Of a DNA stretch of 64,000 nt, positions 1 through 64,000 are shown in pieces. The translations under genes were made by a program, and so were the position numbers. Location: contig NZ_JAFIQT010000003.1 in NCBI RefSeq assembly GCF_017355935.1, positions 441,450 to 505,449 on the forward strand, in the 5' to 3' direction. The notes beneath the pieces are model-generated. The model was not told where the DNA came from. It did no database searches and saw nothing but the letters and a program-made list of their open reading frames with translations. Source of the DNA: Telluribacter humicola. GTDB taxonomy: Bacteria > Bacteroidota > Bacteroidia > Cytophagales > Spirosomataceae. How positions within the stretch are numbered: the stretch's first letter is position 1; each line of letters starts with the position of its first letter.

Positions 1-126
1 TGGCTATATAATAACAATGAGCTTGGTTTTTTATAAAATCATTTTTTGAAAATATTTTTTATAAAAGCTAACTTTTTATTTACTATTGCAGAGATTACGG
101 AACTTTATATTTAACATAGATAAATT

Positions 127-897
127 ATGACTACACTTGATGCATTTTCACTGCATGGTAAAAGGGCGCTGGTAACTGGCTGCAAAAGGGGGATTGGGAA
201 AGCTATGGCGGTGGCCCTGGCCGAAGCCGGAGCTGACATTATTGGGGTATCAGCCTCGCTTGAAACAGAGGACAGTGAAGTTGAGCGCGCCGTAGTACAG
301 ACGGGCCGTACTTTTAAGGGATACCAGTGCGACCTGAGTGACCGCAAAGCCCTCTACCAGTTTATTGATAGGGTCAAAAAAGACAATCCGGTCATAGACA
401 TTCTGGTGAATAACGCCGGTACGATCCTGCGCAAACCGGCGCATGAGCACCCTGATGAGTACTGGGACCAGGTCATAGAAACCAACCTGAACGCCCAGTT
501 TATCCTGAGTCGCGAGATTGGGAAAGACATGGTCCAGCGGGGGGAGGGCAAAATTATCTTTACGGCTTCACTCCTTACCTTTCAGGGCGGGGTAACGGTA
601 CCTGGCTACGCAGCAAGTAAGGGAGCCATTGGTAGTCTGGTGAAAGCGCTGGCGAATGAGTGGGCCGGCAAAGGAGTCAACGTGAATGGTATAGCTCCGG
701 GCTATATCAGTACGGATAATACTGAAGCCCTGCGCAATGACCCCGAGCGTAGCGCTTCTATACTGGCACGTATTCCGGCAGGTCGCTGGGGTACTCCCAA
801 TGATTTTAAGGGGGTAACCGTGTTCCTGGCTTCCAGGGCCTCAGATTATGTACATGGTAGCTTACTCCTGGTAGATGGTGGTTGGATGGGCCGCTAA
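127..897 (+). CDS. kduD: 2-dehydro-3-deoxy-D-gluconate 5-dehydrogenase (KduD-type SDR)
   Basis: Short-chain dehydrogenase of 256 residues. The family reduces 5-keto-4-deoxyuronate-derived 2,5-diketo-3-deoxygluconate with NADH to 2-keto-3-deoxygluconate, a cytosolic step of pectin/uronate breakdown. Visible motifs are the nucleotide loop TGCKRGIG (residues 18-25), NNAG (95-98), Ser148, and the Y161-x3-K165 pair. The C-terminal segment, with a DNTEALR stretch, an IPAGRWG stretch and the ending DGGWMGR, matches what I remember of KduD rather than generic FabG-like proteins. The gene is preceded by 126 AT-rich bases and followed after 84 bp by an IclR-type regulator on the same strand. KduI, its usual partner, is not in the window and could lie to the left. 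The KduD call is fairly safe; the exact substrate is inferred. Confidence 0.85.
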   Translation: MTTLDAFSLHGKRALVTGCKRGIGKAMAVALAEAGADIIGVSASLETEDSEVERAVVQTGRTFKGYQCDLSDRKALYQFIDRVKKDNPVIDILVNNAGTILRKPAHEHPDEYWDQVIETNLNAQFILSREIGKDMVQRGEGKIIFTASLLTFQGGVTVPGYAASKGAIGSLVKALANEWAGKGVNVNGIAPGYISTDNTEALRNDPERSASILARIPAGRWGTPNDFKGVTVFLASRASDYVHGSLLLVDGGWMGR

Positions 898-981
898 TTT
901 GATATTATGAGAGTATAGTGTGTCTACATCTACAACTCTCGTATATTTGTTACTCTATACCACCTATATGTCTACCCACGT

Positions 982-1743
982 ATGGTACTAGTTATCATCA
1001 AAGCCCTTGATATTCTCGAGCTAGTCGCGCAGGACCAGGAGCGGGCCTATACCCTCACCGAAATCTCAGAACGGCTGGACCTGAACCAGGCTACCTGCGC
1101 CAATATTCTCAAAACGCTGGTCAGCAAAAATTATATTGAGCATCTGGGGCGGAAGAAGGGGTACAAGCTGGGGCCGATGGCTTTCAACCTGACCAATAAC
1201 CTTTCGTACAATCAAAGCCTCATCCTATCGGCTAAGGACGTGATGGAAGAGCTCACCCTGCAACTAAACGAAACAAGTTTGCTCGGCATTCTGCGCAATC
1301 AGAAAAGGTACATTCTCCATATTGTACATAGCGATCAGGATTTGCAGGTACGGAGCCGCACCGAGCGTAATGTATACGAAACCGCGACGGGAAGGTTACT
1401 GCTGGCCAATCTAACTCCTAAAGAGCAGGAAAATTTTATTCAGGCTAATGGGATTCCCCCCGCTGATACCTGGAAGGAAGCCGCTAACCGCCCTGAACTG
1501 GAAGAGGCTCTTACTAAAATCAAAGCGGAAGGATTTGTTATTACCCTGGATTCGGTAAAACACGTGGTAGGTCTGGCTGCGCCCATTCGCAAGGACAACA
1601 AAGTCATAGCAGCCTTAAGTATTTTTCTTCCCGAATCCAGATACTCGGGTGCGCGCAAGAAACTGCTGGCTCAATCGCTGAAGGAAGCAGCTGATAAAAT
1701 CAGTATTCGCTTACATCAAGCCCAGACATCCTCAACCAACTGA
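982..1743 (+). CDS. IclR family transcriptional regulator (KdgR-like)
   Basis: A 253-residue protein of the normal IclR size. An N-terminal winged helix (about residues 5-60, with the recognition region around LTEISERLDLNQATCANILK) is followed by the IclR effector-binding domain, ending in the typical region around HVVGLAAPIRKDNKVIAALS. ATG at 982 is used because the ATG at 969 lies in another frame and stops within eight codons. IclR proteins often control sugar-acid genes; KdgR, the classic regulator of 2-keto-3-deoxygluconate metabolism, is one. Together with the preceding kduD this suggests a pectin or uronate regulator, but the ligand is inferred only from context. The 84-bp gap has no obvious terminator, so the two may be co-transcribed. 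Confidence 0.85.
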   Translation: MVLVIIKALDILELVAQDQERAYTLTEISERLDLNQATCANILKTLVSKNYIEHLGRKKGYKLGPMAFNLTNNLSYNQSLILSAKDVMEELTLQLNETSLLGILRNQKRYILHIVHSDQDLQVRSRTERNVYETATGRLLLANLTPKEQENFIQANGIPPADTWKEAANRPELEEALTKIKAEGFVITLDSVKHVVGLAAPIRKDNKVIAALSIFLPESRYSGARKKLLAQSLKEAADKISIRLHQAQTSSTN

Positions 1744-1819
1744 TGTTAAGCCGGAAAAATGGACTGCTAAGTTAACTGCCCCTTATGTATTATAGAGGGA
1801 GAGGTACACGCTTCTCCCC

Positions 1820-4258
1820 CTACTCCCGCACCAGCCGGTACGTTTTTCCTTTCACCGTATTAAAAACAAGTACATCTCCTTCCCGACGGGCCTGCGCTCC
1901 TTCAACCCGCAGAGGCACCGCTGACCGGATGCGGCACTCGCCTCCGGCTTCGGAGCGTACTGTAGCGGAGGTGAGCTTTCCGGCATTCCAATCCATATCT
2001 ACTTCGTAGTCGCCACGGGCCCGTAAGCCTTTTACCGAGCCTTTATGCCAGGCGGAGGGGAGCGCCGGGAGTAGCTGGATAGCGTTCAGATGGCTTTGGA
2101 TCAGCATTTCGGCCATACCGGCCAGGCCACCAAAGTTACCGTCGATCTGGAAAGGTGGATGGGCGCAGAACAGGTTGGCGTAAGTACCTCCGCCCTTGTA
2201 GTCGGTATTGTCGTGGCCTACGTAGTGCAGCAGCTCGCGCAGGAGCTTATAGGCGTGGTCGCCGTCAAGGAGGCGCGCCCAGAAGTTGATCTTCCAGGCT
2301 TTGCTCCAGCCGGTACCACCGTCGCCTCGGATTTCGAGCGTTTTCTGCGCTGCCCCGGCTAGTTCAGGAGTCGTTAAGGGTGAGATCTGCCGACCGGGGT
2401 GCAGCCCGAACAGGTGAGATACGTGCCGGTGCTCCGGGTCCTGATCCTCGTAGTCCTTGTACCACTCCTGCAGGTTCCCTTTTTTACCAATCTGTAGGGG
2501 GAATAGCTTGCTCCGCTTTTCAAGTAGCATCTTACGGTAGTCGGCATCTACGCCCAGCTCTTCGGAGGCTTCGATAACATTGGTGAACAGGTCCCAGATC
2601 AGCGACATGTCCATGGTACTAGCGATCGTTACATCGTACGGCTTTCCGTCCGGCCCCATAAAAAGGTTCTCCGGTGAGGTAGAAGGAGCCGTTACCAAAT
2701 GTCCATCGGGTCCTTCCACCAGCCAGTCCAGGCAGAACTCGGCCGCCTCCTTCATGATTGGATAGGCTGTGGCTTGCAGGTACTTTTTATCTTGTGTAAA
2801 TCGGTAATGCTCGTACAGGTGCTGACTCAGCCAGGCACTGCCCAGCATCCAGTTGGCCCACTGCGGCGTACCCTTCCCCAAGTCACCTACCGGATTGGCC
2901 GCTCCCCAGATGTCGGCATTGTGATGGACCGCCCAGCCATCGGTTCCGTAGAAGTTTTTAGCGGTCTCCTTACCCGTTACGGCTAGGGTCCTAATCAGAT
3001 TAATCAGCGGCAGGTGTAGCTCCGACAGGTTGGTTACCTCAGCCGGCCAGTAGTTCATCTCGGCGTTGATGTTGGTGGTGTAGTTGCTGCTCCAGGGCGG
3101 CTGCACGTATGGGTTCCAAATCCCCTGCAGATTAGCCGCTGGGCTCCCTTCCCGCGAACTCGAAATCAGCAGGTACCGACCATACTGGAAGTACATTGAC
3201 TCCAGCGCCGGATCATTGGCCCCAGCGGTGTAGCGCTTCAGACGCTCATTGGTAGGTAAGTTAGGTACCTGATCATCATTTAGCATCAGTGCTACACGAT
3301 CAAAGTACCGCTTGTAGTCCTGCACGTGCGCTTTCTTGATAGCGTCGTAGGACTTAGCTACGGCTTTTTTTAAATATCCCTCCGCCAGGGCTTTTTCATC
3401 TTTTCCTTCCTTATCCGGACACTTGTCAAAGCCGTTGAAGCTCGTCGCCGCCGACACGTACAGGACTACCTCCGTAGCCCCCGCCACCCGCAGGCCATTG
3501 ATATCTGAAGTTACCTTTCCTCCTTTGTTGATGGCCCGTACCCGCAGGTCGTACCGCATACCCCGGCAGCCGGTAGGATCATCGTAAACGACAGGCTCCC
3601 GGTTGTAGTTGACGTAGTTGGGATCAGTATGAGCGGGCGCTTTGCCCCGCATAGATATCTCCGTAGGGCTGACTGTTGCATTCGTAAATCGAATGGGACT
3701 TTTAGTACTTACCACGAAGTTCAGGGCACCGGCTTTATTGGCCGTTAGCCGTATCACGATTACCTGATCCGGCGCTGACGCAATTATTTCACACCGATAC
3801 TCTACTCCACCAATGGTATAGCGCGTAGTAGCTACCGCATTGGCTATATCCAGGTCGCGGCGGTACCTGGTAGGCTGGCCCGCTGCATCCATTTTGATCA
3901 GCAGGTCGCCCAGTGGCTCGTACGACTCGGTGTACAGTCCCTGCATTTTTTTGGTCAGTTCGTGCGCGGTAGCGTAGTCTCCGGCAAAGAGCGCCTTCCG
4001 GATCTCGGGCAGGTACTTTGCCGCTTCCGGATTGGCGTTGGTGTTGGTGGGGCCGCCCGACCAGAGGGTAGCTTCGTTGAGCTGAATCAGTTCTTCACCT
4101 ATCTTTCCCCATACCATTGCTCCCAGTCTGCCATTCCCTACCGGCAGGGCTTCCTCCCAGCGCTCAGCGGGCCGGTCGTACCAAAGCGTCAGGGCCTGAG
4201 CCATGAGCTGTACCGATACCTGGATTATTAGGAGCAGGGAGAGGGCTATTTTTTTCAT
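1820..4258 (-). CDS. Glycoside hydrolase family 95 protein (alpha-L-fucosidase or alpha-L-galactosidase)
   Basis: An 812-residue exported enzyme. The first 20 residues form a signal peptide (lysines, hydrophobic core, MAQ before the cut). The GH95 N-terminal domain follows ([26 protein letters not shown], in two recognisable pieces), then the (alpha/alpha)6 barrel. The [12 protein letters not shown] stretch near residues 390-405 carries the Asn-x-Asn pair that in GH95 activates the catalytic water, and IDGNFGG near residue 706 holds the Asp that works with it. The length fits the family. GH95 enzymes invert alpha-1,2-fucose or alpha-galactose linkages in plant xyloglucan and host glycans. The gene is convergent with the IclR regulator and divergent from a lipoprotein gene. 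No SusC/SusD pair adjoins it, so this is not a full utilization locus within the window. Confidence 0.9.
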
Positions 4259-4393
4259 TTTTAGGTTATATAGGTGAGTAAGAGTCCACTTTTAGGTAGT
4301 AGCTTTGGTCATTTCCTAGTTAAAAGGCTATTTACCTACTACCAGACTCCTGTTTACAAATGTATTTTCTACAAAACTAACCACAACTCCTCC

Positions 4394-5158
4394 ATGCGCT
4401 ACGGTCTCCCGCTGATTTTTCTGTGCTTGATTTTGATAGTATCCTGCCAGTCACCCGATCCGGCCCAGTCCGTCGTGGACAGAGCCATTGCCCACCATGG
4501 GGCAGAAGCCTACAATGGGTTCAGGATGGAGTTCGACTTTCGTGATAAGCACTATGTAGTGGTGCGGGAAAAAGATATCTATCGCTATGAGCGCCATCAG
4601 CAGGACTCCACCGGCGCCGCGATCCAGGACATACTCAGCAACGACGGCGCCTACCGTACTATCAACGGCCAGCGCCAGAATGTACCCGATACTACGATGA
4701 GCAAGTACCAGAACTCCGTTAACTCGGTCGCGTACTTCATTCTGCTCCCCCAGCCCCTTAACGATCCCGCGGTGAAGAAGGAGTACCTGGGCGAGGCGAC
4801 TATCAAGGGCAAGTCTTATCACAAAGTACTCGTATCCTTCGCGCAGGAAGGAGGTGGCAAGGACTACAGCGATGAGTTTGTGTACTGGTTTGATAAGGAC
4901 GACCACTCCATGGACTACCTGGCCTACCTCTACTATACCGACGAGACCGGCCTGCGCTTCCGCGAAGCCTACAATCCGCAGCGGGTGGGAGGTATTCTGG
5001 TGCAAGACTACATCAACTACGCTCCTACTGACTCGACGATGGCTGTCACGAGGGAGAATCTGGTAAAGCTGGACCAACTATTTGAAGCCGGGCAGTTGAA
5101 AGAACTCTCCCGGATTGAGAATAAGAACGTGAAGGTAGCTAGTCCGGTGAGTATGTAG
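4394..5158 (+). CDS. DUF6503-like lipoprotein of unknown function
   Basis: A 254-residue protein starting at ATG 4394. The open frame extends 40 codons further upstream, but only this start places a lipoprotein signal (MRYGLPLIFLCLILIVSC, Cys at residue 18) at the N terminus. The rest has the character of a secreted all-beta fold, with the segment VVDRAIAHHGAEAYNGF and the alternating aromatic stretch after it recalling the family I know as DUF6503. These proteins are common in Bacteroidota, and their role is not known to me. The gene stands alone, divergent from the GH95 gene. It is convergent with the VOC gene, with a strong inverted repeat between them. Confidence 0.7.
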   Translation: MRYGLPLIFLCLILIVSCQSPDPAQSVVDRAIAHHGAEAYNGFRMEFDFRDKHYVVVREKDIYRYERHQQDSTGAAIQDILSNDGAYRTINGQRQNVPDTTMSKYQNSVNSVAYFILLPQPLNDPAVKKEYLGEATIKGKSYHKVLVSFAQEGGGKDYSDEFVYWFDKDDHSMDYLAYLYYTDETGLRFREAYNPQRVGGILVQDYINYAPTDSTMAVTRENLVKLDQLFEAGQLKELSRIENKNVKVASPVSM

Positions 5159-5225
5159 TAGGCAGAACTAGCTTGTTTGCTATATATCCAGCTTCTCCGG
5201 GTAATGCTTGCTTTCGCCCTCACGG

Positions 5226-5318
5226 CCGGGCGGGCCTCGCTCTCTCAACGCCTCTGTATTTTACAGCTCTGCGCAAACCAGCCGCACATATAGCTGTAAA
5301 ATAAGCGGGGCCGCCCGG
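5226..5318. repeat. Nested inverted repeat between convergent genes
   Basis: Two nested inverted repeats. The inner arms TATTTTACAGCT (5257-5268) and AGCTGTAAAATA (5292-5303) pair perfectly over 12 bp. The outer GC-rich arms (5226-5240 and 5305-5318, CCGGGCGG facing CCGCCCGG) pair with one bulge and one mismatch. Transcribed, this would form a cruciform-like RNA of about 93 nt. It sits between two convergent genes and could act as a bidirectional terminator, though there is no U-tract. A mobile REP-like element is an alternative. Confidence 0.6.
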
Positions 5319-5366
5319 CGGTCGGCTTATGAGGGGGCTGATAAAAACTCCTTCGTAATTAATATT

Positions 5367-5723
5367 TTATCCAAGTGACCTGATGGCCAAGCGATTGCCT
5401 TCGGTGTCTTCGAAGAGAGCCATGTAGCCGAAGCTGGGGCTGACTTGTGTCTTTTCACGGATGATCTTGCCTCCGGCTATCTCTACCCGGCTGAGTAGCT
5501 CTGCCATATCCTCGCCACCGTCGAGGTACAGCAAGGGGCCTTCGTGCGAGGGATGATAGGCCGTAGGGTGTTGCACCAGCGCTCCGCCTTCGGGCAGCAG
5601 CACCATCTTGAGCGCTCCCAGGTCCAGTACGGACAGGTCAGTAGCCAGTAAGGCGCCGTAAAACTGAGCGGCGCGGTTGATATCGGCAGTAGGTATTTCG
5701 AACCAGGCAATGAGTGATGACAT
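5367..5723 (-). CDS. VOC family (glyoxalase/bleomycin resistance-like) protein
   Basis: A 118-residue single-domain protein of the vicinal oxygen chelate superfamily. It begins SSLIAWFEIPTADINRAAQFYGALL, the first beta-alpha motif, and ends in a second motif, ALFEDTEGNRLAIRS, in which the Glu of the E-D-x-E-G-N turn usually binds metal. The length matches small VOC proteins annotated as glyoxalases or lyases in Bacteroidota. Substrate and reaction cannot be told from sequence. It is a single gene convergent with the upstream lipoprotein gene, with ATG at 5723-5721. Confidence 0.8.
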   Translation of the reverse strand: MSSLIAWFEIPTADINRAAQFYGALLATDLSVLDLGALKMVLLPEGGALVQHPTAYHPSHEGPLLYLDGGEDMAELLSRVEIAGGKIIREKTQVSPSFGYMALFEDTEGNRLAIRSLG

Positions 5724-5801
5724 AGGGCAGATGCAGGTTTAGTTGGTATAAAAAGGCGGTAGCGGCCTTTTCCCTCTAAAAATAGCAGGTACACCTTTAC
5801 C

Positions 5802-6281
5802 ATGAAAGCTTTATTCTTTGTCCTCATATTTTGTGCTCTTACCAGCGCGTGTAGTTCCCAACCGGCCTCTACCCGCAGGGAGGCACAAGAGCCGACAATT
5901 ACTCCAATCATCACTATTAAGGAAATAGCCAACCAGACGCAGGAGGATCTTGAACACATCCTGGGCCTGACGAGCAGCTTTCAACCCCTGAACCGGGAAG
6001 AACTCACCGTTTGCAAAAACTGCCAGAAGTACATCTATAAGAACGGCCTCGTTCGCATCGTCTACATCAACGACATGGCCGACTGGATTACCGTCAATCC
6101 CCCGGACTCTACTCCCGTACGGGATGCGCTTCCGCTGCTGGGGCTCCCCGCTACCCCGCCCGTTATAACTACAGATTCCCTGAGCCGCTGGACTAGTGTA
6201 CAGGGGCTCAGGGAAATCAATGTGTATACCAAACCTGACGGTACTATTGATTATATACTGGTGAAAGCCTTTACGCTCTGA
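5802..6281 (+). CDS. Small lipoprotein, unknown function
   Basis: A 159-residue protein with a lipoprotein signal (MKALFFVLIFCALTSAC, Cys at 17) followed by a Ser/Pro/Thr linker. The mature part contains a C-x2-C pair in VCKNCQKYIYKNG and a short beta-rich domain ending in KPDGTIDYILVKAFTL. I do not recognise the family. It faces away from the VOC gene, 78 bp apart, and converges on the small membrane protein that follows. Codon use and the lipobox make a real gene likely. Confidence 0.65.
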   Translation: MKALFFVLIFCALTSACSSQPASTRREAQEPTITPIITIKEIANQTQEDLEHILGLTSSFQPLNREELTVCKNCQKYIYKNGLVRIVYINDMADWITVNPPDSTPVRDALPLLGLPATPPVITTDSLSRWTSVQGLREINVYTKPDGTIDYILVKAFTL

Positions 6282-6299
6282 GTTAGATGGTACTCCTCC

Positions 6300-6713
6300 C
6301 TAGGCAAGCTTAGACGCTATGAAACCCGCGAGAGCAATACTTAGAAAAGAACCAATGAACAGGAAGAAGAATACAGTTTTCTTCCGCTTTTGCTCTGACT
6401 CGTCTTGTTCGGTGTCAATCTCTTTATGTATGATGTCTCCCATAAGCCGGTCTGCGATTAGCTTGTAGCCATATATTAAAAGAGAGCCAACTGCCAGGTT
6501 CAGCAAGAGATTCTTCTTGCCAAAACGTATGAATGGACCTCCAAATAAGTATTGGACTAAGGCTATCCCGACTATAATCAAACCTAAATAGCTAAGAAAG
6601 AACAGGTACTTAAATAAACTAACCTGAGCAATAGCCATCCCATGGCCATGAAGACTTCGTTGCCAAAAATAGTACCCTTCCCGCGCTTCTTCCAGAAGTT
6701 TCTTAAAATGCAT
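6300..6713 (-). CDS. Small integral membrane protein, unknown function
   Basis: A 137-residue protein with about 30 polar residues, then two closely spaced hydrophobic segments (about residues 31-52 and 69-85), a charged loop rich in Glu, Asp and Lys, and a final helix (about 112-135). No family was recognised. Base composition is lower in GC than in the neighbouring genes. It converges on the preceding lipoprotein gene with only 18 bp between the stop codons. Coding character and clear membrane topology support it; function is unknown. Confidence 0.6.
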   Translation of the reverse strand: MHFKKLLEEAREGYYFWQRSLHGHGMAIAQVSLFKYLFFLSYLGLIIVGIALVQYLFGGPFIRFGKKNLLLNLAVGSLLIYGYKLIADRLMGDIIHKEIDTEQDESEQKRKKTVFFFLFIGSFLSIALAGFIASKLA

Positions 6714-6939
6714 TTTGAAATCTTTTTATATAGTTGAGGAGGCGTAGCTCTCATGACGATTCAGTTAACCAGGCTAGTCATGAGCTATGCGTTCATATGC
6801 AAAAAAAAGGGGTCCTCTCATTTTCCCAATTATTTCTTTCTACTATTTAGCAAACGGGTCAGGAGTACCCGTATAGTACTATCAAGTACCACAAAACCAC
6901 CAATCTGTATTCAACCTTCGGCTTTTAGCTTAGATTTTG

Positions 6940-6947
6940 TACTTTTG
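6940..6947 (+). promoter_or_regulatory. Putative Bacteroidota -7 box upstream of icd
   Basis: TACTTTTG fits the TAnnTTTG consensus and lies 47 bp before the icd start codon. No clear -33 TTG is present at the expected distance, so this is a moderate call. Confidence 0.4.
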
Positions 6948-6994
6948 GGCCGATGTTGAAACAAATATTATTTGGCTACTAATTTTATTACCAC

Positions 6995-8221
6995 ATGAAC
7001 AAAATTAAAGTTGCTAATCCGGTCGTTGAGCTCGACGGGGATGAGATGACCCGCATCATCTGGAAATTCATCAAAGAAAAACTCATTCTGCCGTATCTGG
7101 ATGTAGATATCAAGTACTATGACCTCGGCATCGAATACCGTGACGAAACCAATGACCAGGTAACCATTGATGCCGCCAACGCTATCAAAGAGTACGGTGT
7201 AGGTATCAAATGTGCCACTATTACGCCTGACGAAGCTCGCGTAGAAGAGTTCGGTCTGAAGCAGATGTGGAAGTCGCCCAACGGTACTATCCGTAACATC
7301 CTGGACGGAACCGTATTCCGTGAGCCTATCGTGATGAGCAACGTACCACGCCTCGTTACTACCTGGACTTCACCTATCATCGTAGGTCGTCACGCGTTTG
7401 GTGACCAGTACCGCGCTACTGACTTCGTAGTACCCGGCAAAGGTAAACTGACGATGAAGTTTGAAGGTGAGGACGGTCAGGTGATGGAGTTTGACGTATT
7501 TAACTTCCCCGGTGGTGGTGTAGCCATGGGTATGTACAACCTCGACGAGTCTATCCGTGGATTTGCCCGCTCTTGTATGAACATTGGTCTGCAGAAAGGC
7601 TGGCCGGTATACCTATCTACTAAGAATACCATCCTTAAGAAATACGACGGTCGCTTTAAAGATATTTTCCAGGAAATCTTCGACGCTGAGTTCAAGGCTA
7701 AGTTTGAAGAAGCCGGTATCGTATACGAGCACCGCCTCATCGATGACATGGTAGCTTCAGCTCTGAAATGGAGCGGTAGCTTCGTATGGGCTTGTAAAAA
7801 CTACGACGGTGACGTACAGTCTGACTCGGTAGCTCAGGGCTTTGGCTCACTGGGTCTGATGACTTCAGTACTGGTTACGCCCGATGGAAGTACTATGGAG
7901 GCCGAAGCCGCTCACGGTACCGTTACCCGTCACTACCGCGAGCACCAGAAAGGTCGTCCTACATCTACCAACCCTATCGCTTCCATCTTCGCATGGACCC
8001 GCGGTCTGGCGTTCCGTGGTAAACTGGACAACAACCAGGAGCTGATCAACTTCTCCGAGACCCTCGAGCGCGTATGTATCGAGACCGTAGAAAGTGGTAA
8101 AATGACGAAGGACCTGGCGATCATCGTACACGGCAACGACGTGAAGCATGGTGAGCACTTCCTTTACACTGAGGAGTTCCTCGAAGCCATCAACGAAAAC
8201 CTGCAGTCAGCTCTGGCCTAA
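6995..8221 (+). CDS. icd: NADP-dependent isocitrate dehydrogenase
   Basis: A 408-residue protein of the eukaryote-like homodimeric NADP isocitrate dehydrogenase group. It oxidatively decarboxylates isocitrate to 2-oxoglutarate in the TCA cycle. Evidence is the N-terminal [13 protein letters not shown], the substrate loop [19 protein letters not shown], the metal-binding region around [13 protein letters not shown], and the coenzyme region [18 protein letters not shown]. Length agrees with the family (about 400-415). Codon use is strongly biased toward CGT and GTA, as expected for a highly expressed gene. It is a single gene with its own putative promoter and a hairpin terminator right after the stop codon. 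Confidence 0.95.
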
Positions 8222-8244
8222 GGTGTAGTACGGGTTATACATAC

Positions 8245-8284
8245 AGAAGCCGCCGATTCTTCAGGGATTCGACGGCTTCTTTTA
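8245..8284 (+). terminator. Intrinsic terminator after icd
   Basis: Stem AGAAGCCG / CGGCTTCT (8245-8252 with 8273-8280) followed by a T-rich run. It lies 24 bp after the icd stop codon. Confidence 0.75.
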
Positions 8285-8333
8285 TAAGGCTAAGAGTTGT
8301 TGGTCAAAAGACACAACAACGGCAGCAGTAGTA

Positions 8334-9497
8334 CTAAGCCTCTACTTCATCAACGGCTGAATCTTTCAGCTTCTTGCTCTTCTTCTTTTTCCGCGGCTTG
8401 TTTATACGGTTAATCCAGAGAATGACCCCTGTAATCGGGAACGTAAAGCCCGCTATACAGGCGATGAGCGCGATGATCCGGGTAGGTAGCCCACCGATGG
8501 AGCCGACGTGTACCGGATAGAAAGTACCCCGGATCCGCTGCCCCAGATTCTTCTCCGCAAATTTATTAGTACCTATTACCGCTCCGGAGTACTGATCCAG
8601 GAATATCTGATCAGAAGCGCGATCGTGAATGGCTTCCTTGGGCATTACCGTAAAGGCTACGGCCGCTTCGGGTCCCTCAGGCCTGTTAAGATTATAGTAG
8701 CTCGCGCCGGGGTACATCTGTTCTGCAGTAGCCAGTGCCTGATCCAGCGTAATAGCCTGGGCTTCGGGCTGAGGAGTGGACACAGGGGGCTCGAACTTCA
8801 CGTTCTCGGTACCTGTAATCCAGTAGATACCATCATTGAACCAGGTAAACGACCACGCCAGACCGGTAAAGGCAAAGGCGAAAAGGAAGATAGCTGTATA
8901 GAAACCCACCACAATATGCAGGTCGTGGTTGAGGCGCTTCCAGCCGCCGTCCCATTTGAGTTTCAGGCGCTGTTTCAGGATCTTTTTGTTCTGCGGCCAC
9001 CACAGGATTATACCTGTTATCAGGATAAACAGAAACATCGAGGTTGATATCCCTACAATGAGCTTGCCGGTATCGTCAGCCAGCAGCCAGCGGTGCAGCG
9101 CGAATACGGTATAGAAAAAGCTGTTGCGGTGGTTGTACTGCTCCAGCAGCTCACCCGTGTAAGGGTTCATGAAGGCCAGCTCTGTTCTGCTTTTGGGTTC
9201 TTCCTCCCCCTGCACCTTTTCCTCTATCTTATACGTCACTTCTATGCTGCGGGCGGGGCTATCGTACAGCTTCACGGCCGTCACCTTTGCCTCCGGCACT
9301 TGCTTCTCCACCGTTGCCACTAATTGCTCTACCGGCACCCGCTGCGTTCCTACTTCTACCTTGTACCGGTGGGGGTAGATGGTGTGCTGCAATTCTTTTT
9401 CAAATACCAGCAGGGCGCCCGTCAGACACACCAGCGCAATGACCAGTCCGGCCGCCAGGCTCAGGTAGAGGTGAATGTTTCGGAAAAGTACTTTCAT
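8334..9497 (-). CDS. PepSY-associated membrane protein (putative siderophore/ferric reductase)
   Basis: A 387-residue protein when started at ATG 9497; the open frame reaches 9590 but the extra 31 residues are polar and not family-like. Topology is the PepSY_TM type: a first helix (VLFRNIHLYLSLAAGLVIAL), a periplasmic PepSY-like domain, two central helices, a second soluble domain, and a last helix before a lysine-rich tail (RKKKKSKKLK). Histidines in membrane segments, such as the HRW near the end of the first soluble domain, could bind haem. Such proteins often sit beside TonB-dependent receptors and are thought to reduce iron released from siderophores. Here the gene is divergent from a TonB-type receptor, 261 bp apart. 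Its function is inferred from that context. Confidence 0.8.
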   Translation of the reverse strand: MKVLFRNIHLYLSLAAGLVIALVCLTGALLVFEKELQHTIYPHRYKVEVGTQRVPVEQLVATVEKQVPEAKVTAVKLYDSPARSIEVTYKIEEKVQGEEEPKSRTELAFMNPYTGELLEQYNHRNSFFYTVFALHRWLLADDTGKLIVGISTSMFLFILITGIILWWPQNKKILKQRLKLKWDGGWKRLNHDLHIVVGFYTAIFLFAFAFTGLAWSFTWFNDGIYWITGTENVKFEPPVSTPQPEAQAITLDQALATAEQMYPGASYYNLNRPEGPEAAVAFTVMPKEAIHDRASDQIFLDQYSGAVIGTNKFAEKNLGQRIRGTFYPVHVGSIGGLPTRIIALIACIAGFTFPITGVILWINRINKPRKKKKSKKLKDSAVDEVEA

Positions 9498-9758
9498 AGT
9501 AGGGGGGAGTTGCGGGTGCTGGTTTCGGGTTGGGGTTAAGTAAATGGTTTTCAGAAGCATTTCGCTTCCAGTAAAATTTACACAAAGCAAAGTTAATTTA
9601 GAATAAATACAAATTGAACACCTGCCAAAATTTAGCCTAGCACTTTAAATTAGCTGGTGAAGCGGCTAGACCTACCTTTATGGGATACACTAAGGGTAAA
9701 TCAATGCTAAACTTGTCTTGATAGTAGTGCGCCTGTAACCTTGTGTAGCTTTCCATTC

Positions 9759-12206
9759 ATGAAGTACCCATTTTTTCTTTTGCTCTTACTATCCGTCCAG
9801 CTTTACGGCCAGAACAGTTCCCTAAACGGTATTATAACCGATAAACAAAGTACCCAGCCTCTCGAATACGCTAACGTTACGATTCACAGCTTGCCTGATT
9901 CGGCCCTGGTCAACGGAGCGGTGACCGCGGCAGATGGTAGCTTTGAATTGAGCAAACTGAAAGCCGGTAGCTATTACCTGCAGGTGTTCTTTGTGGGCTA
10001 TAAGGTACATAAGGTACCCGTTCAGCTCGAAAGGGGGCAGAAGCTTGATGTAGGTACTTTGGGCGTCGAAGCAGATACCAAGCTGCTGGAGGAATTGAGG
10101 GTATCAGGCCAGCGGGCTACGGTTATTACCCAGATCGACAAGCAGGTCTACCGCGCCGATCAGTTTCAGTCAGCCGTGGGAGGTACGGCGGTGGATGTGC
10201 TCAAAAACATGCCCTCAGTTACCGTCAATGCCGAAGGCGAAGTCAGCATGCGGGGGGCCAATGGCTTTCTGGTGCTGCTCAACGGCAAGCCGGTACAGGC
10301 CAACATGGGTACGCTGCTGGCCCAGTTGCCCGCCAACTCCATCGAAAACATTGAGATTATCACCACGCCCTCCTCACGCTATGACCCGGACGGCAAGGCG
10401 GGTATTATTAATATTATTACTAAAAAAGGCGCTAACGACGGCCTGTCTCTGCTGGTCAACGTACAGGGAGGCCTGCCCAGCGTCAACAGCTACGACAATG
10501 CCGAAAAACCCGTACGCTACGGAGCCGACGCTACCCTCAACTACCAGAAAGGCAAGTGGGACGTGTCCACCAGCTTGAGCTACCTGCGCAACGACATAGC
10601 CGGTCGGCGCGTGGGGGATGTCAATACCACCATCGGCAACCGTTTTACCCGCTTCCCGTCCGTGGGCGAGCGCAGCTTTGACCGCTACAACTTTTCGGGC
10701 CGGCTGGCGGTGGGGTACACCCCGAACGCCAATAACACCTTCGGGGGCGGCTTTTACTACGGCAACCGGACCGAGTACCGCCTGGCCGACATCCTCTACA
10801 ATAATACCACCACCGACCTCAGCACCGGCAACATCCTCAGCCGCACCACATACTTTAATTCTAATCTGGTACAGAAAAGGGGGAAGTTCTACACCGCCAA
10901 CGCTGACTACACGCATACGTTCCTGAACCGCGCTACCCTGTCGGCTTCGGTGCTGTACGAGTACGACTACCTCGATGGCTACACCCGCAACAGCAACCTG
11001 AACGCCCGCAACTACGCCGATACGCTGCAGTATACCCTCACCACCACCGACCGGCCTATCCATAACTTCCGCACCAGTGTAGACTACGCTACTGCCGTAG
11101 GTGGAGGTAAGCTGGAGGCGGGCTACCAGTACCGCAGCCAGCAGGATGAAGGGGACTTTGTGTACCGCGAAAAAGAAGGCAACTTCACCCGACCTGTTCT
11201 CATTCCGGCCTTTACGGGAGGAATACTGGTAGATAATCAAATCCACTCCCTATATACCCAGTACGGGGCCAAAAGGAGCCGCCTGGAGTACAATGCCGGA
11301 CTACGATTTGAGTACGCGACCCGGCACCTGTTCATCAAGCAAACTAACGACACCTACGACCTGCGCCTTACCAACCTGTTCCCTTCTTTTAATATCCTGT
11401 ATTCTCTAAATGATGATTTGAAAGGAAAGCTGGGGTACAGCCGGCGCGTGCAGCGCAACAACAACTTTGCTCTGAACCCCTTACCCGAGCGCGAGCACTC
11501 TGAGACCCTCGAGCAGGGCGATCCGCAGTTGCTGCCGGAATTCGTGAATCTCTCTGAAATTGGCGTGGTCAAAACCTTTGAGACAGGTACCTTCCTGGCG
11601 ACGGTCTACCATCAGGATATCACTAACATTGTTAACAGGGTTAACAGCGTCTACGCTGATACCATCCTGAACCGTATCTTTACCAATGCCGGCAAGGCCC
11701 GCCGCTGGGGCGTAGAACTGGGGCTGGACGTGCAGCCGGTGAAAGGTTGGAAGCTGTACCTGGGCGGAAACGTCTACGACTACAAGATCCGCGGTCAACT
11801 CTTTGACAATACCATCATTTTCAACACCAACAGCCTGGTGTACTCCCTCAACGGCACCTCGAGCGTGCAGATCAGCCCGACACTCCTCTTTCAGGCCAAC
11901 GTCAGCTACCTCTCGCAGCGCATCACAGCTCAGGGCGAAGACTCACGCTTTATAGTACCTAACTCTTCTCTTAAGAAAACCTTTATGAAGGGGAAGCTGT
12001 CGGCTATGCTGCAGTGGCAGTCGATGAGTCTGGGTCTGCTGCCCTCCAACGAGCAGCGGATTACCACCCGTGGCCGGGACTTTTTTACCACCACCAACTA
12101 CATCCTTGAATCGGACGTATTCATCCTCAACCTGAGCTACTCGCTTAACCAGTTGAGTAAGAAGTCACGCCTACCGTCGAGTGAGTTTGGGGAGAAAGAG
12201 TTTTAA
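9759..12206 (+). CDS. TonB-dependent receptor / outer-membrane beta-barrel family protein
   Basis: An 815-residue outer-membrane protein starting at ATG 9759; a TTG six codons earlier is in frame but the signal peptide MKYPFFLLLLLSVQLYGQ argues for the ATG. After the signal come a carboxypeptidase-regulatory-like domain (about residues 20-100, SLNGIITDKQSTQPLEYANV), a plug domain (GTAVDVLKNMPSVTVNAEGEVSMRG, in two overlapping pieces) and a large barrel rich in alternating aromatics. The barrel resembles the Bacteroidota 'outer membrane protein beta-barrel family' more than SusC. The substrate is unknown. The divergent PepSY reductase points to iron or siderophore uptake. Confidence 0.85.
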   Translation: MKYPFFLLLLLSVQLYGQNSSLNGIITDKQSTQPLEYANVTIHSLPDSALVNGAVTAADGSFELSKLKAGSYYLQVFFVGYKVHKVPVQLERGQKLDVGTLGVEADTKLLEELRVSGQRATVITQIDKQVYRADQFQSAVGGTAVDVLKNMPSVTVNAEGEVSMRGANGFLVLLNGKPVQANMGTLLAQLPANSIENIEIITTPSSRYDPDGKAGIINIITKKGANDGLSLLVNVQGGLPSVNSYDNAEKPVRYGADATLNYQKGKWDVSTSLSYLRNDIAGRRVGDVNTTIGNRFTRFPSVGERSFDRYNFSGRLAVGYTPNANNTFGGGFYYGNRTEYRLADILYNNTTTDLSTGNILSRTTYFNSNLVQKRGKFYTANADYTHTFLNRATLSASVLYEYDYLDGYTRNSNLNARNYADTLQYTLTTTDRPIHNFRTSVDYATAVGGGKLEAGYQYRSQQDEGDFVYREKEGNFTRPVLIPAFTGGILVDNQIHSLYTQYGAKRSRLEYNAGLRFEYATRHLFIKQTNDTYDLRLTNLFPSFNILYSLNDDLKGKLGYSRRVQRNNNFALNPLPEREHSETLEQGDPQLLPEFVNLSEIGVVKTFETGTFLATVYHQDITNIVNRVNSVYADTILNRIFTNAGKARRWGVELGLDVQPVKGWKLYLGGNVYDYKIRGQLFDNTIIFNTNSLVYSLNGTSSVQISPTLLFQANVSYLSQRITAQGEDSRFIVPNSSLKKTFMKGKLSAMLQWQSMSLGLLPSNEQRITTRGRDFFTTTNYILESDVFILNLSYSLNQLSKKSRLPSSEFGEKEF

Positions 12207-12442
12207 GTAGAAGGATCGATAAACTCGGATGCTGCTTTCGCTAATCCACATTACATATATTATTCTTATTGCCCTTCCCACACTTCCCGGACATTCTTCT
12301 GGTGGTGTTCATTCAGCCCCTCGTCCCTTACTCTATAACTGAGTTATATAAGCACTATAGCCACAGACATAATGTACACAAAAGGTACTCTAGAAAAATA
12401 GGTAGCAGCCCTTACGCAACCCATACGGTTTTTACAGCATCT

Positions 12443-12450
12443 TAGCTTTG
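12443..12450 (+). promoter_or_regulatory. -7 box for the S33-like hydrolase gene
   Basis: TAGCTTTG matches TAnnTTTG exactly and lies 21 bp before ATG 12472. The alternative TTG start at 12448 falls inside this box, which supports the ATG start. Confidence 0.45.
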
Positions 12451-12471
12451 AAATTCTCCTACTATGTGACC

Positions 12472-13530
12472 ATGGCCAAGCAAACGTTCTGTCTTTTGAT
12501 AATCATTTTTTGTGCTGCTTGTAGTACAACCCGCCCCTTTAAAACAAGTGATGGGCAAAAGTTGCCAAATAGTATTGCCGAAACACGCCGTATCAAAATC
12601 GGTGGTATCAAACAATTTGTAACGATACGGGGAGCAGATCGACGTAATCCAATTCTGTTGTGGCTACATGGAGGTCCTGGTAGTATAGCCATGCCGTTTT
12701 TCATTCACTACAACGCTTCATTGGAAAATCAATTCACAGTAGTGTATTGGGATCAACGCGGATCGGGAAAGTCTTACTCTTCCCGTATACCATCAGCCAG
12801 TATGACTTTGGATCAGTTCATTACTGATACCCATGAGCTGACCGACTGGTTAAAGAAACGATTCCAGCAGGATAAGGTAGTACTAGCTGGGCACTCCTGG
12901 GGTAGCTTGCTGGGGATGCACGTAATTGCCAGGCATCCTGACGACTATTCCGCTTTTGTTGCTGTTTCCCCTGCTATCAACTGGCTTGAAGGCGCACGAA
13001 TTTCTTACGAATTTACGCTCAATACAGCTCAGCAAAAGCAGGACACAACCGCCTTAGCCACTCTAAAACGCATTGGTAAGCCCGATGATGGGTTTTTAAG
13101 TGATGAGGGGGCCTACAAGCAACATAGAGCCTTAGTGGAAAAATATGGCGGAGTACTGCATCAGAATCTTAAACTACCTCATAGCCAACTCCTTCTACGT
13201 TCAAAAGAATACAGCTTGTTAGATTTATTGAAAACCCGGAAGATAGCCCGTTTATCAGCTCCCCTGGTCAAAGAGATATTTCCTAAATTGGATTTAAAAA
13301 GCCAAATTCCTGCGGTTGAGGTACCGGTTTACTTCTTTTTGGGGCGGTATGATTATAACTGTCCTTCCGAATTAGCAGCCGATTATTACAATTCATTGCA
13401 AGCTCCTTTTAAAGAATTGATCTGGTTTGAGGAGTCAGCTCATTCTGCTTGCTGGGAAGAATCGGATAAATTCAACGCACTGGTCATGGAGAAGCTGTTA
13501 CCTGCCAAAAGCGAAGGGGTTCCAAAATAG
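12472..13530 (+). CDS. Alpha/beta hydrolase lipoprotein, proline iminopeptidase-like (S33)
   Basis: A 352-residue protein with a lipoprotein signal (MAKQTFCLLIIIFCAAC, Cys at 17). The fold is the S33 type: the oxyanion-hole motif HGGPG, the strand-turn VVYWDQRGSGKSY, and the nucleophile elbow AGHSWGS, with Ser as nucleophile. A late Asp (FLGRYDYNCP) and a His (EESAHSACWEE) can complete the triad. The family includes prolyl aminopeptidases and esterases, so the substrate is open. GC content is lower than in the flanking genes, which may reflect a more recent origin. It stands alone and is convergent with the uxuB-like SDR gene across a strong bidirectional terminator. Confidence 0.85.
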   Translation: MAKQTFCLLIIIFCAACSTTRPFKTSDGQKLPNSIAETRRIKIGGIKQFVTIRGADRRNPILLWLHGGPGSIAMPFFIHYNASLENQFTVVYWDQRGSGKSYSSRIPSASMTLDQFITDTHELTDWLKKRFQQDKVVLAGHSWGSLLGMHVIARHPDDYSAFVAVSPAINWLEGARISYEFTLNTAQQKQDTTALATLKRIGKPDDGFLSDEGAYKQHRALVEKYGGVLHQNLKLPHSQLLLRSKEYSLLDLLKTRKIARLSAPLVKEIFPKLDLKSQIPAVEVPVYFFLGRYDYNCPSELAADYYNSLQAPFKELIWFEESAHSACWEESDKFNALVMEKLLPAKSEGVPK

Positions 13531-13650
13531 AAGCATGTGAAAGCAGAGAACTATAAAATTACAATTAAACTTTTCACGTTGGCCTGAGGGGCACGAGTCT
13601 TCCTTATACATGTGCTTTAGCCCTGTGCGACACAGGTCAGGAGGATGGCC

Positions 13651-13696
13651 TAAAAGCAGAAGGAACGCCAATTAATTAGCGTTCCTTCTGCTTTTA
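13651..13696. terminator. Bidirectional terminator between convergent genes
   Basis: Perfect 18-bp stem TAAAAGCAGAAGGAACGC (13651-13668) with its complement (13679-13696). The arms end in A-rich and T-rich runs, so the hairpin can stop transcription from both sides. Confidence 0.8.
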
Positions 13697-13725
13697 GCTT
13701 ATAGCTATACTACCTAATCCCTATC

Positions 13726-14490
13726 CTAAAACCCAATCGAATTACCCCCATCCACCGGTAGCGATACACCCGTAATAAACGAGGCGGCTTCGGAGGACAG
13801 AAACACAGCCGCCAGACCGATGTCTTTGGGAGCGCCCAACCGCGCCATCGGTGTACGGCTCATGGCCCTCCGCAGGCGGTCCGGGTCATCACCCATGGCT
13901 TTCAGGAACATAGGGGTTTCGATGAAGCCGGGAGCGATGGCGTTGATACGGACATTATGCGGCGAAAATTCCGATGCCAGTATCTTAATCATGCCTTCCA
14001 AAGCCGTCTTAGAAGCTCCGTAAGCAGCCACCCTATCTATACCGTAGTAGGCGGCCATGGAGGAGATCATCAGAATAGAGCCGCTGCGACGAGCGATCAT
14101 GCTCCGGGCGCACTCCCGGGTCAGCGAAAATACGGCGTTGAGGTTGGTCATCAGGATGCGGTCAAACTCCTCATCCGTTACGTCCAGCGCCGGTTTCTTC
14201 ATATTAATACCGGCATTATTAATCAGTATGTCAATGGGCCCCCAAGTACTCTCGATATGCTGCACCAGGGCCGGGAGCTTCGCCCGATCTGTTACGTCAT
14301 TGACTACGTAGTGAGCCCGTTCGCCCAGGGTACTTACGGCTTCTTTGAGCATTTCTTCACGGCGACCCGTTATGACCACCCGGGCTCCGGCATCAACCAG
14401 GCATTGGGTAGTAGCCAGTCCGATGCCGGTACCTCCTCCGGTTACGAGGGCTAGTTTTCCTTCTAATGAAAAAGATTGTGTTGTATTCAC
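13726..14490 (-). CDS. SDR oxidoreductase, probable D-mannonate oxidoreductase (UxuB-like)
   Basis: A 254-residue short-chain dehydrogenase. The open frame runs upstream into the 3' end of the preceding gene, but family similarity starts at NTTQSFSLEGKLALVTGG. The only fitting start is GTG at 14490, 19 bp after the preceding stop codon. Motifs: TGGGTGIG nucleotide loop, NNAG, catalytic Ser in ISSMAA, and Y-x3-K in YGASK. In several bacteria the NADH-dependent reduction of fructuronate to mannonate is done by an SDR-type UxuB, as in Bacillus YjmF. Because this gene follows a UxuA-containing gene, that is the most likely role here. A generic sugar-acid dehydrogenase cannot be excluded. Confidence 0.75.
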   Translation of the reverse strand: MNTTQSFSLEGKLALVTGGGTGIGLATTQCLVDAGARVVITGRREEMLKEAVSTLGERAHYVVNDVTDRAKLPALVQHIESTWGPIDILINNAGINMKKPALDVTDEEFDRILMTNLNAVFSLTRECARSMIARRSGSILMISSMAAYYGIDRVAAYGASKTALEGMIKILASEFSPHNVRINAIAPGFIETPMFLKAMGDDPDRLRRAMSRTPMARLGAPKDIGLAAVFLSSEAASFITGVSLPVDGGNSIGF

Positions 14491-14509
14491 AGCTTGTATT
14501 TTCTGGTTA

Positions 14510-17500
14510 TTAACGTAATTGATAAATCCGCACCAGCTCTTTAATCTCCTCCAGCGTGCGGTCGGGCTTGGGCAAATCGTCGGGTATGGGTCGCTTCGAA
14601 TACGTCTGGAAGTACAGCACGCAGGCATCGCGCCACCACTCGGCCTCCCGCTTCTGGATCTGCAGACGACTGGCTACGTCGGCGTGTAATTCGGGGTCTA
14701 CGGAGCCCTTCACGCTGTCCCACTGCCGGATCATCTGCTCCACGGAGTTGACCCCGCCGTAGTAGCGGTAGCAGAGTTCCTCCCACAGGGTACGTCCGTT
14801 GTCCATCTTATACGACCAGGATACATGGTGGAACCAAAGCAGGTACTTTTCCGGCGTATTTTCCAGTACCCCCCACTGCTGCTGCAACTCTGGAGCGTAC
14901 TGCGAAAGGGCGTTGGAGCCGGTTTTGGTACGGTCGAAACCGATACCCTGCGCATCAGCGCGGTGGTAGTAGAGGGAGGTCCAGTCGGGGCGCTGGCTCT
15001 TTTCGAGCCAGGGCTGCGGCCCGTAGTGAATACTTTCGCCCATGATGTGGTGCAGGCCCAGGGGCGTCATGTAGTTGACCGCCGCCTCGCGTGATTCCAT
15101 AAAAATACTCTTAATGGTAGCCACCGCCTGCGGCTGGCGGGTGAGCGTCATCTTTATCCACTCTTCAGCAATCTGCTCCGACGACAGCGTGTGGTCCCAG
15201 GCCAAGCGACCATAAGCGTACCAATTGGCCTGCCCCACGGGATGCCCGGTCCAGTTGCGGTCGGAGCCAATGTTGGACACGCCCGCCATGCCGGTACGGG
15301 TATAGCCGTGCAGGCTGCCATCTACTACCTCCGCTACCGTTGAGCCGGGGCCTTTGACGTAGGTATCGCTGTCGAGCGTTTCTTTGAAGAGCGGTGCTTC
15401 GTACACCAGGTGCGTCGCGAAGCCCAGGTACTCCTGCGTGAGCTGAAACTCCATCATCAGAGGCGTCTGCGGCATCTGTCCGAACAGCGGGCTGAATGGC
15501 TCGCGCGGCTGGAAATCAATGGGGCCGTTCTTGACCTGGACCAGTACCTTCGGGTCAAACTGTCCGTCGAAAGGCTTGAACTCCTCGTAGCCTGCCTTGT
15601 AGCGGTCGCCGTTAGGGTCAGCTTTGTACACGAAAGCCCGCCACATCACAATTCCATCGTAGGGAGCCATCGCCTTAGCCAGCATGTTGGCACCATCGAC
15701 GTGGGTCCGGTTGTAGTCTTGCGGACCGGGCTCGCCCTCGGAATTGGCTTTTACCACAAACCCACCGAAGTCCGGAATAATGGAATAAATCTCTTTCACC
15801 TTCTCGTTCCACCACTGCTGTACGGCCGGGTCCAGCGGGTCGGCGGTGGAGAGGCCACCCACGTTGCGCGGCGCCGTGAAGCGTACTGACAGGTACACCC
15901 GGATACCGTAGGGACGGAATACATCAGCCAGAGCCTTTACTTTGTGCAGGTACTCCGCCGTCATGAAGCGGGCACTGGCGTTTACGTTATTGACTACCGT
16001 GGCGTTGATCCCAATGGAAGCATTAGCGCGGGCGTATTCCTTGTAACGGGGGTCAATCACCTGCGGCAGGTCGTACCATTTCCAGATGGATGAGCCGGCG
16101 TAGCCCCGCTCCACGGTACCGTTGGGGTTGTCCCAGTGGTTGAGTACGCGGTACTGTACCTTGGGGCTGGTAGTGATATTTAGCTCCGACAGCGGACGCA
16201 GGGTCTGCAGGTGACGTAAAAGCCCGAAGCTCCCGTACAGGAGCCCCTTTTCGGTTTTGGCGGCTATGATAGTTTGGTTGCCTTTGCGGTAGATATGGTA
16301 CCCCTCCTGCCCTACTTGTTCCTGCGCATTGAGTTGAAGAACTACATCGCCTTTGCCCGAAGCCTGCTTTTGCACAGGTACTTTAGTACCCAGCAGCCCC
16401 TGTAGGCCCGTCTGTAACTCCTCCACGGCCACTTGCCGCATGGGTGAGCTTTCGGTGTTGACGATGGCGGTAAAAGCAGTAGCGTAGGCCCGCTGCAAGG
16501 CCGCGCCCTGAATCCGGTCGTATTTAAGCCAGAGGCGGTAGCCGTCGTCGGCGCGGGTACTTCCTCCTACTAATACAGAGACTAGCAGGAGTACCAGCGC
16601 CAGTGAGCGACGAATAGCCAGCTCCATACCCCGTAGTTCGGCCAGACCTTTAAGACGACCAATGGCCGAATAGCCGGGGTAGGTCCTTTTGTGGAGGTCG
16701 TCCAGCATCTGGTGACCGTGGTCGGGGCGCATAGGTAGCGCGCTGTCGGGACGACCGGCCTGCTGCCGGCGCTGCTGTTCGAGAACTAGTTCTTTCATAA
16801 CACTATACATATCGACATCGCCAGTCAAGTGGTCGGCTTCGTGAAAATTACGTGGTTCGTCGGCATCGCGCTTGGTAGAACGCAGATGCACAAAGTGAAT
16901 CCGGCCCCCCAGCCGCTGCACCATACCCGGCAGATCGTTGTCGGCCCGTACCCCCAGCGAGCCGGTACAGAAGGTAATGCCGTTGGCCCGGACGGGGCAG
17001 GCATCCATCAGCGCCTGCAGATCGGCTTCGGTACTTACCACGCGGGGCAGTCCCAGCAGCGGACGCGGCGGATCATCGGGGTGGATGCACAGCCGTACGC
17101 CCAATTCTTCGGCAAGAGGTGCTACCTGTTGTACGAAGTAGTGCAGATTGGCCCGTAGTGCATCGGCATCTATATCTTTATAGGTATCCAGCAGGGACTG
17201 AAAGGTAGCCAACTCAAAGGCTTCTTCTGAGCCCGGCAACCCCAGCAGTACCGTTGCGGTCAGGGCCCGCAGTTCCTCCTCACCCATGGACTCAAACCGC
17301 CGCCTGGCCCGCTCGATGGTATCGGCATCGTAGTCCTGCTCAGCGCCGGGACGCTTCAGGATATGGAGGTCAAAGGCCACAAACTTCTCCCACTCGAAGC
17401 GAAGGGTACGGGCGCCGTTGGGCAGCTGATATACTACATCCGTCCGCGACCAATCCAGCACTGGCATGAAGTTGTAGCATACTACCTCTATCCCACAGGC

Positions 17501-17800
17501 CGCCAGGTTTCGCAGCGACTGCTTATAGTTGTCTATGAGGGTTTCGCGCGAAGGCAGTCCCTTTTTGATGTCCTCGTGGACGGGCAGGCTCTCCACCACC
17601 AGCCAACGCAGCGGCGTTACTCCCTCCGGAGCCTGTTCAATCAGTTGCTGGCGCTCCCTGATGGCCTCCACCGACCATACCTCTCCAACAGGTAGCTGAT
17701 GCAGGGCTGATACTACCCCTTCACAGCCTGCCTGACGTATATCATTCAGTGATACCGGGTCGTTAGGTCCGAACCAACGCATTGTTTGTATGAAAGGCAT
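14510..17800 (-). CDS. Fused mannonate dehydratase (UxuA) and GH67 alpha-glucuronidase
   Basis: A single open frame of 1096 residues with two complete enzymes. Residues 1 to about 398 are UxuA, which dehydrates D-mannonate to 2-keto-3-deoxygluconate in the cytosol. Marks are [12 protein letters not shown] at the N terminus, the metal-site segment [16 protein letters not shown] (C238, H240), HLRSTKRD, and the terminal [12 protein letters not shown] and [16 protein letters not shown]. Residues from about 418 on are a GH67 alpha-glucuronidase, which releases (4-O-methyl)glucuronate from xylo-oligosaccharides. Marks are [19 protein letters not shown] and the WRAFVYK strand. Each half has the normal length of its stand-alone family. 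Residues 392-417 read as a signal peptide at the join, with an in-frame ATG at 16627. The product may be a membrane-spanning fusion, two proteins from two starts, or a sequence error at the join. The uxuB-like SDR follows after 19 bp, and a divergent LacI regulator lies upstream. Confidence 0.85.
16550..16627 (-). other. Internal signal-peptide segment and alternative start inside the UxuA-GH67 gene
   Basis: Residues 392-417 begin with Met (codon 16627-16625), carry Arg-Arg at 397-398, a hydrophobic core [13 protein letters not shown], and end STRA before DDG, a normal signal peptidase I site. The first few residues also complete the end of UxuA ([11 protein letters not shown]). Translation from this ATG would yield a 705-residue secreted GH67 enzyme, the usual size. 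Whether the ATG is used cannot be seen from sequence. Confidence 0.6.
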
Positions 17801-17936
17801 CTTTACTAATTACAATTTTAGAGCTTGTTAATAGATAGGTACCTGGGCTCAAGCGCCTGTACCTCCATTCGAAGCTAGATGGATTCTTCTATTTATAACT
17901 ATGAGAATAAAACATTTTAAACTAAGAATAGGACAA

Positions 17937-17976
17937 TAGCTATCGGTATCGTTTTCGAAAACGATACCGATAGCTA
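17937..17976. promoter_or_regulatory. Perfect 40-bp palindrome, likely LacI-type operator
   Basis: The left arm 17937-17956 (TAGCTATCGGTATCGTTTTC) is exactly complementary to the right arm 17957-17976, with no loop, centred on TTCGAA. It lies in the 302-bp region between the divergent UxuA-GH67 gene and the LacI-type regulator. It ends 12 bp before a TAnnTTTG box that reads toward the regulator, so bound protein would block that promoter. LacI-family operators are palindromes with a central CG, as here. The 40-bp length suggests two overlapping sites or a tetramer. Nothing else was seen in this intergenic region. Confidence 0.7.
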
Positions 17977-17988
17977 GTCTATTTTATC

Positions 17989-17996
17989 TATATTTG
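17989..17996 (+). promoter_or_regulatory. -7 box for the zinc-ribbon LacI regulator
   Basis: TATATTTG fits TAnnTTTG. The -33 region falls within the right arm of the 40-bp palindrome. The leader to the start codon is about 107 bp. Confidence 0.4.
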
Positions 17997-18102
17997 AATG
18001 AGTCGGTGACGGTAAGCCAGAGGGAAGAGGTAGCAGATTGATTACCTCTATGACTATTGGCAGAGAGTACTATCTGAAAAATACAATTTATAGATCCAGT
18101 AC

Positions 18103-19254
18103 ATGATAGAATGTGTAAAGTGCGGCCAAGTAGATGCCATCAAGAGGGCGGGCTTTGTCCGGGGAAAGCAGCGGTTCTACTGCCGGCACTGTAGCTACCA
18201 TTTTGTAGTGGCCGAACCGACTCCCGCCAAACCAGTCAAGCGACAGGCTACCATTATGGACATTGCCCGGCAGCTGGGTATCTCGCCTTCAACGGTGTCG
18301 CGAGCCCTACTCAACCGCTACGGCATCAACGAGCGGACCCGGGCGGAGATACTACGCGTGGCGCAGGAGCTGGACTACCAGCCCAACCTGCTGGCCCAGA
18401 GCCTTAGCAACAGCGAAACCCATACCATTGGAGTGATCATTCCTGATATCGAGAGGCCCTTCTTCGCCTCGGTGGTTAGCGGCATTCAGCAGGTAGCGTC
18501 GGCGTCGGGCTACCGGGTCATGGTGTGCCAGTCCAACGAATCGCACCAGATGGAGGTGGCTAACGTACAGGCGCTGGTAGCCAGCCGGGTGGATGGTTTG
18601 CTAATCTGCCACTCCACCGAAACTACCTTGTTTGACCACATCCGGCTGCCGCACCGCAAGGGGCTGCCCATCGTCCACTTCGACCGGATTTGTGATAATA
18701 TAGATACGTCCAAGGTAGTGCAGGATGATTTCGGTGGGGGCGCCGCTATCGCCGGACACCTGCATCAGCAGGGCTGTCGGCAATTAGCCGTCTTTGCCGG
18801 TCCACCAGACCTTTTGATCAGCAAAAGACGGCTGGAAGGCTTCCTGAGTACCCTGGCGGATCAGGGTATAGCAGCGGATGGGGTACGGGTAGTACACAGC
18901 CATTTCAAACCCGACGAGGCACTCTATACCCTGCGGGAGTGGCTGCAAAGCCCTGCCCCACCCGACGGGATTTTCTGCGTCCACTACGGCAATGCTATTG
19001 ATATGATGCTGGACCTGAAGCAGCGGGGTGTACGTATCCCGGAGGAGATAGCCATAGCGGGCTTTGGTGAAGACAGGCTGGCCGCTGTCATAGAGCCGGG
19101 CCTCACTACCATCCATCAGCATCCGTTCCAGATCGGGCGCCAGGCGGCACTCCTGTTCCTTAACCAGATCATGGCGCCAGAAAGCTTCGTACCCGCTACC
19201 CATCAGGTAAAGGGCGAGCTGATTGTGCGTCAATCTACCCTTCGGCGAGTCTGA
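18103..19254 (+). CDS. LacI-family regulator with N-terminal InsA-like zinc ribbon
   Basis: A 383-residue protein. Residues 1-36 form a Cys4 ribbon (C4-x2-C7 and C27-x2-C30, with the pattern IKRAGFVRGKQRFYC) closely like the zinc ribbon of the IS1 protein InsA and related transposases. A short Pro/Lys linker leads to a LacI helix-turn-helix (about residues 49-100: ATIMDIARQLGISPSTVSRA) with the hinge region YQPNLLAQSLSNS. The periplasmic-binding-protein-like effector domain runs from about 108 to the end. Ordinary LacI proteins are 330-350 residues and start at the helix-turn-helix, so the extra 45 residues are the novelty. Only ATG 18103 gives the ribbon, and it is well formed, so the extension is probably real. 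Its divergence from the glucuronate genes points to uronate-responsive control of them and of itself. Confidence 0.85.
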   Translation: MIECVKCGQVDAIKRAGFVRGKQRFYCRHCSYHFVVAEPTPAKPVKRQATIMDIARQLGISPSTVSRALLNRYGINERTRAEILRVAQELDYQPNLLAQSLSNSETHTIGVIIPDIERPFFASVVSGIQQVASASGYRVMVCQSNESHQMEVANVQALVASRVDGLLICHSTETTLFDHIRLPHRKGLPIVHFDRICDNIDTSKVVQDDFGGGAAIAGHLHQQGCRQLAVFAGPPDLLISKRRLEGFLSTLADQGIAADGVRVVHSHFKPDEALYTLREWLQSPAPPDGIFCVHYGNAIDMMLDLKQRGVRIPEEIAIAGFGEDRLAAVIEPGLTTIHQHPFQIGRQAALLFLNQIMAPESFVPATHQVKGELIVRQSTLRRV

Positions 19255-19322
19255 ATGGGCACTTTGCCATTTTACATAAAAAACTTCTTTTTGTTATAGA
19301 CAGTACTCCAATAAAAAACTCC

Positions 19323-19330
19323 TAACTTTG
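19323..19330 (+). promoter_or_regulatory. -7 box upstream of the aminotransferase gene
   Basis: TAACTTTG, an exact TAnnTTTG, lies 47 bp before the ATG. The -33 element is weak. Confidence 0.45.
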
Positions 19331-19377
19331 CGGGCAATTTGTTGAAACCGTTTCAATTACTTTAATTTTTTAATGCA

Positions 19378-20595
19378 ATGTCCGCAGTAGCAGAGCAAGC
19401 GCGGTTGCTGGCCGACCGCATCAACGCCCTCGAAGAATCTTCGACCCTGGCGATGACCAAAATGGCCCGTGAGTTGGCTGCCCAAGGCCACAAAGTAATT
19501 AGTCTGAGCGTGGGAGAGCCTGACTTCAAGACTCCCGCCCACATTTGCGAAGCCGCCAAGAAAGCCATTGACGATGGATTCCACGGCTATTCGCCCGTAG
19601 CAGGATACCCTGATCTCCGCAAGGCGATTGCTGATAAATTGAAACGCGACAACAATATTGACTGGAAACCTGAGAATATCGTGGTATCAACGGGTGCCAA
19701 GCACTCATTGGCTAACGCCATTCAGGTACTTGTCAACCCCGGTGAAGAGGTAATTATTTTCGCCCCTTACTGGGTAAGCTATTCCGAAATGGTAAAACTG
19801 GCCGAAGGAAAGTCAGTAATATTGGAAGGAGCGTTCGAAAATGATTTTAAAGTAACGGCTGAGCAACTCGAAGCGGCTATTACGCCTCGTACCAAGGTGG
19901 TAATGTATGCTTCGCCTAACAATCCTACGGGTTCTGTGTACTCCGAGGCGGAGCTTCGCTCTATCGCGGCGGTACTTGAGAAGCACGATAATATCTTCGT
20001 AGTAGCCGACGAAATTTACGAATACATCAACTTCACCGAAGAAGGTCACTTCAGCATGGGTTCTATTCCGGCTCTGAAAGACCGTGTGATCACCGTGAAC
20101 GGAGTAGCCAAAGGCTTCGCCATGACCGGCTGGCGTATCGGATTTATCGGTGCTGCCAAGTGGATCGCCGACGGTATCGAGAAACTGCAGGGACAGGTAA
20201 CCTCAGGTACCAACTCTATCGCCCAGAAAGCCGCCGTAGCTGCTTTTAACGGACCACTGGATGCTACTAAGGAAATGACCAAGGCGTACGCGCGTCGTCG
20301 TGACTTGGTGGTTGGCCTACTGAAAGAGATTCCCGGTTTCAAAGTGAATGTACCTCAGGGCGCTTTCTACGCTTTCCCTGACGTAAGCCACTACTTTGGA
20401 AAGTCCGACGGAACAACCCAAATAAATGATTCAGACGATTTCTCAAACTGGCTCCTCAATACCGCCTACGTTTCAACGGTAGCTGGTTCAGGATTCGGAG
20501 CACCTAACTGTATACGTATCTCAACCGCTGCTGCGGATGAAGCGCTGACCGAAGCGGTACAACGCATCAAAGATGCCGTTGCTACGCTGAAGTAA
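19378..20595 (+). CDS. Pyridoxal-phosphate aspartate aminotransferase (class I)
   Basis: A 405-residue fold-type I aminotransferase of the I-gamma group that includes Thermus and Bacillus AspB/AspC. Motifs: VISLSVGEPDFKTP near the N terminus, the PLP-phosphate region STGAKHSL, NNPTGSVYSEAEL, the Asp/Tyr pair in VVADEIYEYI, and the Schiff-base lysine in NGVAKGFAMTGWRIG. The C-terminal region NCIRISTAAADEAL includes the Arg that holds the substrate alpha-carboxylate. It likely interconverts aspartate and 2-oxoglutarate with oxaloacetate and glutamate in the cytosol. Some relatives also take prephenate. The gene is monocistronic with its own promoter and terminator, and its biased codon use suggests high expression. 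Confidence 0.9.
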   Translation: MSAVAEQARLLADRINALEESSTLAMTKMARELAAQGHKVISLSVGEPDFKTPAHICEAAKKAIDDGFHGYSPVAGYPDLRKAIADKLKRDNNIDWKPENIVVSTGAKHSLANAIQVLVNPGEEVIIFAPYWVSYSEMVKLAEGKSVILEGAFENDFKVTAEQLEAAITPRTKVVMYASPNNPTGSVYSEAELRSIAAVLEKHDNIFVVADEIYEYINFTEEGHFSMGSIPALKDRVITVNGVAKGFAMTGWRIGFIGAAKWIADGIEKLQGQVTSGTNSIAQKAAVAAFNGPLDATKEMTKAYARRRDLVVGLLKEIPGFKVNVPQGAFYAFPDVSHYFGKSDGTTQINDSDDFSNWLLNTAYVSTVAGSGFGAPNCIRISTAAADEALTEAVQRIKDAVATLK

Positions 20596-20611
20596 TCCTT
20601 CTTATATTCGT

Positions 20612-20648
20612 AAAAGCCCCGCCGGTACCCACCGCGGGGCTTTTGCAT
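20612..20648 (+). terminator. Intrinsic terminator after the aminotransferase
   Basis: Stem AAAAGCCCCGC (20612-20622) with GCGGGGCTTTT (20634-20644), 17 bp after the stop codon. Confidence 0.85.
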
Positions 20649-20875
20649 TATATAGTGGACTTGTACCTAATAATATAAAAGCAAACCGATTGCTATTTTA
20701 CCAGATACTCTCTGAACCTGATGCCGCTTCCGTGAGTTGTACAGGGAAGACCAGGGAAAATAGGATAAATCGAAAAACCATAAGTTATTTTGTACTCGCT
20801 GTGGAGTACTAATGCAGTACTACGAGTGGTGGCTTCCCTCCTGAGCCCTGCATATTTATAAATGTCAACCGTATA

Positions 20876-21946
20876 ATGAGCAAATATTACTATCTGAAAG
20901 TTAAAGAAGTGGAACGCGAAACCTCCGATGCCGTTACCATCCACTTCTGGCATCCACTCAACGAAGTGGTGAAGTATAAGCCCGGTCAGTTTCTGACGCT
21001 GCTGCTGACTCACGAAGGTAACAAAGTACGCCGCTCCTACTCCATGTCCAGCTCCCCCTATACCGATGTGTCGCTGGCAATCACGGTGAAGCGGGTCCCC
21101 GGCGGCTTTGCCTCCAACTACCTGATCGACTCGGTGAAGGAAGGCGATGTGATAGAGGTTATGGAGCCGATGGGCAACTTCACACCCGAGTTGGACGCTG
21201 ACCAGGGCCGCACCGTGGTACTGATCGGAGCCGGTAGTGGTGTTACGCCCCTTGTCTCCATCGCCAAGTCGGTACTGATCGTGGAGCCGGAGAGTACGGT
21301 ACGCCTACTGTACGGCAACCGCACCGAGAACAGCATTATTTTTAAGGAAAAGATAGCCGCACTCGTCAACAAATACGGAGAGCGGTTTCAGGTGGTACAT
21401 ACGCTTACGCAGCCGCACGAAAGCTGGACCGGTGAAACAGGCCGCCTGAATAAATCGCATATTCTTAAACTGATGGAGAAGTGGCCCGCTACCGATCCCG
21501 CCGCTACCGACTACTACCTCTGCGGACCGGAGGACATGATGGAGGAAGCCAAGCGGGCGCTGGATGTGCTGGGAGTCCCTAAAGAAAAGGTACATAAAGA
21601 AAGCTTCCTGACGGCCACTACCGCCAAGGCGCACGGAGAGGTAACGCTGGAAGAAAACGACGGAAGTATGAAAACACGCGAAATAACGGTACTGTACGAA
21701 GGCAGCGAGTACAAGTTTAAGGTAGAGCCCCACCAAACGGTACTGGAGGCTGCCCTGGACCTGGACATTGACCTGCCCTATTCCTGTCAGGCAGGTATGT
21801 GTACCGCCTGCATGGGACGCTGTGTATCAGGCAAGGTACATTTGGACGAAGAAGATGCCCTGTCGGAAGCTGAGCTGAAAGCGGGCTTCATCCTCACCTG
21901 CGTCACCCATCCTATGAGTGATGATGTGGTCATTGAAGTGGAGTAA
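20876..21946 (+). CDS. PaaE-like ferredoxin/flavin reductase with C-terminal 2Fe-2S domain
   Basis: A 356-residue protein with three modules: an FAD-binding barrel (RRSYSMSSSPY, the R-x-Y-S-x-S FAD motif), an NAD(P)-binding domain (LIGAGSGVTPLVSI and the later YLCGPEDMM), and a plant-type ferredoxin domain (about residue 265 on). The cluster ligands are C304, C309 and C312, with the last Cys in FILTCVTHP. Order and size match PaaE, the reductase of phenylacetyl-CoA epoxidase. No paaABCD genes are near, and in Bacteroidota such single genes are usually called ferredoxin-NADP reductase, so the partner is unknown. It is monocistronic, with a terminator after the stop codon. Confidence 0.85.
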   Translation: MSKYYYLKVKEVERETSDAVTIHFWHPLNEVVKYKPGQFLTLLLTHEGNKVRRSYSMSSSPYTDVSLAITVKRVPGGFASNYLIDSVKEGDVIEVMEPMGNFTPELDADQGRTVVLIGAGSGVTPLVSIAKSVLIVEPESTVRLLYGNRTENSIIFKEKIAALVNKYGERFQVVHTLTQPHESWTGETGRLNKSHILKLMEKWPATDPAATDYYLCGPEDMMEEAKRALDVLGVPKEKVHKESFLTATTAKAHGEVTLEENDGSMKTREITVLYEGSEYKFKVEPHQTVLEAALDLDIDLPYSCQAGMCTACMGRCVSGKVHLDEEDALSEAELKAGFILTCVTHPMSDDVVIEVE

Positions 21947-21969
21947 CTAGTACTCGCTATATCATATAT

Positions 21970-22004
21970 AAAGCCCTGACAGGTAGTACTTGTCAGGGCT
22001 TTTC
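21970..22004. terminator. Bidirectional terminator between paaE-like and M56 genes
   Basis: Stem AAAGCCCTGACA (21970-21981) with TGTCAGGGCTTT (21991-22002). It lies between convergent genes. Confidence 0.85.
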
Positions 22005-22011
22005 ATTTTCA

Positions 22012-23913
22012 CTACTTTTTCTTAGCCGGTGGAGTGGGCGGATTCGGTGCCGCCGCAGGTCGGGCCGGAGCTACCACCGGAGTAGGCGGAACTCCTTTTA
22101 CTGCGGCTCCCGCTTTCTTAGGGGCCCGGGCCGGGTTAGGAGCTGGCGGTGGAGGCGGTGGAGTAGGCAAGTACTTCTCCATTCCCCGCGCTTCCAGTTC
22201 CATTTTGCGACTTATCGTTTCCATCTGGCGGCTGATCTCTTCTATCTCCTGCTGGGTTTTGCGAAAGGGCTCGCCAGCGGTTTCGGCCTGCTTTCTGCCT
22301 TCGGCAATCTGCGCGTTAAGTTGGTTTACTTCCTGTTCCTGAGCCTTTATCTTCTGCTCTATTTCGGCCAGTTGCTTATCTACTTCGGCTTCGCTTAGTT
22401 TGGCCGCTCCAGCTTTCTGATTTGGATGTAGTAAGGCCGAGCGCTTCTGTATCAACTCTTCGCGGGCCTCCATCAGCTTATCTTTCTTCCACTCTATCTT
22501 TTCCCACTCCCGTCCGAAGCGCTCCTGCTCAAAGCGGAACTTCTCCATGGTCAGGTGCAGGTCTTCCATACGGCGGTGCAGGGGCTCCATCTGCTGCTGC
22601 ATTACTTCCATTTTTTTATGGAATGCTTCCAGCTTCTCCTGCAGCGTATCGTTCATCTTAAATTGCCAGTCGTGGTTAAAATCAAATTTGAAGTCATAGG
22701 CCAGTTCAGGCATGTCGATGTTGATATCCTCGGTGTCTATATCAATGTCTAACTCCATATCTTCCATTTCCTCCATATCAATCTCTGCTTCTTCCACTTC
22801 TATGGTGGTATCCGCGTAGGCGACTGGCAGGTAAGGAATATCTTTGACTTTGGCGGTAGTGGTCTTCACCGTCTTTTTATCCTGCTTCCGCTCCACGGCA
22901 TATACGGATACACCTATCAGTACTCCGGCAACTACCAGTAGTACCGGCAGGCCTGCCCACATCCGTACCGGCTTTGGAGCCAGGCCCAATACCCGGCGCA
23001 CCCGCTGCAGGAGTACCGGCTTCTGAGATGCAAATGGTACGGCCAGCGCCGGACTAGACTGCCACTCCGACACCCGAACCAGCGCATGAGCCAGTGACAT
23101 CCTGTCACCGGAAACGGTGATGGCTACATCGTCGCAGCAATGCTCGCGCTCGGTACGTACCTTATTAGACAACCACCACAGCCCCGGGTGAAAGAAGAAT
23201 ACGACCTCTACAAAAGACTGCAGCAAGTTGACAAGGTAGTCGTGCCGACGGATGTGCGCCAACTCGTGCGCCAGGATGGCCTCTACCTGTGCCGGAGAAA
23301 ATCCGGTCAGCAACCCTATGGGCAACAGTACCACCGGACTCAGCGCTCCTACTACCATCGGCGTGGTGATACGGGCGCTCTCGCACAGCTCTATCGACTG
23401 TGTAATATTCAGGCGGGCTGTCAGGATGCTAAAGCGGTTTCGCCACTCCCGATCAGCCACCGGCACGGCGCCGCTCCGCAGGTACTCAACGTACAGCCAG
23501 CTACCTATAAAGCGCAACATTAATAGTCCTGCACCAATCAGCCAGCACACCACCAGCTCGGTAAGGTGGGTATTGACCCACAGGCGAGCCTGACTGGCAA
23601 GAGACAACTCTACCGGCCGCCACAACAGCGCCGAAGCGGCCCTGGTAGTAGTGATGGCTGTCGAGCCAGCTACGGTAGCGGGCGCCTTCATATCCTGAAG
23701 ATAATAAATAAAGGTAGCCAGTGAGCCTACTACCTGAGCACTAAGCAGGCCGATGCCCAAGCCGTAGCGTACCTGCGCCGGTCGGTTACGAAGCAGGTAG
23801 AAACCCAAAGCAGTTACCAGTGCCAACAGAGCGCCCTGCCAGAGCGCGTGCAGAAGCATCCAGCCAACTGCGCTCACGAGGGATTCCGGAATTAGAGTTA
23901 ATAGGTCTTTCAT
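22012..23913 (-). CDS. M56 family membrane metallopeptidase (BlaR1/MecR1-like) with coiled-coil tail
   Basis: A 633-residue protein. Several N-terminal membrane helices surround a gluzincin-type zinc site: HELAH at 216-220 and the third ligand in EREHCCDD (E256). A membrane helix near residue 320 leads to an acidic segment rich in Asp, Glu, Ile and Met (about 370-410). Then comes a long coiled coil rich in Met, Gln, Glu and Lys, and finally a Pro/Ala-rich end with a run of prolines. Unlike BlaR1 there is no penicillin-binding sensor domain, so the signal is probably not a beta-lactam. In the known systems this protease leads to cleavage of the paired BlaI repressor. The start codon is 2 bp after the blaI stop codon, so the two genes are one operon. 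Confidence 0.85.
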   Translation of the reverse strand: MKDLLTLIPESLVSAVGWMLLHALWQGALLALVTALGFYLLRNRPAQVRYGLGIGLLSAQVVGSLATFIYYLQDMKAPATVAGSTAITTTRAASALLWRPVELSLASQARLWVNTHLTELVVCWLIGAGLLMLRFIGSWLYVEYLRSGAVPVADREWRNRFSILTARLNITQSIELCESARITTPMVVGALSPVVLLPIGLLTGFSPAQVEAILAHELAHIRRHDYLVNLLQSFVEVVFFFHPGLWWLSNKVRTEREHCCDDVAITVSGDRMSLAHALVRVSEWQSSPALAVPFASQKPVLLQRVRRVLGLAPKPVRMWAGLPVLLVVAGVLIGVSVYAVERKQDKKTVKTTTAKVKDIPYLPVAYADTTIEVEEAEIDMEEMEDMELDIDIDTEDINIDMPELAYDFKFDFNHDWQFKMNDTLQEKLEAFHKKMEVMQQQMEPLHRRMEDLHLTMEKFRFEQERFGREWEKIEWKKDKLMEAREELIQKRSALLHPNQKAGAAKLSEAEVDKQLAEIEQKIKAQEQEVNQLNAQIAEGRKQAETAGEPFRKTQQEIEEISRQMETISRKMELEARGMEKYLPTPPPPPPAPNPARAPKKAGAAVKGVPPTPVVAPARPAAAPNPPTPPAKKK

Positions 23914-23915
23914 GG

Positions 23916-24290
23916 CTAACGATTGTTTTCAATGTCGTTCAGTAGTTTCCGTATTTCATCCAGCTCTTCCTGCGATGCCTTGTGGTTGCCCAGGGCCTGC
24001 ATGACCAGCCGGGCTGCCGAGCCGCGGAAAGTAGTTTCAACAAAGCGATCCAGGAGTGTCTGCTGGGTTTCTTCCTCACTGACACCTGCTGTATAGATAT
24101 GTGAGCGTCCTTCCTCCGAGCGTTGGAGAAGGCCCTTCTCGTGCATGATCTGCATGAGCTTCAGGGTAGTCGTATAGCCGGCCTCTTTGGTAGCGGCCAG
24201 GTACTCGTGTACCTGTCGTACGGTACCTGGTCCCTCTTTCCACAGGTAGTGCAGAATTTCGAGTTCCGAATCTGTTGGTTTTAGACTCAT
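23916..24290 (-). CDS. BlaI/MecI/CopY family repressor
   Basis: A 124-residue winged-helix repressor beginning MSLKPTDSELEILHYLWKEG, with the wing around YTTTLKLMQIMHEKGLL and a C-terminal dimer helix that includes the region near which the family is cleaved. The open frame extends to 24359, but the extra 23 codons overlap two operator copies. ATG 24290 also gives the family's usual N terminus. It is the first gene of an operon with the M56 protease and is probably autoregulated through the upstream TACGAA-type palindromes. Confidence 0.9.
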   Translation of the reverse strand: MSLKPTDSELEILHYLWKEGPGTVRQVHEYLAATKEAGYTTTLKLMQIMHEKGLLQRSEEGRSHIYTAGVSEEETQQTLLDRFVETTFRGSAARLVMQALGNHKASQEELDEIRKLLNDIENNR

Positions 24291-24311
24291 GGTTTTATCA
24301 GTTTTTACATC

Positions 24312-24383
24312 TACGAAAATCTTCGTAACAAACGTATACGAAATTTTTCGTACTTGCAAGAGGTATCTACGAAATTTTTCGTA
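24312..24383. promoter_or_regulatory. Three tandem palindromic BlaI-type operators
   Basis: Three 16-bp sites upstream of blaI: TACGAAAATCTTCGTA (24312-24327), TACGAAATTTTTCGTA (24337-24352) and an identical copy at 24368-24383. All keep TACGAA...TTCGTA, spaced 25 and 31 bp start to start. Dyad operators in front of BlaI genes are typical; this sequence differs from the staphylococcal TACA-TGTA core. In the rest of the 319-bp gap up to recF I see only a lone TACGAAA half site at 24432 and no gene. Confidence 0.75.
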
Positions 24384-24609
24384 AGACGGTCTTAAAAAAT
24401 GTTAATTGAAAGGGATCAGGAGCTGAAACTGTACGAAAGATGGGAGAATAGGTCGTAAGGTTGCACGAGGTAGAGAGAATAAAGACTTTTATTGCAAAAG
24501 CTGCAAAGAGCGTAGGTATAAGTAGGAATAGAATTAAAAAGGAGGAACAGAGGATGCAGCATCATTAGCAGGAGGAGCAACTACTCACTGCCACGGTAAT
24601 TACTCCCTC

Positions 24610-25695
24610 CTACTTCCCGATTTCAAAGAAGCGGACATCTGCCTGGACGTGATCCAGAATGCGGTGGGAGCGCTCGGGACGGGCATCGGTGATAAATACC
24701 TGCCCCAGGAAACCGTCATCAATGAGTTCGATTAGCTTGTGGATGCGGCGGTCGTCGAGCTTGTCAAATATATCATCGAGCAGGAGCATTGGCTTGGTTT
24801 CTTTTTCGTCAGCCAGAAGTTCGTACTGCGCTAGCTTCAGCGCTATTACAAAGGACTTCTGCTGCCCCTGCGAGCCGAACTTTTTTAAGGCCACTCCGTC
24901 TATCTCGAATATATAATCATCTTTATGTACCCCTTTAAGTGTACGCTGCGCGTGCAGGTCGCGTGAGCGGTGCCGACGAAACTCCGCCCCGAAATCTTCT
25001 ACGGCTACTTCGCTTTCGTAGATAATCTCGACGCGCTCCCGCTCGCTGCTCAGGTAGGCGTAGTACTTACGGAACAGGGGCAGGTACTTGTCCATGAAGG
25101 CACGACGATGTTCGTAGATACGTTGCGCCAGCCCAATGAGCGGCTCGTTGTAGGTTTCGAGCATGTCCTCATCAAGGTAGTTACGCTCGGCAAAAAGTTT
25201 GAGCAGGCTATTGCGCTGGGTGAGTAGTTTGTTGTACTGCAGGTAGTCGTCGAGGTACGATGGGTGAAGCTGAGCCAGCACTCCGTCAAAGAAACGCCGC
25301 CGCTCTTCGCTGATCCCACGTACCAGGTCCGTATCATCAGGCGCAATGAGTACCACCGGGTACTGTCCTATATGATCACTCAACCGATCGTACGATTTTT
25401 TGTCGGACATCAGCACCTTACGCTGGCCGCGCTGCAGGCTGCAGGTGATCTGGGTACCTTTGCCCGCTTTCCGGAAGATACCGTCCAGAACAAAGAAATC
25501 GGCTTCATGCCGGATGGTAAGAGCATCCTGGCTTTGAAAAGCACTTTTGGTCAGGGCCAAAAAATAAATAGCGTCCAGCAGATTGGTTTTACCGCTTCCG
25601 TTCTCTCCTACAAGGCAATTTACGCGCTCTCCAAACGTAAAACTTCCCTCCTCATAACTTTTAAAATAGGTAAGGTGGAGTTTTTCGAGCCACAT
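24610..25695 (-). CDS. recF: DNA replication and repair protein RecF
   Basis: A 361-residue SMC-like ATPase. Walker A is GENGSGKT (residues 30-37), the ABC signature-like region is GSQGQQKSFVIALKLAQ, and Walker B is MLLLDDIFDKLDD. The N terminus MWLEKLHLTYFKSYEEGSF and the total length are typical. RecF loads RecA at single-stranded gaps together with RecO and RecR. It is divergent from the pdhA gene, with 140 bp between the start codons. No dnaA, dnaN or gyrB adjoins, so there is no origin context here. Confidence 0.95.
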   Translation of the reverse strand: MWLEKLHLTYFKSYEEGSFTFGERVNCLVGENGSGKTNLLDAIYFLALTKSAFQSQDALTIRHEADFFVLDGIFRKAGKGTQITCSLQRGQRKVLMSDKKSYDRLSDHIGQYPVVLIAPDDTDLVRGISEERRRFFDGVLAQLHPSYLDDYLQYNKLLTQRNSLLKLFAERNYLDEDMLETYNEPLIGLAQRIYEHRRAFMDKYLPLFRKYYAYLSSERERVEIIYESEVAVEDFGAEFRRHRSRDLHAQRTLKGVHKDDYIFEIDGVALKKFGSQGQQKSFVIALKLAQYELLADEKETKPMLLLDDIFDKLDDRRIHKLIELIDDGFLGQVFITDARPERSHRILDHVQADVRFFEIGK

Positions 25696-25835
25696 GAACT
25701 TCTTTGTTAGGGACTTTATGCTTAATTTCGCAGGTCTTTGACAATTGCACGGAAAAGTACTTCCGGAAAAACAGGACTTTATTCAAACCAACAACGGACA
25801 GACAAAGTTCTGTCTTTATAAACGAGAACCAATAC

Positions 25836-26864
25836 ATGGCTACCGTTAAGGAGAAAAAGAAAGAATCAGCCCCAAAGTTGCAGCACTCTAAAGAACGTTA
25901 TATGTTCTGGTACGAGAATATGCTTCTGCAACGTCGATTTGAAGAAAAAGCCGGTCAGCTGTATGGCCAGCAGAAAATCCGCGGTTTCTGTCACCTGTAT
26001 ATTGGACAGGAGGCCTGTTCGGCGGGTACTGCTACGGCTCTTACCCCTGATGATAAGTATATAACTGCTTACCGCGACCACGGTATGCCATTGGCGCTGG
26101 GTACTGATCCCAAGGCTATCATGGCTGAGCTGTACGGAAAAGAAACCGGTACTACCAAAGGAAAAGGTGGCTCGATGCACATTTTTGACAAAGAGCGCAA
26201 CTTCATGGGTGGCCACGGTATCGTAGGAGCTCAGATCCCACTGGGAGCCGGTATCGCCTTTGCCGAGAAGTACAACAAAACCGGAAATGTATGTATCTGT
26301 TTCTTCGGAGACGGAGCCGTACGTCAGGGCGCATTCCACGAAGCCTTCAACATGGCTATGACCTGGAAGCTTCCGGTAATCTTTGTAGTAGAAAACAACG
26401 GATACGCAATGGGTACCTCGGTAAGCCGTACCTCTAACGTAACCGACCTTTATACTCTTGGCGAAGCTTACGATATGCCTTCGGAGCCCGTTGACGGTAT
26501 GAATGTAGAAGCCATTCACGATGCTGTATCACGTGCCGCTGATCGTGCCCGTAAGGGAGAAGGACCTACCTACCTTGAGTTCCGTACCTACCGCTACCGT
26601 GGTCACTCCATGTCGGATCCACAGAAGTACCGTACCAAAGAAGAAGTAGAAGAGTACAAGCAGCGTGACCCTATCGAGCAGGTTAAGGCTACTATTCTGG
26701 AAAACAACCTAGCTACTCAGGAGGACCTGGATGCCATCGACGCCCGTATCAAGGAAATCGTGGCTGAGTCGGTACAGTTTGCCGAAGAGTCTAAATACCC
26801 TGATGCCCAGGAAGCTTATACTGATGTATACGTACAGCAGGATTATCCCTTGATTTTAGAATAA
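25836..26864 (+). CDS. pdhA: Pyruvate dehydrogenase E1 component, alpha subunit
   Basis: A 342-residue protein started at ATG 25836. The open frame reaches back to 25704, but the family begins about here (MATVKEKKKESAPKLQHSKE). The thiamine diphosphate motif starts GDGAVRQGAFHEAFNMA and ends VVENN. The phosphorylation-loop-like segment YRYRGHSMSDPQKYR and the N-terminal LYIGQEACSAGTATAL are also E1-alpha marks. With the beta subunit it decarboxylates pyruvate and transfers the acetyl group to the E2 lipoyl domain. The beta subunit and E2 are not in the window, so the complex is encoded at split loci. Codon use suggests high expression. Confidence 0.93.
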   Translation: MATVKEKKKESAPKLQHSKERYMFWYENMLLQRRFEEKAGQLYGQQKIRGFCHLYIGQEACSAGTATALTPDDKYITAYRDHGMPLALGTDPKAIMAELYGKETGTTKGKGGSMHIFDKERNFMGGHGIVGAQIPLGAGIAFAEKYNKTGNVCICFFGDGAVRQGAFHEAFNMAMTWKLPVIFVVENNGYAMGTSVSRTSNVTDLYTLGEAYDMPSEPVDGMNVEAIHDAVSRAADRARKGEGPTYLEFRTYRYRGHSMSDPQKYRTKEEVEEYKQRDPIEQVKATILENNLATQEDLDAIDARIKEIVAESVQFAEESKYPDAQEAYTDVYVQQDYPLILE

Positions 26865-27018
26865 GCTAGTTGCTTCCTATAAGAAGAAGCCTGTCGTTGC
26901 CTGCTGGCTCCGATGGGCTTTTTTATTTACTATGATATTCTTTTTTAATATAAAGGAACGCTAACAAGATATTTAGGGTTTTGTTTCGTTAAAGAGCAAA
27001 GAATTATAGTGCAACTTG

Positions 27019-27047
27019 TTTGTGTTAAAGAAGTTTTCATAACTTTG
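27019..27047 (+). promoter_or_regulatory. Bacteroidota-type promoter for the TPR protein gene
   Basis: The -33 element TTTGTG (27019-27024) and -7 element TAACTTTG (27040-27047) fit the sigma-ABfr consensus in sequence and spacing. The leader to the ATG is 23 bp. It is the clearest promoter in the window. Confidence 0.65.
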
Positions 27048-27070
27048 CACTCCAAATTTCAACCATTTGT

Positions 27071-27772
27071 ATGAGCAAGAAAAATACTGCGGGTCCCGGG
27101 TTGGAGATAATCGAAAACCCCGAAGCTCTGGCCGGTCAAATTAGCAAGGCCGAAGGCTTCTTCCGCAAAAACCAAAACGTGTTGTTGGGTGTTGGTGGCG
27201 CTATACTTTTAGCGCTTGTGGCGTTTGCCGGGTACCGTTTTTATATAGACGGTCAGGAAGAGGAAGCTCAGCGTGCACTTTCCGGCGTTGTATACGACTT
27301 TGAAAGTGATTCATTGCAGCAGGCCCTGAATGGCAGCGGCGGAAACGAAGGTTTATTGAGTATTGCGGATAGCTACGGTAGCACTGATGCCGGTAAGCTG
27401 GCCAGCTTCTATGCTGGTGTTGCTCTGTTGAAACAAGGTAAGTACGATGAGGCCATTGAGCGTCTGAATGACTTTAGCTCATCGGATCTGCTGGTGGAGG
27501 CTCGTGCCAAAGCACTGATTGGAGATGCTTATATGGAAAAGGGGCAGCCTGCTGAAGCGATCAGCAACTACAAAAAGGCGGCTGATTACGAAGCTAATCA
27601 GTTCTTTACCCCTGTATATTTAATGAAATTGGCGACTGCTCAGGAGAAAGCTAAGCAGCCTCAGGACGCTATTGCTTCCTATAAACGTGTTATTGAGGAA
27701 TTCCCGCTCTCAGCAGAAGTTGTAAATGCTAAGAAGTATAAGGGACTCCTGGAGGGACAGGTCGGCGAGTAA
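27071..27772 (+). CDS. Membrane-anchored tetratricopeptide-repeat protein (YfgM-like)
   Basis: A 233-residue protein. A cytosolic N terminus of about 40 residues precedes one membrane helix (about 39-58, NVLLGVGGAILLALVAFAGY). The rest is helical tetratricopeptide repeats (GKLASFYAGVALLKQGKYDEAIERL, in two overlapping pieces, and later AEAISNYKKAADYEA). The layout matches YfgM-type proteins, which attach to the Sec translocon or envelope chaperones, but the match is general. A strong promoter and a good terminator make it a single-gene unit. It is well conserved next to ribH in Cytophagales as far as I recall, but I cannot check that here. Confidence 0.8.
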   Translation: MSKKNTAGPGLEIIENPEALAGQISKAEGFFRKNQNVLLGVGGAILLALVAFAGYRFYIDGQEEEAQRALSGVVYDFESDSLQQALNGSGGNEGLLSIADSYGSTDAGKLASFYAGVALLKQGKYDEAIERLNDFSSSDLLVEARAKALIGDAYMEKGQPAEAISNYKKAADYEANQFFTPVYLMKLATAQEKAKQPQDAIASYKRVIEEFPLSAEVVNAKKYKGLLEGQVGE

Positions 27773-27798
27773 TGGGTTACGTAACTACCTACCCCATG

Positions 27799-27834
27799 AA
27801 AGGATAAAGCCGACCCGGTTTTATCCTTTTTTGT
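27799..27834 (+). terminator. Intrinsic terminator after the TPR protein gene
   Basis: Stem AAAGGATAAA (27799-27808) with TTTATCCTTT (27820-27829), followed by a T run. Confidence 0.8.
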
Positions 27835-27891
27835 TATTTCAGGTTTATATCCCACAATCAGTATCTAATTTATCCCTGATCATACTTATCT

Positions 27892-28386
27892 ATGTCTACC
27901 GCTCATAAAAATCTCAGCGAATTTAGTACCGAAGCTCTACCCGATATTAGCCAGCGTACGTTTGCCATTGTCGTAGCCGAATGGAATACCGAAGTGACGG
28001 AAAAGCTCTTTGAAGGAGCCTACCAGACTCTGATCAACTATGGTGCTACTGCTGAGCGTGTACTGCGCGGAAACGTACCGGGTAGCTTTGAACTGACACT
28101 GGGATCGCAGTGGTTTGCGGAGCGTGACGATGTAGACGCTGTCATAGCGCTGGGAGCAGTGATTCAGGGCGAGACCAAGCATAACGATTACATCAACCAC
28201 GCCGTCGCGCAGGGATTGACTAACCTGTCGATGAAGTACAACAAGCCCGTAATATTTGGTGTATTGACTCCCAATACCATGGAGCAGGCGCTAGACCGGG
28301 CGGGTGGAAAGCACGGTAACAAAGGAGATGAAGCCGCGATCACAGCTATCAAAATGCTGGGACTTAAAGCGCAGGCTGCTCAATGA
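27892..28386 (+). CDS. ribH: 6,7-dimethyl-8-ribityllumazine synthase
   Basis: A 164-residue protein that condenses the ribityl-uracil intermediate with dihydroxybutanone phosphate, the next-to-last step of riboflavin synthesis. Family marks are FAIVVAEWNTEVTEKL near the N terminus, NVPGSFELTLG, the substrate segment ALGAVIQGETKHNDYI with the active-site His, and KPVIFGVLTPNTMEQAL, in which the Phe-Gly-Val-Leu-Thr motif is typical. It forms icosahedral or pentameric assemblies in other bacteria. The stop codon overlaps the next gene's start as ATGA. No FMN riboswitch was seen upstream. Confidence 0.95.
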   Translation: MSTAHKNLSEFSTEALPDISQRTFAIVVAEWNTEVTEKLFEGAYQTLINYGATAERVLRGNVPGSFELTLGSQWFAERDDVDAVIALGAVIQGETKHNDYINHAVAQGLTNLSMKYNKPVIFGVLTPNTMEQALDRAGGKHGNKGDEAAITAIKMLGLKAQAAQ

Positions 28387-28640
28387 ATGATAAGTTTTGG
28401 ATTGATATAGTAGGGTGGATAGGGTCCGTATTGGTGGTCGGTGCCTACGCTCTAAACATTAGTGGCCGCCTGCGCGCCGATGCCCCCTCTTACTTGTGGG
28501 CTAATATCGTAGGAAGTATAGGCTTGATTCTGAATACTGCCTATGCAGGGGCTTACCCTTCAACCGGTGTAAACGTAGTGTGGGTTTTCATTGGCCTGTG
28601 GGGGCTCTGGAAAAGGAAGAAGTTAGTAAAGATGCCTTAA
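28383..28640 (+). CDS. Small membrane protein (CBU_0592-like)
   Basis: An 85-residue protein with three hydrophobic helices (about residues 5-24, 36-55, 60-77) and a short basic end. It resembles the small-protein family I recall as CBU_0592-like, with the first-helix pattern IVGWIGSVLVVGAYALN followed by SYLWANIVGSIGLILN. Function is unknown. It overlaps ribH by 4 bp, so it is translationally coupled to it. Confidence 0.7.
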   Translation: MNDKFWIDIVGWIGSVLVVGAYALNISGRLRADAPSYLWANIVGSIGLILNTAYAGAYPSTGVNVVWVFIGLWGLWKRKKLVKMP

Positions 28641-28698
28641 TTATAGTACCCGTAGTACCTGTTTAATCATCCGTTTTTACAATCAATCACTAAGTAAG

Positions 28699-30057
28699 AT
28701 GCAAGTCTGGAAATTTGGCGGCACCTCGGTTGGAAAGCCTGAGCGCATGCATTCGATCAGAAACCTTATTACGTCTACCGATACACGCAAGATCGTGGTA
28801 CTGTCGGCACTGTCGGGTACTACCAATGCCCTGATCTCTATGGGAGAATCAGCCAAAGCGAACAATGATGCCGAAGCTACCCGGAAGGTAGATGAGCTGA
28901 AAGCACATTATGATAGCTTTATCCAGGAGCTGTACCAGACCGAAGAGGGCCTGGCGGCAGGACGTAAAACCGTAGAGAATGAATTTTCCTATATCCGCTC
29001 CCTGATCGGAATCCGTCCTTTTACCGCTAAACAGGAAAAGGAACTGGTTGCCGAAGGCGAACTACTGAGTACCCAGATGTTCCAGGCGTACCTGGCTGAG
29101 CAGGGTGAAAACTCGGTACTGTTCCCGGCTCTTGACTTTATGCGCATCGATGCCGACGGTGAGCCCGAACTGGAAGTGATTGAAAAGAAACTAACGGCCA
29201 TGCTGGAGCAGCACCCCGGCAAGCAGCTGATCATTACCCAGGGCTTTATCTGCCGCAATCCACGCGGCCAGGTGGATAACCTGAAGCGTGGTGGCTCTGA
29301 CTATACCGCCTCCCTGATTGGCGGAGCTATCCGGGCCGAAGAAATCCAGATCTGGACTGACATTGACGGGATGCACAATAACGATCCCCGCATCGTGAAG
29401 CGTACCTTCCCGATCCGTGAGCTGACCTTTGAAGAAGCGGCTGAGCTGGCGTATTTCGGCGCCAAGATCCTGCACCCAAGTACTATCACCCCCGCCAAGA
29501 TGCGTGGTGTACCCGTACGTCTTAAAAATACGCTGGAGCCCGCGGCACCGGGTACCCTCATCGCTAACCAGTCTACCGACCGGGATATCAAGGCTATTGC
29601 GGCCAAGGATAACATTACGGCGATCTATATTCATTCGACCCGTATGCTGAATGCCTACGGCTTCCTGCGCCGGGTATTCGAAGTATTTGAGAAGTACAAG
29701 ACCCCGGTAGATATGATTACTACGTCGGAAGTGTCGGTATCGGTAACGATTGATAATCCGGAGCGTCTGGCGGAGATTACCGCCGAACTGCGTGAATTTG
29801 CCGACCTGGAAGAGCACGACCTGGAGCAGTCTATCATCTGCATCGTGGGTAATTTTAGTGCTGATAAAGAAGGAATAGCGCTGAAGGTACTCGATGCCCT
29901 GAAGCATATTCCTATCCGGATGATCTCTTACGGAGCCTCTGAACACAATCTTTCGCTGCTCATCCACAGCACCTACAAAGCCGAAGCCCTGAACGCCCTC
30001 AACGAGCGCCTCTTCTACTATGAAGACGCGATGAAGGGAATTTTTACGGCACCGTAA
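28699..30057 (+). CDS. lysC: Aspartate kinase
   Basis: A 452-residue monofunctional aspartokinase that phosphorylates aspartate, the entry to lysine, threonine and methionine synthesis. The N terminus has the KFGGTSVG motif, followed by the amino-acid-kinase domain (FICRNPRGQVDNLKRGGSDY, the region with the substrate Arg and the glycine-rich loop). Two ACT domains fill the C-terminal third (from about residue 310, with MITTSEVSVSVTIDN). The ACT domains imply feedback control, probably by lysine or threonine. There is no fused homoserine dehydrogenase or DapG partner. It is a single gene with a terminator. Confidence 0.93.
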   Translation: MQVWKFGGTSVGKPERMHSIRNLITSTDTRKIVVLSALSGTTNALISMGESAKANNDAEATRKVDELKAHYDSFIQELYQTEEGLAAGRKTVENEFSYIRSLIGIRPFTAKQEKELVAEGELLSTQMFQAYLAEQGENSVLFPALDFMRIDADGEPELEVIEKKLTAMLEQHPGKQLIITQGFICRNPRGQVDNLKRGGSDYTASLIGGAIRAEEIQIWTDIDGMHNNDPRIVKRTFPIRELTFEEAAELAYFGAKILHPSTITPAKMRGVPVRLKNTLEPAAPGTLIANQSTDRDIKAIAAKDNITAIYIHSTRMLNAYGFLRRVFEVFEKYKTPVDMITTSEVSVSVTIDNPERLAEITAELREFADLEEHDLEQSIICIVGNFSADKEGIALKVLDALKHIPIRMISYGASEHNLSLLIHSTYKAEALNALNERLFYYEDAMKGIFTAP

Positions 30058-30076
30058 TAAATATACCTATTTTTGT

Positions 30077-30105
30077 AGCCTCGTACTTACCGTACGAGGC
30101 TTTTA
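30077..30105 (+). terminator. Intrinsic terminator after lysC
   Basis: Stem AGCCTCGTAC (30077-30086) with GTACGAGGCT (30092-30101), then a T run. Confidence 0.8.
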
Positions 30106-30123
30106 GTTTATACCTATTTTGAT

Positions 30124-31398
30124 ATGCTACAGACAACCTTTATACGTGATAACAGGGAGTTAACCATTGCCGGACTTACCAAAAAGCGCTTTTATAACGC
30201 CGAGGGAGCGGTAGATCTTATTATAAACCTGGACCGTCTGCGCCGGGAGACCCAGCAGGAGCTGGATACGATACTGGCTCAGTCCAACGCCAAAGCCAAG
30301 GAGATCGGTGGGTTGATGAAACAAGGGAAGAAAGAGGAAGCCGAGGCGGCCAAAGCCGAAACAGCCACTTTAAAGGAACGCTCCAAGGCACTGGATGAGC
30401 AACTGAAAAAAATTGAAATCGAGCTACAGGACGAGCTGGTAAAGCTGCCTAACCTGCCTCACGAAAGCGTACCCAAAGGCCGCAACGCCGACGACAACAT
30501 CACCGTACTGGAGCAGGGCGAAAAGCCGGTACTTCCCGAAGGGCACCAGCCGCACTGGGAGCTGATTAAAAAGCTGGATATTATAGATTTTGAATTAGGG
30601 AATAAAATTTCCGGCGCGGGTTTTCCGGTGTATAAGGGCAAAGGGGCTCGTCTGCAGCGGGCTATGATCTCTTTCTTCCTGGATGAAGCCGCCAAAGCCG
30701 GTTATACCGAAATACAGCCCCCGATTCTGGTCAACGCTGACTCCGGCTTCGGAACAGGACAGCTCCCTGATAAGGAAGGACAAATGTACCACGCTACCGC
30801 TGACGACCTGTACCTGATCCCGACGGCTGAGGTACCTATCACCAACATCTATCGCGATGTGATCCTGCAGGAGAGTGATCTACCCGTCAAGAACGCCGGT
30901 CATACCCCTTGTTTCCGCCGCGAAGCCGGTAGCTGGGGCGCCCACGTACGCGGACTCAACCGTCTGCACCAGTTTGATAAAGTAGAGATCGTACAGATTC
31001 GGAAGCCCGAGGAATCTTACGCGGCTCTGGAGGAGATGGTAAACCACGTAAAAGGCCTGCTCGAAAAGCTGGAACTCCCTTACCGTATCCTGCGCCTTTG
31101 CGGGGGTGATATGGGCTTTACCTCTGCGCTTACCTTTGATTTTGAGGTGTGGTCTGCGGCTCAGGAGCGCTGGCTGGAGTGTAGCTCAGTATCTAACTTT
31201 GAAAATTACCAGGCCAACCGTCTGAAGCTACGCTATAAAGTAGAAGGCAAAACTCAACTGCTGCATACCCTGAATGGCTCCGCGCTGGCTCTGCCCCGCA
31301 TTGTAGCCGCTCTGCTCGAAAACAACCAGCAAGCCGATGGTAGTATTCGTATACCACAGGCACTGGTACCTTACTGTGGATTTGATAAAATCGGGTAA
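30124..31398 (+). CDS. serS: Seryl-tRNA synthetase
   Basis: A 424-residue class II synthetase. The N-terminal long coiled-coil arm that holds tRNA-Ser spans about residues 30-105 (rich in Lys, Glu and Ala). The catalytic domain has motif 2 (TPCFRREAGSWGAHVRGLNR) and motif 3 (NGSALALPRIVAALLENNQ). Length and order are standard. It is preceded by the lysC terminator at only 20 bp, so its promoter must lie within a few tens of bases or transcription reads through. It is convergent with the quinone reductase gene through a shared terminator. Confidence 0.95.
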   Translation: MLQTTFIRDNRELTIAGLTKKRFYNAEGAVDLIINLDRLRRETQQELDTILAQSNAKAKEIGGLMKQGKKEEAEAAKAETATLKERSKALDEQLKKIEIELQDELVKLPNLPHESVPKGRNADDNITVLEQGEKPVLPEGHQPHWELIKKLDIIDFELGNKISGAGFPVYKGKGARLQRAMISFFLDEAAKAGYTEIQPPILVNADSGFGTGQLPDKEGQMYHATADDLYLIPTAEVPITNIYRDVILQESDLPVKNAGHTPCFRREAGSWGAHVRGLNRLHQFDKVEIVQIRKPEESYAALEEMVNHVKGLLEKLELPYRILRLCGGDMGFTSALTFDFEVWSAAQERWLECSSVSNFENYQANRLKLRYKVEGKTQLLHTLNGSALALPRIVAALLENNQQADGSIRIPQALVPYCGFDKIG

Positions 31399-31426
31399 AG
31401 CTGTAGTTTGCTTTTAGATATAGTAG

Positions 31427-31461
31427 AAAAAGCCGCTAGCCTTCACAGCTAGCGGCTTTTT
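31427..31461. terminator. Bidirectional terminator between serS and the quinone reductase gene
   Basis: Stem AAAAAGCCGCTAGC (31427-31440) with GCTAGCGGCTTTTT (31448-31461), a perfect 14-bp stem with A and T tracts. Confidence 0.88.
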
Positions 31462-31482
31462 ATTTAGCCTCTACGGCCAATC

Positions 31483-32340
31483 TTATTTCTGAACTCCTTT
31501 GAGCGCCTCAGCCACCGTATCCGACAGCGGAGTCGTAGGACGACCAATGAGGGCAGAAAGCTGGCGGCTCTCATCATATAGAGCATCCTGCGAAGCTGCG
31601 ACATCCCATCCGGCAATAGCATGCGCTAATCCCTCCGGTAAGCCGAAACTGGCAAGAGCAGCCGCATATTCATCCTGCGACAAGTTCTTGTATGGAATGG
31701 CCTTCCCGGTTTGCAGAGAAACTTCAGCAGCCAGATCGCTAAGCGTAAAAGGTTCATCACCGGCCAGCTCGTACACCTTGCCCTCGTGACCTTCACCCGT
31801 TAACACAGCTACTGCGGCCTCCGCATAATCGGCGCGTGCGGCGGCAGATATCTTACCCTCACCGGCACTGCCAAGAAAAGCCCCTCCGGCCAACGCTCCC
31901 GGAATGGAACCCGTGTAATTCTCGGTGTACCAGCCATTGCGCAGGAGCGTGTACGGTATACCCGCTTCCTTAAGCGCTGCTTCCGTAGCGCGGTGTTCTT
32001 CCGCAAGGCTCACTTTGGAGGTATCCGCATGGAGGATACTCGTGTACAGGATCCACTTGACACCCGCTTTCTTCGCAGCACTGATTACATTCTGGTGCTG
32101 CCTGGCCCGCTGACCTACCTCACTACCCGAGATCAGCAGCAGGGTATCAATGCCACTCAAAGCACTAGTAAGTGTTTCGGGATCGTTGTAATCAGCTTCG
32201 CGGGCTTCTACGCCCAAGTCAGCGGCCTTCTGCGTTGAACGAACGAGTGCAACAATACTATCGGCGGATACTTTGTCTTTCAATTTGTCAACGACAAGGC
32301 TTCCTAACTGCCCCGTTGCTCCTGTGATTCCTATTTTCAT
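31483..32340 (-). CDS. NmrA-like SDR, NAD(P)H:quinone oxidoreductase (QorB/YtfG-type)
   Basis: A 285-residue atypical SDR with the N-terminal nucleotide motif GITGATGQLG and the SILHADTSKVSLAEEH segment. Length, the YTLLRNGWYTENYTG stretch and the absence of a normal Y-x3-K match Escherichia coli YtfG (QorB), which reduces quinones with NADPH. It may detoxify quinones or aldehydes. An AraC-type regulator lies 173 bp upstream on the same strand and may control it. The gap holds several GTAC-containing repeats (GTACCAATAAGTACCC and GGGTACAAAGTTCGTACC, 32410-32460) that could be binding sites. Confidence 0.85.
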   Translation of the reverse strand: MKIGITGATGQLGSLVVDKLKDKVSADSIVALVRSTQKAADLGVEAREADYNDPETLTSALSGIDTLLLISGSEVGQRARQHQNVISAAKKAGVKWILYTSILHADTSKVSLAEEHRATEAALKEAGIPYTLLRNGWYTENYTGSIPGALAGGAFLGSAGEGKISAAARADYAEAAVAVLTGEGHEGKVYELAGDEPFTLSDLAAEVSLQTGKAIPYKNLSQDEYAAALASFGLPEGLAHAIAGWDVAASQDALYDESRQLSALIGRPTTPLSDTVAEALKGVQK

Positions 32341-32513
32341 TGTATGTACTCTTTACGTTTTAGGTTATTTATTCCATTGCTACATCCTTCGTAAGAGACC
32401 TCATTAGATGTACCAATAAGTACCCGCTCCGAAGTATGGGTACAAAGTTCGTACCTTACCAGGGGCCGGGAAAGGTAACAATGGGACTAAGTATGATACT
32501 TTTGGGATGGCGG

Positions 32514-33383
32514 CTAAAATGTAAACTGTTCCCTAAATTCAACCGGCGTGTTCCCGTTGTGTTTACGGAAGTACTTAATAAAGTTCGTAGGCTCATGGAA
32601 ACCAAGCTCATAGCCTATCTCCTTGACACTTTCGCGGGTGTGAGACAGAAGCCGCTTTGCTTCCAACATTACCCTATCATCAATGATTGTTTTGGGGGTC
32701 TTGCCCAGTACCTTAGAAGTCGCCTGATTTAATCGTTTTTCGGATACGCCCAGGCTGGAAGCATAGCTACTGACCTGCTTAACCTGCCGGTACTGAGCTT
32801 CCACCAAATCCCTGAACAGAATGGTATAGTCAAGATCCGGCCCTTTCTTTATTTCCAGGAAATTCTGCTTCCTCCGTTCTCTTTCGGCCAGTAGCAGGAA
32901 GTTGTGCAGGTAATTTTTCAGCATGTCCGACTGGTGCACTTCCTTGCTGGCCCGCAGCTCCATTTCCATAAGGGAAAAGAGAGTAGGAAAAACAGAGGAT
33001 GCCTCATCAAGTTGGATGGAAGTTACCCCCATAAGGTCATTGAACAGGATGTTGCTGCGCAGGTACCTGATGTCAGCCTCAGACTTACAGAAAAAACTAT
33101 CGGTGAAGAGGATGGCCTTAGCATCAAAGCCGCCTTTAGGGTCAAATAGCTGAACCGTATCCTTGTTAAGAAACAGCAGCGTGTTAGGCTGTACCGGTAC
33201 AGGATTAAAATCCACTATGTGGGTAGGGCTGCCCGTCTGAAACCAGACAATATGATAAAAAGCGGTACGGTGTGGAGCCGTTAGTAGCTGCCGGCTCTGC
33301 TTGTAGAGGTCTGAGATAGAAACTATCTCAAACTCAAAGGACATTCCTTCCTTAAAATCATACTTTTTGATTGGCTCTGTCAT
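32514..33383 (-). CDS. AraC family transcriptional regulator
   Basis: A 289-residue protein with an N-terminal cupin-like sensing domain (about residues 20-130, HIVDFNPVPVQPNTLLFLNK) and a C-terminal double helix-turn-helix (about 190-285) ending HKHNGNTPVEFRE-like (KYFRKHNGNTPVEFREQF). The second recognition helix region ESVKEIGYELGFHEPTNFIK is typical. It precedes the qorB-like gene and may control it. The ligand is unknown. Confidence 0.85.
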   Translation of the reverse strand: MTEPIKKYDFKEGMSFEFEIVSISDLYKQSRQLLTAPHRTAFYHIVWFQTGSPTHIVDFNPVPVQPNTLLFLNKDTVQLFDPKGGFDAKAILFTDSFFCKSEADIRYLRSNILFNDLMGVTSIQLDEASSVFPTLFSLMEMELRASKEVHQSDMLKNYLHNFLLLAERERRKQNFLEIKKGPDLDYTILFRDLVEAQYRQVKQVSSYASSLGVSEKRLNQATSKVLGKTPKTIIDDRVMLEAKRLLSHTRESVKEIGYELGFHEPTNFIKYFRKHNGNTPVEFREQFTF

Positions 33384-33485
33384 AATAAATGATTCCTCCG
33401 GTCATTACGTAACAAGAGTACGCTCCATAACCTCCACTTCCTCCTCAGAAATTTAAGAGTAGCTAGTCGAAAGGAAAGAAAGCTT

Positions 33486-34733
33486 TTAGCCTTGTATAGT
33501 CGCTCTTTTGGGGAAGGAAAGCCAGATAAAATAGATCGTCAGTACTACTATACCGGCCTGCATCAGGTAATCAATAAGCAAAGCAGAAGAGGCAAAGACA
33601 TCACCCGGAGTCAGGTACTTGGGCATACCCATCCGCCACCAGTACGAAGGATGTACCACGCACAGCAGATTATACAACAGCAGCAAGCCTACCTGCGTTC
33701 TGTCCTTCCAGTTGATGATGTAGAATACCAGCGGGAGCAGAAATAAGAAAATATAGTTACTGTAAGCGCTCTGCTGAACGATCATCATAGTTGCATATAT
33801 AATTACCCACACGTACGAAAGCATCTGGTAGAAGTGCGCCTCGCGCAGCCGCCAGGCAGCCAGGGTACCCAACCCCACCGATACCAGCAGACCAATCCAG
33901 TTCCAGAACTTTTCGCCCGTCCCAATGGAATTCATCGCCCAGGGATTAAGCACCGATAAGACATTGGGAGCACGCAGTACGCTGGCCTCCCCGATCGGTT
34001 GGGTAAATTCCCAGCCCACCAGGCTGTATAGTATCGCCAGCGTTACAATACCTACCCCACTGAGGGTAAGCAGCATCCTGATCTTGTCTGTCTCGAGCAG
34101 GAATAGCGGGACGAGAATGAGCACAAAAATAGCCTTTGTCATCAGTAGCCCCAGCGCCAGTACCAGGCTATACGCCACGACGCTTTGGGTACGCTGCCGT
34201 ACCAGCCAGGCCAGTACCACAAACAACCACATCCATACATCCTCCTGGGCTCCTACCACGCACAAGATCAGCGAACCGGGCAGGATCAGGTAAAGTAATG
34301 CTTTATAAAGAAGTACCTCCCTCGGCTGGCTATTGCGGTAGAATAGCCACGAAAGCGCCAGCGCTACGCCATCCATCAGCGTCATGATGAGCACCACCAT
34401 CCGGGGGCTGTACCATAGCTTGGCCCCGGCGCCCAGGAAGTAGGAGTAAAAGGGGGAGTAAGGCGACCAGAAATCGCGATATACTACCTTGCCGGCCGCA
34501 GCGGCACTGGCCATATTCCAGAAGCCGATCACATCAGAGGTTGGCTCAAAACCCGCAATAGTATATACCGCCAGGAATGGAAGCAGACGAAACAGGATCC
34601 ATCCTGCTACCATAAGGGTCAGTGCTCCCCTGGATTTCAGCCACTCGGTAATGGCTGCTCTTTTGTATAGTACCAGGCCCACCAGTAGCAGGGCAGCCAG
34701 ACTCAGGCCTACTTTGGCCAGAATAATACTCAT
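33486..34733 (-). CDS. Polytopic membrane protein, possible GT-C-type glycosyltransferase (copy 1)
   Basis: A 415-residue protein with about ten membrane helices. The N-terminal third has the loop GFEPTSDVIGFWNMASAAAA, with an acidic residue just after the first large helix, then the segment VVYRDFWSPYSPFYSYFLGA. Such aspartate-bearing loops and the Y-R-D-F pattern recall GT-C transferases using lipid-linked sugars, although I cannot name the family. It overlaps the next gene upstream by 4 bp (ATGA), and that gene has the same plan (SYHAPLYAYIIS in place of SPYSPFYSYFLG). The two are therefore likely a duplicated pair. Function is inferred only from topology. Confidence 0.65.
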   Translation of the reverse strand: MSIILAKVGLSLAALLLVGLVLYKRAAITEWLKSRGALTLMVAGWILFRLLPFLAVYTIAGFEPTSDVIGFWNMASAAAAGKVVYRDFWSPYSPFYSYFLGAGAKLWYSPRMVVLIMTLMDGVALALSWLFYRNSQPREVLLYKALLYLILPGSLILCVVGAQEDVWMWLFVVLAWLVRQRTQSVVAYSLVLALGLLMTKAIFVLILVPLFLLETDKIRMLLTLSGVGIVTLAILYSLVGWEFTQPIGEASVLRAPNVLSVLNPWAMNSIGTGEKFWNWIGLLVSVGLGTLAAWRLREAHFYQMLSYVWVIIYATMMIVQQSAYSNYIFLFLLPLVFYIINWKDRTQVGLLLLYNLLCVVHPSYWWRMGMPKYLTPGDVFASSALLIDYLMQAGIVVLTIYFIWLSFPKRATIQG

Positions 34734-36001
34734 GACAGAACCGGGATTGGGAGCTTAACTACTTTGCGATACGCCTGCTTGAGGAACCAGAAATAACAAG
34801 CCACACTCAGTATCTGCAGTACATACTCCAGAATGAATATGGGATTGGCAAACATACCGAAGCTCGTATAGTGAGGCTGATCGTAGTATACATATACGAA
34901 TGGCTGAACCACCGTCAGCCAGCTCACCGCCAGTAGTACCCCGATGTGCCTGGTTTTACGTACATCGACCAGTTCAAACACTACGGCTATCAGGTACGCT
35001 ATAATATAGGCGCCCGGAGCACTGGCCTGAAATATCATCATACATACAAAAGAAGCCACAAACAGACCCGGTAAGGTCTCTGTTACGTGGCGCTCGCGGC
35101 TGCGGTAAGCCATATAACTCGGGATAAGTACCGTAAAGACGAGCCCAATCCAGTTAAATAGGGTCGACTCTTTCTCATTTACCCGAAAGAATAGCTCGAT
35201 AAAAGGCCTGGAAATAGAAAACAGATTGGGCGTCATCAATTGCTCTGTATGCTGAATAGGCATCAGGAAAAGGTCGCCAATCTGGGAGTACAGAAACGCC
35301 AGCACCGGTAGTCCCACCGCCGCCATGACAAGCAGCATCTTAATAGGTCTTCGCACGATCAGGAGAAGGGGCGGCAGGAAGAATATGAAGGTCACTTTAA
35401 TGGTGAGCAGAGCCAGCGCAAACAGCAGGCCTATACCAACTTCGTAGTTATCCGGACGCTTATACGCATGACGCAGCATCAGCAGGGCTATTCCCCAGAA
35501 CCATACCTCTTCCTGCCCATCAACAAGTACATACATAAAGGAGGCAGGCAACAGCCAGTACAGAAAAGTGAGCTGTAACGCATTACTAGACTCTCTTTTA
35601 TAAGTACGGTAGGTAAGCCACACGATAGCCGTTTCCATCAACACCATCAGCAGTACGATGGAGCGGGCATTATGCCATAGCCAGAGCGGCAGGCTTATGA
35701 TATATGCATATAAAGGAGCATGATACGACCAGAAATCACGGTAGACAAATCCACCTGCTTTGGCTCCTTCGGCTTTGTAGAAGAAGAAAGGTACATCGCC
35801 GCGCGGGTCTTCATTGATTATAAGAAAGATGCCGATCCAGGGTATGAGTCGAAGCAGCAGAAATCCCAGTACGAATACCAGTCCATCCCGCTCGATTTGC
35901 CATTTAGTAAAAAGTGATTGCTGACGAACAACCCAAACTATGCCGATGGTGAGAGCTATATTGAGAAGTAACTTTATATAAAAAACATCAAGAATGGACA
36001 T
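34730..36001 (-). CDS. Polytopic membrane protein, possible GT-C-type glycosyltransferase (copy 2)
   Basis: A 423-residue paralogue of the gene downstream. Shared features are the loop NEDPRGDVPFFFYKAEGAKA, the VYRDFWSYHAPLYAYIISLP segment, a central stretch AQ/GQEEVWFW or AQEDVWMW, and the C-terminal region with a VVQPFVYVYYDQPHY-like pattern where copy 1 has VVHPSYWWRM. That both copies keep acid-rich motifs at the same places argues for a common catalytic or binding role. The stop codon overlaps the start of copy 1, so they are translationally coupled. The third membrane gene lies 46 bp upstream, so a three-gene operon is likely. Confidence 0.65.
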   Translation of the reverse strand: MSILDVFYIKLLLNIALTIGIVWVVRQQSLFTKWQIERDGLVFVLGFLLLRLIPWIGIFLIINEDPRGDVPFFFYKAEGAKAGGFVYRDFWSYHAPLYAYIISLPLWLWHNARSIVLLMVLMETAIVWLTYRTYKRESSNALQLTFLYWLLPASFMYVLVDGQEEVWFWGIALLMLRHAYKRPDNYEVGIGLLFALALLTIKVTFIFFLPPLLLIVRRPIKMLLVMAAVGLPVLAFLYSQIGDLFLMPIQHTEQLMTPNLFSISRPFIELFFRVNEKESTLFNWIGLVFTVLIPSYMAYRSRERHVTETLPGLFVASFVCMMIFQASAPGAYIIAYLIAVVFELVDVRKTRHIGVLLAVSWLTVVQPFVYVYYDQPHYTSFGMFANPIFILEYVLQILSVACYFWFLKQAYRKVVKLPIPVLS

Positions 36002-36047
36002 ATCATCAAACTATAGTCAAACGAAACAACAAACGGGTACTTACACG

Positions 36048-37247
36048 TTAATTAAACCACCCCCAGCCGGTCCATCTGTCAAGAAACATAACTGCTTTCA
36101 AGGGAAGTGGTTCAGCCCACACTACTTTATTGTATCCCAGCGTGTAGCACATAGGATGAATAACACAGATCAGAGCCATCACAAAGAGTAACTTTCGGTA
36201 TTCGGGCAAAGGTACCATTTTGGCAAGTACCAGGCTACTAATCAGCAGGAAAGGAAAACCATATCCGTAGGCCCGGTCAATATCATGGACAAATATTCCT
36301 GTCGTAATCAATACCAGAAATCCTGTCAGCAGTGCTACCAGCAACCAACGCTGTTGGGCCTTGTACAGGACATAACCGGCTGCTCCCAATAGTAGCCAAG
36401 CTCCCTCAAATGAAGTCCAGAGGCTATTGCCCAGCCCCGCCCGGTGGTCATCCGCGAAGAGAACCGGTGTACCTTCGGTAGTATACTCATGAAAGGAGAA
36501 GTAGGTGCTCATGATGTACCTCCGGAAGATAAAATACAGGATCCAGGCGCTGATCACAACCCAGGTTGCCGGTATGAATGCACTTTTTGCTACCGATTCC
36601 AGTGTAGATGCCTCTTTTTGGGCCACTAAGGTACGAGCCATCCACCATAAAATAACATAACCTCCGGCTACAATAGCGCGCTCATCCGTAAAAAAGGCAA
36701 GCTGCAGGCACACAAAGAGCAGGAACGGATTCCGGACAAACAGAGCCAGCAGCAGGAAAAAGTAAGCGAACCCATCGCCGTAGCCAGCCATATCCACCAA
36801 GAACCACGAGAACACAAACATATTGGATAAGGCGAGGGCGAAAAAAGCCGTTACTACTTTATCTGCCGTTTGCTGGAAAACCTCCCGGGCCATCAGGTAC
36901 AGAAAAGCGCAGCCCAGCAACCCCTGAATGACCACAATAAAAATAACATTGTGCCCGGTCAGGTACGACAGCAGCGGAAGTACCCACCGCATAACCATAT
37001 TCTCGCGGCGGATGTACACCTCATAACCGTAGGGATGCAGGATATCCTGAGCCTGAATCTTGACAAAAGCCCAGGCATCTGCACCGGCAAGAATGGTGTA
37101 AGGAGGTACTGCTAAAAACCAGGAAAGAATCGCGCAGAACAGAGTCAGGTACAAAAGCCAGTGGGGAGTATCTAGTTTTTCCTCTATCCATTGACACAGC
37201 CGGTAGTACTGCTCTGACAAGGAAAAGATCGTTTGTACTTGCTTCAT
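36048..37247 (-). CDS. Polytopic membrane protein of unknown function
   Basis: A 399-residue protein with about ten hydrophobic helices. The first loop reads YTILAGADAWAFVKIQAQDI and holds Asp and Lys residues, comparable in place to the loops of the two downstream proteins. A later loop has DERAIVAGGYVILWW. The C-terminal end shares the pattern VIHPMCYTLGYNK with the paralogues, so it may be a distant member of the same group. It is the first gene of the putative three-gene operon. No function can be assigned. Confidence 0.6.
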   Translation of the reverse strand: MKQVQTIFSLSEQYYRLCQWIEEKLDTPHWLLYLTLFCAILSWFLAVPPYTILAGADAWAFVKIQAQDILHPYGYEVYIRRENMVMRWVLPLLSYLTGHNVIFIVVIQGLLGCAFLYLMAREVFQQTADKVVTAFFALALSNMFVFSWFLVDMAGYGDGFAYFFLLLALFVRNPFLLFVCLQLAFFTDERAIVAGGYVILWWMARTLVAQKEASTLESVAKSAFIPATWVVISAWILYFIFRRYIMSTYFSFHEYTTEGTPVLFADDHRAGLGNSLWTSFEGAWLLLGAAGYVLYKAQQRWLLVALLTGFLVLITTGIFVHDIDRAYGYGFPFLLISSLVLAKMVPLPEYRKLLFVMALICVIHPMCYTLGYNKVVWAEPLPLKAVMFLDRWTGWGWFN

Positions 37248-37507
37248 TTACAAAGACTGGAATAAAAGTGCTGCAAAGCTAAGGCAGACTTTTAATATGC
37301 CAAATAGTACCCAATTTATTTATCCTGTGGCTGTTTTAGTTAGGTACGGGCCTATCAGTCTGCGACCTTACCACTTCTTACCTCCTAAATAGAACAAACC
37401 ACCAGTCACAGTATGCTTGCACACTTTATCAAAATCGAATAATTTTAGTTATCACTTCATCAATAATCAGACTTAACAATATGGATATGACTGCAGAGTG
37501 GACCGGT

Positions 37508-38647
37508 ATGGACTTTAATCTCAGTGAAGAACATAAAGCTGTACAGGAGGCCGCGCGTGATTTTGCACAGAATGAACTGTTACCCGGTGTGATAGAGCGT
37601 GATGATGTACAGAAGTTTGACCCTACCCTGCTCCGCCGCATGGGTGACCTGGGCTTTATGGGCATGATGGTTTCTCCTGAGTACGGAGGAGGAGGTATGG
37701 ATACCGTTTCGTATGCCATCGCTATTGAAGAGCTATCCAAGGTAGATGCATCGGCTTCCGTTATCATGTCCGTCAATAACTCGCTGGTGTGCTGGGGACT
37801 GGAAAAGTACGGGAATGAAGACCAGAAACAGAAATACCTGACCCGACTGGCAGCGGGTGAAGTAGTAGGTGCTTTCTGCCTCTCGGAGCCTGAAGCCGGC
37901 TCCGATGCCACTTCACAGCATACTACCGCCGAAGATAAAGGAGACTACTACCTGCTCAACGGCACCAAAAACTGGATCACCAACGGCAACACGGCCTCCA
38001 TCTACCTGGTCATGGCGCAGACGTACCCCGAGAAGCGCCATAAGGGCATTAACTGCCTGATTGTGGAAAAAGGTATGGAAGGATTCTCGGTGGGTAAAAA
38101 AGAAGATAAAATGGGTATCAGGGCTTCGGATACGCACTCCCTGATGTTTACGGATGTCAAGGTCCCCAAGGAGAACCGGATTGGTGAAGACGGGATGGGA
38201 TTTAAATTTGCCATGAGTACCCTCAACGGCGGGCGTATCGGCATAGCGGCCCAAGCTTTGGGCATAGCTGCCGGTGCCTATGAGCTTGCTCTGGCTTACT
38301 CCCTGCAGCGCAAGACTTTCGCCAAGCCTATTTTTGAACACCAGGCTATACAGTTCAAACTGGCCGAAATGGCCACACGCATCGAAGCGGCCCGGCTACT
38401 AGTCTATAAGGCGGCCCGGCTGAAAGATGAAGGCAAGGAATTTGTGAAGGAAGCGGCCATGGCCAAGCTTTATGCTTCGGACGTAGCCATGTGGGTAACA
38501 ACCGAGGCGGTACAGGTTCACGGTGGCTACGGCTATGTAAAGGAATATCACGTGGAAAGGCTCATGCGGGATGCCAAAATTACTCAGATATACGAAGGTA
38601 CATCAGAAATACAAAAAATAGTCATAGCCAGAGAGCTCCTGAAATAG
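37508..38647 (+). CDS. Acyl-CoA dehydrogenase
   Basis: A 379-residue flavoprotein. Start ATG 37508 (MDFNLSEEHKAVQEAARDFA) gives the usual length; an in-frame ATG nine codons earlier is possible. Domain order is alpha-helical N-terminal, middle beta (FCLSEPEAGSDATS, FAD and substrate contact), and C-terminal helical. The last holds the signature VHGGYGYVKEYHVERLMRDA and the catalytic Glu in QIYEGTSEIQ. It oxidises short- to medium-chain acyl-CoA to the enoyl-CoA in fatty-acid or branched-chain amino-acid breakdown. It stands alone. The following AraC-type regulator starts 173 bp on. Confidence 0.93.
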   Translation: MDFNLSEEHKAVQEAARDFAQNELLPGVIERDDVQKFDPTLLRRMGDLGFMGMMVSPEYGGGGMDTVSYAIAIEELSKVDASASVIMSVNNSLVCWGLEKYGNEDQKQKYLTRLAAGEVVGAFCLSEPEAGSDATSQHTTAEDKGDYYLLNGTKNWITNGNTASIYLVMAQTYPEKRHKGINCLIVEKGMEGFSVGKKEDKMGIRASDTHSLMFTDVKVPKENRIGEDGMGFKFAMSTLNGGRIGIAAQALGIAAGAYELALAYSLQRKTFAKPIFEHQAIQFKLAEMATRIEAARLLVYKAARLKDEGKEFVKEAAMAKLYASDVAMWVTTEAVQVHGGYGYVKEYHVERLMRDAKITQIYEGTSEIQKIVIARELLK

Positions 38648-38740
38648 GGCTGTGCAACCGTTTATCGAAATTTTCTAAAAAAAGTGCACAATTTGTAGGT
38701 AGAATCGTGTACTTTTTTTTTATTTTCGCTATATCGATCC

Positions 38741-38777
38741 TTGTATTAGTTTTGTACAATTTATTAGATTTGTACAA
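38741..38777 (+). promoter_or_regulatory. Promoter and paired TTTGTACAA sites upstream of the HTH regulator
   Basis: TTG (38741-38743) and TAGATTTG (38765-38772) fit the Bacteroidota -33/-7 pattern with 21 bp between. The palindromic 9-mer TTTGTACAA occurs twice, at 38751-38759 and 38769-38777, 18 bp apart. One copy lies between the promoter elements and the other overlaps the -7 box. This is the arrangement expected for an autoregulatory site. Confidence 0.5.
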
Positions 38778-38820
38778 AATTAGATTTACAAGGCTAACAC
38801 ATGCCTCTAAAATACATGTC

Positions 38821-39750
38821 ATGGAAGATTACAACAAGATTATTGAATCCCTTGGGGTGAAGTTTGTAAGGGCTCGGCACATCCGCATTTTGCAGCCCAT
38901 TACAATCAAAAACTTTTATGATGTACAGAACTCACTCACGATTTTGTACGATGGGGAAGTGTCGTTTGGGACCGACGAACCCCAGAAAGTAGAGATGGGT
39001 GATATGCTGTTTATCCCCGGGGGTAAGCACGCTACGGTTACGTACGGTAACGCCGCTCTGGCCAAGACTGTATCTAACGAGGAGTTTATGACCAATCGTG
39101 ACAACTACTTTGAGGCTAGTCACGATCCATCGATGATCGGCCAGATATCTAACTCATTTGGTCTGATATCGTTTGAGGCAAAAGTTTTCGATACCGTTAA
39201 CTTCTTTACTTCGCTGGATATCCCTCCTTTCCTGATCAAGCGCGATGATAACATGGCCGCTACCATCAATCAGGTATTGGGTGAGGAAATGACCGATACC
39301 CCAGGTAAGGGACGCGTGATCAAGATTAAGACCGAAGAGGTAGTCATTGAGATTATCCGCTATATCTTAAAGAACAAGCTATTCGTTGAGCAGCTCGTTA
39401 CCAACAGTACCTATTTCAAAGATCCCCGTCTGATCGATATCTTTGCCTATATCAAGGATAACCTGGGTGGTGATTTGTCAAATAAGGTACTGGCTAACGT
39501 GGCCAACGTATCGGAGGACTATGTAGGGCAGTACTTCAAGATGCTGACGGGTATCAACCCTCAGGACTACATCGAGTATCAGCGTATGGAAAAAGCCGTT
39601 GACCTGCTCCGTACTTCCAAGAAGAGTATTCGTGCGATCGGTGCTGATGTAGGATACAAAGACACTGCTTACTTCTGCCGCCGCTTCAAGATGATGTTCG
39701 GTATACCGGCCGGTAAGATGCGTCGTCGTGAGTCCCTGATGAACGTGTAA
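38821..39750 (+). CDS. AraC-type helix-turn-helix regulator
   Basis: A 309-residue protein started at ATG 38821. The open frame overlaps the preceding dehydrogenase gene further upstream, but a good promoter and the family start favour this Met. An N-terminal cupin-like domain (FYDVQNSLTILYDGEVSFG, then GDMLFIPGGKHATVTYG) is followed by a linker and a C-terminal double helix-turn-helix (about residues 215-305; ANVSEDYVGQYFKMLTGINP and SIRAIGADVGYKDTAYFCRR). This type is widely conserved in Cytophagales and I do not know its ligand. Codon use suggests good expression. A perfect hairpin terminator follows. Confidence 0.85.
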   Translation: MEDYNKIIESLGVKFVRARHIRILQPITIKNFYDVQNSLTILYDGEVSFGTDEPQKVEMGDMLFIPGGKHATVTYGNAALAKTVSNEEFMTNRDNYFEASHDPSMIGQISNSFGLISFEAKVFDTVNFFTSLDIPPFLIKRDDNMAATINQVLGEEMTDTPGKGRVIKIKTEEVVIEIIRYILKNKLFVEQLVTNSTYFKDPRLIDIFAYIKDNLGGDLSNKVLANVANVSEDYVGQYFKMLTGINPQDYIEYQRMEKAVDLLRTSKKSIRAIGADVGYKDTAYFCRRFKMMFGIPAGKMRRRESLMNV

Positions 39751-39783
39751 GACTACTTAGTCTGGTAGATCAATGTCAAAAAG

Positions 39784-39811
39784 AGAGGCGGCTGGATATC
39801 CAGCCGCCTCT
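39784..39811. terminator. Perfect palindromic terminator between the HTH regulator and nuoN
   Basis: Loopless 28-bp palindrome: AGAGGCGGCTGGAT (39784-39797) with its exact complement to 39811. It is flanked by an A-rich and a T-rich side and lies between convergent genes. Confidence 0.8.
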
Positions 39812-39850
39812 TTGTGTATGATATATAACGATGAGTGAACTATAAGACGA

Positions 39851-41245
39851 TTAGAGAAGCTGTTCGAAAAAGCCCGGAGCCAGACCAAACAGTATAGTAA
39901 TGACCGTAGCTGCCACCAGTACGATTTGATAAAAGGGAGCCACGCGAATCTTACCCGTATTACCTTCTTTCATATAAGAGGCTATTACGACCCGAAAGTA
40001 GTAGTAAATACCTACCGCCGACATCAGCACGGCCACTACCAGCATCCATATCAGCCCACGATCAGCGGCGCTGCTGAATACAAAGAACTTACCCCAGAAG
40101 CCGGCTGTTAGCGGTATACCCGCCAGCGACAGCATCGATACCGTCAGTACGAAGGCCAGGAGCGGGTTCTGCTTAGCAAGGCCGTTAAAAGCATCGTAGC
40201 TCTCATTGGGACGGCCATCCAGTGACTTCTCCTTGGCGATCAGCATCAGTACGCCAAAGGCGCTAATGGTAGCTACCGAGTAAGCCATCGAGTAAAACAG
40301 GATAGACCGTTCAGTCTGAGCCGTTAGGGCCGTCAATGCGATGAGCAGGTACCCAGCATGTGATATGCTCGAGTAAGCCATCATACGCTTAAAGCTATCC
40401 TGATATACCGCCACCACATTACCCACGAACAAGGTCAGTACCGTAATAACCGCCAGCGTGATGTACCAGAAGTCGTAGATACCTGCGAACGAGTGAGACA
40501 GCAGGCGGAAGATAGCCGCAAAACCGGCTGTCTTGACGATAGTAGACATGAACGTAGTAAAGATGGAAGGTGCTCCATCGTATACATCGGGGGTCCAGAA
40601 GTGAAAAGGAGCCGCCGACACTTTGAAGAGCATACCGATCAACAGCAGCAGCAATCCGGCGTACAGGATATAGGATTGGGCTCCGGCGGCAGTACTCACA
40701 AATCCGCGAATACCCGTCAGGCTGAATGCACCGGTAGCACCGTATAGCAAAGCGATACCGAACAGCATAATACCCGTCGCGAAAGCCCCCATCAGGAAGT
40801 ACTTGAGTGAAGCCTCGTTGGAGCGAAGATTACGCTTATCGCTTCCGGTAAGGATGTACATGGCCACCGAAAGAATCTCGATTCCTACAAAGAAGATAAT
40901 GAGGTGCTCGTAGCCGATGATCATAATGGCGCCTACCAGCGAAAACAGCATAATGCCGTAGTACTCCGCCGGCTGTGCTTCTTCATCATCCTGAAAGCCT
41001 CTGGTCATAGCTACGATCAGGAAGGCAGATATCAGAACAATCGCGTTGAAGGCCAGGGTAAGATTAGTTACCGAGAACATACCGTAGAAGTACAGCAGCG
41101 GCCCCTGATTCCAGTCAATAAAGTTGCTGCCCAGAGCCAGGGCCAGGAATAGCAGTGTCGCGGGTAATAAGATGTTCTTCGATTTCATAAATCCCAGAAA
41201 CAGGACCACGATACCAAGAACGGACAACAGTATAATAGGATACAT
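39851..41245 (-). CDS. nuoN: NADH-quinone oxidoreductase subunit N
   Basis: A 464-residue antiporter-like subunit of respiratory complex I with about 14 membrane helices. Marks include the N-terminal membrane segments, the central FFVGIEILSVAMYIL, the Lys-bearing YFLMGAFATGIMLFG region, and the transmembrane Lys/His segment around MLFKVSAAPFHFWTPDVYDG, shared with the other antiporter subunits. Length is normal (450-490). It is the last gene of the nuoK-L-M-N run, 52 bp after nuoM. Confidence 0.95.
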   Translation of the reverse strand: MYPIILLSVLGIVVLFLGFMKSKNILLPATLLFLALALGSNFIDWNQGPLLYFYGMFSVTNLTLAFNAIVLISAFLIVAMTRGFQDDEEAQPAEYYGIMLFSLVGAIMIIGYEHLIIFFVGIEILSVAMYILTGSDKRNLRSNEASLKYFLMGAFATGIMLFGIALLYGATGAFSLTGIRGFVSTAAGAQSYILYAGLLLLLIGMLFKVSAAPFHFWTPDVYDGAPSIFTTFMSTIVKTAGFAAIFRLLSHSFAGIYDFWYITLAVITVLTLFVGNVVAVYQDSFKRMMAYSSISHAGYLLIALTALTAQTERSILFYSMAYSVATISAFGVLMLIAKEKSLDGRPNESYDAFNGLAKQNPLLAFVLTVSMLSLAGIPLTAGFWGKFFVFSSAADRGLIWMLVVAVLMSAVGIYYYFRVVIASYMKEGNTGKIRVAPFYQIVLVAATVITILFGLAPGFFEQLL

Positions 41246-41297
41246 AATGTTTATAGAGTCGTTAGTCGTCAGGCCGGTGTACCACCGTCAGCCCTTA

Positions 41298-42746
41298 TTA
41301 ACCATTAATGAAACGTAGTAATTGACTTACGGTAGGTTCGGTTATGCTCAGGAAAGTAGATGGATAAATCCCAATCCAGAAAACCATAGCAACCAGGGGT
41401 ATCAGTACCGCCCGCTCGCTCATGGTAAGATCGGCAAAGCGCTCAGCAACCTCCCCACGGGGACCAAACATCGACTTCTGGAAAAGACGCAGCATGTACA
41501 CCGCTCCCAGAATAATGGTGAGTCCGGCTATGGCACCCAGCCAGCCATTGTACTGGTACACCCCCGCCAGCAGCAGGAATTCACCCACAAAGGCATTGGT
41601 CAGTGGCAGGGCTACGCTACCCAGCAGCAGGATCAAAAAGAACACCGTCAGCTGTGGGGTATTCTTCGTAATACCTCCCAGGTGATCAAGGTTGCGGGTC
41701 TTAGTACGGGAGAATATGATCTCAATGATAAAGAACATACCTACCACGTTGATCCCGTGCGCCAGCATCTGAATCAGAGCTCCCTGCAGACCATATAATG
41801 TTGTAGAGAACACACCGGCGGACATCAGTCCTACGTGCGCAAAGGATGAATAGGCAACCAAGCGCTTCATATCTCGCTGCTTGATGGCGATGATCGAGCC
41901 ATATACAATACCTATTACCGACAGTACGATCGCTACCGCGCCCCAGTCTTCCAGAGCCATTGGTGCGATAGGAAGCAACAAACGAATCAACCCGTATACC
42001 CCCATTTTCAGCATAATACCCGCCAGCAACATAGTAGCCGGAGTAGGCGACTCGGTGTAGGTATCAGGCTGCCACGTATGGAACGGGAATATCGGCATCT
42101 TGATCGCAAAGGCTATAAATAAGCCCCAGAATACCCAACCTTGGACAGCAGGATCAAGCTGTAGGTTGTAGAAGGCAGCAATCTCAGACGTATGCGTACC
42201 GGGCGTCTGGAAGTACAGGTACACAAACGCCACCAGCATGAACAAGCTACCGAAGATGGTATAGATAAAGAACTTGAAAGTTACCTTCAGGCGGTTCTCT
42301 CCTCCCCACAGGGCCGACAGGAAGTACACCGGTATCAGCGCCGCTTCGAAGAACAGGTAGAACAGGAATGCATCGGTAGCGGTGAATACGCCTACCAGCG
42401 CCGCTTCCATAAAAAGGATCAGCGAGTAGAAAGCGGGAGCATTACGATAGTCGTGACCAAAGGTAGACAGTACGATCAGCGGCGTCAGGAAAGTAGTCAG
42501 CAGTACCAGCAACATGCTGATACCATCGATGCTGGCTCCCAGGGTAATACCCGCCGACTTGATCCAGTCGTACTTGAAACCAAATTGCTGACCGCCCACC
42601 GGATCAAACTGCATCCACACCACCAGAGCGACAGCCAGCTCAGCTACTGCCCCAAGCAGGGCCAGCTGCCTGGCATTACGCCCGCCGAAGCTTAGTGTAA
42701 GTACTCCTGTAAGAACAGGTATAAGTATAAGAAGGAGAGTAAACAT
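41298..42746 (-). CDS. nuoM: NADH-quinone oxidoreductase subunit M
   Basis: A 482-residue antiporter-like subunit of complex I. The family core is ATDAFLFYLFFEAALIPVYF (glutamate in the proton channel) and the conserved IKMPIFPFHTWQPDTYTESP, which carries the histidine-containing loop, followed by MLKMGVYGLIRLLLP. It pumps protons as part of the membrane arm. The gene lies 33 bp after nuoL and precedes nuoN. Confidence 0.95.
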   Translation of the reverse strand: MFTLLLILIPVLTGVLTLSFGGRNARQLALLGAVAELAVALVVWMQFDPVGGQQFGFKYDWIKSAGITLGASIDGISMLLVLLTTFLTPLIVLSTFGHDYRNAPAFYSLILFMEAALVGVFTATDAFLFYLFFEAALIPVYFLSALWGGENRLKVTFKFFIYTIFGSLFMLVAFVYLYFQTPGTHTSEIAAFYNLQLDPAVQGWVFWGLFIAFAIKMPIFPFHTWQPDTYTESPTPATMLLAGIMLKMGVYGLIRLLLPIAPMALEDWGAVAIVLSVIGIVYGSIIAIKQRDMKRLVAYSSFAHVGLMSAGVFSTTLYGLQGALIQMLAHGINVVGMFFIIEIIFSRTKTRNLDHLGGITKNTPQLTVFFLILLLGSVALPLTNAFVGEFLLLAGVYQYNGWLGAIAGLTIILGAVYMLRLFQKSMFGPRGEVAERFADLTMSERAVLIPLVAMVFWIGIYPSTFLSITEPTVSQLLRFING

Positions 42747-42779
42747 GAGTTTAAATCTTGTTCTTTATCGAAAAGTATT

Positions 42780-44699
42780 TTAACGAATCAGCAGGTTCCA
42801 GAATAAAATCGCCACGATACCTACTACCATCGCAAATATGTAGTAGCCAACCGAGCCCGTCTGCGTTTGACGTAGTTGCCCCGACACTCCTTTTACCAGA
42901 CGTCCTGTACCCAGTACGATCAGGTCAATGAAGAATTCACCAAAGCTGTACAGCAGGTTTGATAGTCCGGCGATGGGTTTCACAAATACGCCATTGTACA
43001 GTTCATCTACGTAGTACTTGTTATACACCAGACGCTCCAGTGACGAGCGCTCCGCGGTATCGGGAGCCGGTACTGAGTTACGGCTGACATACATTACATA
43101 GGCAGCAATAGCAGCGATCAGAGCCGCAGCTACTGATATACCCATCAGCATGAATTCTTCGGAATGACTCAGGGTAGTAGCCGCAAATGCTTCGGGATTG
43201 ACCTGACGCGCTCCCTCATACAGAGGGCTCATAAACTCTGCTAGTTGGTGGGTACCTCCCAGTGCTTCGGGTACGCCCATAAATCCACCTACGGCCGAGA
43301 AAATAGCCAGGATAACCAGGGGTATGGTCATGGCAGCCGGTGACTCGTGCAAATGGTGCTCCTGCTCATGCGTACCGCGGAACTGGCCGAAGAACGTCAG
43401 GAATAGGAGGCGGAACATATAGAATGAGGTCATCAGAGAACCTAATACACCCAGTGCCCACAGCAGCTTGTTGTGCTCATAGGCATGCGCCAGGATCTCA
43501 TCCTTTGAGAAGAAACCTGCAAACGGAGGAATACCCGCAATAGCGATGGTACCGATCAGGAAGGTAAGGAAAGTAATAGGAAGCTTCTTGCGCAGACCAC
43601 CCATCGAGCGGATATCCTGCTCATCGGACATGGCATGAATCACGCTACCGGCTCCGAGGAAGAGCAGGGCCTTAAAGAAAGCGTGCGTAATAACATGGAA
43701 CATAGAGGCCGAGTAAGCCATCACGCCGAGAGCCACAAACATATAGCCCAGCTGACTCACCGTTGAGTAGGCCAGTACTTTCTTAATATCGTTCTGCAGC
43801 AGACCAATGGAAGCGGCCAGTAAAACCGTGGCTATACCTACGATAGAAATAACTTCCAGTGTAAACGGCGCCAGAGAATAAAGCACATTGGAACGGATCA
43901 CCATATAGATACCCGCCGTCACCATGGTAGCGGCGTGAATCAGGGCCGATACCGGCGTAGGACCCGCCATCGCGTCGGGTAGCCAGGTAAAGAGGGGAAT
44001 CTGCGCCGACTTACCCATTGCCCCCACAAAGAGCAGAAGCGTAATCGTAACTACTACAGGATCACCTATTGAAAGTCCCGTAGCCTGACTGAATACCTCG
44101 GTGTACTCAACCGAGCCGAAGGTGGCGATAATAGTAAAGATACCCAACAGGAAGCCCAGGTCACCGATACGGTTCATGATGAAGGCTTTGCGGGCAGCGT
44201 TGTTGTAGTTGGTATTGGTGTTCCAGAAGCCGATCAGCAGGTACGAACAGAGACCTACCCCTTCCCAGCCAATGAACATGATCACATAGTTGGAGCCCAT
44301 TACGAGCAGCAGCATGAAGAAAAGGAAGAGGTTCAGGAAAGCGAAGAACTTACCAAACCCTTCATCGTGCTTCATGTAGCCGATGGAGTAAATGTGGATC
44401 AGAGAACCTACCCCGGTTACGATCATCAACATCAGTAACGATAGCTGGTCGATCTGGAAGGAGAAAGGAATGTTGAGGTTCCCGACGGTAATCCAGTCAA
44501 AGAGCGATACGACCTGCGGCTCGCTACCGGCCGCTTTGAATGCACTTAGTACGGCCACTGACACCGCAAAGCTACCCAGAGCAGCCAGCGAACCAATCAC
44601 TCCCACGGCCCCTTTTGGGACGCGACGAAATCCGATACCATTAATAAGAAAACCTATTAAGGGAAGGAGAGGTATCAGAATGAGTAAAGAAGCAGACAT
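42780..44699 (-). CDS. nuoL: NADH-quinone oxidoreductase subunit L
   Basis: A 639-residue subunit with the antiporter core, including MFIGWEGVGLCSYLLIGFW and LFTWLPDAMAGPTPVSALIH, and a long C-terminal extension. The extension ends in a hydrophobic helix (VGYYIFAMVVGIVAILFWNL), consistent with the lateral helix of NuoL that runs along the arm. Length fits NuoL (600-660). It lies 81 bp downstream of nuoK in the same operon. Confidence 0.95.
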   Translation of the reverse strand: MSASLLILIPLLPLIGFLINGIGFRRVPKGAVGVIGSLAALGSFAVSVAVLSAFKAAGSEPQVVSLFDWITVGNLNIPFSFQIDQLSLLMLMIVTGVGSLIHIYSIGYMKHDEGFGKFFAFLNLFLFFMLLLVMGSNYVIMFIGWEGVGLCSYLLIGFWNTNTNYNNAARKAFIMNRIGDLGFLLGIFTIIATFGSVEYTEVFSQATGLSIGDPVVVTITLLLFVGAMGKSAQIPLFTWLPDAMAGPTPVSALIHAATMVTAGIYMVIRSNVLYSLAPFTLEVISIVGIATVLLAASIGLLQNDIKKVLAYSTVSQLGYMFVALGVMAYSASMFHVITHAFFKALLFLGAGSVIHAMSDEQDIRSMGGLRKKLPITFLTFLIGTIAIAGIPPFAGFFSKDEILAHAYEHNKLLWALGVLGSLMTSFYMFRLLFLTFFGQFRGTHEQEHHLHESPAAMTIPLVILAIFSAVGGFMGVPEALGGTHQLAEFMSPLYEGARQVNPEAFAATTLSHSEEFMLMGISVAAALIAAIAAYVMYVSRNSVPAPDTAERSSLERLVYNKYYVDELYNGVFVKPIAGLSNLLYSFGEFFIDLIVLGTGRLVKGVSGQLRQTQTGSVGYYIFAMVVGIVAILFWNLLIR

Positions 44700-44780
44700 A
44701 AAGTTTAAAGAGAATATAGAGAGGTTAGTCGCTATCTGTTATCCGTAAAATTCCAATTTACCGATGCTACAATAGCCAGA

Positions 44781-45131
44781 TCACCATTTTAGTTTGTTAA
44801 GGAAACCAACATCCGTCGTCCGGGTATTCCGATAGATCATTACGATAATAGCCAGACCTACCGCTACCTCCGCGGCAGCTACGGCCATAATGAAGAATAC
44901 GAAAACCTGTCCGGCCGGATCAGATTTATAGGAAGAGAAAGCAATCAGGAGCAAGTTGGCTGCATTAAGCATCAGCTCAATGGACATAAAAATAACAATG
45001 GCGTTGCGTCGGGTAAGTACCCCAATAATACCAATGACGAACAGGGCTGTACTGAGTATGAGGTAATTTTTTAAAGGAATAAGCTGAATAATTTCCGGTA
45101 TAGCCGGCATCTGCAACATCGAGGGTTCCAT
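44781..45131 (-). CDS. nuoK: NADH-quinone oxidoreductase subunit K
   Basis: A 116-residue protein with three helices and the conserved helix-2 segment [20 protein letters not shown], in which the glutamate is part of the proton path. The length is slightly above the usual 100 because of an N-terminal extension; a second in-frame ATG at 45119 would give 112 residues. NuoJ, its normal upstream neighbour, is absent. Instead an exonuclease gene ends 92 bp before nuoK. The rest of complex I must be encoded elsewhere. Confidence 0.92.
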
Positions 45132-45223
45132 TATTGTATTTTTCTTAGCTTCGTATTCACCATGAAAATTTGGACAAAACTACTCATAATTCCTACTTAC
45201 TCAATACTTATCCACGGATAATT

Positions 45224-46033
45224 CTATCTTTGAGTAAGGGCTCTTAGCTTTATTTCCGTCAGTTTACGCTTTGTATCCAGCGGAAATTCTCCCTTTAACA
45301 TCCAATCGTAAAAGTAAGGCTCTTCTTTGAGCACATCAAATACCCGCTTGCCGCTATGTTTCCCAAAGTTAAATACTTCTTCGCCCTTATCATTATATAT
45401 CATTCGTCCGGCAAAATCGACGGAGCGGGTAGCAGTCAGATTATGTAATATTTCTATATCATTCTGAACCGGCTCTATTTCCTTTCCCTTGTCATCCTTG
45501 ATCTTTACGCCGGCATAACGGGCGATCTGTGCGTTGAGTACTTCGTAGGTGGCCATGGCATCTGCTTCGGCCGTATGGGCGTCAGTCAGTTCTTTTCCGC
45601 AGTAAAACTTATAGGCAGCGGACAGACTACGGGGTTCCATCAGGTGAAAGATGCGCTGGGCATCCACCAGTCGGCGTCCCTTTACATCAAAGTCTACCCC
45701 CACCCGCAGAAACTCTTCCATGAGGAGAGGCACATCGAAGCGGTTGCTGTTAAAGCCCGCCAGATCACATCCCTCCAGAAAAGCCGCGATACTCTTGGCA
45801 ATGCCCTTGAAAGTAGGGCAATCTTTTACGTCTTCGTCGTAGATACCGTGGATCATGCTTGACTCCACGGGTATAGGCATCTCCGGATTTACCCGATGCG
45901 TACGTATATCCAGTTCACCATTTGGCAGTGCCTTCACCACGGATATCTCTACTATTCTGTCGCGTATTACATTAATTCCAGTGGTTTCAAGGTCAAAAAA
46001 AGCCAGCGGCTTTTTTAGAATGAGGGTATGCAT
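45224..46033 (-). CDS. DnaQ/ExoX-like 3'-5' exonuclease
   Basis: A 269-residue DEDDh exonuclease. Metal ligands are Asp14 and Glu16 in FFDLETTG, the Asp of AGFNSNRFDVPLL, and the His/Asp of DAHTAEADAMAT. After the catalytic domain (about residues 1-180) a C-terminal domain holds NFGKHSGKRVFDVL and YDWMLKGEFP, a pattern typical of ExoX-type C-terminal regions. The gene is not part of the DNA polymerase III core in this position. It sits between glpK and nuoK on the same strand, 69 bp from glpK. A 9-bp inverted repeat, CTTACTCAA / TTGAGTAAG (45196-45238), spans its 3' end. Confidence 0.85.
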   Translation of the reverse strand: MHTLILKKPLAFFDLETTGINVIRDRIVEISVVKALPNGELDIRTHRVNPEMPIPVESSMIHGIYDEDVKDCPTFKGIAKSIAAFLEGCDLAGFNSNRFDVPLLMEEFLRVGVDFDVKGRRLVDAQRIFHLMEPRSLSAAYKFYCGKELTDAHTAEADAMATYEVLNAQIARYAGVKIKDDKGKEIEPVQNDIEILHNLTATRSVDFAGRMIYNDKGEEVFNFGKHSGKRVFDVLKEEPYFYDWMLKGEFPLDTKRKLTEIKLRALTQR

Positions 46034-46102
46034 ACGAAGCTATTTTGGTAAATGTGCCGCGAAGTTACGGGTTAGCCAGCAGATAGCCCAACGTAAGGTG
46101 CT

Positions 46103-47602
46103 TTAATCCATCCACCCGAACGATTTCGTAACCGCTTTACTCCAGCCCCGGTGTAGCTCGGCGCGTTTTTCTTCGCTCATAGCAGGCTCCCAGGTATGCG
46201 CCACCGACCAGTTGCGGCGTAGATCGTCGAGGCCTTCCCAATAGCCAACAGCCAGTCCGGCGGCATAGGCGGCACCCAGGGCGGTGGTTTCGGCTACGGC
46301 GGGTGCTACTACGGGTGCTCCCAGCATATCGGCCTGGAACTGCATCAGCAACTGATTAGCCACCATACCACCATCTACCCGGAGCGACTTCAGTTCAATA
46401 CCCGAGTCCTGCTCCATGGCATTGACTACATCCAGGGTCTGGTAGGCTGTGGCCTCCAGTACCGCCCGGGCTATATGTCCTTTGTTTACGTAGCGGGTAA
46501 GTCCGGCTATGATACCGCGGGCGTCATTGCGCCAGTAGGGAGCGTACAAGCCGGAGAACGCGGGCACACAGTAAGCCCCCCCGTTATCTTCCACGGTTTT
46601 GGCCAGGGGTTCGATATCGCTACTCTTCTTAATAAGTCCCAGGTTGTCCCGCACCCACTGTACCAGCGCACCGGCTATGGCGATACTTCCTTCCAGCGCG
46701 TACTGCACCGGCTGGTCCCCAAACTTATAGGCGATGGTAGTCAGGAGGCCGTTTTCAGACATTTTCAATTCATCCCCGGTATTCATCACCATAAAGCAAC
46801 CCGTACCGTAGGTATTCTTAGCCATACCGGGCTCAAAGCAAGTCTGCCCCACCAGCGCGGCGTGCTGGTCACCCAGGATACCGGCTATGGGTACCCCAGG
46901 CAGTACCTCCGACGACACCTCACCGTATACCTCACTGCTGCTCCGGATGGTAGGTAGCATGGCCTTAGGTACCCCGTACGTAGCTAGCATATCATCATCC
47001 CACTGCAGGGTACGCAGATTCATAAGCTGGGTACGGCTGGCGTTGGTTACGTCCGTGACATGAATGCCTCCCCGCGCGCCACCCGACAGGTGCCAGATGA
47101 CGAAGGTATCCATGGTACCAAAGAGGGCATCACCCCGTTCGGCATCCTCGCGTACTCCCTCCACGTTATCCAGCAGCCATTTTAGTTTGAGGCTACTAAA
47201 GTAGGTAGAGACAGGTAGCCCCGTCTTCTCCCGGAACTGGTTCAGTCCGCCTTCCTTTTCGTACTGGGTCACCAGGTCACCTGTCCGGGTATCCTGCCAC
47301 ACCAGGGCGTTGTAGTAGGGCTTACCGGTACGGCGGTTCCAGACGACGGTGGTCTCGCGCTGGTTGGTGATACCAATGGCCGCTATGTCCGACGAGGTAG
47401 CCGAGGCCTTGATACGCGCCAGGGCTATCACTTCGAGGGTATTCTTCCAGATTTCGTCGGGATTATGCTCCACCCAGCCCGGCTTGGGATAAATCTGCTC
47501 GTGTTCTTTCTGTCCCACCGAGATAATGTTTCCCTGACGGTCAAAAAGAATACAGCGGGTGCTAGTGGTACCCTGGTCAATAGCGGCAACGTATTTGGAC
47601 AT
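46103..47602 (-). CDS. glpK: Glycerol kinase
   Basis: A 499-residue FGGY-family kinase that phosphorylates glycerol to glycerol 3-phosphate in the cytosol. The N-terminal phosphate-binding [16 protein letters not shown], the FGGY-type central [12 protein letters not shown], the segment [20 protein letters not shown] and the C-terminal [20 protein letters not shown] are characteristic. Length is normal (495-505). No glpF or glpD adjoins. It is divergent from pbpC, with 123 bp between the start codons. Confidence 0.95.
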
Positions 47603-47725
47603 GTTAGTAGTTGGGTTTAGCTTGAGTAGGAATAAAAGGGGAAATAGATAAATTTTCCGAATAGAGACAAATAGAATTGTGGATTTGTGGCGTTACCTTC
47701 ACCAACTACTCATCCTCTCTGACCA

Positions 47726-50047
47726 TTGAAACCCGGGTACTTGCTTCGGACCAACCAGTGGCTGCGCTCCCGCATCCTGTGGGCGTTGCTGACAGTGCTA
47801 CTGCTTGTGGTTGTAGCTGATAGGATGTTCCCGTTCCGTCCGGCTGTGTCCTACTCTACCCAAATCACCGCGGCGGATGGTACCCTCCTGCACGCGTTCC
47901 TGAGCCCCGACGACAAGTGGCGCCTCTACACCCAGCTATCTGAGTTGACACCCCTGCTGCGTAAGACCCTTATTTATAAAGAAGATAAGTACTTCTACTA
48001 CCACCCGGGTGTGAATCTGCTGGCGATGGGGCGGGCTGCACTGCGTAACCTCCTAACCGGACGCCGTACTTCCGGCGCCTCTACCATTACCATGCAGGTA
48101 GTACGACTACTCGAGCCACGGCATCGTACCTATACCAGCAAGCTAATAGAAGTAATACGGGCCCTGCAGCTGGAATGGCACTACTCCAAAGATGAAATCC
48201 TGCAGCTGTACCTCAACCTGGTACCCTACGGTGGAAATATCGAGGGCATCAAAGCTGCCTCGCTGCTCTACTTCGGTAAGCCTCCGCAGCTCCTGAGCCT
48301 GGCCGAGATCACCGCCCTGACCATAGTACCCAACCGCCCGTCGAGCCTGCAGCCCGGCCGGCATAATACCCGGCTGCGTGAGGAGCGCAACCGCTGGCTG
48401 CGGCAGTTTGAGAAAGAAGCACTGTTTGAAAAGAGTACCATTGAAGATGCGCTAAATGAGCCGCTGCATGTACGTCGGCTCCAGCCCCCGCGCCGGGCCC
48501 CACACCTGGCGTGGCGGCTAAAACGGGAGCAGCCGGGACAACCGGTAATTCATACCACTGTACACCCCCAGCGACAGGCCCAGACCGAGACGCTGGTACG
48601 GAACTACGTCAATCGCCTCCGGTCGCTCAACATCCATAACGCGGCGGTGGTAGTGGTGAATAATCAGACCGGAGCCGTAGAGGCCTACGTAGGGTCGGCG
48701 GATTTTAACAATCCATTCGATGGAGGCCAAGTGGATGGGGTGCGGGCGGTGCGCTCGCCGGGAAGTACCCTCAAGCCCCTGCTGTATGCCACGGCTTTTG
48801 ATAAGGGGCTGCTGACGCCCAAGTCGGTCCTGAATGATGTACCTACCAACTTCGGCGGCTACGAACCCGAGAACTTCGACCAGCGGTTCAATGGGCCTGT
48901 CACGGTGGAGTTCGCCTTGGCCAATTCGCTGAATATACCGGCCGTCAAAGTCCTGAAAGATCTGCATACCTCCACGCTGGTGGAGCAACTCCGGAAGGCA
49001 CAGTTCCGGACGGTACATAAGCAGGCACGGGACCTGGGGCTGTCGCTGATCCTGGGCGGTTGCGGTGTTACGTTGGAAGAGCTGACCCAACTTTTTGCGG
49101 CCTTTGCCCACGATGGTCAGTTCCGCCCGCTGCGTTATCTGACCGATGCAGATACTACCCGGGGCGAAGCGCTTACATCCTCTGAAGCCTCCTTCCTGAT
49201 CACCAATGTACTGACGCAGGTGGTCCGCCCCGACCTGCCCACTAATTTTGACCACACGTACCACCTGCCGCGCATCGCCTGGAAAACGGGTACCTCCTAC
49301 GGCAAGCGCGATGCCTGGAGCGTGGGCTACAACCGCCGGTATACCGTAGGAGTATGGGTAGGCAACTTTTCGGGGGAAGGGGTACCGGAGCTAAGTGGAG
49401 CTACCATCGCTACGCCGCTGCTGTTCGATATCTTTAATACGCTGGACTACAACTCGCCCCGGGGATGGTACCATCCTTCGGCTAATCTGGCCTCTAGAAC
49501 CGTGTGCGCCGCCAGCGGCGATATTCCGGATGAATTTTGTGAGAATAAAATAGTTGACTACTACATTATGGGCGTATCACCCTACCGGCGTTGCCAGCAC
49601 CGGCGCTGGGCCTTTACCGATGCCGCCCACAAAAGTACCTATTGCACTCACTGCCTACCTGAGCAGGGGTACATCAGTCAATCCTTCCCCAACCTCGCGC
49701 CGGAGCTGATTGCCTACTACGAAAGCAAGAAGGTACCTTACGAGAAGCTGCCTCCGCACCACCCGGCCTGCGAACGGGTATTTGGCAAGGGGGCACCACT
49801 TATTGTAAGCCCCAATGCCGATAGTGAATATTACTTACCGGTCGGCGAGGCTCAACAGCTCCAGCTAAGCTGCCAGGCTGCCAATGATGTGCAGGAAGTA
49901 TACTGGTACGTTAACGATCGCCTGCATCAGCGTAGCTCGCCCGGCGAGGCGGTCTTTATCAGTCCGCCGCCGGGCCGGGTCAAAATCTCGTGCAGCGACG
50001 ACAAGGGTCGTAACTCGGATGTATGGATTGTGGTCAAGAAACTGTAG
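47726..50047 (+). CDS. pbpC: Penicillin-binding protein 1C
   Basis: A 773-residue class A PBP. A membrane helix (about residues 17-31) is followed by the GT51 transglycosylase domain (catalytic E86 in IYKEDKYFYYHPG, and EWHYSKDEILQLYLN). The transpeptidase domain has S347-x-x-K350 in SPGSTLKPL, SLN in ANSLNIPAV, and KTGTSYG. A C-terminal Cys-rich BiPBP_C domain (several C and H residues around VCAASGDIPDEFC) is typical of PBP1C. The start is TTG because no upstream in-frame ATG exists before a stop codon at 47720. PBP1C pairs with bacterial alpha-2-macroglobulin; one is encoded 2.3 kb downstream. Confidence 0.93.
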   Translation: MKPGYLLRTNQWLRSRILWALLTVLLLVVVADRMFPFRPAVSYSTQITAADGTLLHAFLSPDDKWRLYTQLSELTPLLRKTLIYKEDKYFYYHPGVNLLAMGRAALRNLLTGRRTSGASTITMQVVRLLEPRHRTYTSKLIEVIRALQLEWHYSKDEILQLYLNLVPYGGNIEGIKAASLLYFGKPPQLLSLAEITALTIVPNRPSSLQPGRHNTRLREERNRWLRQFEKEALFEKSTIEDALNEPLHVRRLQPPRRAPHLAWRLKREQPGQPVIHTTVHPQRQAQTETLVRNYVNRLRSLNIHNAAVVVVNNQTGAVEAYVGSADFNNPFDGGQVDGVRAVRSPGSTLKPLLYATAFDKGLLTPKSVLNDVPTNFGGYEPENFDQRFNGPVTVEFALANSLNIPAVKVLKDLHTSTLVEQLRKAQFRTVHKQARDLGLSLILGGCGVTLEELTQLFAAFAHDGQFRPLRYLTDADTTRGEALTSSEASFLITNVLTQVVRPDLPTNFDHTYHLPRIAWKTGTSYGKRDAWSVGYNRRYTVGVWVGNFSGEGVPELSGATIATPLLFDIFNTLDYNSPRGWYHPSANLASRTVCAASGDIPDEFCENKIVDYYIMGVSPYRRCQHRRWAFTDAAHKSTYCTHCLPEQGYISQSFPNLAPELIAYYESKKVPYEKLPPHHPACERVFGKGAPLIVSPNADSEYYLPVGEAQQLQLSCQAANDVQEVYWYVNDRLHQRSSPGEAVFISPPPGRVKISCSDDKGRNSDVWIVVKKL

Positions 50048-50051
50048 CCCA

Positions 50052-51320
50052 CTACCAGGAGTAGTGCAACCCTAACTGCGGCAGCGATACGACACCGTTA
50101 TCAGCCGTCGGGTAGGTAGGCCGTAGCATGTATACACCTACATCGGCTTTCAGGTGGCGGCTCAGGCGGATGCTGACACCCGGCATAAAAGCGATGAACT
50201 GCCAGGCGTGCCGGTAATTGTCGCCGGTTTCCTGACCTATGAGGTAAGAAGCCTCCACAAAGGGCGAGAAAGCCGTAGTACTAATGTGGTACCGCGCCAT
50301 GGGCCCCACCGCCCAGCCCCGCAGGGGCGCATCGATAGGTACTATGGTTGAATAAGCACCAAAGCCTACCGCTCCAACCAGTACCCGATCCGTTACGAAG
50401 TGTCCCCCTTTAAGTGCTACGTTGGCAAAGCTCCCCCCGGTCTGGTACGGTATGGCTACTCCCGAAAAACCTACCATAGTCGACCCGGTCTTGAAGTCGG
50501 CCCAGTTAGCGTTGCGCCGGGTCGGAATGGCTACATTATAGGGTGTTAGGAAGTTACCCTTCTGCTTCCAGTTCAGGCTTTGCTTGTACCCGACCTGCAG
50601 CGAGGCAAAGCTCCCCCGGCTCACAACGTTGGCCTTGTACTTGATGCCATTTAGGTCCAGCTCGCGGGTCGAGATACGGAACAGGTCGCGGAGGCCGTTG
50701 TTATACAGGAACTGCAGCGTCAAGGCACGGTACTGGCCTATCTTGTAGTCCAGACCTCCCCGCAGGGTAAAGGCAAAGCCATTGTTGCGGGTATGGGCGC
50801 TTACCAGCTCATAGTTATATACGTCGCCCGGCCAGTAGCCGTCAGTCATGCGGTTGGTGCGCTCGCGTACGAAGCCATCGTACCGGTTAACGATCAGACT
50901 AGCGTCTACGCCGCCGTTCAGGATGAAGCGTCGCCAGAAGAGGCGTGAGTTGTAGGTCAGGCCCACATTGAGGTTAGCCGGCGAAAACTGCGTATAGCCG
51001 TTATTACGCCCCCAGCCACTGATGGTACCGGTGGAGTCACGGTAAATAAAGCTGGTACGGGTACCTACCTTGAGGTTGGCGGTACGTACGCCCAGCCGAA
51101 GCGACAGGTGCGGCGTGAGGCTCCGTTCCGCCGAGAGGTCAAATGCTGCCCCCACCCGATTGGGCGCTTCAAACTGTCCGGAAGGAATGGGTTTGTCGGA
51201 GTAGAGCCGGTTGAGTGATACGGAAGGTCCCAAAGAGGTACTCAGCCGCCAGGGGCTTTGTGCCATGCCTAGTGTTACACTACCTACCACCAAAAAGAAG
51301 ACGCGTAAAGTTTGTTTCAT
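50052..51320 (-). CDS. Outer-membrane barrel-like protein of unknown function
   Basis: A 422-residue protein with a signal peptide (MKQTLRVFFLVVGSVTLGMAQ). ATG 51320 is preferred over a GTG two codons earlier. The mature part alternates aromatic and polar residues, giving amphipathic strands that end in an aromatic residue (GLHYSW), as in outer-membrane barrels. It contains repeated paired strands such as LSLRLGVRTANLKVG. No family was recognised. It is convergent with pbpC with only 4 bp between the stop codons. Confidence 0.6.
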   Translation of the reverse strand: MKQTLRVFFLVVGSVTLGMAQSPWRLSTSLGPSVSLNRLYSDKPIPSGQFEAPNRVGAAFDLSAERSLTPHLSLRLGVRTANLKVGTRTSFIYRDSTGTISGWGRNNGYTQFSPANLNVGLTYNSRLFWRRFILNGGVDASLIVNRYDGFVRERTNRMTDGYWPGDVYNYELVSAHTRNNGFAFTLRGGLDYKIGQYRALTLQFLYNNGLRDLFRISTRELDLNGIKYKANVVSRGSFASLQVGYKQSLNWKQKGNFLTPYNVAIPTRRNANWADFKTGSTMVGFSGVAIPYQTGGSFANVALKGGHFVTDRVLVGAVGFGAYSTIVPIDAPLRGWAVGPMARYHISTTAFSPFVEASYLIGQETGDNYRHAWQFIAFMPGVSIRLSRHLKADVGVYMLRPTYPTADNGVVSLPQLGLHYSW

Positions 51321-51497
51321 AGGCACGTATCAATATCAATCTGAACTAATACTAAAATACTGATTAGAAGCATTTCATGACATACCTTTTACTAAAACAT
51401 CTTCTAAAATGTTTTGACCTGCGGGCGCTTTTCTGCAGATTACTTTCTAAAGATCATCATGTTGGTCCGGCTACTATCAAACTCTCTGATTTTTAAG

Positions 51498-51932
51498 ATG
51501 AAAAAGACACTTTTTATCGCTCTGTTCTTACTAAGCATCCTCCGCGCCTACGCCCAGTCAGGAGGCGCCCCTGCCTATGACCCTACCACCAGCGCGAACC
51601 TCTTTTTCAACGCGCTGCTGGAGGAAGATGCGACCACCCTGAGCAGGCTGCTTACGCCGGACTTTGGTATCGTAAGTTTTGATGGGAAGATCATAGACGG
51701 AGGTACCCTGGCCCAGTCGCTGGCCGGGGGTTTTATAGTAATTGATGCAGGATCTATATACAGCCTACAGACCCGTACCTATGGCGAGGCGGCCGTGACG
51801 AATGGTACCTGGCAGGTAAGAGGTACCTTCCAGAACCGTGGCTTTGACACCGAAGTTGTATTTACCGTTGTATCCGTGAGGCAGGGCGGTAGCTGGAAGG
51901 TAGCCTCGGTACAGATGACGCCTACGCGGTAG
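51498..51932 (+). CDS. Secreted NTF2-like (SnoaL/DUF4440) protein
   Basis: A 144-residue protein with a signal peptide (MKKTLFIALFLLSILRAYAQ) and one NTF2-like fold. The core reads NLFFNALLEEDATTLSRLLTPDFG, in two overlapping parts, and ends GGSWKVASVQMTPTR. Start ATG 51498 is chosen because the longer open frame adds residues with no signal-peptide character. Functions of this family range from isomerase to ligand binding; none can be assigned. The 388 bp that follow hold a REP-like repeat and a weak terminator, but no gene. Confidence 0.75.
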   Translation: MKKTLFIALFLLSILRAYAQSGGAPAYDPTTSANLFFNALLEEDATTLSRLLTPDFGIVSFDGKIIDGGTLAQSLAGGFIVIDAGSIYSLQTRTYGEAAVTNGTWQVRGTFQNRGFDTEVVFTVVSVRQGGSWKVASVQMTPTR

Positions 51933-51990
51933 TACTTTCGGTTTCAGTTACGGATAAAATTAGAGTGTTTACATCTTAATCACTAATCTC

Positions 51991-52141
51991 TGGTCTGTGT
52001 CCCCACAGATATTTACAAGGTACTGAACTAAGCACTTGTGAAGAATCAACATCTTCCACTTGGCATCTTTAAGAATGAATTTATAGGGAAAATCTTTCGG
52101 AGCTCTCTTTATAAACAGTAAGTCTGTGGGGACACAGACCA
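51991..52141. repeat. Inverted-repeat element with internal hairpins (REP-like pair)
   Basis: A 19-bp arm TGGTCTGTGTCCCCACAGA (51991-52009) is perfectly complementary to 52123-52141. Each arm alone also folds (TCTGTG with CACAGA, loop TCCC), so the element is a pair of hairpins in inverted order around 113 bp. This layout suits a REP/BIME-type repeat. The sequence family differs from the REPs around the RAYT gene at 58.5 kb. The intervening 113 bp contain no convincing gene. Confidence 0.7.
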
Positions 52142-52188
52142 CGGTGAAGGTGACACCTACCCAGTAGTATCTGCTTCCAACCATTTTT

Positions 52189-52229
52189 ATAAAAAGCCGC
52201 TCTTCTGTAAAAATGGGACGGCTATTTAT
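52189..52229 (+). terminator. Possible terminator hairpin
   Basis: ATAAAAAGCCG (52189-52199) pairs with CGGCTATTTAT (52219-52229) with one mismatch. It follows the NTF2-like gene by 256 bp and is weak. Confidence 0.4.
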
Positions 52230-52320
52230 TTTTCTGACAGAGAAATAGCTAACTTCCACCACTACTTCGTTAGTACCAAACTATCATTGTTCCTCATCCT
52301 TCTTTATCAAGATTTTCGTC

Positions 52321-55300
52321 ATGAAAAGGTATACGGCCGTTGCCTCCTTCCTGCTCACCGCGCTGGTGGGCCTGCTGATCCATAGTTGTGCGTCGTGGAA
52401 TGAGGTAAGGGTGGTGGGGACGAACTTTACGGACGAAGTCAAGCTTTCGCAGAATCTGGTATTCACCTTCAACAAAGACCTGGTGCGGGAGAGCCAGCTC
52501 AATGGGTGGGACTCCACGCAGTACGTACAGTTTGAACCGGCGGTACGCGGTAAGTTCCGGTGGACGGCCCCTAACGAGTTGGTATTTTCACCCACGGCTA
52601 CCTTCGGTGCGGCCACTACCTACAAGGCCCACCTCACCGACCAGCTACTCAAGCACGCTGCCCAGGAAGAAAAATACAAGGTAGCCGACGAGGCTATAGC
52701 CTTCCATTCACCATTTCTGCAGCTCATCGAAACCCAGAGCTGGTGGACGCGCTCCCGCGAGAGTGGCCGCCCCGAAGCCCGGCTCCGCCTCTCCTTCAAC
52801 TATCCCGTAGAAACCCAAGCCGTAGCCGAACGGCTCCGCCTCAGCCTGCGCGATGCGGCGATGGACTTTAAGGTACTTCCCTCCTCCGACGGCCGTACTG
52901 TGACCATAGCCCTGACCAACACCGGCAGCGCCGACCCGAACCCGCTCTCCCTAACAGTGAGGGTAGAAAAAGGACTTAAAACCACTACCGCTAACTACAC
53001 CACCTCCGAACCCCTCGAGCAGACCACCAGCCTGCCCTCCCCTTTGCAGCTGGAGGTAGCCGACGTCCAGACGGGCTTTGAAAATAATCAGGGGTACATC
53101 CGCGTCATCACTACCCAGGAACTGGCTCCCGAAAGTCTGGAAAGCGGATTCAGCCTCACGCCCACCCTCGCCACCCACACCGAGCCAACCGAAAACGGCT
53201 TCCTCATCCGGGGTGAATTTAACGAAACGGATACCTACGTGCTGGCGCTTACTACGGGGCTGCAGGGGGTACTGGGGCCAAAGCTGGAAGAGGAAGTTTC
53301 GCGTGATCTGTTCTTTGGGAAAATGCCCGCGGGTATCTCATTCGCTAACAAAAAAGCCATTTACCTTACTCCCAAAGGCTCTAAGAACATTGGGGTACAG
53401 ATCGTGAACGTGCCGAAGGTACAGGTGCGCATCGCAAAGGTATATGAGAACAACATCCTGAACTTCGTCCGGACCAACCGCTTTGAGGAGTACGACTACC
53501 AAAATGAGCAGTGGCAGCCTACAGGTACCTATAACTACAGCGCCGACGAGCAGGGCCTGTACTCGGATATCGTAGTGGACAAGACCGTCGAAACCGAAAA
53601 CCTGCCCCGCAGCAAGGGCATCTCTGCCCTGAACATCGCCCTGCCCGACCACAACGAACGCCGGGGCGTGTACCTGGTGTCTGTACATTCCAAGGAGGAG
53701 GCGTACCTGGGCTCAACGAAGCTGGTATCGGTGTCGGATATTGGCCTCATTGCCAAGCAGGGGAAGGACGAGCTGTGGATTTTTGCCAATTCTATCAAAA
53801 CCACCGAGCCACTGGCGGGTGTGGAGGTGACGCTGGTAAGCAGCAACAACCAGTCGGTCTATACCGTCGAGACCAACGGCGACGGCGTAGCTCACATAGA
53901 GAAGCTGAGCGAAAAAGCGCCCGGCTTTCAGATGGCACTCATTACCGCCCACACCAAAGACGACTTTAACTACCTCCTGCTGCAGGATACCCGCGTCGAG
54001 ACCTCGCGCTTTGAGGTGGAAGGGGCAAGGGACAATCCTTCCGGTCTGCAGGCCTTTATCTACGGCGAGCGTGATATGTACCGTCCGGGCGAAACGCTGC
54101 ACTTCAATACGGTAGTACGTACCCAGAACTGGCAAAGCGCCGACAACATTCCGCTGAAAATACGCCTGGTGACACCCAACGGCCGCGAGTACCGCAGCTG
54201 GCGCAAGAGTACCAATGCACAGGGCGCGGTGGAAACCACCGTACCGATGGATGCCGCCGCCCTCACCGGTACCTACACGCTGGAAGTGTACAACGCCAAC
54301 GAGGTACTGCTGGCCTCGCAGTCGGTGAGTGTGGAGGAGTTCATGCCCGACCGCATCAAGGTGGACCTGAGCGGTGCCCGGAAAGAATACACCTCCGGCC
54401 AGACGGTCAGCCTCACCGCCACCGCCCTGAACCTCTTCGGTCCACCCGCCGCTAACCGAACCTACGAGATGGAGTCGCAGCTCAAGCGTAAAGGCTTTAC
54501 AGCTCCCGCCTTCCCCGAGTTCAGCTTCGACATTCCCGCCGAAACCAGTTTTGAGCGCGAGCAGCGCCAGGGCGTCACCAACGCGCAGGGGCAGGCCACG
54601 GAGGCTTTTGTACTACCGCCCGGCTATAAGGACATAGGAGTACTGGAAGGGAAAATCTACGTCACGGTCTTTGATGAGAACGGCCGCGCCGTCAACCGCC
54701 TGCATCGCTACGAGGTAGTGACGCAACCGACATTTTACGGCATTCGCCTGGCCAATAGTTACGTGGGCGTGAATGCCCCGGCTCCGGTAGAGGTCATAGC
54801 CGTAGACAAAGCCGGACAGCTCAAAAAAGGAGCCAACGCCACCGTGGAGGTAGTGCGGCTCGAGTACCAGACCGTGGTCGAGAAGCAAAACGAGGAGCTA
54901 CGCTATACTTCGCGCAAGCGGGAGAAGGTAGTATTCTCAAAATCACTAAACCTCAACTCCGGCCGCGAAACCTTCCGCTATGTACCTACCGTCTCCGGCG
55001 AGTACGAAGTACGGGTACGTCGGCCGGGGGCTGCCCACTATGCGGTGTCCAAGTTTTTCGCCTATGGCTACGGCTTTACCGAGTATTCTTCCTTTGAGGT
55101 GAGCAACGAGGGCCGGGTACTTATGGAGGTGGATAAGGAGAAGTACCGGGTGGGCGAAACGGCCAAGGTACTCTTCAAGACACCCTTTGACGGACGACTG
55201 CTGGTGACCGTGGAGCGCGACAAGGTACTGGAGCAGCATATTATTCAGACCCAGAAGAAAGCCGCTGAACTCACCATCAAGCTCTCCGACCAGTACCTGC

Positions 55301-57756
55301 CCAACGTGTACGTGACGGCTACGCTCATTCGTCCGCTCGATGCTTCGCAGCTTCCCCTTACGGTAGCGCACGGCTTTGCGCCCATTCAGGTAGAGGCCCC
55401 CGACCGGCACCTGGACGTACAGCTCACGGCGGTGGCGCAGTCCCGCTCCAAAATGACCCAGCGCATCCGCGTCCGGACCGAACCGAATACGCAGGTGACG
55501 CTGGCCGTGGTGGATGAGGGTATCTTACAAATCAAGAATTTTAGGACGCCCGACATCCATGGGTACTTTTATCAGAAACGGGCGCTGGAGGTTAACAGCC
55601 ACGACCTGTACGCGTTCCTGTTCCCCGAGCTGAACTTCTCTGGTACGTCCAGCACCGGGGGCGACGGCTACGACCTCGAGCGACGCATCAATCCGCTGAG
55701 CAACGGCCGCACCCAGCTCGTCACGTTCTGGAGCGGCATCCTGACCACCAACAGCAGCGGCGAAGCCCAGTTTGACGTTAACATCCCCCAATTCAGTGGC
55801 GACCTGCGCGTGATGGCGGTGGCCTATAAGGGCAACGCCTTCGGCTCGGCCTCGACCAACATGAAAGTATCCGACCCGGTGGTCATCAGTGCGGGAGTCC
55901 CCCGCTTCCTGAGCCCCGGCGACGAGCTGGTACTTCCCGTCAATATCAGCAATACAACCACCAGCAACACCGCCGTTACCACTACCCTGGCACTGAGTGG
56001 TCCGCTGAGCGCGATAGAGCAGGCCAAAAGCACACTGCCCGTGCCCGCGGGTCAGGAGGTACGTACTACCTTCCGCATCAAGGCCGGTACAGCTATGGGT
56101 ACGGGTAAGGTACTGGTGAAGGTCAATGCATTTGGTGAAACCTTTGTGCAGGAAACCGAGCTGACCATCCGGCCCGCTTCTCCCCTGCTCAAGACCAGCC
56201 AGTCGGGCGTCATAGCGGGCGGACAAGCGGGTACCATCGGACTCACCAACCCTTTTATACCCGGCACCGCCCGCAGTCAGGTGGTCCTGAGCCGCTCGCC
56301 GATGGTACAGACCAGCGGCAAAGCGCTGGCTACGCTACTGGGGTACCCCTATGGCTGCCTGGAGCAATCTATCTCCAGGGCCTTCCCCCAAATCTATTTT
56401 GCGGACCTGACCAAAGTTATGGCCAAAACGCCGGTATACCTGGTCAGCCGGGGCGAGAGCGACTTCAACCCGGTCACGAACGTACAGCAAGCCATCCGTC
56501 AGGCGGAGTCGCAGCAATTGTACAACGGCGGCTACGCCCTCTGGCCCGGCGCTACTGAGGCGGACTGGTGGGTAACGGCCTACGCCGTCCACTTCCTGGA
56601 AGAAGCCCGCCGCGCCGGATTTGAAATCAACGAAGCCAGTTTCAGCCGCGCCCTCGACTACCTCACCACCAAAACCGGTACCCCGGCTACTAAGGAAACA
56701 CGTATAGAAACTGAAGACGGGAGTCAGGTACGTAAGGTGGTGGCCAGCCGCGAGAGCATCTACTCCCTGTACGTGCTGGCGCTCACGGGCCGCCCCAACC
56801 GCTCGGCCATGAACTACTACAAGCAGAACCCCGCTCTGCTGACCACCGATGCCTGCTACGTACTGGCCGGGGCCTTCCAGCTCACCGGCGACACCCGCAG
56901 CCAGGCTGCATTGGTACCTAGAAAATACACGGCTGAGGCCAACGGTATCGCTGCCACCAACGACAGCTACTCCTCACCCCTGCGCAACCTCGCACTGGTG
57001 CTGAATACCCTGCTCGAAACCGACCGTGACAACCTGCAGGTACCCCTACTGGCGCGGCAGCTCTCGCAGGCAGTGCAGTCAGCAGCGTTCCTCAATACGC
57101 AGGAGGCGGCTTTCGCAGTACTCGCTTTGGGTAAGGTGGCTAAAAAGACCGCCAACTCTACCGTCACGGCCACGGCACTGGCTAACGGAAAGCCCGTGGG
57201 TACATTTGATGGAAAGGAGCTATCACTGGAGAAAGGAATGGCCGGACAGAAGCTGACGGTCCGGACGCAGGGGCAGGGTGACCTGTACTGGTTTGCGCAG
57301 ACGGAAGGCATCAGCGCTACGGGTACCTACACCGAGGAGGACCAGGGTCTGCGGGTACGCCGCCAGTACCTGACGCGCGACGGTCGCCCAGCGGGTACCC
57401 TCCGTCAGAACGACCTCCTGGTGGTGAAGCTGAGCGTGGTAAGTACAACAGGGCTACCCATTGAAAACGTAGTGGTAACGGATCTGCTACCGGCGGCCTT
57501 TGAAGTAGAAAACCCACGCCTGACCGAGCCCCGCGACATGCCCTGGATAAAGAACGCTGCTCTACCCGACTACTTCGACATCCGCGACGACCGCATCCAC
57601 TACTTCACCACCGCCACCGAGCGCGAGCAGCACTTCTACTATCAGGTACGGGTGGTATCGAAAGGTAACTTTGCGGTAGGCCCCGCCTCCGCCGACGCCA
57701 TGTACCTCGGCCAGTACCGCAGCTATTCGGGAGGTCGGAAGGTGATGGTGGAGTAG
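52321..57756 (+). CDS. Alpha-2-macroglobulin family protein
   Basis: An 1811-residue envelope protein with a lipoprotein-type N terminus (Cys at residue 23, LIHSC). Long tandem beta-sandwich (macroglobulin) domains fill the first two thirds. A bait-like region precedes the A2M domain, and the thioester motif GCLEQ has its Cys at residue 1346. The C-terminal part carries the alpha/alpha-barrel segment (YGGYALWPG-type repeats, LNGGYALWPGATEADWW) and the receptor-like end. Family members trap proteases after thioester activation and are usually anchored in the periplasm. The size agrees with the bacterial long form (about 1650-1900), which is paired with PBP1C. The gene is 2.3 kb after pbpC, separated by two small genes. 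Confidence 0.9.
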   Translation: MKRYTAVASFLLTALVGLLIHSCASWNEVRVVGTNFTDEVKLSQNLVFTFNKDLVRESQLNGWDSTQYVQFEPAVRGKFRWTAPNELVFSPTATFGAATTYKAHLTDQLLKHAAQEEKYKVADEAIAFHSPFLQLIETQSWWTRSRESGRPEARLRLSFNYPVETQAVAERLRLSLRDAAMDFKVLPSSDGRTVTIALTNTGSADPNPLSLTVRVEKGLKTTTANYTTSEPLEQTTSLPSPLQLEVADVQTGFENNQGYIRVITTQELAPESLESGFSLTPTLATHTEPTENGFLIRGEFNETDTYVLALTTGLQGVLGPKLEEEVSRDLFFGKMPAGISFANKKAIYLTPKGSKNIGVQIVNVPKVQVRIAKVYENNILNFVRTNRFEEYDYQNEQWQPTGTYNYSADEQGLYSDIVVDKTVETENLPRSKGISALNIALPDHNERRGVYLVSVHSKEEAYLGSTKLVSVSDIGLIAKQGKDELWIFANSIKTTEPLAGVEVTLVSSNNQSVYTVETNGDGVAHIEKLSEKAPGFQMALITAHTKDDFNYLLLQDTRVETSRFEVEGARDNPSGLQAFIYGERDMYRPGETLHFNTVVRTQNWQSADNIPLKIRLVTPNGREYRSWRKSTNAQGAVETTVPMDAAALTGTYTLEVYNANEVLLASQSVSVEEFMPDRIKVDLSGARKEYTSGQTVSLTATALNLFGPPAANRTYEMESQLKRKGFTAPAFPEFSFDIPAETSFEREQRQGVTNAQGQATEAFVLPPGYKDIGVLEGKIYVTVFDENGRAVNRLHRYEVVTQPTFYGIRLANSYVGVNAPAPVEVIAVDKAGQLKKGANATVEVVRLEYQTVVEKQNEELRYTSRKREKVVFSKSLNLNSGRETFRYVPTVSGEYEVRVRRPGAAHYAVSKFFAYGYGFTEYSSFEVSNEGRVLMEVDKEKYRVGETAKVLFKTPFDGRLLVTVERDKVLEQHIIQTQKKAAELTIKLSDQYLPNVYVTATLIRPLDASQLPLTVAHGFAPIQVEAPDRHLDVQLTAVAQSRSKMTQRIRVRTEPNTQVTLAVVDEGILQIKNFRTPDIHGYFYQKRALEVNSHDLYAFLFPELNFSGTSSTGGDGYDLERRINPLSNGRTQLVTFWSGILTTNSSGEAQFDVNIPQFSGDLRVMAVAYKGNAFGSASTNMKVSDPVVISAGVPRFLSPGDELVLPVNISNTTTSNTAVTTTLALSGPLSAIEQAKSTLPVPAGQEVRTTFRIKAGTAMGTGKVLVKVNAFGETFVQETELTIRPASPLLKTSQSGVIAGGQAGTIGLTNPFIPGTARSQVVLSRSPMVQTSGKALATLLGYPYGCLEQSISRAFPQIYFADLTKVMAKTPVYLVSRGESDFNPVTNVQQAIRQAESQQLYNGGYALWPGATEADWWVTAYAVHFLEEARRAGFEINEASFSRALDYLTTKTGTPATKETRIETEDGSQVRKVVASRESIYSLYVLALTGRPNRSAMNYYKQNPALLTTDACYVLAGAFQLTGDTRSQAALVPRKYTAEANGIAATNDSYSSPLRNLALVLNTLLETDRDNLQVPLLARQLSQAVQSAAFLNTQEAAFAVLALGKVAKKTANSTVTATALANGKPVGTFDGKELSLEKGMAGQKLTVRTQGQGDLYWFAQTEGISATGTYTEEDQGLRVRRQYLTRDGRPAGTLRQNDLLVVKLSVVSTTGLPIENVVVTDLLPAAFEVENPRLTEPRDMPWIKNAALPDYFDIRDDRIHYFTTATEREQHFYYQVRVVSKGNFAVGPASADAMYLGQYRSYSGGRKVMVE

Positions 57757-57780
57757 TTTTTATTCGCGGCTGCGCGCCCC

Positions 57781-57825
57781 GGTTGCAAACGCTAGGTGAT
57801 ACCACCCCGATTACAAATTGGGGTG
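57781..57825. repeat. REP hairpins upstream of an unknown gene
   Basis: A half element GTTGCAAACGCTAG (57782-57795) is followed by the hairpin CACCCCGATT / AATTGGGGTG (57803-57825, one mismatch, loop ACA). The motifs match those beside the RAYT gene. They lie between the alpha-2-macroglobulin stop codon and the next gene. Confidence 0.6.
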
Positions 57826-57888
57826 AGCGATGAGCGGGAGTGAGTTGTATGTAAATACGTATTATTCTTTTAACCTTCATTTTTAACA

Positions 57889-58368
57889 ATGTTGATCGAC
57901 AAAGAAGATTCTGAATATTTAAGAAGCGAAGGTTTGATTGTTGATGGATATTTTGGAGGCCTTATCATTGGAAATAGCCATGAAATAGGAGGCATTCCAA
58001 TACTATCACATGCAGAAGGTGAATCTTACGAGCTAGTAGCAGAAATGGAAGGCTTCGAGTTCTTGATGAATGTAGTTGCTTCTTCTAAATACCACGAAAG
58101 GATTACAGAGATCAACAACGAATTAGCTGAGATCAAAGCTAACATCTCAATCGAAATGCTGTGGAACAACTTAGGAGAACAATATCCTGAATTAAAGATT
58201 GTGAATACTCTCATTGAAGACAAGACTACAATTTTCAAATCAAAATTCGTCTTGATCCACGGCCAACAATTCATTGTGAATAAATATTCATCTCTAATGT
58301 ACTACGAGGAGTTATACAAAATGAACCATAGGTGTAAGTCACAGCTGCCAATGATGCTAGGCTACTAA
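57889..58368 (+). CDS. Hypothetical protein between REP clusters
   Basis: A 159-residue protein that I do not recognise. It starts MLIDKEDSEYLRSEGLIVDG, has a central coiled-coil-like stretch (HERITEINNELAEIKANISI) and a Tyr/Met-rich end. No signal peptide or membrane helix. Its GC content is distinctly lower than that of the neighbouring alpha-2-macroglobulin gene, and its codon use differs (many AAA, GAA, ATT). It is flanked on both sides by REP hairpins of one family, in opposite order. Foreign origin is therefore likely; a small toxin-antitoxin or immunity protein is possible but unsupported. Confidence 0.55.
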   Translation: MLIDKEDSEYLRSEGLIVDGYFGGLIIGNSHEIGGIPILSHAEGESYELVAEMEGFEFLMNVVASSKYHERITEINNELAEIKANISIEMLWNNLGEQYPELKIVNTLIEDKTTIFKSKFVLIHGQQFIVNKYSSLMYYEELYKMNHRCKSQLPMMLGY

Positions 58369-58397
58369 TTACTAAGCAGTTGGAATATAACCCCGCT

Positions 58398-58455
58398 AAC
58401 CCCGATTTGCAATCGGGGTTTCATCTACTAGCGTTTGCAACGCTAGTAGATGAAA
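58398..58455. repeat. Two adjoining REP hairpins (A and B) at the RAYT 3' side
   Basis: Hairpin A: AACCCCGATT (58398-58407), loop TGC, AATCGGGGTT to 58420. Hairpin B: TTTCATCTACTAGCGTT (58419-58435), loop TGC, complementary arm to 58455. Both stems are perfect. Both share the loop context TTTGCAA. The second stem ends 5 bp before the RAYT stop codon. Confidence 0.85.
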
Positions 58456-58459
58456 CATC

Positions 58460-59008
58460 CTATAACAACTCCATATCCAACAGGCCCTTCAGTCCAGCAT
58501 AGTTTCGGGAGGAGCTAAATAGATAATGCTCCGGCTCCTCTACGAGCAGATTACGCACCGGATTCTGGTGAATGTAGTGCAGCTTTTCCAGCAGAAAGGC
58601 CTGCGAGCTACATTCCTTAGCCTGGTTTCCATCCTGCCAGAACTTATACTCCTTCACATTCGACTGGTACTTTCCGGCGTAGGCAAAGCGTTGGAGCATC
58701 CAGTCGCGGCGGCTTTCCGGCTCTTCCTGAATCGCTTTTACCAACTGCTTGGACGTATGTTTTTTCATATCCCGCAGAATATCTGAAAGGTTGTACCCAT
58801 CGTCTGCGGTAGCTAATAGGTGCAGGTGGTTGGACATAAGGCACCATCCAAATAGTTGTAACCCTTTCTGCTGCTGGCAGTAGCGTAGTGAATCAACTAT
58901 AATGTGCCGGTACGTGGGACGGCTGAATACATCCACCCAGTCCACTACCGTCATGGTGAGGAAATAGGTACCTCCGGGATTATGAATGAAGTACTGGCTG
59001 CTGGGCAT
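58460..59008 (-). CDS. REP-associated tyrosine transposase (RAYT, IS200-like)
   Basis: A 182-residue HUH-type nuclease. The metal-binding pair is H61-x-H63 in LMSNHLHLLA, and the catalytic tyrosine is probably Y145 in LEKLHYIHQNPVR, a signature of REP-associated transposases (Tnp_REP). In other bacteria these domesticated IS200/IS605 relatives cut and spread REP hairpins. The gene is flanked by hairpin pairs in mirror order (A-B before, B'-A' after), as expected for its own substrates. A decayed copy lies 2.5 kb away. ATG at 59008. Confidence 0.9.
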   Translation of the reverse strand: MPSSQYFIHNPGGTYFLTMTVVDWVDVFSRPTYRHIIVDSLRYCQQQKGLQLFGWCLMSNHLHLLATADDGYNLSDILRDMKKHTSKQLVKAIQEEPESRRDWMLQRFAYAGKYQSNVKEYKFWQDGNQAKECSSQAFLLEKLHYIHQNPVRNLLVEEPEHYLFSSSRNYAGLKGLLDMELL

Positions 59009-59037
59009 AAAGCGTTTTTTGTTGGACGTCGTATTAA

Positions 59038-59082
59038 AGCGTTGTAAACGCTAATAAAGGCAACCCCCGATTGCAAATCGGG
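59038..59082. repeat. Two REP hairpins (B' and A') at the RAYT 5' side
   Basis: B' is AGCGTT/AACGCT with loop GTA (59038-59052). A' is CCCGATT/AATCGGG with loop GCA (59066-59082). The order is the mirror of the pair on the other side. The stems are shorter than those at 58.4 kb. Confidence 0.75.
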
Positions 59083-59108
59083 AATAGCCAGCACAATCCT
59101 CGTCAGCC

Positions 59109-59990
59109 TTACTTCTTCATAGGCTCATACGACATCCAATCTACTTCCAATGGGTAGCGGTCGCGCGGCTTTTCGAGCGACTGGGGGTTCGTCTCGACCG
59201 ACCAGTTGTTTGTATGCCAGAAGTTCATCCGGTAGCGCGAGGCATGCTGCGGAATTCCCAGAGATGATCCCTGATAATCCCAGAGTACGATTTTGTCGCC
59301 CGTGGTCGGGTGGAGCATCCACCAGCGGATGCGGTCGGGGTACCAGTCGAAGCCGTAGGTATAGAAGCGGGCCGAGGCGTCGTAGTCCGGGAGGGCGGTA
59401 ATGCGTTCGGGCTGGTTCTGGCGTCCGGTCAGCGGGGTAGACTGCCCACTGTGGGTCACCCTATGGATGGTGTTGTAGATGGTACCTTCGGCCAGGTTGA
59501 TCGTACGCCCAATCCGCACCAAGGAATCGGTCGGGCCCGTCCAGGTACCTACGTAGATAATCTTGGGATCGGCCAGGAGCCATTCAATATCAATTTCGCT
59601 CAATCCGGGAATACTGTCGACGTGGTAGGTAAAGTACCCCACCACCGCCCCGACGTTGGGTTGGGTCTGGTGGACATCCGGAATTTTGAGTCGGGCAGAG
59701 TAAGTACCAAAATGGGTGAAGTCTTTAGAAATAATCTCCGGCCCCTTCCCCGCGCCCGCTGGCTCGTCGGGATCAAGCTGAAACAAGAGTACCTTCGTAG
59801 TTGGCTCCGACGGCGCGGGTACCCCAGACTTCCATTTAAAATCAGCCTTAGTTCCGGTGGAACCATACCTGAAATTTTGGAGCGATGATTTACTGAAATC
59901 TTCCTTGAAAGCAGCGTGGTACTTTTTAGGCTGGGCGTTAGCCGTCAGGCCGACTATCCAAATGAGAGTGATCAATAGTAGTCTTTTCAT
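59109..59990 (-). CDS. GH16-like glycoside hydrolase, secreted
   Basis: A 293-residue protein with a signal peptide (MKRLLLITLIWIVGLTANAQ). ATG 59990 is used because the six extra upstream residues lack a signal character. The concanavalin-like fold has the GH16 active-site motif in SEIDIEW (E-I-D-I-E; two catalytic glutamates). A later aromatic stretch YTYGFDWYPDRIRWWML matches the family's substrate groove. GH16 covers beta-1,3/1,4-glucanases, agarases and related enzymes; specificity cannot be read. It lies between the RAYT region and the TlpA-like gene. The 276 bp upstream hold a lone REP half site, AGCGTTTGCAA, near 60020. Confidence 0.85.
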   Translation of the reverse strand: MKRLLLITLIWIVGLTANAQPKKYHAAFKEDFSKSSLQNFRYGSTGTKADFKWKSGVPAPSEPTTKVLLFQLDPDEPAGAGKGPEIISKDFTHFGTYSARLKIPDVHQTQPNVGAVVGYFTYHVDSIPGLSEIDIEWLLADPKIIYVGTWTGPTDSLVRIGRTINLAEGTIYNTIHRVTHSGQSTPLTGRQNQPERITALPDYDASARFYTYGFDWYPDRIRWWMLHPTTGDKIVLWDYQGSSLGIPQHASRYRMNFWHTNNWSVETNPQSLEKPRDRYPLEVDWMSYEPMKK

Positions 59991-60266
59991 GTTGCTTTGT
60001 TTGGACACGATGAAATGGGAGCGTTTGCAAAATACGAAAAGGACGCCACGTTTTAGAAGTAAGCTCCTGGTATAGTTAACGGAAAATACGTTGAATCAAC
60101 TTCTATAAATAATCTTACTCAAAGCAACTCCCCCTTTCTGTAATTGGCTGAACTGGTTTCTTTTTATAGCCTCTACTCTTAAAGTTTGTTAATTAGATGC
60201 ATGCCCAACATTTGCAGAGAAGAATGTTTATACCTTGCTGAAAACCACACCAAAACGACCTTCGGC

Positions 60267-61409
60267 ATGTACCATTTATCTAGCTATTTTAGCCGGCTCA
60301 CTGCATCTTTATGTTGGGCAATTATTTTGTTCCTGGCAGCCTGCGACCAGTCTCCAGAGTACCTTACCATCAAAGGGAACCTGCCTAAACTGCCTGATGG
60401 GAAAATGATATTAAAGACACGCTACCCGGAAGTAGTAATAGACTCTACCCAGATCAGGGACGGCATTTTTGAGTTTAAGGTATCTGCAAAAGACTATCCT
60501 GAGCCCATCCTGGTTTCGCTCTACTACATCAGTCCTGAGGGAGAGCGAAAAGCTTTCATGTTACGAACCGGCTTCAAAGGCAAGGCAGGTTTTGGTGGAA
60601 TAGCTGGTGCAGATGTTTTCATGCTGGAAGATGGAATTGAAATCAATGGCCCGCTTTTGGAAACGAGAGATTCATCTATACCCATTTTGCATACTGAAAC
60701 ACCCATTCGGACCGGAAAACAGAACCGGGTCTGGTACTCAGACACCATCGGCTTTGAAAAACTTACCAGTATACCGGCCTTACAGAAACAGATTAGCCTG
60801 CATCCCTACTCGTATCACTATCTTTATAGTCTGGAAAGACGGATGCGTCATATAAGCAAGAATAGTTTTTACGCGCTTTTTAGCCGTTTCGAGCCTGCAG
60901 TAAGAAACGGCCCAACCGGTAAGGCCATGCAGGAGTACATAGAAAACCGCGACCAAATTAAGCTTACCAGCCAAATCACTCTTCCCGATTCGAATGGTAC
61001 TCAACAACCTATCCTGCAAAACAGCCCCCAACTGACGATGATAAATCTCTGGGCATCGTGGTGTGGTCCCTGCCGGGCCGAAATCCCAGCGTTGAAGCGA
61101 TTACACGAAAAATTCTCTGGCAATTCATCTTTTCAAATAGTATCAATTTCAGTCGACTACGAAAAAGAGCCCTGGATACAAGCCATTCAAAAAGAGAAAA
61201 TGCCATGGGAACAACTAATGATTAATTCTGAAATCAGTACTTATGCCAAAGAATTGTTTGGCTATAATAAATATATCCCTTTAACACTCTTTGTCGACCG
61301 AGAAGGAAATATAATTCGAAAGTTTTCAGGATTTGATAAGGAAAATGAAAAGGCTTTTGAAGAGCTAATAGCCCGACATATCGCAACACCTATTTCCACA
61401 AAACCCTGA
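60267..61409 (+). CDS. TlpA-like thioredoxin-fold protein with N-terminal DUF4369-like domain
   Basis: A 380-residue lipoprotein-like protein. ATG 60267 gives the signal MYHLSSYFSRLTASLCWAII and a Cys soon after (LAAC), better than the start 27 codons earlier. The N-terminal half is a beta-rich DUF4369-like domain (YLTIKGNLPKLPDGKMIL). The C-terminal half is a TlpA/ResA thioredoxin domain with the redox motif WCGPC in INLWASWCGPCRAEIPAL. Such proteins keep periplasmic cysteines reduced or act in cytochrome c maturation in Bacteroidota. No partner gene adjoins. GC content is lower than in the centre of the window. Confidence 0.85.
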   Translation: MYHLSSYFSRLTASLCWAIILFLAACDQSPEYLTIKGNLPKLPDGKMILKTRYPEVVIDSTQIRDGIFEFKVSAKDYPEPILVSLYYISPEGERKAFMLRTGFKGKAGFGGIAGADVFMLEDGIEINGPLLETRDSSIPILHTETPIRTGKQNRVWYSDTIGFEKLTSIPALQKQISLHPYSYHYLYSLERRMRHISKNSFYALFSRFEPAVRNGPTGKAMQEYIENRDQIKLTSQITLPDSNGTQQPILQNSPQLTMINLWASWCGPCRAEIPALKRLHEKFSGNSSFQIVSISVDYEKEPWIQAIQKEKMPWEQLMINSEISTYAKELFGYNKYIPLTLFVDREGNIIRKFSGFDKENEKAFEELIARHIATPISTKP

Positions 61410-61450
61410 GCTGAATTTTAATCCACATCCGGTAGCCTATTAACCCTAGC

Positions 61451-61531
61451 GTAGGCAAAGCACTCAAATGGCCAATCGCGGCGCGGCGGCTTTCCGGCTC
61501 TTCCTGAATGGCCTCTACCAGCTGCTTCGAC
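61451..61531 (-). pseudogene. Decayed RAYT transposase fragment
   Basis: On the minus strand this 81-bp stretch translates to SKQLVEAIQEEPESRR followed by a shifted remnant. It matches residues 86-101 of the intact RAYT at 58.5 kb (SKQLVKAIQEEPESRR), and the following CGTAGGCAAAGC bases also align. No ORF of useful length remains, so it is a broken copy. It lies in a 363-bp gap in which I see no gene. Confidence 0.75.
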
Positions 61532-61772
61532 CTTAATTTTTAGGCTCTATAGTATAAGTACAAACCAATGCACTAATTACGAGGCGTCTAACTTAGCCTT
61601 ACCGTACATAATCCTTGTGCTCCGTCTGACAAAAACCCTTTTATGTAACATCCCTGTTTCCGTTTCTTTGACTAGTACCTAACCTTTCACACCACACTCC
61701 TCCCCGGTTAGAAGAACCGAATCAAGGCAGTGATGGTAAACCAAAGCACCTTAGTTAGACAAAGAAAGCGCC

Positions 61773-62897
61773 ATGAAAAAAACACTCATCCTATTCATCC
61801 TTCTTTCTATCACGAGATATGGCTGGTCACAAGACCAGGCCGAGACCTTTGTACTCCCTAAACCATCGGGAAAATATCAGGTAGGGCGCTACGGCACCAG
61901 TCTGAAAGACCCTTCGCGTCAGAACCGGGCAATCCCCTTGTTTATCTACTACCCTACTACATCTGTCAAGACCACCAGCTTTATTATTCCTACTGACGAA
62001 TGGCGGCAGCAGTACCTGCCCGTGTTACAGAAGAAGCTGGGTAATGAAGCAGGCAAAGCGGTTGCTTATGGGAAAGCTTATTTCACCGAAGGCTTCCGTC
62101 TGACCGGGAATGAGAAGTACCCTCTAATCCTGTTTGCCCCCGGCATGGGCTGGTCCACGCTTGAGTATAGCTATATCATACAGGAACTGGTAAGTGCCGG
62201 GTATATGGTAGCCGCTCTCAACTCCTCGCCCCTGGCTCCTGTTCTGCAGGCCTCCGATGGTACGTTTATTGCCGCCGATAAGCCCAAAGACAGCTATCAG
62301 TTGATAGCCGACGATATGTCATTCGTGTTGCGCCAGATCAAAACCGGAAGCGCTCCTTTACAAAACGTAACCAAGTATATAGATCCGGAAAGGATTGCGC
62401 TGGCTGGACACTCGCTCGGTGGCGCCGCCGCCCTACTGGCTTCAGATATGAATCCAGGAATCAAAGCTGCAGTGAATATGGATGGAGATGTAATGGATGC
62501 CAGCCAAAAGGCAGCTCCACGAGGCTCTGTTTTGTTCTTAAACCAGATCCCTGCTGCATTTGAAAAGAAGTCTTTCACCGAAATGCAGGCAGATCCTGAC
62601 CTGGGATGGCGGTATCAACAAATGACTAAGACAACGGCCAATGCTTCGCAGGGTAAGTATGTAGCGATTGCGGGCATGTACCACTCCAATTTCCAGGATT
62701 ACGCGCTACTTCCCACGACTATGATTCCGGAGAATATCCGTAAAACCAGACTAGGACCCATTGATGGAAGCAAGTGCCTCCAGCTTATCACTAAGACGCT
62801 CATCTCTTACTTCGATGAGGCTCTGAACGGTAAAAAAGCAGAGCAGATAGCCTTTGAAAAGGAAAACCCAGACCTGCGGGTGATTAATCTTAAATAA
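61773..62897 (+). CDS. Secreted alpha/beta hydrolase (PAF-acetylhydrolase-like)
   Basis: A 374-residue protein with a signal peptide (MKKTLILFILLSITRYGWSQ). The hydrolase core has the nucleophile motif GHSLGG, preceded by YPLILFAPGMGWSTLEYSYI and the Asp/His pair in AVNMDGDVMD and MYHSNFQDYALL. The arrangement resembles bacterial platelet-activating-factor acetylhydrolase-type or cutinase-like enzymes. Substrate unknown. It is a single gene; the upstream 363 bp contain the transposase remnant and no clear promoter. Confidence 0.82.
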   Translation: MKKTLILFILLSITRYGWSQDQAETFVLPKPSGKYQVGRYGTSLKDPSRQNRAIPLFIYYPTTSVKTTSFIIPTDEWRQQYLPVLQKKLGNEAGKAVAYGKAYFTEGFRLTGNEKYPLILFAPGMGWSTLEYSYIIQELVSAGYMVAALNSSPLAPVLQASDGTFIAADKPKDSYQLIADDMSFVLRQIKTGSAPLQNVTKYIDPERIALAGHSLGGAAALLASDMNPGIKAAVNMDGDVMDASQKAAPRGSVLFLNQIPAAFEKKSFTEMQADPDLGWRYQQMTKTTANASQGKYVAIAGMYHSNFQDYALLPTTMIPENIRKTRLGPIDGSKCLQLITKTLISYFDEALNGKKAEQIAFEKENPDLRVINLK

Positions 62898-63003
62898 GAA
62901 AAAGCGCTAAGGTAGAACGGGCGGCGTTGGCGGCGCGGCGAACGTCGCGTGGCCGCAACCTTTTCACATGTTCACTCATTGGTGGCAACGCTAAAATAAA
63001 ATC

Positions 63004-63651
63004 ATGAAAGTACTTCACTTTAGTAGATTACTTTACGGTCTAATCTTACTGTTAGGCACAGTAGGTATCTATTTAATCCTATCATACGATAGATTTTTTG
63101 AGGTACAATCCATCGCTGCTATAGTAAGTCTTCTTCTACTATTCATCATCTTCAAGTACTTCAATCCAATAAGTATAGCAAATAGAATTTTAAAAACAGT
63201 ACTTATTGGTGCAGGGCTCTTTTACTCTGTAATGATCATTGGTTCTAGGCTTGTATACTTCATAAATATACAAAGTAATAGAAATGAGATTAGCTCAGAG
63301 TCTTCTGTAAACTTTGAGAAGGAGAGCTTTCTTGCAAGTTTAGAAAAGGCGAAAAAAGAAGATAAACTAATATTTTTAGATATATATACCGGTTGGTGTG
63401 GCCCTTGTTTACGTTTCAGCAAAACTGTTTTGAGAGATCAAGAAGTTATACAAATCTTAAATAGTAAGTTTATAAACCTGAAATATGACGGGGAAGTCGG
63501 GGAAGGTATTGAGATAAGCAAAAAATATGGTCAGGGTCAGTATCCGGTCCTTTTGATTTTAGATAGTGCTGGAAATATAAAAGAAGATATTTTTAAAACG
63601 ACTTTACCTGATAAAAATATGATGATGAATGTATTAGCGAAGTACAAGTAG
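63004..63651 (+). CDS. Membrane-anchored thioredoxin-fold protein
   Basis: A 215-residue protein. Three hydrophobic helices (about residues 8-27, 35-55, 65-88) are followed by a thioredoxin domain with the redox motif WCGPC in DIYTGWCGPCLRFSKTVLRD. The cis-Pro sits in GQGQYPVLLIL. The fold is of the Thioredoxin_7/DsbD-gamma kind. GC content is far below the window mean and AT-rich codons dominate, so it may have been acquired. The 106 bp upstream carry a short GC-rich palindromic patch and half of a REP motif (GCAACGCT) at about 62985. Confidence 0.82.
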   Translation: MKVLHFSRLLYGLILLLGTVGIYLILSYDRFFEVQSIAAIVSLLLLFIIFKYFNPISIANRILKTVLIGAGLFYSVMIIGSRLVYFINIQSNRNEISSESSVNFEKESFLASLEKAKKEDKLIFLDIYTGWCGPCLRFSKTVLRDQEVIQILNSKFINLKYDGEVGEGIEISKKYGQGQYPVLLILDSAGNIKEDIFKTTLPDKNMMMNVLAKYK

Positions 63652-63793
63652 TATCGTTATAGATTAATAAATCCATTTATAAAGAACTTTGTTATCTACC
63701 TCTCCCCAATTTACAAGCAGTAGTACTAATTGACAAGAGGCTCCCTCTAAACGGCAGGCCTGCAACGACCACAGTCAAATAACCAATCGAAAA

Positions 63794-64000
63794 TTGAAGA
63801 AAGCCCTCATTCTGGCATCGGCTTATACAGGAGCTATGCTGCTCGTCTCTTTTTTGCTCAATACTTTTCTCAATGGAAGTGTCTGGAATGGGATGGTCGT
63901 GAGCCAATCGGCCCTGAACGTAGAGTACTGCGAGTACAACAACGAACACCGGTTTTTTCATCAAAACATCAATACGTACTCCAACCTTGCCTACTTCTTC
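63794..64000 (+). CDS. Partial ceramidase-like membrane protein (cut by the window end)
   Basis: From TTG 63794 a 69-codon frame runs to the end of the window without a stop codon. The translation begins with a hydrophobic helix (residues 4-25). It continues LNVEYCEYNNEHRFFHQNI then NTYSNLAYFF, which recalls the N-terminal E-Y-C-E and N-T-x-S-N-L pattern of alkaline-ceramidase-like (CREST) membrane hydrolases. The start is not certain; no ATG is available and other frames give only short shadows. The rest of the gene lies outside. Confidence 0.6.
   Translation, partial: MKKALILASAYTGAMLLVSFLLNTFLNGSVWNGMVVSQSALNVEYCEYNNEHRFFHQNINTYSNLAYFF

Follow-up and report, generated by a model that had tools for sequence, protein, structure and literature searches.

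The window analysed here, a stretch of 64,000 nucleotides from Telluribacter humicola, contains on its minus strand a single open reading frame of 1096 codons (14510..17800) that begins with ATG and has its sole stop codon at the end. Profile searches and structure alignments divide this frame into a mannonate dehydratase (UxuA), a short junction and a GH67 alpha-glucuronidase. The frame, its parts and its neighbors are as follows:

14510..17800, minus strand: fused open reading frame of 1096 residues, UxuA, putative internal signal peptide and GH67 (open reading frame with Pfam and TIGRFAM profiles)
16607..17800, minus strand: UxuA (mannonate dehydratase) part, residues 1-398 (profiles and structure alignment)
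16550..16627, minus strand: junction, residues 392-417, with the UxuA C-terminus MELAIRRSL as putative n-region, a hydrophobic core at about 16562-16600 and a c-region ending in T-R-A
16625..16627, minus strand: in-frame ATG at residue 392, candidate internal start, not conserved beyond Telluribacter
14513..16549, minus strand: predicted mature GH67 alpha-glucuronidase, residues 418-1096 (Pfam and structure alignment)
13726..14628, minus strand: SDR oxidoreductase downstream, probable operon partner, whose true start probably lies later than that of the listed frame
17937..17976, no strand: perfect palindrome of 40 bases (2 x 20) in the interval that separates the fused gene from the divergent LacI gene
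18103..19254, plus strand: divergent LacI-family regulator with an N-terminal IS1-like zinc ribbon

Both enzymes, UxuA (ManD) and GH67, are complete within the fused frame. The Pfam profile UxuA (PF03786) matches residues 5-397 with 419 bits over profile positions 3-351 of 352, and the model TIGR00695 (uxuA) gives 539 bits, its cut-off being 199.55, with positions 3-390 of 394 covered. In the second half, the Pfam domains GH67N (423-526, 61 bits), GH67M (532-850, 503 bits) and GH67C (851-1074, 314 bits) follow each other, all above their cut-offs. Structure 4eac, which we take to be UxuA from E. coli, matches the first half near its full length (query residues 5-398), and structure 1gqi, presumably a GH67 enzyme from Cellvibrio, does the same for the second half with an E-value of 1e-239. 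The claim of a first-pass annotation that one stop-free frame joins a complete UxuA to a complete GH67 is thus borne out by the open frame and its profile matches. Moreover, both halves look catalytically intact: His240, Cys278, His305 and Asp360 of UxuA, which align to 4eac and which we assume to be the metal ligands, are invariant in all 15 aligned fused proteins, as are Glu688, Asp762 and Glu784 of GH67. Glu688 aligns with a position at which 1gqi and 1h41 are unlike, the latter having alanine; we take this position to be the catalytic acid, and Asp762 and Glu784 to be the Asp/Glu pair of the active site. AlphaFold modeling of the 15 fused proteins yielded a poor model (mean pLDDT 61, pTM 0.39) that is uninformative on the junction.

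The neighborhood of the fused gene recurs in part. In addition to the window, 12 fused loci were annotated; an SDR gene lies downstream in nine of them (in one with an intervening gene) and a LacI-family regulator lies upstream on the opposite strand in six; the window locus has both. The same SDR follows in all three annotated loci with separate genes (order uxuA-aguA-SDR) and in seven of eight uxuA loci devoid of a neighboring GH67 gene, the SDR being judged by sequence in the latter, and from this context a role as fructuronate reductase can be inferred. In Aquirufa and Sandaracinomonas, the SDR is adjoined by an MFS transporter that is nearest to the galactonate-transporter subfamily, below the cut-off of that subfamily. 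The 40-base palindrome is probably an operator of the LacI type; its core occurs once in the window, and the exact 16-base core occurs in seven of the 233 loci examined, only in Telluribacter (G000 or G001). The zinc ribbon of the LacI-family regulator resembles IS1/InsA and scores just below the cut-off of NCBIfam NF050000. LacI homologues of about 382 residues adjoin the fused gene in Telluribacter, Pseudarcicella, Arundinibacter and Siphonobacter, and similar CPKC..HCKSCDYHF ends are found beside unfused uxuA in Aquirufa-genus genomes. The genome of the window carries another, unfused uxuA (C11:128787-129965) beside uxaC (L234, C11:127316-128707); consequently, UxuA is present in two copies, of which the fused one belongs to the GH67 operon.

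Distribution of the fused frame

Within the family of environmental bacteria to which the window belongs, the junction region was used as query against 222 genomes and the frames were then read; among the matches listed, 22 genomes of 10 genera carry the fusion. In 20 of these the frame is complete; the other two (L083 and L053, in genomes G112 and G129) are ended by contig ends and were scored as fused from the junction alone. Sister species, where the first-pass annotation had proposed to look for the same fusion, do carry it: a whole-protein search of 99 genomes, that of the window included, gives among the matches listed an uninterrupted frame in the sister Telluribacter at 95% identity and likewise, at 64-71% identity, in genomes of seven other genera. 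In a named collection, 15 loci among the best 80 of 265 relatives are fused, namely those of Telluribacter sp., two Persicitalea, Pseudarcicella hirudinis, Arundinibacter roseus, Dyadobacter frigoris, D. tibetensis, Siphonobacter aquaeclarae, Aquirufa antheringensis, Sandaracinomonas limnophila and five Cytophagaceae MAGs. Within genera the distribution is patchy, with three of 48 genomes in g32 and one of six in g20 among the matches listed.

Outside the family, no uninterrupted fusion was found in 395 genomes of the class and 390 of the order, both samples also containing family members. Two non-family matches of the class scan spanned the junction position: G088 turned out on reading to have separate genes, and G597 has two stops inside the match. 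Among 482 plasmid records with a match, none covers 80% of the query. In 21 genomes the open-frame value pointed to a fusion without a match across the join; read individually, all of them have separate genes (G029, G039, G057, G071, G088, G195, G201, G228, G190, G215, G200, G236, G237, G245, G254, G186, G217, G218, G221, G222 and G015). At the G088 locus (L086), which comes from another family, uxuA and GH67 are separate genes whose stop-to-stop frames, read in different phases, share several hundred bases. The fusion is real and conserved, so far in one family only, and a literature search covering titles and abstract openings retrieved no report of it.

The junction and its conservation

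UxuA and GH67 are joined directly, with no linker between them. Across the 42 residues around the join in the window, the UxuA C-terminus (..MELAIRRSL) runs into a hydrophobic core, followed in the fused genes by an A/V/T/L-x-A site and a mature GH67 start of DDGYRLW (DDGYHLW in G125). In 21 separate UxuA chains, typically ending in ..ERSL, ..RSLNP or ..KSLNP, 16 ends fall within five residues of the point that aligns with window residues 398-399 and the rest within 21 residues, from which it follows that the UxuA in the fusion is essentially complete. The last residues of UxuA so appear to replace the n-region and the start codon of a former GH67 signal. An overlap of the UxuA end with the start of a signal had already been proposed for this locus; it holds in the sense that the C-terminus would double as n-region.

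The segment has most features of a Sec-type signal, namely a hydrophobic core, a small residue at -1 and a small or aliphatic residue at -3, and differs in its position, which is internal (residues 392-417 of 1096) instead of N-terminal. Alanine occupies -1 in all 22 fused junctions, and -3 is Ala in seven, Leu in ten, Val in three and Thr in two; leucine, which is not the best residue for signal peptidase I, comes from ten genomes of which eight belong to one genus. The best 12-residue Kyte-Doolittle mean of the core (KD12) ranges from 2.06 to 3.38 across 21 fused junctions. Each of these 21 has a lysine or arginine among its first nine residues, the net charge being +1 in eight and 0 in 13, which is weak for an n-region. 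Stretches of the core without D, E, K, R, N, Q, H or P measure 10-17 residues in 15 fused genes and 8-18 residues in 60 separate GH67 genes, and such lengths are those of cleavable signals. Tat export as the common route was rejected, since a twin arginine (RR) occurs in only five of the 22 junctions.

Purifying selection acts on the frame, with a junction dN/dS of 0.02-0.08 in five pairs and of 0.22 in the Telluribacter pair; the corresponding values of the flanking domains are 0.02-0.06. Six relatives with a junction of equal length share only 12-35% core identity with the window and have a KD12 of at least 2.0 in every case, with no charge in the core in four of them and one charge at the core edge in two (G045, G185). 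When the window core was evolved neutrally in simulation to 20-35% identity (1000 runs per level), a KD12 of at least 1.9 was retained in 9-18% of runs, and such a value together with the lack of any charge in 3-6%.

The length of the junction, counted after the motif LAELRG in 21 fused genomes, is 26 residues in nine (six genera), 24 in two, 22 in nine (one genus) and 21 in one; in G125 it is 22 residues. A single clade of fused genes was rejected by the AU test (p 9e-7 and 2e-46) on both trees, one of GH67 with 67 rows (20 fused) and one of UxuA with 71 rows (21 fused). G129 is in neither tree and G112 in the UxuA tree only, the trees are quick ones with some long branches, and their unfused rows represent part of the family; the rows were cut with window residues 2-399 and 424-1096, a one-residue shift with no noticeable effect on the trees. 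As drawn, the trees need at least five (GH67) and at least nine (UxuA) changes of state, and branches with good support dictate three of these. That distant genera have a junction of the same length favors a single old fusion followed by splits; repeated fusion is possible. No convincing GH67 remnants were seen behind unfused uxuA in eight loci.

From one frame to two enzymes

The reading that we prefer, with a probability of roughly 0.6, is that of one polyprotein, in which UxuA would stay in the cytosol, GH67 would be exported via Sec and signal peptidase I would probably cut between them. We infer Sec export and cleavage from the hydrophobic core, the -1/-3 site and the length of the core run. 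Ribosomes would translate the entire frame and UxuA would fold in the cytosol; the internal signal, with the UxuA C-terminus as its n-region, would engage SRP/SecYEG in N-in orientation, upon which GH67 would be transferred to the periplasm. Signal peptidase I would then cut after the x-A site, thereby releasing a free GH67 with the N-terminus DDGYRLW, while UxuA would be left with a short hydrophobic tail that may be trimmed or may hold the enzyme briefly at the membrane. The outcome would be a fixed 1:1 supply of a periplasmic enzyme for debranching glucuronoxylan and a cytosolic enzyme of uronate catabolism, in many cases within one operon together with an SDR gene. The parts of this reading differ in strength: a single translation product from the fused frame is highly probable, export of GH67 is equally so on the features of the junction, and cleavage of the fused chain by signal peptidase I is likely. 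The first-pass annotation had considered a protein whose dehydratase lies inside the cell and whose glucuronidase lies outside, and of its readings this one is best supported; the probable cut is our addition.

Whether the arrangement is of any benefit is a separate matter from its mechanism. The loss of a short intergenic stretch might simply have fused two neighboring genes whose products signal peptidase still separates, with no advantage from their coupling. This neutral compaction of an operon is compatible with the polyprotein reading, and we give it an even chance. It would fit the close spacing of uxuA, aguA and the SDR gene in the three annotated loci with separate genes (G029, G039, G047), the second uxuA beside uxaC, and the patchy occurrence of fused genes, which do not form a clade; against it stands the retention of the fusion in 10 genera under strong purifying selection. 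In the textbook pathway, transport and two other enzymes precede UxuA. Because of this late position and because of the second, unfused uxuA, the earlier suggestion of a new way to couple the release of glucuronate to its catabolism is unproven.

The sequence also fits an uncut bitopic protein. The hydrophobic segment would then be kept as one transmembrane helix, a signal-anchor, in an enzyme of 1096 residues whose UxuA part lies in the cytosol and whose GH67 part lies in the periplasm. The same frame would encode it, the lysine or arginine before the core (21/21) and the acidic DD after it would suit such an anchor, and some cores are strongly hydrophobic (KD12 3.38 in the genome of the window, G000). 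However, the core runs are as short as those of separate GH67 signals, which is little for a stable membrane helix, and the alanine at -1 is kept throughout; we therefore regard an uncut anchor as unlikely. Only slightly better are the prospects of the broader notion of a stable enzyme spanning the inner membrane, be it uncut or with UxuA tail-anchored by the leftover signal, which would free (methyl)glucuronate outside and tether its later breakdown beneath.

One mRNA might also give two products. Translation from the first start would make UxuA or the full chain, and an internal start close to the join would make GH67 with a signal of its own. In the window, the ATG at codon 392 (16625-16627) would yield a product of 705 residues. 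An ATG between -30 and -17 is indeed present in nine of 22 fused genes, six of them sharing one aligned position, and TTG or GTG codons lie nearby in several others. The start is, however, conserved neither in place nor in kind: among fused genes an ATG at the position of residue 392 is confined to the two Telluribacter genomes, and the one shared by six other genes sits two codons past it in the alignment. In G185 an ATG lies at -19 and in G030 at -15. The last 45 codons hold no ATG in nine Aquirufa-genus genomes and in Arundinibacter and Siphonobacter aquaeclarae (G012 and G045), and in G117 they offer only a GTG at -13 and a TTG at -4, too late to start a signal. Separate GH67 genes behave differently, since a methionine 15-45 residues before the mature start is found in 60 of 60 separate and in six of 15 fused genes. 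This comparison of 75 motif-bearing loci draws on the best 80 of 265 relatives and leaves out five that lack the motif (L182, L191, L207, L213, L229); in L215, the nearest methionine is at 14, just outside the range. All 15 named fused genes also have a methionine of the UxuA core (QMLDD) 48-53 residues upstream of the mature start, from which a very long signal might in principle begin. As uxuA has no stop of its own, ribosomes that translate it must in any case read through. Taken with these counts, a start conserved across the whole fused set is unlikely and production from two starts quite improbable; single lineages may nevertheless use an internal start. The earlier reading of two starts on one mRNA is weakened by the same observations, and of the related proposal that the join is a signal peptide beginning with the in-frame ATG, the signal-like segment stands and the conservation of the ATG does not. 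Least of all does a stop codon lost through sequencing or assembly error, also considered at first, account for the frame: the same join in 22 genomes of 10 genera, isolates as well as MAGs, and with 26 residues in nine, excludes it.

Gene fusions usually join enzymes of the same compartment. In the polyprotein reading, selection has kept a soluble cytosolic enzyme fused in frame to one that is predicted to be exported, and the C-terminus of the former would double as the start of the export signal of the latter. The fusion tests how late an internal signal is recognized, here behind about 45 kDa of folding protein, and, if the reading is true, would be a case in which bacteria naturally employ signal peptidase to process a polyprotein. 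Annotation tools that seek N-terminal signals would miss the export of the fused GH67. Fused and split relatives occurring side by side inside one genus provide natural controls.

Relation to known systems

Multi-domain CAZymes of the CE15-GH8 type (PMC8417218) also carry two catalytic domains per chain, both of which degrade polysaccharides; the two parts of UxuA-GH67 would lie on opposite sides of the membrane. The proteins of structures 4eac and 1gqi match the two halves near full length, but each stands alone. The separate uxuA and aguA neighbors of Spirosoma and Larkinella, which belong to the same family, and of Hymenobacter share with the fusion the genes and their order, closely related enzymes, the kind of signal and the mature start, and differ in having a stop after UxuA and a methionine of its own for GH67.

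In its proposed mechanism, the fusion is closest to FbcH of Bradyrhizobium, the cytochrome b/c1 polyprotein, which is encoded by one gene and whose chain is split by an internal signal peptide and signal peptidase. In both cases, one bacterial chain would give rise to two mature proteins, the likeness on the side of UxuA-GH67 resting on sequence features. While the first part of FbcH is an integral membrane protein that belongs to the same complex as the second, UxuA-GH67 would combine a soluble cytosolic dehydratase with a periplasmic hydrolase, joined with no linker and with the C-terminus of the dehydratase itself serving as n-region.
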